Positions 1 through 21,076 of a DNA stretch of 21,076 nucleotides are shown one piece after another. Under the pieces are notes generated by a model, which was given only the letters and a program-made list of their open reading frames with translations, made no database searches and had not been told where the DNA came from. How positions within the stretch are numbered: the stretch's first letter is position 1; every line of letters starts with the position of its first letter. A program made the translations under genes and the position numbers. The stretch spans positions 1-21,076 of the forward strand of contig CAMHBE010000003.1 in the NCBI GenBank assembly GCA_946183095.1, written 5' to 3'. Source of the stretch: an uncultured Clostridia bacterium. Lineage in GTDB: Bacteria > Bacillota > Clostridia > Oscillospirales > Ruminococcaceae.

Positions 1-975
1 GCGGAGAAGAACCGTGACGGTGCTATCGGTGAAGCGAATGCGAACCGCGACCAGCGTATCCAGGTAGCGGCAGCGAATGCAAGCGCGATAGACGGTGAAA
101 ACAGTGCGAAGGTAGCGGTTGCACAGTCCGAAGCGACACGTCGTTTCAAAGAGGCGGAGGCAGACGCTAAGGCGGCTAACGATGCCAAGATCGCAATTGC
201 TCAGACAGGCAGAGACGGTGAGATAGGACAGGCTGACGCTCTGCGCGAGCAGCGTGTTCAGGTCGCAGCAGCGAACGCGAAAGCGGTCGAGGGCGAGAAC
301 GCCGCGAAGATAGCTGTAGCGCAGTCCGATGCACAGAGACGCGAGAAGGAAGCGGAAGCCCTCAAGCTTGCAACGGCAGCGGAAGCCGTACAGGCAGCGA
401 AGGCGAAAGAGGAATCCTACGCGGCGCAGAAACTTGCGGAACAGCAGCGTGCCCAGCTCGAAATGGCTACCCAGCAGGCTGATATAATTGTAAAGGCGCA
501 GATAGCGAAGGAACAGGCGCAGATAGAAGCGGAAGCCGAAGCCGAGGTCATCCGCCGCAAGGCAAAGGGCGAAGCGGACGCTATATTTGCGAAAATGGAA
601 GCGCAGGCGAACGGTATGCGCGAGATCCTGCAAAAGCAGGCAGAAGGTATGCGTGAACTCGTAAGCACCGCAGGCAGCGCAGACGACGCAGTAAAACTCA
701 TCATAGCGGACAAAATGGAAGACCTGCTCAAGATACAGGTTGACGCTATCAAGAACATAAAGATAGACAAGGTCACAGTCTGGGACGGCGGCTCAAAAGG
801 TGCAGACGGCAAGAACTCCACCGCCGATTTCATAAGCGGTCTGTTCAAGTCGGTTCCCCCGCTCGGCGAAATGTTCGATCAAGCCGGCATGAAGCTCCCC
901 TCCTACCTCGGAGAGAGCACAGATACTGTGGAGAGCACACAGACTGTCGAGAGCACAGAGACAGATAAGAGCTGA
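1..975 (+). CDS. Flotillin-family (SPFH) protein, C-terminal part; 5' end outside window
   Basis: Frame 1 is open from the first base to the TGA at 973-975 (324 codons seen), so the gene starts to the left of the window and its SPFH domain is not visible. What remains is a long Ala/Glu/Lys/Arg-rich coiled coil full of EAEA and AEAEAEVIRRKAKGEADA-type heptads, then a short globular tail (about residues 215-300), a composition typical of flotillins, which oligomerise on the cytoplasmic face of membranes and organise membrane microdomains. The coiled coil contains an internal duplication of 66 residues (nt 13-210 and from 211), both copies carrying QVAAANA, GEN and AVAQS blocks. The last 15 or so codons (TVESTQTVESTETDKS) lie in an intergenic repeat shared with the convergent gene. 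Family assignment is good; the exact role is unknown. An isolated internal ATG at 463 is not the real start, since the coding frame continues upstream without a break. Confidence 0.85.
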   Translation, partial: AEKNRDGAIGEANANRDQRIQVAAANASAIDGENSAKVAVAQSEATRRFKEAEADAKAANDAKIAIAQTGRDGEIGQADALREQRVQVAAANAKAVEGENAAKIAVAQSDAQRREKEAEALKLATAAEAVQAAKAKEESYAAQKLAEQQRAQLEMATQQADIIVKAQIAKEQAQIEAEAEAEVIRRKAKGEADAIFAKMEAQANGMREILQKQAEGMRELVSTAGSADDAVKLIIADKMEDLLKIQVDAIKNIKIDKVTVWDGGSKGADGKNSTADFISGLFKSVPPLGEMFDQAGMKLPSYLGESTDTVESTQTVESTETDKS

Positions 976-1237
976 CAGATAATGAGAGGACGCTGACGCT
1001 TTAGTGCCCTACGCCATTTGGCACTTGAAAAGCGTGCATCGTGCACGCCTTTTGGTGCCAACGTCAATGCATCCTGCATTGAGGGCGGCGCCACGCTTGG
1101 CGTGGGGGCATAGCACGCCGCCGGAACTCGCGTAGACTTGTAATAAGGCAATATGCGGCGCGCTCCACATCGGGTTTCACAGACAATCAGAATGGTTCTT
1201 CCTACATAACCTCTCTGCTTGCCGAGACTAAAAAATA
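956..1237 (+). repeat. Intergenic repeat element, copy 1 (sense, overlaps flotillin 3' end)
   Basis: This copy matches the reverse complement of 1327-1546. Bases 956-982 are identical to the complement of 1520-1546 (27 of 27), and 1088-1175 match the complement of 1390-1477 at 85 of 88 positions; weaker similarity runs on to the ACTAAAAAATA at about 1228. Between the two blocks copy 1 carries a private 83-nt section (1005-1087) of consecutive hairpins: AGTGCC/GGCACT (1003-1025), GCGTGCA-TCG-TGCACGC (1032-1048), TCAATGCA-TCC-TGCATTGA (1064-1082), followed by the shared CCACGC-TTG-GCGTGG (1091-1105). It contains no credible gene. Together with copy 2 and the terminator it fills the 551-nt gap between the convergent genes. 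I do not recognise it as a named element. Confidence 0.85.
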
Positions 1238-1266
1238 CACATTTGTGTTGAGCAAACTATAAACAA

Positions 1267-1313
1267 CAAATACTCCCGAACACGGTTGTGAACGGGAGTT
1301 TGTTTTATTTTTG
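1267..1313. terminator. Probable bidirectional terminator between convergent genes
   Basis: The stem ACTCCCG (1272-1278) pairs with CGGGAGT (1293-1299) over a 14-nt loop. It is followed on the plus strand by TTGTTTTATTTTT and preceded by AAACAACAAAT, which reads as a T-rich tail on the minus strand. It sits in the centre of the inverted repeat and suits termination of both the flotillin gene and the GHKL-ATPase gene. Confidence 0.75.
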
Positions 1314-1326
1314 CACTTTTTTGACC

Positions 1327-1546
1327 TTATTTTTTAGTCAAGGAGAGCAGATAGGTGATGTAGGAAGCATCTTTCTGCCTGTCTGCTGTACCCGATGTGG
1401 AGCGCGCCGCATATTGCTTTATTGCAAGTCTACGCAAGTTCCGGCGGCGTGCTATGCCCCCACGCCAAGCGTGGCGCCCGCCGCGGAGGCGAAAATCTAA
1501 AGCGTCAGCGTTCTCTCGGTTATCTGTCAGCTCTTATCTGTCTCTG
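1327..1546 (-). repeat. Intergenic repeat element, copy 2 (minus strand, overlaps GHKL-ATPase gene 3' end)
   Basis: This is the inverted partner of copy 1. Read on the minus strand it begins inside the last codons of the GHKL-ATPase gene, passes its TGA, then shows the head GAGAGAACGCTGACGCTTTAG, a CGCC..CGCGGCGGGCG block (about 1478-1496), the CCACGC-TTG-GCGTGG hairpin, the CGCCGCCGGAACT block and a GCGGCGCGCTC tail. It lacks the 83-nt multi-hairpin section of copy 1 and has a 19-nt block there instead. Short open frames here are spurious. Confidence 0.85.
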
Positions 1547-4500
1547 CGCTCTTCTCCACAGTCTCTGCGGGTCTTAGATTATCTTCGACCCACTTAGCGG
1601 CGAGGAGCGGGGAGATGATGATGTCGAGCTCGCTCTTGCCGGAGTCGAACATTACTTCGCCGGGAGCGTTGGTGTTGCCGCCGAGCACATCATTCGTGTA
1701 CTGCGACCTGTAGGTGATATGGCAGAACAGGAATTCGGGCGGGATAAGATCTGCTGTCTGTATCTCATGCAGCCAGCGTATCGGTGACATACCGCCGATG
1801 CTCACATTAGTTATCAGCCAGCCGCCGGAAACAGCGTTGTCGTTCGCGCACAGATAAAGCGAAAATCTGAACGTTTCTTCGCTGTCCTCCGTGAGAACTT
1901 CTACCTCGAAATCCTTCAGATCAAAGCAGTTTATCGCCCTCGACTCGAAACCGCATATCGGGCAGCATCCACCATAACCGAACAGCTTTCCGTTGACATC
2001 TTTCGCAAAATAGTTGCGGTAATTGCGGCTCTCGCGGAACTTCACAAACGCACTGCACTGCGCCCGCAGATACTTGAATTCGTCCTTCGTTATCGTCGGC
2101 AGCGCCTTCAGATAATACGGCACCTGATCGGGAATGACCTTGTTCGGCTCCTCCGCTGTCAGGTAATGCTTGCTGAGCAGCTGGTCGCACTTGCCCGTGA
2201 TGACATATTCAGCCACATCCGCAAAGTCGGGTTTCGTGTAATCGGCACGCAGCGCGATATACTTTACCGCCTTGTCACGCATATCCTGCGTGATCTCCTC
2301 GCCAATCTCCACAATTTTCACTATCTTGCCGGCTTCGTCCACCAGCGCGACTCTGTCCGTTTTAAGATCGCAGATATAGAGCATTTCCGCTCTCTTCGCT
2401 ATGACCTCGGCAGTCAGTGTCTCGCTGCCGAACATCTTCGTCAGCAGTGCGGGGTCGAACGAATAACGGCTCTTGGTGTGCTCAAAATCGAACGTTCTGC
2501 CGTTGAGCATACCGCACTTTATCAGCATTCCCATATCGCCGATAAGATCTACAAGATCGGCGTTGGAAACATTCGGCGGTATCATGAACTGCTTGTTGTA
2601 TGCACAGAAACGATAACGCTTGTTGATATCGAGCTGCAGCGTGATCTTGCCGCCCTGCTCCTTTATCTCCTTTAAGAACGTCATCGTGTCCTTGCCCTGC
2701 GTGAACGAGTTTATGAGCATCGACACAACTTCGTTGTAGTTCTGGTGCGTGTCGAAACGATGCTGACGCTTCTGTATCGCACGCATAGCGTTGTCAAGAT
2801 TCTGTATGTCCATTTTGGACACTTCATAGCGCTGCTGCTCGTCACCGTGCGAGATATAGAACTGATAGTACTTCATTACTATCTTGTAATCTTCGCGGTA
2901 GATCTCGTCATACATCGCAAGGAGCTTTTCAAGTTCCTCATCGTTGTGGACGATGTTGTCCTTCATGAATTCTCCCGCCATTTTCTCCGCGACGGACGTG
3001 AACCCATAGTACAGCATATTGTCCGAACGGTTCGGCGATGCCTTCGAGTCAACATAGAACGTGCTGCCGCCGTGCAGGAACTCATACAGATACTCTCTGC
3101 CCGTGGCGGAGCTGTCCTCGTTCTCCCACTCGTAACCGACATAGATTATGCGGTCGTCGAGGTCGGAGAGCTTATCGCGCATATCTTTCAGCGCATCCTT
3201 GACATACTTGTCATACGCTGTGCCGTTGACGTGTTCGACCTGCGGGACGTGCTCCGCAAGGCTCAGATATCCGCGCTCTTTCAGCGTTTCGTAATCCGTC
3301 GGCTGTGTCTCGCCGGGATAGATGAGGGAGATGCTGTTCTGGAATTTCGGCTTTATCTCCTTGCCGAATTTGCTGGTCTTTATGAAATTCTTGAAAAATT
3401 CAAAAGCGTAGGATTTCGGATAGAAGAAATAACGGTTCTTCGCGTTCTGCACGGGCTGCATATCAAGCACAAAATACTGCTTGTAAGCCTCCACCATTTT
3501 CTGCAGGTCGCTCTGCAGGTGCTTCGTGACCTCGTTCTCGCTGTCGTGCCGGATACCCGTTCTGTGAGGCGTGATATACTTGTTCGGAACGCTGATAAAG
3601 AACGCGGAGAGGTGCTCATTGATGAACGCCTCGTTGTTCTCCTTGTACAGACCGGTAAGCTCGTATGTGGAGAAGTAGTTGTATTTCTGCACCAGCAGCT
3701 TTACTATCTCGGCGCGCTTGCCGCTCGCTACAGCGTATGGTATCAGATAAGAATAGCCCTCGGATTCGTAGCAGAGGAAGTCGATGATGCTCTTGCCGTT
3801 TTGCAGGAAGCGTATCATCGGGTTAGCGTCGCCCTCCTTCTGGTACTGCATGATCTTATAGACCGTCTTCATCTGCTTATCGACCATTACGGCGATATTG
3901 AAAGTACGGTCGGGGGATTCTTCGAGCTTGCGCGCGTCCCGGATATCGAGCACCTTTTTCCTGTTGAACGCGAAGCACAATTCCATGAGGTTCATGTAAT
4001 TGCCCTTCTTGTCGGTGAGGGTGAGGAAGTTATCCATGATCTCGTTGAAATCGTCACCGCGCACCTTGAAAACGATCTCCGTCCCCATGAACTGCGAACC
4101 GAAAAGGTCGAGTTCGAGTATCTTGAGCGTACCGTTATCGTTCTTTATCTTGAAGCTGAAATTGTTGGATTTGAGCGAGAGCCACTCAACGTTGAGGAAC
4201 ACGCTCTTTGCACCGACACCGAAACGGCCTTCACGGGTCTTGGACGCGTCCACCTCGCTGCGTCCGAAGCTGAGGTAGTAGAGTATCTGTTCCATGGTGA
4301 AGCCCACCTCGTTGTAGGTAAGGCTTACCTGATGCTGTGCGGTGCTGAAATTCATGATGACTTTGACATCCTTCGTCTCGTAGGAGCAGCCGAAGGTGTT
4401 CTGCAGCAGCTCACGAAGGATGCTCTCTTTCGGGTAATCATTGATGCTCAGCAGAGTATTGAATACCGTTCTGCCCTGGAATGCCTCGTTGAAGTAATCC

Positions 4501-4670
4501 ATGAGCGGGGCGCTGTCGGAGCTTCCCGTGAACAGTACGGTCTGCACCTTTTTGAGTGCGGCTTCACGCGCTTCGTTATCGCCTTCGCCGTGCGCGACAT
4601 AGAAATCGCCTATGTGCTTTTTAAGTTCGGCAGCTATGCGTTCGCGCTCTTTGGTATCTTCATAAGCCAT
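1527..4670 (-). CDS. Large protein with N-terminal sacsin/NOV-like GHKL ATPase domain and C-terminal Cys cluster
   Basis: 1047 residues. The N-terminal third carries Hsp90-like (GHKL) signatures: the N-box ILRELLQN (84-91, with E87 and N91), an NEVGF box (120-124) in place of the usual DxGxG, a serine-containing lid LSFGRSEVDASKTREG (133-148) and GRFGVGAKSVF (149-159). The Asn-type second motif followed by a G.S.K lid and GxFGVGxKSVF resembles sacsin and plant NO VEIN-type ATPases rather than MutL, gyrase or histidine kinases. The middle is long and unrecognised. Near residues 902-907 a CCPICG motif, with further Cys at about 914 and 941, suggests a zinc ribbon. The start is supported by a GAGGGGG ribosome site and lies 1 nt after the stop of the SNF2-like gene, so translation is probably coupled. 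The last codons (AETVEKSAETDKS) come from the repeat. The function is unknown; the pair could act on nucleic acids or protein complexes, possibly in defence. A 652-codon open frame on the other strand is a shadow. Confidence 0.8.
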   Translation of the reverse strand: MAYEDTKERERIAAELKKHIGDFYVAHGEGDNEAREAALKKVQTVLFTGSSDSAPLMDYFNEAFQGRTVFNTLLSINDYPKESILRELLQNTFGCSYETKDVKVIMNFSTAQHQVSLTYNEVGFTMEQILYYLSFGRSEVDASKTREGRFGVGAKSVFLNVEWLSLKSNNFSFKIKNDNGTLKILELDLFGSQFMGTEIVFKVRGDDFNEIMDNFLTLTDKKGNYMNLMELCFAFNRKKVLDIRDARKLEESPDRTFNIAVMVDKQMKTVYKIMQYQKEGDANPMIRFLQNGKSIIDFLCYESEGYSYLIPYAVASGKRAEIVKLLVQKYNYFSTYELTGLYKENNEAFINEHLSAFFISVPNKYITPHRTGIRHDSENEVTKHLQSDLQKMVEAYKQYFVLDMQPVQNAKNRYFFYPKSYAFEFFKNFIKTSKFGKEIKPKFQNSISLIYPGETQPTDYETLKERGYLSLAEHVPQVEHVNGTAYDKYVKDALKDMRDKLSDLDDRIIYVGYEWENEDSSATGREYLYEFLHGGSTFYVDSKASPNRSDNMLYYGFTSVAEKMAGEFMKDNIVHNDEELEKLLAMYDEIYREDYKIVMKYYQFYISHGDEQQRYEVSKMDIQNLDNAMRAIQKRQHRFDTHQNYNEVVSMLINSFTQGKDTMTFLKEIKEQGGKITLQLDINKRYRFCAYNKQFMIPPNVSNADLVDLIGDMGMLIKCGMLNGRTFDFEHTKSRYSFDPALLTKMFGSETLTAEVIAKRAEMLYICDLKTDRVALVDEAGKIVKIVEIGEEITQDMRDKAVKYIALRADYTKPDFADVAEYVITGKCDQLLSKHYLTAEEPNKVIPDQVPYYLKALPTITKDEFKYLRAQCSAFVKFRESRNYRNYFAKDVNGKLFGYGGCCPICGFESRAINCFDLKDFEVEVLTEDSEETFRFSLYLCANDNAVSGGWLITNVSIGGMSPIRWLHEIQTADLIPPEFLFCHITYRSQYTNDVLGGNTNAPGEVMFDSGKSELDIIISPLLAAKWVEDNLRPAETVEKSAETDKS

Positions 4671-4671
4671 G

Positions 4672-6642
4672 TCAGATCACCCCCTCGTTGTATGCTTTTA
4701 TGAACTCGGCGTAGGAACCGCCTATACCGAGGTTTTTATGCCAGTAGATCCAGATATTGTACAGCACGGCGGGTTTCATGGCATCCGGGATAGCGTTTAC
4801 GGCATCCTTGATGTACACGAAATCGTTCTTGCCGTTCACCGCTTCTTTGAGCTCCTTCTTCGCGTTGTTCAGACCGAGGTTGAACGGGTTTCCGTCGAGA
4901 TACCCCGCGAACTGTTTGAATTCGTCATTTCTTGCGGTATTATGCGGTATGGTCTTTATTGCCATATCCTTGTCGAAGTATGAGTAGCCGGAACGTATCT
5001 GCTCCACCTTTTTGGTGATAGCCGTGAGCATCGCCGACTTGTCTATCTCCTTATCTTTTATGAGATCCGAAACGCCGAGAGCCTTTGCGAGAGTTTCGAG
5101 CTTGCGCTGTGAATACTCGTGTGTTCTCGCGGCGGTGGTGATATTTCTCGCGGCGGGGATATTGTAGTCCTGACGGAAGCGGGAGATGATGTCGAAGCTC
5201 GAACCTACCGCGCCGGTATAGTCCGCAACATACTTGATGTCCGCTATCATCTCCGCGAGCATGACTTCGATACCGGGTACGGCGAACAGTATATTGTCCG
5301 AGGGGACGTTCATCCTGAACGCCTTGTAGAGATTGCCGGCAAGCGCTCTGCCGAGGACGCGGCTGTCGAACAGTCCGTTATCGTCGAGGAACACGATGAA
5401 TTCGGGTCTTCCCTGCTTCGGAGAGAAGCCTCTGCGCATATAGCGCTGCTGTAGCTCAACGGGGCTGTCGGGGAGCTCGTAGTTTATTATATGTGTTATG
5501 GGCGTGAAGATACCGATATTCTCGCTGAGCTTGTCACCCGCGAGAACTACTCTTATGCGTCTTGCGTTCTCCGTTTCATACCACTGTTTGAGCTGTCTTA
5601 CGTCGAAGCGCGTCTTTTCGAGGTAGAAGATGCTGGATGTCTTTTCGTAATATATCGAAGAGAGCACCTTTTCGATATAGTCAACGGTAGCTTCGGACTT
5701 GAAGTACACGATAGCGGTCTTGTCGTCAGAATTCATGATGCCGTCTATGATATCGAGGAACTTTTCGAGCTTCTTATCCTTGTTTTTGAGAGTTTCGGCA
5801 TCGGAGCGCGTGAAGTTCGGCTTCTGGTAGATGCTCCTCTCGGGAAGATTGTACTCCTCAAAGATATTGCCGCCGTGGGAATAACGGCTTCCCGCCTGCT
5901 CCTCGATATGGAGGTTCTGGGGGATATCAGACTCGGGGAAAGAGTAGTTCACGACGGTGAGCGAGCCGCCTTCCGTTTCCTCTTTCGGATAGTTCACGAA
6001 GGGGGAACCCATGGTGAACTGCATCACAGTCTCGTCTATATTGTAATCATCGACGGTCTTTGACTTTGCGTCGTCGCTGAGCAGCGATTTTACTATATCG
6101 CGCAGTCCTTCCGGAGCCGATGTATATTCCGAAGGATAGGGCGCGAAAAGGAGCAGCTTCTCGGTCTTCATGCCGAAGTTATCGGTGTAAAGCGTGGGGA
6201 TTATGCCGTCGGGGGAACCCGCAGCGTCTATTATGACAAGATCCCACAGTATGCCGCTGTTCCTGATAGGCGCAAAAGCGGAGCCTTCGCCTTCCGCGAG
6301 CACGGATTCATCGAGCAGCATAAGGTTTGAAGTCTCGGGGCTGAAAAATGTTACCGCATCATGTGCGGGATTTACGAACTTGAATTCCAGACCTATGCCC
6401 TTGAGCAGGCACAGATACCAGCTCTCCTTGCTGCCGAGCGGGCAGATTATAAGGATATTCGGTTCTTCTTTCTTGTTGGCAGTGTCAAGTATGCACAGCT
6501 GTGCCTTATCGGCTTTTCCCTCGCCGTAACCGCTCATATCTATGCAGTACCCGAACTTTTCAAGCTTTTCGGGGATGCTGAAATAGAACGGGTTGTGTTC
6601 AAGATTGCCGGATGTGATCCATTTTAAATCGTTAGCGTTCAT
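4672..6642 (-). CDS. SNF2-like helicase-fold protein with degenerate ATPase motifs
   Basis: 656 residues from the ATG at 6642, chosen because GGAAAGGGTGG lies just upstream; an ATG at 6684 would put this ribosome site inside the gene and coincide with the likely transcription start. The second RecA-like lobe is recognisable: motif IV-like KTAIVYFKSEATVDYI (308-323), motif V-like GDKLSENIGI (369-378), and HIINYELPDSPVELQQR then YMRRGF (384-406), matching the SNF2/RapA pattern in which Q-R-x-x-R carries the arginine fingers (Q399, R400, R403). The first lobe is weak: GYGEGKAD (38-45) where GxGKT is expected, so K43 is kept but the Thr is Ala; NILIICPLGSKESW (62-75) resembles motif Ia; VIIDAAG (136-142) replaces DEAH, losing the catalytic Glu. 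ATP hydrolysis may be impaired. Its own promoter precedes it and the GHKL gene follows directly, so the two form an operon and probably a complex. I cannot assign a pathway. Confidence 0.75.
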   Translation of the reverse strand: MNANDLKWITSGNLEHNPFYFSIPEKLEKFGYCIDMSGYGEGKADKAQLCILDTANKKEEPNILIICPLGSKESWYLCLLKGIGLEFKFVNPAHDAVTFFSPETSNLMLLDESVLAEGEGSAFAPIRNSGILWDLVIIDAAGSPDGIIPTLYTDNFGMKTEKLLLFAPYPSEYTSAPEGLRDIVKSLLSDDAKSKTVDDYNIDETVMQFTMGSPFVNYPKEETEGGSLTVVNYSFPESDIPQNLHIEEQAGSRYSHGGNIFEEYNLPERSIYQKPNFTRSDAETLKNKDKKLEKFLDIIDGIMNSDDKTAIVYFKSEATVDYIEKVLSSIYYEKTSSIFYLEKTRFDVRQLKQWYETENARRIRVVLAGDKLSENIGIFTPITHIINYELPDSPVELQQRYMRRGFSPKQGRPEFIVFLDDNGLFDSRVLGRALAGNLYKAFRMNVPSDNILFAVPGIEVMLAEMIADIKYVADYTGAVGSSFDIISRFRQDYNIPAARNITTAARTHEYSQRKLETLAKALGVSDLIKDKEIDKSAMLTAITKKVEQIRSGYSYFDKDMAIKTIPHNTARNDEFKQFAGYLDGNPFNLGLNNAKKELKEAVNGKNDFVYIKDAVNAIPDAMKPAVLYNIWIYWHKNLGIGGSYAEFIKAYNEGVI

Positions 6643-6689
6643 GCGACCACCCTTTCCAATGGGTATATACCTATAATGTCTCAAAGTAC

Positions 6690-6718
6690 ATTATACCGCT
6701 TTTTAACGTTTATTGCAA
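6690..6718 (-). promoter_or_regulatory. Promoter of the SNF2-like/GHKL operon
   Basis: On the minus strand TTGCAA (6718-6713), a 17-nt spacer and a perfect TATAAT (6695-6690). The predicted transcription start is near 6683, giving a leader of about 40 nt to the ATG at 6642. Confidence 0.75.
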
Positions 6719-6751
6719 CTGTTTTTTCTGTCAAAAATCAAAATTCACGAT

Positions 6752-6783
6752 TTGAACAAATTTTAACAGGATTTTTTGTTCAA
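6752..6783. promoter_or_regulatory. Inverted repeat upstream of the operon promoter
   Basis: TTGAACAA (6752-6759) and TTGTTCAA (6776-6783) are perfect 8-bp arms separated by 16 nt in an AT-rich stretch about 35 bp upstream of the -35 box. It could be an operator or only AT-rich chance symmetry. The rest of 6720-6880 shows no gene. Confidence 0.3.
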
Positions 6784-6881
6784 CAGGTCACATTTGGCAC
6801 AGGCGGAAGATACATTTTTTTGCAACTTGTGCAAAAGCTGTTTACAAAAGCGGAAAATGTCACCAAAGTGTAACCGCGCGG

Positions 6882-6920
6882 CAAGAAAAATTCCCGGAAA
6901 CGTAACTGTTTCCGGGAATT
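6882..6920 (-). terminator. Rho-independent terminator of mscL
   Basis: A perfect 13-bp stem, AATTCCCGGAAAC (6889-6901) with GTTTCCGGGAATT (6908-6920), loop GTAACT. On the minus strand it is followed by TTTTTCTTGC. It lies 15 nt beyond the mscL stop and separates mscL from the SNF2-like operon. Confidence 0.9.
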
Positions 6921-6935
6921 GCGGAATGTGATCTG

Positions 6936-7448
6936 TTACTTTTTCTGTTTTGCTTCGGGAGCCTTGCCGCCGTTCTGAGCCGCGAGCAGATCGCGTATCT
7001 CGGTGAGCAGCACTTCTTCCTTTGAAGGCTCGGGAGCGGGAGCAGCGGCAGCTTCTTCCTCTTCCTTCTTCTTGCCGAGGGACATGAGCTTGTTGATGCC
7101 CTTCATCAGCAGGAATATGATGAGCGCCATGATGAGAAAATTGATGATCGTGGTGAGGAAATGACCGTAATCGAGGGACAGTGCCTTGATCTGTTCCGCG
7201 TCAAGTCCCTCGTAGTTCACCCACGGAAGTCTGATAGAACCCGCGATCTCCGCACCGCCTATCGAAGCGATAAGAGGGTTGATGAAGTCGCCCGTGAGTG
7301 CGGTAACGATACCTGAGAACGCTCCGCCTATCAGTACGCCGACTGCCATATCCATTACGTTTCCTTTAAGGGCGAACTCCTTGAATTCCTTCATAAAGCC
7401 CTTGCCTTTTTCTGCAGCCTTAGAGGCTGTTTTTTTTGCGTCTGCCAT
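6936..7448 (-). CDS. mscL: Large-conductance mechanosensitive channel MscL
   Basis: 170 residues. MscL is a homopentameric inner-membrane channel that opens under membrane tension and releases solutes on hypo-osmotic shock. The diagnostic first segment is present: FKEFALKGNVMDMAVGVLIG (residues 22-41), then a periplasmic loop and a second membrane helix (about 97-116, FLTTIINFLIMALIIFLLMKG), a charged KKKEEEE hinge and the usual C-terminal bundle helix (EEVLLTEIRDLLAAQ). It is longer than the usual 130-150 residues because of an 18-residue Lys/Ala-rich N-terminal extension and an Ala/Pro-rich linker before the last helix. The longer start at 7448 is kept because GGAAGGAAG precedes it, whereas the internal Met19 lacks a good ribosome site. 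It follows the SGNH-hydrolase gene on the same strand with about 60 nt between and may be cotranscribed. Confidence 0.96.
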   Translation of the reverse strand: MADAKKTASKAAEKGKGFMKEFKEFALKGNVMDMAVGVLIGGAFSGIVTALTGDFINPLIASIGGAEIAGSIRLPWVNYEGLDAEQIKALSLDYGHFLTTIINFLIMALIIFLLMKGINKLMSLGKKKEEEEAAAAPAPEPSKEEVLLTEIRDLLAAQNGGKAPEAKQKK

Positions 7449-7484
7449 TTTATTTCTTCCTTCCTTAATATGTAATTTTATTGC

Positions 7485-7508
7485 AATTCCCGCACAGAGC
7501 GGGGAATT
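7485..7508 (-). other. Hairpin between SGNH-hydrolase gene and mscL
   Basis: AATTCCCGC (7485-7493) pairs with GCGGGGAATT (7499-7508) with one bulged G and a 5-nt loop. On the minus strand it starts at the stop codon of the SGNH-hydrolase gene. The tail (GCAATAAAATT) is poor in T, so it may be a weak or attenuating terminator or an mRNA 3'-end stabiliser. Confidence 0.45.
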
Positions 7509-8815
7509 TACACGTTATCGGTATAGCCGAACGCGAGGATACCGAAGTAGCTGTCCTCCTGACCGTCCTGCATCTTTATCTCGACGGTGTGCTTCATCAC
7601 GCCGTTCCCGCGCATTATCAGCTGAGGTACGGGATTGCTCCACCCGTCCGCCGAGAAGCTGTTCACCGCAGCCTGTTTCTCGCCGTCAACATACACATCG
7701 GCGATGCCGAAACGCTTGTTCTTGTTGCAGTGGTACACGATAAAGAGGTCGTCGAACATCATCTCGAACTTTATCCCCTCATTCTCGCCGCCTTTTCTTG
7801 CCCAGCCGTTCGGGAACGCCGTCAGTATATTCTTCTCGCTGTATTCGCCGAGGGACTGCGGCTGTATCATCGAACCGTCCAGCAGGTGCATATCCGTGAA
7901 GTCGCTGCCGAACAGCGGCTCGGTGTTCTTCGCGTCGATAAATACATCCTCGTCGCCGACATCTCTGTGACCGCTCGCTTCACCTGCCTGCACGCCGAGC
8001 ATCAGTTCCACCATTTCCGCGATAAGCTTGCTGCCCTCCGGATTGGGGTGAGCGCCGTCGTTGGAGTAATCCTCCCACGTCATCTGTCCCTCGTCTATAG
8101 CAAGCGTCAACGCGTCATTCAAGCTTATCATCGGGAGGTTGTAATGCAGACCTACCTGTGACTGCTGGCTCTGGCAGGAGTAGCCGTTGTCTGTGCGCAT
8201 GAACAGCAGCGCCACGGCTGGTTCGCTGTCCAGTGTGAGCATCTTTCTCACAAGGCACTCGTAGGCTTCTTTATCCACGGAGCTCTGTGCGTCGTTTACC
8301 GCAAATTCGATGAACACGATATCCGGTTCGCCGCAGGGCTCTATAACGTCACGTTCGGCGCGTATCAGTCCGAGGGTGGAGGGAGTACCGCTGAGACCCG
8401 CGTTGACGTAGTTTATCTTCGCGTCGGGGTACTTTTCGCAGAGCCACCGGTGGGTCTGGTACGCCCAGCACTGGTCGGGTTCGAGAGTATAGCCTTCGGT
8501 GATCGAACCGCCTATGTATGCCACCGTTATCTCCTCGCCGTTCTTCGCCTTGTCGAACGCTTTCCTGAAACGCTCCGTGCTGCCTATATGCAGTAGGGAG
8601 TTGTTCACGATCAGCTTTCGTATCTGTTCGGGGGACATATCCTCCGTCCGAGGGGCTTCGGATGCGGTGGTATCGGAGGTGACCGCTTCGGTCTCCGCCG
8701 CTGCGGGAGCAGTCTCCGGCGCGGGTGCGGCTGTTGTCTGTGCGGGCGTATTCCCGCAGCCCGCGTTTATTGCGATCGCAAATGCGGCAAATATCGCCGC
8801 GATCCGTTTTTTCAT
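7508..8815 (-). CDS. SGNH/GDSL-family hydrolase, predicted lipoprotein
   Basis: 435 residues. The N-terminus is a lipoprotein signal (MKKR, hydrophobic stretch, lipobox INAGC with Cys20), followed by a Thr/Ala/Pro/Glu-rich linker to about residue 60, so the enzyme is probably tethered outside the membrane. The catalytic domain shows the SGNH blocks in order: GGSIT with nucleophile Ser104, NAGLSGT (138-144, oxyanion Gly), FAVND (171-175, Asn174) and DGAHPN with Asp253 and His256. After about residue 280 there is a second domain of beta-sandwich-like sequence. Such enzymes in this group often deacetylate plant or cell-wall polysaccharides, but the substrate cannot be read from the sequence. The start is supported by AAGGTGATG and a promoter immediately upstream. 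The intergenic space is shared with the divergent mazF-like gene. Confidence 0.88.
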   Translation of the reverse strand: MKKRIAAIFAAFAIAINAGCGNTPAQTTAAPAPETAPAAAETEAVTSDTTASEAPRTEDMSPEQIRKLIVNNSLLHIGSTERFRKAFDKAKNGEEITVAYIGGSITEGYTLEPDQCWAYQTHRWLCEKYPDAKINYVNAGLSGTPSTLGLIRAERDVIEPCGEPDIVFIEFAVNDAQSSVDKEAYECLVRKMLTLDSEPAVALLFMRTDNGYSCQSQQSQVGLHYNLPMISLNDALTLAIDEGQMTWEDYSNDGAHPNPEGSKLIAEMVELMLGVQAGEASGHRDVGDEDVFIDAKNTEPLFGSDFTDMHLLDGSMIQPQSLGEYSEKNILTAFPNGWARKGGENEGIKFEMMFDDLFIVYHCNKNKRFGIADVYVDGEKQAAVNSFSADGWSNPVPQLIMRGNGVMKHTVEIKMQDGQEDSYFGILAFGYTDNV

Positions 8816-8831
8816 AACATCACCTTATATA

Positions 8832-8859
8832 ATTATACATAAATCCCGAAAAAAGTCAA
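8832..8859 (-). promoter_or_regulatory. Promoter of the SGNH-hydrolase gene
   Basis: On the minus strand TTGACT (8859-8854), 16-nt spacer, TATAAT (8837-8832), just upstream of the AAGGTGATG ribosome site. The short leader (about 10 nt) places the transcription start almost at the ribosome site. Confidence 0.7.
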
Positions 8860-8917
8860 GCATAATTTACGTCGCGGCAAGGTAACAAAAACCTTGAGGG
8901 ACAAATAAAATATAAGA

Positions 8918-8943
8918 GGGCGGCTTCTGTATAATTCCCGCCC
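8918..8943 (+). promoter_or_regulatory. Inverted repeat around a -10 box upstream of mazF
   Basis: GGGCGG (8918-8923) and CCGCCC (8938-8943) flank a perfect TATAAT at 8930-8935. No good -35 box is seen 16-18 nt upstream, which would suit a regulated promoter. MazF-type toxins are commonly autoregulated, so this is a possible operator, but the link is inferred. Confidence 0.4.
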
Positions 8944-9003
8944 CGCTGTTAAAAATATAGATAAAGACCCGAAAAGGAGATATACGAAAGGACGGTAACA
9001 GCC

Positions 9004-9354
9004 ATGACTATCAAAAGAGGAGAAATATATTACGCCGATCTCAGCCCGGTGGTAGGTTCGGAGCAAGGCGGCATACGCCCCGTTCTCATCGTTCAGAACG
9101 ATATCGGCAACCGCCACAGTCCGACGGTCATAGCGGCGGCGATAACGAGCCAGCGCGAAAAGACAAAGCTCCCGACACATATCTCGCTCGACGCGGTGAA
9201 CTGCGGACTTGCAAAAGACTCGGTGGTGCTGCTCGAACAGGTGCGTACATTAGACAAGAAAAGGCTCAAAGAGCGTATGGGAGAACTTGACAGCACCGAT
9301 ATGCACCGCGTTGACGGAGCACTGTCCGTGAGCTTCGGTCTGGAGAGAGGATGA
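9004..9354 (+). CDS. mazF: MazF/NdoA (EndoA)-family endoribonuclease toxin
   Basis: 116 residues, the usual MazF length. The N-terminus ([20 protein letters not shown]) and the following [20 protein letters not shown] block are nearly those of Bacillota EndoA/NdoA, a sequence-specific mRNA interferase. Arg25 and Thr48, the residues needed for RNA cleavage in B. subtilis MazF, are both present. The protein looks intact. Usually an antitoxin gene (mazE/ndoAI type) lies directly upstream; here the preceding 190 nt contain no open frame and the next gene is divergent, so the toxin appears without a local partner. The ribosome site is modest (AAAGGACGG, about 11 nt from ATG); a stronger AAAAGGAG lies about 30 nt upstream without a start codon. 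A terminator follows, so it is a single-gene unit. Confidence 0.95.
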
Positions 9355-9377
9355 CCGCGTCGGCATATTAACAGACC

Positions 9378-9410
9378 TGCCCCTGCCGTTTCCGGACGGC
9401 GGGGGCATTT
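9378..9410 (+). terminator. Terminator after mazF
   Basis: TGCCCCTGCCG (9378-9388) pairs over 11 positions, with one G-T pair, with CGGCGGGGGCA (9397-9407). The loop is 8 nt and the T tail is short (TTTCG). Stem strength is high, tail quality moderate. Confidence 0.7.
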
Positions 9411-9439
9411 CGTGCATATTTGCTATAAAAATTGCATAA

Positions 9440-9475
9440 TGGAATTTGTATGATTTGCTATTGACAAAAATTCCA
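9440..9475. promoter_or_regulatory. Inverted repeat spanning the -35 box of the ATPase operon
   Basis: TGGAATTT (9440-9447) and AAATTCCA (9468-9475) form perfect 8-bp arms with 20 nt between, and the -35 hexamer at 9461-9466 lies inside. A bound protein would block the promoter. It could be chance in AT-rich DNA. Confidence 0.35.
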
Positions 9476-9489
9476 AAAAGTAGTATTAT
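9461..9489 (+). promoter_or_regulatory. Promoter of the V-type ATPase operon
   Basis: Consensus TTGACA (9461-9466), 17-nt spacer, TATTAT (9484-9489). The predicted start of transcription is near 9496, about 40 nt before the first start codon at 9536. This is one of the strongest promoters in the window and the only evident one for the nine ATPase genes. Confidence 0.85.
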
Positions 9490-9535
9490 ATATAGGTATG
9501 TTTTATAAAAATCTACTATGACCGGAGGCGGTATC

Positions 9536-9856
9536 ATGGATAACTCTATAGCTGCGATACTCGAAATGGACAAAAAAGCAAGAGCCGTTTCGGATGAAGC
9601 CGCGCAGAAAGCCGAAAAACTGCTTGCGGATGCCGCGGCAAAAAAAGAACGTCTCGCATCCGAACACGCGGAAAAGCTTACCGCCGAAAGCGAGAAAAAA
9701 CTCGCCGTGCTGAAAGAAAACTCCGACAAAGAGATAGCCGCCGCCGAAAGTGCCGCAGACGAGAAGTGCAGGGCGCTCGACGAGAAGATGTCGGCGGGAA
9801 GAGCGGCATGGAAAAAAGAGATACTCGATAATATCCTCAATATAGAGGCACTCTGA
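9536..9856 (+). CDS. V/A-type ATPase G/H-like peripheral stalk subunit
   Basis: 106 residues from the ATG at 9536, which has CCGGAGGCGG at ideal distance; the in-frame ATG at 9518 has no ribosome site. The protein is almost wholly helical, with Ala/Glu/Lys-rich heptads (AAQKAEKLLADAAAKKERLA and similar) and no membrane segment. This fits the small coiled-coil subunit that pairs with subunit E to form the peripheral stalk holding the catalytic head (NtpF in Enterococcus, subunit G in Thermus, AhaH in archaea). Sequence alone is low complexity; the assignment leans on first position in the operon. Its reading frame is followed by 36 nt to the next gene. Confidence 0.75.
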   Translation: MDNSIAAILEMDKKARAVSDEAAQKAEKLLADAAAKKERLASEHAEKLTAESEKKLAVLKENSDKEIAAAESAADEKCRALDEKMSAGRAAWKKEILDNILNIEAL

Positions 9857-9892
9857 AAATGATATAGCGGAACGAAAGGAGGTGCGCCGGAA

Positions 9893-10909
9893 ATGCCGAA
9901 TAACGCCGTGACCGCAAAAGCACGGGCAGTCCACGGGAAACTGCTCACAAAAGACGATTACATGATACTCATACATAAGGGGACTATCCCCGCGGCTGTG
10001 AGCTACCTCAAGACAAAGCCCCTCTACACGCAGGCATTCTCCGAAACGGATGAAGCCGTTATACGCCGCGCACAGACGGAGTTCCTGATAAACAAGAACG
10101 TTTTCGACAACTACCTGCGTATTTGCAGATTCTCGGTCGATATCAAAAAGGGCGTCAGCACCTTCCTGATACGTCAGCTCGAAGCTGAACAGCTCATAAA
10201 AGCTGTCACCGCCGTGCATCTCGGACAGCAGGACGGTTTCGTGACCGCGTTCCCGGAGTACATCTCGGAGAGCCTGTCCTTCGACCCCATGAAGACAGCG
10301 GGGGCAGGGAGCCTCGCGGAGACTGCCGCCGTGCTGAAAGGGACGATGTATCACCGCCCCCTCGCGGGACTGCTCACAGACCCGTCGCCCGATATAAACC
10401 GCATAATAACGACTATAAACGTGTGCTATATAAAGTGGGCGTTCGAGCAGATAAACGCGGGAGAAAAAGGAAAGTCCCGCGAACGCATAAAGGACTTCTT
10501 CCTCCGCAAGGTCGATACGGACAACCTGCTTATGTGCCTGCGCATGAAAAGCGCGTTCGGGCTCAGCGCCGACAGGATAAGCGAACTTCTGATACCGTAT
10601 CACAAGCGTGTGCGGCAGAGCATGATAGACGACGCGATGAAAGCCGCAGACCCTGTATCCGCACTTCGCGACCTGTTTATCCGCACAAGACTTGCCGTAA
10701 GCGGCGGCACCGATATTCCCGAGGTGGATATCGGACTTGCGGACTTCCGCTACTTCCGCCACCGTCTCGCGGTCAGCACCAACGAAACGGAGTCACTGTA
10801 CTCGCTGATGATGCTGTTCCGCGCGGAGAGCACCAACCTGTGCAGGATAATCGAGGGGCTGAGATACGGTCTTCCGCCGGAAGAGATAGAGAAATACCTT
10901 ATATTATAA
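9893..10909 (+). CDS. ntpC: V-type ATPase subunit C (AC39/d-type)
   Basis: 338 residues, the normal size. This soluble, funnel-shaped subunit sits on the K ring and takes the central shaft (D-F), coupling rotation to the membrane ring. It is alpha-helical throughout and has the family hallmarks: an N-terminal KARAVHGKLLTKDDY segment and a C-terminal AESTNLCRIIEGLRYGLPPEEIEKYLI block typical in pattern of archaeal and bacterial C subunits. The ATG at 9893 follows a near-perfect AAAGGAGGTG (9875-9884). Its place directly before subunit I differs from the I-K-E-C order of Enterococcus and Thermus. Confidence 0.9.
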   Translation: MPNNAVTAKARAVHGKLLTKDDYMILIHKGTIPAAVSYLKTKPLYTQAFSETDEAVIRRAQTEFLINKNVFDNYLRICRFSVDIKKGVSTFLIRQLEAEQLIKAVTAVHLGQQDGFVTAFPEYISESLSFDPMKTAGAGSLAETAAVLKGTMYHRPLAGLLTDPSPDINRIITTINVCYIKWAFEQINAGEKGKSRERIKDFFLRKVDTDNLLMCLRMKSAFGLSADRISELLIPYHKRVRQSMIDDAMKAADPVSALRDLFIRTRLAVSGGTDIPEVDIGLADFRYFRHRLAVSTNETESLYSLMMLFRAESTNLCRIIEGLRYGLPPEEIEKYLIL

Positions 10910-10978
10910 AAGTCGCCGGTCACGCCGCAAGTATGCGGAGACAGCGATAATACACCGACTATGAAAGGCGGTATGCAA

Positions 10979-13015
10979 ATGGCAATTGAGAAAGTTTCGC
11001 TGGTCGAGATAGAAGGCAGCCTGCGAAAGATCAACAAGACGCTGATAAAATGCTGCGAGAGCGGATGTTTCCACATGAACCCGCCGCCCGACACATCAAA
11101 GACAGAGCTTGAAGCTAAAAATCTGCGCGACAAGGGCGTTTTCGAGCGTATGGTCAAACGCACGAAGGCGCTTGCGGACAGTCTCGGAGTAAAGCTCGAT
11201 GAGAATGTGCAGTACGACGATATCGAGTACAGCGTCAGCATCGACTTCAAGAACTACCTCGACGAGATAGACGGGATGCAGCGTGAGCTGTCCGAGGAAA
11301 AGATGAAGCTGAATTCTTCACTGCGCTCGGAAGGCGCTATCTACCGGAATCTGACACAGCTCACCGGATTTGACGCGGATTTTGCGGAACTGCTGGCGTG
11401 CAGATTCGTCAAGTCGCGTTTCGGAAGGATCCCGAACAGCAGCATCAAGCGGCTGTCGTTCTACAGCTCGAAAATGTTCTTCTTCTACCCCTTCAATCAG
11501 GAAAAGAACTATACATGGTGCCTGTACCTCACGCCCGTGACGGAAGCCGACAGCATCGACTACCTGTTCAGCGCCGTCGGTTTCGAGCGCACCAAACTGC
11601 CCGAATACCTGAAAGGCAGCTCCGAAGAGGCGATACAGAAGCTGCTGGAGCAGATGGAAGCCGAAAACAAGCGCATCACCGAGATAGATACGCAGCTCAA
11701 AGGCATAGCGGACAAGGAGAGCGTGAAGCTCTCGAAGGTCTATGCAAAGCTCAAAGCTATAGACAACAGCTACGAGCTGCGAACGAGCGTGATCGTGCTC
11801 GGATCGCGCTTCCACTTCTCGGGGTACGTCCCCACAAAGGAGATACCTCGATTCAAAGCTCTGATAGGCGATATCGGCGACGTTGACATGACATTCCGCG
11901 ACACTCTGCCCGACGAACAGGCTCCCGTGCGGCTGAAGAACAACAGGCTGTTCAGACCGTTCGAGATGTTCGTGAAGATGTACGGGCTTCCTGCCGCGAA
12001 CGGCATCGACCCGACCCCGCTGGTCGCTGTGACGTATATGCTGCTGTACGGCATGATGTTCGGCGATGTGGGACAAGGGCTCTGCATCATGATACTCGGC
12101 ATTATACTCTCGAAACTGACGAAAAACGGACTTGCGCCGATAATGACGCGCATAGGTCTGTCCAGCGCTGTGTTCGGACTGCTGTACGGCTCGGTATTCG
12201 GAGATGAGGAGCTGCTCAAAAACTTCGCGATATTCAGGATGAAGCCGCTCTGGTCGATGATGTACAAGTCGGCGCCGGAAAACGTGTTTGAAGCGTCCAA
12301 CCTGTTCCTGATAATGGCGCTCGTCGTCGGCGTATGCCTGATACTGCTGACGATGATAGTGAACATCGTCGTGAGCCTGCGGATGAAGGACTATGATTCC
12401 GGCATCTTCGGCGCGAGCGGCATCTGCGGATTCGTGTTCTACGCGTCACTGCTGGCTGGGCTCGGCTGCAATATAGTGCTGCACGTTGACATCATGAACC
12501 CGCTGTACATCATCTGCCTTATCGTTCTCCCGCTTGCGCTGATATTCTTCAAGCACCCGCTGCTGGATCTCATGGCATCAAAGGGCATGAAGACCGTAAG
12601 CACCGTCAATAACGGCGGCAATATCGACACGGGACTGAAAAAGAAGCTCGATTCGCTTAATGACAGTCCCGCTAAGAAAAAGACATCGGTGGGAATGTTC
12701 ATCATCGAGGGCATAATCGACCTGTTCGAGACTTGCCTTACCTACATCACCAACACGATGTCGTATCTGCGTATCGGCGGATTCGTACTGAGCCACGCCG
12801 GTCTGATGATGGTATTCAGCATCATCGCGGGGATGTTCAGCGGCGTGGGCAGCATAATAGTGCTCGTTATCGGAAACATCTTCGTTACAGGATTTGAAGG
12901 CTTCATAGTCGGGATACAGGTACTGCGTCTCGAATTCTACGAACTGTTCAGCCGTTTCTTCAAGGGCGGCGGCATACCGTTCAGAAGCGTATCAATAAAC
13001 TCAAAGGCAGCGTAA
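10979..13015 (+). CDS. ntpI: V-type ATPase subunit I (a-type stator membrane subunit)
   Basis: 678 residues from the ATG at 10979, chosen because AAAGGCGG lies 8 nt upstream; the ATG codons at 10961 and 10973 lie before or too near that site. The N-terminal half (to about residue 330) is the soluble stalk-contact domain with long helices. The C-terminal half has about eight membrane helices, beginning with LVAVTYMLLYGMMFGDVGQG. The conserved ion-path arginine is visible in SYLRIGGF (Arg598), and the GFIVGIQVLRLEFYELF and GGGIPF blocks near the end are family signatures. The subunit forms the two half-channels through which ions reach the K ring. Length and motifs are those of an intact subunit. 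Confidence 0.95.
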   Translation: MAIEKVSLVEIEGSLRKINKTLIKCCESGCFHMNPPPDTSKTELEAKNLRDKGVFERMVKRTKALADSLGVKLDENVQYDDIEYSVSIDFKNYLDEIDGMQRELSEEKMKLNSSLRSEGAIYRNLTQLTGFDADFAELLACRFVKSRFGRIPNSSIKRLSFYSSKMFFFYPFNQEKNYTWCLYLTPVTEADSIDYLFSAVGFERTKLPEYLKGSSEEAIQKLLEQMEAENKRITEIDTQLKGIADKESVKLSKVYAKLKAIDNSYELRTSVIVLGSRFHFSGYVPTKEIPRFKALIGDIGDVDMTFRDTLPDEQAPVRLKNNRLFRPFEMFVKMYGLPAANGIDPTPLVAVTYMLLYGMMFGDVGQGLCIMILGIILSKLTKNGLAPIMTRIGLSSAVFGLLYGSVFGDEELLKNFAIFRMKPLWSMMYKSAPENVFEASNLFLIMALVVGVCLILLTMIVNIVVSLRMKDYDSGIFGASGICGFVFYASLLAGLGCNIVLHVDIMNPLYIICLIVLPLALIFFKHPLLDLMASKGMKTVSTVNNGGNIDTGLKKKLDSLNDSPAKKKTSVGMFIIEGIIDLFETCLTYITNTMSYLRIGGFVLSHAGLMMVFSIIAGMFSGVGSIIVLVIGNIFVTGFEGFIVGIQVLRLEFYELFSRFFKGGGIPFRSVSINSKAA

Positions 13016-13048
13016 TGCGCCAAAATACATTTCGGAGGACATAAAACA

Positions 13049-13483
13049 ATGTTACTTTACTTATTACCTCTTTTTGCACTCGCTATGATAATCGTTCCGC
13101 TCGTTGCCGCGATCCGCAAAGCACACGCCGGCATTGCTTTCAGCCGCAAGAAGACGATACTGCTGAACGGCGGTCTGTTCATGGGCACCATGATACTCAT
13201 GACCATATTCCTGCCGATACTCGCAGCCGCGGAAGGTGATCCCGAAGCTGCTGCCGCTGCCGGAAAGACTGTCGGCGACGGCATGAAGTACCTCGCAGCC
13301 GCGCTTCCTACCGGTCTTGCTACTATCGGTACAGGTATAGCGGTCGGAAATGCCGCATCCGCGGCTATCGGAGCCGTGAGCGAGGACGAAAAGACCTTCT
13401 CAAAGGCGCTTATCTTCGTTGCGCTGGGCGAAGGTGTCGCTATCTACGGACTTCTCGTATCTATCCTGATACTCAACGGTTAA
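13049..13483 (+). CDS. ntpK: V-type ATPase subunit K (c-ring proteolipid)
   Basis: 144 residues with four hydrophobic segments (about 2-22, 38-60, 81-110, 118-142). The ring subunit carries the ion across the membrane. The second hairpin is canonical: LPTGLATIGTGIAVGNAASAAIGA (87-110) and FVALGEGVAIYGLLVSILIL with the ion-binding Glu128. The first hairpin does not look like a c-subunit hairpin, so there is one carboxylate per four helices. Compared with Enterococcus NtpK, the sodium ligands Gln110 and Thr64/Gln65 have no counterparts (Val99 at the Gln110 place), which favours proton coupling; this is inference. The ribosome site CGGAGGAC supports the start at 13049. Confidence 0.93.
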   Translation: MLLYLLPLFALAMIIVPLVAAIRKAHAGIAFSRKKTILLNGGLFMGTMILMTIFLPILAAAEGDPEAAAAAGKTVGDGMKYLAAALPTGLATIGTGIAVGNAASAAIGAVSEDEKTFSKALIFVALGEGVAIYGLLVSILILNG

Positions 13484-13492
13484 GGTGATGCA

Positions 13493-13801
13493 ATGAAATG
13501 CTTTCTCATAAGCGATAACGTCGATACGCAGATAGGTATGCGTCTCGCCGGGATAGAGGGCGTTGTGGTGCATAAGCGGCAGGAGGTGCTCGATGCGCTG
13601 TCGGCTGCCGTTTCCGACCCCGACAACGCCGTTATATTCGTGACCAAGCTGCTCACCGACCTGTGCCGCAGCGAGATCTCGGAGATGAAGCTGACACTCC
13701 GCAAGCCGCTCATAGTCGAGATACCCGACCGCCACGGAAATGCCCATATCGCCGAAACTCTCGCCTCTTATGTCAGCGAAGCTGTCGGCATAAAGATGTG
13801 A
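13493..13801 (+). CDS. ntpG: V-type ATPase subunit F
   Basis: 102 residues, the normal size for the small Rossmann-like F subunit of the central rotor (NtpG in Enterococcus naming, AtpF in others), which binds subunit D. The opening KCFLISDNVDTQIGMRLAGI and the VIFVTKLLTDLC strand fit the family pattern, as does the C-terminal helix. It starts 9 nt after the stop of ntpK, whose TAA overlaps the AAGGTGATG ribosome site, so the two are tightly linked. Confidence 0.9.
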   Translation: MKCFLISDNVDTQIGMRLAGIEGVVVHKRQEVLDALSAAVSDPDNAVIFVTKLLTDLCRSEISEMKLTLRKPLIVEIPDRHGNAHIAETLASYVSEAVGIKM

Positions 13802-13805
13802 CGAT

Positions 13806-13832
13806 GCGGCTATATGCGTAACGGGCAGCCGC
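13806..13832 (+). other. Intra-operon hairpin between subunits F and E
   Basis: GCGGCT (13806-13811) pairs with AGCCGC (13827-13832) over a 15-nt loop. No T tract follows. It may protect or process the mRNA between the two genes, or have no role. The F-E gap of 68 nt is otherwise empty. Confidence 0.3.
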
Positions 13833-13869
13833 GCGCTTTACCACTACACTACTGGGGAGATGATCTTCC

Positions 13870-14457
13870 ATGGATGTCAATACAAAACTTGAAAAGATGC
13901 GGGAGCAGATAATGGCTGCCGCCGAAGCGGAAGCGAAAAAGACGCTTGCCGACGCGGAAAAGAAAGCAGGGGAGATGCTCGAAGAAGAAAATGAGCGCAT
14001 CATCGCCGAACAGAACCGCTCCTTGCTTGCAAAAGCATCCCGCGCCGAGAGCGATGAACGCAAGCGCGTTTCCGAGAGCAAATTCGCCGCGGACAGAAAA
14101 GTCCTGCTGCACCGCAACGCCCTCGTGAACAGCTTCTTTGACGAGATCCGCGGCGAGCTTGAGGATCTTACCGATACGGACAAGTACCGTTCGCACCTCG
14201 AAAAGTGCGCAGAGCTTGCCGACAGCCGCGAAAAGATGACTGCGGACACTGCGGTGTACTGCCGCAAAAAAGATGTGAAGACCGCACAGGAAGTGCTGAA
14301 AAAATACGGCATAAGAGTGGAGACCGACAGGAACATCACCCTCGGCGGTCTTATCTTCAAGTACCCCGAAAAGGGCATATTCATCGACCTTACGCTCGAC
14401 AGCGCGTTCGAGGCGCAGCGTGAGGCGTTTTCCGCAAGATCGGAAATGCAGCTGTGA
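13870..14457 (+). CDS. ntpE: V-type ATPase subunit E (peripheral stalk)
   Basis: 195 residues. The N-terminal 90 residues are a right-handed-type coiled coil rich in Ala, Glu and Lys (AAAEAEAKKTLADAEKKAGEM), the C-terminal half a globular head-binding domain ending in the family-like GGLIF.Y..KGI.IDLTLDSAFE pattern. It pairs with the G/H-like subunit to form the peripheral stalks linking subunit I to the A3B3 head. The start at 13870 has GGGGAGATGAT upstream. In many related operons E lies before C; here it sits between F and A. Confidence 0.9.
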   Translation: MDVNTKLEKMREQIMAAAEAEAKKTLADAEKKAGEMLEEENERIIAEQNRSLLAKASRAESDERKRVSESKFAADRKVLLHRNALVNSFFDEIRGELEDLTDTDKYRSHLEKCAELADSREKMTADTAVYCRKKDVKTAQEVLKKYGIRVETDRNITLGGLIFKYPEKGIFIDLTLDSAFEAQREAFSARSEMQL

Positions 14458-14471
14458 AAGGAAACCTTTGA

Positions 14472-16223
14472 ATGAAAAATACCATATATGCGATAAACGG
14501 TCCCGTTATAAAGATACGCGAGACGAAGGATTTCGCCATGCGCGAAATGGTCTATGTGGGAAAAAAGCATCTTATCGGGGAAGTTATCGGCGTAAACGAC
14601 AAGTTTACCACCATTCAGGTATATGAAAATACCGCCGGACTGCGCATAGGCGAGGAAGTGGAAGGCTCCGGCAGCCCCATGAGCGTAACGCTGGGTCCCG
14701 GTATCATCTCAAATATCTTCGACGGTATAGCGCGCCCGCTCACCGATATGCGAAAGACCGACGGCGTGTATGTCACGGAGGGCAGCGATATCCCCACTAT
14801 CGACCCGGAGCGCGTGTTCGATGTGAAAGTGACCGCAAAGCCCGGCGACGAGCTTACCGCGGGGCAGATATACGCACAGTGCCCCGAGACCGAGCTTATC
14901 ACCAACTATGTCATGGTGCCGCCGAACATAGCAAAGTGCAGAGTGACATCTGCCGCCCCCGACGGAAAATACAAGGCGGAAGATACTATAATAAAAGTGG
15001 ATGTGAACGGGGACGAGATACCGCTCACGCTCTGTCAGAAATGGCCGATAAGAACGCCCCGTCCCGTCACCCGCAGAATACCGATAGATACCCCCCTTAT
15101 CACGGGTCAGAGAGTGCTTGACTCGATAGTTCCCGTCGCAAAGGGCGGTACTGCCGCGATACCGGGAGGATTCGGCACCGGCAAGACAATGACCCAGCAC
15201 CAGATAGCTAAGTGGTGCGACGCGGATATAATCGTGTACATAGGCTGCGGCGAGCGCGGCAACGAGATGACGCAGGTGCTCGAAGAATTCGGCGAACTTA
15301 TCGACCCGAAGAGCGGCAAGCACCTCACCGACCGTACCGTGCTGATAGCGAACACGTCAAATATGCCTGTTGCGGCGCGTGAAGCGTCGATATATACGGG
15401 TATCACCATAGCCGAATACTACCGCGACATGGGCTACGATATCGCTATAATGGCGGACTCCACGTCCCGCTGGGCGGAAGCTCTGCGTGAGATATCCGGA
15501 CGTCTCGAAGAGATGCCCGCCGAAGAAGGCTACCCCGCGTACCTGCCCTCCCGTCTCGCGGAATTTTACGAGCGTGCGGGCAATTGCAGCGTACTCTCCG
15601 GCAAGCGCGGGAGCGTCACGATAATCGGCGCGGTATCGCCTGCCGGTTCCGACTTCTCCGAGCCGGTAACGCAGAACACCAAGCGTTTCGTTCGCTGCTT
15701 CATGGCGCTCGACAAGCCGCTGGCGTATGCGCGTCACTATCCCGCGATAAACTGGCTGACCAGCTACTCGGACTACATCCCCGATTTCGAGAGATATTAC
15801 GAGCAGAACGTGGGCGAGGATTTTCTTGCGGTAAGGCAGGAGATAAGCAATATCCTGCTCGAAGAAAACAAGCTCATGGAGATAGTAAAGCTGATAGGTT
15901 CGGACGTTCTTCCCGATGACCAGAAGCTGGTGCTGGAGACTGCAAAGGTGATACGAGTAGGGTTCTTACAGCAGAACGCGTTCCACAAGGACGACACGTT
16001 CGTGCCCATGAGCAAGCAGCTCTCCATGATGCGCACTATCCTGCGGCTTTACCACAAGTCGGAGGAAGCGCTGAAACGCGGTATCGCCGTTGCGGACATC
16101 ATCGCGACGGGGCAGTTCGACAAACTGATAAAGATGAAATACGACATCCCCAACGATAAGCCGGAGATGTTCGATGAATACGACCGCTCGATAGATGAAA
16201 CTATCGGCGCACTCGGAAAGTAA
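14472..16223 (+). CDS. ntpA: V-type ATPase catalytic subunit A
   Basis: 583 residues, full family length. It hydrolyses or synthesises ATP in the A3B3 head. The Walker A motif is GGFGTGKT (232-239), the catalytic glutamate lies in GCGERGNEM (E261), and Walker B plus the following block reads IAIMADSTSRWAEALRE (324-340, D329). The non-homologous insertion that distinguishes A from F-type beta is present between about residues 110 and 185. The start follows AAAGGAAACC. Two residues in the P-loop (GGF rather than the commoner G.FG.GKT preceded by Pro) vary but keep the GxxxxGKT pattern. Confidence 0.97.
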   Translation: MKNTIYAINGPVIKIRETKDFAMREMVYVGKKHLIGEVIGVNDKFTTIQVYENTAGLRIGEEVEGSGSPMSVTLGPGIISNIFDGIARPLTDMRKTDGVYVTEGSDIPTIDPERVFDVKVTAKPGDELTAGQIYAQCPETELITNYVMVPPNIAKCRVTSAAPDGKYKAEDTIIKVDVNGDEIPLTLCQKWPIRTPRPVTRRIPIDTPLITGQRVLDSIVPVAKGGTAAIPGGFGTGKTMTQHQIAKWCDADIIVYIGCGERGNEMTQVLEEFGELIDPKSGKHLTDRTVLIANTSNMPVAAREASIYTGITIAEYYRDMGYDIAIMADSTSRWAEALREISGRLEEMPAEEGYPAYLPSRLAEFYERAGNCSVLSGKRGSVTIIGAVSPAGSDFSEPVTQNTKRFVRCFMALDKPLAYARHYPAINWLTSYSDYIPDFERYYEQNVGEDFLAVRQEISNILLEENKLMEIVKLIGSDVLPDDQKLVLETAKVIRVGFLQQNAFHKDDTFVPMSKQLSMMRTILRLYHKSEEALKRGIAVADIIATGQFDKLIKMKYDIPNDKPEMFDEYDRSIDETIGALGK

Positions 16224-16235
16224 GGGGGCGTTTGC

Positions 16236-17609
16236 ATGAATATCCAGTATTCGGGACTTGCCGATGTAAACGGACCTCTGGTCGCACTCGAAGGGGTCAG
16301 CGGCGTTTCATACGAGGAGATCGCGGAACTGCACCTCGAAGACGGCACAAAGCGCACAGGACGTGTCGTACAAATGGAAGGCGACAAGGTGATACTCCAG
16401 GTGTTTGAGGGAACTTCCGGGCTGTCGCTCGACAATACCCGCACCGTGTTCAAGGGAAAACCGCTGGAGATACCGCTCAGCACCGAGATGCTCGGACGCG
16501 TGTTCAACGGCGCGGGGCAGCCCGCCGACGGTCTTGGCAGCGTTTTTGCGGAGAAGTACGGCGACATCAACGGACGTGCGCTGAACCCGGTGGCGAGAAG
16601 CTACCCGCGAAACTACATACACACGGGCATAAGCTCCATAGACTGCCTTATGACGCTTATCCGCGGACAGAAACTGCCGATATTCTCCGGCTCCGGTCTG
16701 TCCCACAACAAGCTGGCGGTGCAGATAGTAAAACAGGCGCGTATAGCCGACGAGAGCGGTCAGGATTTCGCGATAGTGTTTGCCGCAATGGGCGTGCAGA
16801 ACGACGTTGCGGATTACTTCAAAAGGGAATTTGAGCAGGCGGGCGCGAGCGGCAGAGTCGTCATGTTCCTGAACCTGTCCAATGACCCGATAATCGAGCG
16901 TATCCTGACGCCGAAGTGCGCGCTCACCACTGCGGAATATCTCGCGTTCGAGAAGAATATGCACATTCTCGTCGTTATGACCGATATAACGTCTTATGCC
17001 GAAGCTCTGCGTGAGTTCTCATCGTCAAAGGGGGAGATACCGGGCAGAAAGGGCTATCCGGGTTATCTGTACTCCGACCTTGCGGCAATGTACGAGCGCG
17101 CGGGAGTAATTGACGGCTCCACGGGTTCGGTAACGCAGATACCGATACTGACGATGCCTAACGACGATATCACCCACCCGATACCCGACCTTACGGCGTA
17201 TATCACGGAGGGGCAGATAGTGTTCGACAGGAATCTCGACAGCGAGGGCATATATCCCGGTCTGTCGGTGCTGCTGTCACTGTCGCGACTGATGAAGGAC
17301 GGTATAGGCGAGGGTTACACGAGAGCAGACCACAGCGATGTTGCGAACCAGCTTTTCGCGGCGTATGCAAAGGTGCAGGATGCCCGCTCGCTCGCGTCGG
17401 TCATCGGCGAGGACGAGCTTTCCGAGACAGACAAGAAATATATGCGGTTCGGCAAGGAATTTGAGCAGCGTTTCCTGAAACAGGGTCAGGACGAGAACCG
17501 CAGCATGGATCAGACCCTCGAACTCGCGTGGGATCTTCTCTCCCTCCTGCCGAAGTCCGAACTCGACAGAATGAACGCAAAGCTGATAGATGAGCATTAC
17601 AGAGGGTGA
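16236..17609 (+). CDS. ntpB: V-type ATPase regulatory subunit B
   Basis: 457 residues, normal length. The non-catalytic partner of A in the hexameric head. As expected it has no true Walker A: the place is taken by [16 protein letters not shown]. The family block [16 protein letters not shown] and the ITQ-like [21 protein letters not shown] segment are clear. It begins 12 nt after the stop of ntpA with AAGGGGGCG as ribosome site. Its stop TGA (17607-17609) coincides with the beginning of a 28-bp tandem repeat. Confidence 0.97.
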
Positions 17610-17685
17610 GAGATTCGCCGCCGCTTGAGAGTTCGGAGAGATTCGCTGCCGCTTGAGAGTTCGGAGAGGTCGCTGCCGCTTGAGA
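17608..17685 (+). repeat. 28-bp tandem repeat, about 2.8 units, at the ntpB stop
   Basis: Units at 17608-17635 and 17636-17663 are identical except for one C/T, and a third unit with a 1-nt deletion runs from 17664 to about 17685. The core is CGCTGCCGCTTGAGA. The same core, CGCTGACGCTTTAGA, is the single head module of intergenic element copy 2, so this is an expansion of the element's head. Confidence 0.85.
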
Positions 17686-17790
17686 TTTTTTCGCCTACGC
17701 GGCGGGCGGGGCACTCGGTGCCCGGGCGTTTTCGCCGCCGGAACTAGTTCAAAAAATAAGGAAGTGCTGTGCGGCGGCGCTCGATGCACA
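17664..17790 (+). repeat. Intergenic repeat element, copy 3 (divergent sequence, same architecture)
   Basis: The order of modules matches copies 1 and 2: GAGAGGTCGCTGCCGCTTGAGA head, TTTTCGCCTACGCGGCGGGCG, a triloop hairpin GGGCAC-TCG-GTGCCC (17709-17723), CGCCGCCGGAACT, then AATAAGGAA and a GCGGCGGCGCTCGATG tail. Conserved modules are close to copy 2 while the hairpin stem differs completely. The remainder of the 332-nt gap (17790-17925) is AT-rich with no gene; an ACTATA-AC-TATAGT dyad lies at 17841-17854. Confidence 0.75.
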
Positions 17791-17941
17791 CAGTTTTATT
17801 TATATGAAACAGTGCGCCCGACGCAATGTTTTATCGCAAAACTATAACTATAGTGTGGATGCTTTGAGTGTATTTTGCTCACTATCTGCATTCTATGAAA
17901 ATTTTTGTCCTTATATTTCGCTCATGTGAGGAGTTGACACA

Positions 17942-18592
17942 ATGGCGCAGCAGGTCTTTGCAACCAAAGGAAATCTGATAAACGCGAAACATTCACTCAA
18001 ACAGGCGCAGCTCGGCTATGAGCTAATGGACCGCAAGCGCAATATCCTGATACGCGAAATGGTCATGCTCACCGATAAGGCGAAAGAGCTCAGCAGCGGG
18101 CTCGAACAGACATTCGCGGACGCTTATATGGCATTGCAGAACGCAAATGTCATTGACGGGGTGCTTACCGAAAAGACGCTGAGTATGCCCGTTGATACCT
18201 CCGTTTCCATAAGCTACCGCAGCGTCATGGGCATAGAGCTCCCGGAAGTTTCGGGCGGTGACGGCACACCCGAACTGTGCTACAGCATAGCAGATACGGA
18301 CTCCAGCTTCGATAAGGCTTACGCGGGATTTATGAAAGCCAAAATGACAGGGCTGATGCTCGCTGAGATAGAGAACAGCGTTTACAGGCTTTCCGTCGCT
18401 ATCCGGAAATCGCAGAAACGCGCGAATGCACTCAAAAATATCCTTATCCCCATGTACCGCGAACAGGTCAAGTTCATTTCGGAAGCCCTCGAAGAAAAAG
18501 AGAAGTTGCTCCAGTTGAAGAAGCTCCTAAAAAAGCAACAAAAGCCAAGAAAGAAACAGCTTAAATTTTTCAAAACTATTGACTTTTGCTGA
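17942..18592 (+). CDS. ntpD: V-type ATPase subunit D (central shaft), C-terminal frame probably shifted
   Basis: 216 residues in the open frame. Subunit D is the antiparallel coiled-coil shaft that rotates inside A3B3. The N-terminal TKGNLINAKHSLKQAQLGYELMDRKRN-type helix and the C-terminal KSQKRANALKNILIP block are classic. The start has GAGGAG 9 nt upstream. From about nt 18500 the frame gives an unusual basic tail ending LKFFKTIDFC and its stop lies inside the promoter of the next gene. The -1 frame instead reads EVAPVEEAPKKATKAKKETA and stops at 18562-18564, ahead of the promoter. A missing base near GAGAAG (about 18500-18505), a sequencing error or slippage at the A run would explain this. 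The functional core is unaffected. The gap to ntpB is filled by repeat DNA rather than the usual tight spacing. Confidence 0.88.
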   Translation: MAQQVFATKGNLINAKHSLKQAQLGYELMDRKRNILIREMVMLTDKAKELSSGLEQTFADAYMALQNANVIDGVLTEKTLSMPVDTSVSISYRSVMGIELPEVSGGDGTPELCYSIADTDSSFDKAYAGFMKAKMTGLMLAEIENSVYRLSVAIRKSQKRANALKNILIPMYREQVKFISEALEEKEKLLQLKKLLKKQQKPRKKQLKFFKTIDFC

Positions 18593-18607
18593 AAAAAAGG
18601 TTATAAT
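18579..18607 (+). promoter_or_regulatory. Promoter of the surface-protein gene
   Basis: TTGACT (18579-18584), 17-nt spacer, perfect TATAAT (18602-18607). The -35 box overlaps the last codons of the open ntpD frame. No terminator is seen between ntpD and this promoter, so some ATPase transcripts may read through. Confidence 0.85.
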
Positions 18608-18700
18608 AATTTTTGGGTCAACAGTGCATTGTGATGCTGTCAGGCTCCCTTGCACACAACTTTTATGTATTTGCAAATCAATTATCAGGAGGAAATCATT

Positions 18701-19549
18701 ATGAATTTCAAGAAAACACTTGCAGCTGTCGCAGCTACCTGCGTCGCAGCTGCCGCTGTATCCGTTTCGGCAAGCGCAGCTCTCACAGTTGTGTCCGATC
18801 CTAACCCCGCTCTTACGTCCAGCACAAGTATGTGGATGGAAAAGATCTATGTTCCCCAGGAAAATATCGACTTCGGTATTGACTGCCTGAACATGGGCTC
18901 CGTAAAGTTCACATTCACTCCCGAATCCCCCGAGGATTTTGAAGGTGCAACAGGCGGCGGCGTTGTTATCTCCAGCGGTCCTGTACTCAGCACAGATCAC
19001 AACTGGGCTTCCTCAAACTTCTGGGGCGTTTATGACGAAGAGCATGAGATCTACGGCAGAGAAAGCGAAGTTGACGAAGCTAACCCCATCGCTATCCAGA
19101 ACGAAGGCGACTATATCTACAGCCTCACAGTAAACGTTGATGACTCCAACTGCGTTCTCGAAGATTCCTATGCAGATCCGAGCGCTTATGTACAGATCGC
19201 GTTCCAGGAATGGGGTCAGGAAGTGTTCACGGATATCAAGGTGCTCAGCCTTGAGATATTTGACAAGAGCGGCAACCTTATGATAAAGTTCGACGAGAAG
19301 GGCAACCCCGTTGACGCTTCCACAGCAGCAGCTCCCGCAGAAGATGCGGCTCCGGCAGAGGAAGCTCCCGCAGAAGAAGCAGCTCCCGCAGAGGAAGCAG
19401 CTCCGGCTCCCACAACAGGCGATGTTGCAGCAGCTACAGACAGCTCTAAGGGTTCCCCCGACACCGGTATCGGTGATGTTGCGGCAGTAGCAGGTATCGC
19501 AATTGCAGCAGCAGGCGCTCTCATCGTAGTTGCAAAGAAGAGAAAGTAA
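18701..19549 (+). CDS. Secreted cell-surface protein with C-terminal SPDTG/membrane/KKRK anchor
   Basis: 282 residues from the ATG at 18701, which follows CAGGAGGAAA; an upstream in-frame ATG at 18650 has no ribosome site. A signal peptide (MNFKK then Ala-rich core, likely cleaved after VSASA, about residue 26) is followed by a domain of about 170 residues of beta-sandwich character (many Trp, Tyr, Asp, Gly; FWGVYDEEHEIYG, YVQIAFQEWGQEVF) that I cannot name; a carbohydrate-binding role is possible but unproven. Then comes a Pro/Ala/Glu linker (APAEEAAPAEEAAP), SPDTG, a 20-residue hydrophobic segment and KKRK, the layout of a sortase-type sorting signal with Ser in place of Leu. Own promoter and terminator make it monocistronic. 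Codon use (GCA, GCT, more TTC, AAG) looks optimised compared with neighbours, suggesting high expression. Confidence 0.85.
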   Translation: MNFKKTLAAVAATCVAAAAVSVSASAALTVVSDPNPALTSSTSMWMEKIYVPQENIDFGIDCLNMGSVKFTFTPESPEDFEGATGGGVVISSGPVLSTDHNWASSNFWGVYDEEHEIYGRESEVDEANPIAIQNEGDYIYSLTVNVDDSNCVLEDSYADPSAYVQIAFQEWGQEVFTDIKVLSLEIFDKSGNLMIKFDEKGNPVDASTAAAPAEDAAPAEEAPAEEAAPAEEAAPAPTTGDVAAATDSSKGSPDTGIGDVAAVAGIAIAAAGALIVVAKKRK

Positions 19550-19572
19550 GCATCGGAAAACACTGCAATAAC

Positions 19573-19606
19573 AAAGACCGTCTCCTATGTGGGGACGGTC
19601 TTTTAT
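19573..19606. terminator. Strong terminator between convergent genes
   Basis: AAAGACCGTCTCC (19573-19585) pairs with GGGGACGGTCTTT over 13 positions with one G-T pair, loop TATGT, followed by TTTTAT. The flanking A run also gives a T-rich tail on the minus strand, so it can serve the small minus-strand gene that ends at 19606. Confidence 0.92.
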
Positions 19607-19809
19607 CATATAATGACATCGCTGCCGAGACACGCCATGTTGCGGACGTAACTTCGGAGCTCGGCGCGGGAGTGCATATCACGGCTGCGGTCGATGATCT
19701 CACGCTGGCGCTCCGACGACAGCTCGGCAAAGTATTTCAGCGCACTTGTATTCTCCGCAAGAGCGTATCCCAGCCCGAGCGGTATCCGGGGCTTTTCGCC
19801 GCTGTACAT
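19606..19809 (-). CDS. Small conserved-type hypothetical protein
   Basis: 67 residues. The sequence begins MYSGEKPRIPLGLGYALAEN and continues ALKYFAELSSERQREIIDRS and HSRAELRSYVRNMA, a compact helical protein with an IPLG(L/F)G..LA.N..A...F..L....Q..I......HS..E....V pattern that I recall from other short Bacillota hypotheticals; I know no function for it. AAAGGTG lies at good distance from the ATG. It has no signal peptide or membrane segment, so it should be cytoplasmic. The stop lies beside the bidirectional terminator. No clear promoter was found upstream on this strand. Confidence 0.7.
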   Translation of the reverse strand: MYSGEKPRIPLGLGYALAENTSALKYFAELSSERQREIIDRSRDMHSRAELRSYVRNMACLGSDVII

Positions 19810-19925
19810 ACAGTCACACCTTTCGGGTAATATTGCAGCGTTTTCGCATATTGCATACGATGTGTACGAAATGACACATAGACGCTGTTTACCATATTAT
19901 CCGAAAAAATACGCGGAATATACAG

Positions 19926-19966
19926 CGACCGTCTCCGGCAATTTGCGGAAACGGTCGATTTTTTTA
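19926..19966. terminator. Terminator hairpin beyond the membrane-protein gene
   Basis: CGACCGTCTCCG (19926-19937) pairs with CGGAAACGGTCG (19946-19957), one mismatch. The T tract (ATTTTTTTA) follows on the plus strand, where no gene is seen; on the minus strand the hairpin directly follows the stop of the membrane-protein gene but its tail is not T-rich. Confidence 0.6.
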
Positions 19967-20833
19967 TGCGGTTTCTGTCTCTTTGGTCTTTTTCTTCTTC
20001 GGGCTTTCATCATCGTCCGCAAGCGGGACGATATCTTTCGTCTTTTTCGTGCAGAACACGATAACGAGGAACGCCGCCGACATAACGGCTGTTGCCGCAG
20101 CATCACAGTTGATATTGCTCATGCCCGCCGTGACACTGCCGCCGAAGGCATAGGCGAGAAGTTTCGGGATAACGTGAGTGCAGGAGGTGATAAACGCTAA
20201 CCCCGCCGTTACGATCTCCCTTGTTCGGGATTTTTTCGTTTCGCTGCGGGAGTAGAACCGTGACACCGACGCTGCGAACGCTGTAGCAAACACATACGCG
20301 ATCAGCGTTATAAGATTGTCGGAATGATTTATAATGGTGAGGTCGGAGCCAAACAGGTTCATGGTGCGCAGGAGCATATACACCGCGCAGAGTAATTTCA
20401 GATGCCCCGTATATGCGGGCGGAACGATATGACCGAGCTGCGCAAAACCCGATACGATGAAAGCTGCCGCCGCAACTATCATACCGATCGACTGTACCGT
20501 GAACGTTTCCTCAAACACCGGTATCAGTATAAGACCGCCGCCTATGACTTCCGAAAATCCGAGAACTCTGGTGGCATTGGTGCCCATGCCGTCGGACGAT
20601 ACCGAAAACGCCGTATTATCCTTTTTCTTCGCAAATACCGCGGCTGCAACGAAAACTGCCGCCATGACCGCCATGAGAATGTATATCAGCAGTCCGCCTG
20701 TCTCCGCACCTTCAAGATAATACCCCGTACTGAAGTCCATAAGGCTCATATACTGGAAAAAACGCACTGCCGACAGCACTGCCGCCGCTGCCGCAAGACA
20801 CAGCAGCATTATTTTTGTAGTTGTCTGTTTCAT
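19964..20833 (-). CDS. Polytopic membrane protein of unknown function
   Basis: 289 residues with about seven to eight predicted membrane helices (roughly 8-26, 47-68, 90-107, 113-132, 144-161, 171-190, 208-226 and 238-258), preceded by a short basic N-terminus and ending in a cytoplasmic charged tail (DDDESPKKKKTKETE). No catalytic or transporter motif that I recognise is present; small residues and few charges in the helices suggest an integral membrane protein rather than an exported one. The start has AAGGGGAAAG upstream and a consensus promoter. It is divergent from the partial gene at the right edge and appears monocistronic. The function is unassigned. Confidence 0.75.
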   Translation of the reverse strand: MKQTTTKIMLLCLAAAAAVLSAVRFFQYMSLMDFSTGYYLEGAETGGLLIYILMAVMAAVFVAAAVFAKKKDNTAFSVSSDGMGTNATRVLGFSEVIGGGLILIPVFEETFTVQSIGMIVAAAAFIVSGFAQLGHIVPPAYTGHLKLLCAVYMLLRTMNLFGSDLTIINHSDNLITLIAYVFATAFAASVSRFYSRSETKKSRTREIVTAGLAFITSCTHVIPKLLAYAFGGSVTAGMSNINCDAAATAVMSAAFLVIVFCTKKTKDIVPLADDDESPKKKKTKETETA

Positions 20834-20886
20834 AACTTTCCCCTTTTCGGAAGCTGCACCGGCAGCCGCCTAAAATAACTCTTTAT

Positions 20887-20915
20887 ATTATAGTATATTT
20901 TCTCCGCAAAGTCAA
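20887..20915 (-). promoter_or_regulatory. Promoter of the membrane-protein gene
   Basis: On the minus strand TTGACT (20915-20910), 17-nt spacer, TATAAT (20892-20887). The predicted leader is about 45 nt to the ATG at 20833. Confidence 0.8.
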
Positions 20916-20920
20916 TATAA

Positions 20921-20961
20921 TTGAACAGAGTTTTTAAGTATCGAACACAGAATTTTAAGGA
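20921..20961 (+). repeat. Imperfect 20-bp direct repeat in the leader of the last gene
   Basis: TTGAACAGAGTTTTTAAGTA (20921-20940) is followed at once by TCGAACACAGAATTTTAAGG (20941-20960). Fourteen or more positions agree. It lies just upstream of the start at 20972 and could be a tandem protein site or a local duplication. Confidence 0.45.
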
Positions 20962-20971
20962 TGATGCAAAA

Positions 20972-21076
20972 ATGAAAGATATCGCAATAATAATGATAGT
21001 GTTCGCGCTGGTGATATTCGGACTGCCGCTTGCGGCAAACGCGATCGCAAAGCAGGACGAACCTTTCGTGGGAACT
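20972..21076 (+). CDS. Exported or membrane protein, N-terminal 35 codons; cut by window end
   Basis: The frame from ATG 20972 is open to the last base. The residues read MKDIAIIMIVFALVIFGLPL then AANAIAKQDEPFVGT: a short start, a hydrophobic core of about 17 residues and an Ala-rich ANA site, so either a cleaved signal peptide or a signal anchor. The ribosome site is AAGGATG, about 11 nt upstream. The ATG at 20961 is out of use because its frame stops after four codons. Nothing can be said about function from so few residues. Confidence 0.55.
   Translation, partial: MKDIAIIMIVFALVIFGLPLAANAIAKQDEPFVGT

Follow-up and report, generated by a model that had tools for sequence, protein, structure and literature searches.

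A conserved SNF2–GHKL gene pair in uncultured gut Oscillospirales and its relation to accessory SNF2–GHKL modules

The window analysed here, a stretch of 21,076 nucleotides from an uncultured Clostridia bacterium (contig CAMHBE010000003.1), carries on its minus strand two large genes whose products have different nucleotide-binding folds. P2 (4672–6642) encodes a degenerate SNF2 protein of RapA/DrmD type with 656 amino acids, and P1 (1527–4670) encodes a sacsin-type GHKL ATPase of 1047 amino acids with a C-terminal zinc-ribbon motif. The stop codon of P2 and the ATG of P1 are separated by a single base (4671), in agreement with a preliminary description made from the sequence of this DNA. A longer P2 frame was also listed (4672–6684, 670 amino acids from a TTG), and homologues favour the ATG at 6642 over this TTG. 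A chance origin of the two reading frames is excluded, because both are long frames under purifying selection and relatives are found at 110 loci. In the following, core denotes P2–P1 and its counterparts, and accessory denotes the related SNF2 and GHKL proteins outside this group.

The preliminary description called the pair a promoter-driven unit. Upstream of P2, a promoter-like site TTGCAA-17-TATAAT is present at 6690–6718 on the minus strand, solely as a consensus match (10/12), and a terminator-like stem of 13 base pairs, a pattern match at 6889–6920 on the minus strand, follows mscL and separates it from the P2–P1 unit. Both scans returned numbers not clearly above chance, with 7 promoter-like sites versus 5.7 in shuffled sequences and 10 terminator-like sites versus 7.2, so that it is only their positions that support the sites at 6690–6718 and 6889–6920. 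No Rfam family reached its gathering threshold in the window. Those neighbours of the pair that returned matches, MscL and the V-ATPase, are housekeeping proteins, as described before. Beyond mscL lies a gene for a GDSL-type hydrolase, and a V-type ATPase operon spans 9893–18592 (AC39 subunit, subunit I, subunit C ring, E, A, B and D). It is followed at 18650–19549 by a protein with a weak, below cut-off match to an NPXTG cell-wall anchor. At the other end of the window, a flotillin-like gene (1–975; FloT model, below cut-off) is convergent with P1 and cut by the contig edge.

P1 matches the sacsin-type family NCBIfam NF047352 with an E-value of 5.9e-5 (23.4 bits, compared to a cut-off of 50 bits) and Pfam HATPase_c_3 with 0.016, both below the curated cut-offs, and a profile search of the PDB gave no relatives at E-values up to 1. 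The sacsin-like GHKL fold proposed earlier holds. The N-box ELLQN (4398–4412; this and all following motifs on the minus strand) retains E87 and N91 in 197/197 aligned rows, and the G2 lid GRFGVGAKSVF (4197–4229) retains the glycines and the lysine of GxxGxGxK in 199/199 rows. Motif names and catalytic residues, for P1 as well as for P2, are assigned as we take them to be for these families. The G1 motif YNEVGF (4299–4316) differs from that of the relatives: its Glu is found in 199/199 core rows, while the wider accessory GHKL family has Asp in all 84 aligned rows. Judged from this exchange, the invariant Glu could weaken nucleotide binding, and P1 itself might be inactive.

The C-terminal Cys cluster, which had also been pointed out, is real. 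A first knuckle CPIC (1953–1964) and a second knuckle CAND of CxxD type (1839–1850) contain C903 and C906, present in 199/199 core rows, and C941, present in 198/199; the last position of the second knuckle is His or Cys in 22/199 rows. The pattern CxxC-n-Cxx[C/D/H] occurs C-terminally in 198/199 core and 85/85 accessory rows and is absent from the first three quarters of every row, so the zinc ribbon common to core and accessory proteins is stated here as a pattern count. A zinc ribbon would be expected to fold at this site in P1. Row counts for P1 and P2 (194, 199, 85 and the like) combine overlapping sets of loci and database proteins with duplicates kept, the homologues being the best 120 of 249 in one set and the best 120 of 175 in the other. 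P1-type loci and accessory proteins of up to 900 amino acids were dropped, as were P2 rows of up to 500 (loci) or 600 amino acids (database proteins).

For P2, profile searches returned Pfam Helicase_C (E 0.0031) and NCBIfam DrmD (1.3e-7), again below curated cut-offs; the score against the DISARM protein DrmD (NF038317) is 30.4 bits, where the cut-off is 610 bits. Motif I is reduced to the remnant GEGKA (6511–6525), where accessory relatives have GTGK[T/S]. Across the core rows the Lys is retained in 184/194, and K[T/S] is found in 43. In the motif II remnant WDLVIID (6226–6246), D139 is present in 194/194 rows and the Glu that should follow is replaced by Ala in P2; DE occurs in 43 of the 194 rows. 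Not a single row (0/194) combines K[T/S] in motif I with DE in motif II. The Gly of motif V, present in both accessory SNF2 rows of the same alignment (2/2), is Asp in 194/194 core rows (D370; 5533–5535), and the motif VI remnant ELPDSPVELQQRYMR (5434–5478) retains R400 in 194/194. Core P2 thus lacks the complete SNF2 ATPase motifs that DISARM DrmD has, which confirms the degenerate SNF2-like character assigned to it earlier, and its motifs predict that ATP is not hydrolysed. Canonical motifs are the norm in the helicase superfamily. We therefore infer that the core P2 is the derived form relative to the accessory SNF2 proteins.

Against the PDB, the P2 profile scores best with E. coli RapA, with an E-value of 4.1e-7 for the whole chain. 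RapA is a DNA-dependent ATPase. Its part in the recycling of RNA polymerase is outlined in excerpted text of PMC8666675. P2 could accordingly be pictured as a RapA that has lost catalysis and docks on the polymerase, with P1 remodelling stalled complexes. RapA chains being the closest solved relatives speaks for such a factor, but the best RapA stretch covers profile positions 34–143 only and fails a threshold of 0.01 by itself, and among the accessory SNF2 relatives the DpdE and DrmD models outscore RapA. We regard this reading as unlikely.

The core pair is a constant property of a clade. In a mixed panel of 60 genomes, P1 was detected in 35/36 genomes of the window's genus, its own genome included, and in 0/24 genomes representing 24 further families of the order. 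The counts for P2 were identical. The genus genome without P1 (G016) is 76% complete and the one without P2 (G006) is 86% complete. Among genus genomes of at least 90% completeness, taken together with the window's own at 72%, P1 is present in 43/43, in a few as fragments, and the sister genus (g93) has it in 28/28. A wider sample of the family gave matches in 7/148 genomes and 4/94 genera, and the weak match in one of these four genera (g94, genome G128) proved to be an accessory form. The same mixed panel argues against P1 as a replacement for MutL; this candidate was rejected with mutL present in 59/60 genomes.

A scan of named species genomes yielded 110 loci, of which 80 were kept. By title, these 80 are uncultured bacteria or metagenome assemblies. 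Most bear the name Ruminiclostridium, Oscillospiraceae or Clostridia, and many come from mammalian rumen or gut. Two loci titled Roseburia sp. (L069) and Bacteroides sp. (L087) carry the core pair nevertheless and are probably mislabelled metagenome bins. In 76/80 loci, P2 is the gene immediately upstream of P1 and has the same orientation, and the remaining four have only 0 to 112 upstream bases; at least 2 of these 76 have a P2 truncated by the end of the contig. A predominance of unpaired homologues would have spoken against the fixed pairing proposed in the preliminary description, and the survey found the opposite. The spacing between P2 and P1 ranges from overlap to 224 bases, with one value of −125 that probably stems from automatic start-codon choice.

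The surroundings of the pair are far less constant. On the 3' side, genes of the dcw cluster (MraZ, RsmH, FtsL, PBP, Mur ligase and MraY, labelled by BLAST to the identified genes of locus L037, with a weak match for FtsL) follow on the same strand in 21/80 loci. Genes for TIM or iPGM are located 5' of the pair in 12/80, and two loci of the sister genus that were compared share a downstream gene set of Rnf type, as identified in L038. A role tied to the cell-wall and division cluster, with the pair preceding mraZ-rsmH-ftsL-pbp-mur ligase-mraY in many members, would account for these 21 loci, but other loci, including the window with MscL and V-ATPase and the two sister-genus loci with their Rnf genes, have other or unlabelled neighbours. 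Since the neighbourhood is inconstant, we keep this tie only as a rival explanation, and a very improbable one. With the neighbourhood varying while P2 and P1 stay together, it is the pair itself that appears as the unit being kept.

Phylogenies are in line with vertical inheritance. For 21 of the 24 genomes with a collected P1, the P1 and the P2 tree each share 15/18 internal splits with RpoB and 16/18 with each other; G000 and G021 were left out because no RpoB locus had been collected for them (RpoB of G000 being incomplete) and G020 because no P2 had been, and all trees were built without a mixture model. Supported conflicts exist between an RpoB split (100/99) and a P1 split (87/87), between RpoB (92/91) and P2 (91/94), and between RpoB (75/74) and P1 (95/96). 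Both genes are under purifying selection. Eleven comparisons, two of them of the same genomes, gave dN/dS values of 0.037–0.165 for P1 and 0.074–0.199 for P2; the values are rough, as dS often exceeds 1.

Outside the core, GHKL loci read with their context have an SNF2 gene directly upstream in 8/9 cases, and motifs I, II and VI are complete in 8/8 of these SNF2 partners. The GHKL gene of L143, a weak match of 5.0 bits, has no adjacent SNF2 gene and no zinc-ribbon pattern. Forms of the accessory GHKL protein of L036 are sparsely distributed. This protein has 89 protein homologues, the few named ones coming from Lachnospiraceae, Clostridium, Cellulosilyticaceae, Ureibacillus, Lysinibacillus and Paenibacillus. 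Full-length copies were found in 1/148 genomes of the window's family (f1) and 1/396 of another family (f48), in no genome of two samples drawn from class and phylum (393 and 398 genomes), and on 1 of 72,556 plasmids. A phage origin was rejected on a search with the accessory GHKL protein, of which 50,697 phage records contain no relative; of 30 stretches of viral contigs that fitted a pattern, none was confirmed.

Two of the accessory pairs lie beside restriction-type genes. On the Lysinibacillus capsici plasmid pFN9B (L132, 1192–13081), genes for a PD-(D/E)XK nuclease, a UvrD helicase, an SNF2 protein and a sacsin-type GHKL protein are followed by an integrase and an Eco57I-type restriction gene; the first four may possibly form an unnamed defence system. 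In L194 (4151–11335), the GHKL protein matches the PADLOC model TmtA, a DrmD match is also present, and a type III restriction helicase adjoins. L196 (3786–12150) likewise has a GHKL protein with a TmtA match, and an intact SNF2 helicase gene lies immediately before its gene. L195 and L144 resemble L194 and L196, the two scanned with PADLOC, in having a large sacsin-type GHKL gene after an intact SNF2 gene, and across the four the two genes seem to form a constant unit. In L193 and L197, loci whose surroundings are annotated for the pair and one neighbour, the GHKL proteins have no PADLOC match at 1e-4, and no restriction gene was recognised beside the pair of L036. Two proteins of other kinds were seen upstream of accessory pairs: one of 224 amino acids in L036 (209–883), with no match in Pfam, NCBIfam or PADLOC, and one of 391 amino acids directly upstream in L193 (5899–7074), with no PADLOC match at 1e-4.

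Core and accessory pairs are separate genes, as follows from two genomes that have a core P1 and carry an accessory pair as well: G987 of the sister genus has its accessory pair in L197, and G971, which belongs to the window's genus, has one in L196, both with intact SNF2. By hhalign and hmmsearch, significant homology between the two forms is confined to the GHKL domain (P1 about 73–202) and the SNF2 lobes, and the profile comparison aligned residues 31–203 only. We do not claim end-to-end homology, as both methods support these domains alone. The top-scoring accessory relative differs by protein, the P1 profile giving the TmtA-type protein of L196 (83.7 bits in two domains) and the P2 profile the plasmid SNF2 protein of L132 (78.6). 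The core pair is related to the accessory SNF2 and sacsin-GHKL-zinc-ribbon modules and probably derived from them; descent from a defence system in particular draws on the two contexts of L132 and L194.

The comparison with GHKL/SF2 defence modules made in the preliminary description thus holds for the relatives, the best of which are SNF2 and sacsin-GHKL pairs, two of them beside restriction-type genes. The window pair itself does not behave like a defence module. Defence genes are usually patchy in their distribution, and of an anti-phage system one would expect horizontal movement; the core pair is present in 43/43 and 28/28 genomes, is vertically inherited and mostly follows RpoB. A working anti-phage or anti-plasmid system that became fixed in the clade, with P2 binding invading DNA without translocating and P1 acting as effector or clamp, would be compatible with the matches of P1, P2 and their relatives to the PADLOC models TmtA, DrmD and HmaA (weak ones for the window pair) and with the settings of L194, next to its restriction helicase, and of L132, between nuclease and UvrD helicase on one side and integrase and Eco57I-type gene on the other. 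But besides the fixed distribution, the scanned window proteins yielded neither a nuclease nor a DNA methylase, as noted before for the adjacent genes, and nor did the annotated neighbours in L037, L038 and L042, most neighbours in the 80 loci being unannotated. We assign this alternative a low probability.

The preliminary description considered a core cellular role equally possible. A core role stands, and it is better supported than equal, given fixation in two genera and RpoB-like trees. The two genes are strictly paired, fixed throughout the genus and mostly congruent with RpoB in their descent; P2 has lost the complete SNF2 motifs, and in P1 the N-box and lid of the GHKL site persist. 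Fixation, trees that mostly agree with RpoB, and the lost motor all point the same way, and we therefore favour domestication: with a confidence slightly better than even, we propose that P2–P1 is a domesticated SNF2–GHKL module, now a vertically inherited core pair of an uncultured gut Oscillospirales clade that serves as nucleoprotein-binding scaffold and ATP-gated clamp. P2 and P1 would form a single complex. P2 would no longer translocate but would still bind either double-stranded DNA or, being related to RapA, the RNA polymerase, and P1 would provide a GHKL clamp that opens and closes with ATP, similar to MORC and MutL. Such a complex would have a housekeeping role on the chromosome, where it would clamp, silence or clear nucleoprotein and not cut invaders. 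If this is true, a restriction-type module has become core within bacteria, and of its two ATPases one is conserved and one apparently dead; such a transition would be open to direct study, and this group of gut bacteria would gain an unrecognised core complex.

As in the preliminary description, the exact pair could not be matched to a named system: its scores stay under all curated cut-offs of the libraries searched, and no description of it was found in the literature covered, which left aside most subscription journals and all preprints. Among the named relatives of P1 is the TmtA type, a PADLOC name for which we found no meaning in print. Core P1 scores 39.4 bits against TmtA, with residues 87–180 (about 94) aligned to positions 47–139 of a profile of 1302, far from a match over most of the profile. 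The TmtA-type and similar pairs of L194, L195, L196 and L144 share with the core the order of an SNF2 gene followed by a sacsin-type GHKL gene, and the C-terminal zinc-ribbon pattern is found in 4/4. In contrast to the core, their SNF2 motifs I, II and VI are intact (4/4), the proteins are larger, and in L194 the restriction helicase adjoins. The accessory pairs of L036, L132, L193 and L197 agree with the core in gene order and zinc-ribbon pattern, have the N-box and lid of the GHKL site, and are of similar size. They differ from the core by intact GTGK[T/S], DE[A/C/G]H and QRFGR in 4/4. RapA/HepA would share with P2 the SNF2 fold, on a profile match that is significant for the whole chain and not for its best stretch alone; P2, in contrast, has no complete ATPase site and is paired with a GHKL protein. 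For the GHKL fold, the Shedu protein VcSduA provides a further comparison: its nuclease-fused GHKL ATPase domain is needed for phage defence according to excerpts of PMC12137116, so this fold suits defence as well.

A described parallel is found in the prokaryotic MORC and paraMORC modules, which, like the core pair, encode a GHKL protein together with an SF2 helicase. In the excerpted text of Iyer et al. 2008 (PMC2292703), in which the word sacsin is absent, an SF2 helicase is present in about 70% of prokaryotic MORC neighbourhoods, one class being SWI2/SNF2. The authors propose that MORC-type GHKL proteins work together with SF2 helicases as part of restriction systems, and that eukaryotic MORCs derived from them, restriction-type modules thus being a proposed source of eukaryotic chromatin proteins. 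Unlike the core pair, these modules often include endonucleases and DNA methylases, of which the scanned window proteins, L037, L038 and L042 gave none, and core P2 is degenerate. A more far-reaching thought, which we offer tentatively and consider doubtful, is that the core pair is a bacterial counterpart of eukaryotic MORC/SNF2 silencing pairs: a restriction-type module with its motor disabled, turned lineage-wide into a permanent and perhaps essential clamp on chromosomal DNA. SNF2–GHKL modules as such are already known; what is unusual in P2–P1 is its core status together with its apparently dead motor.
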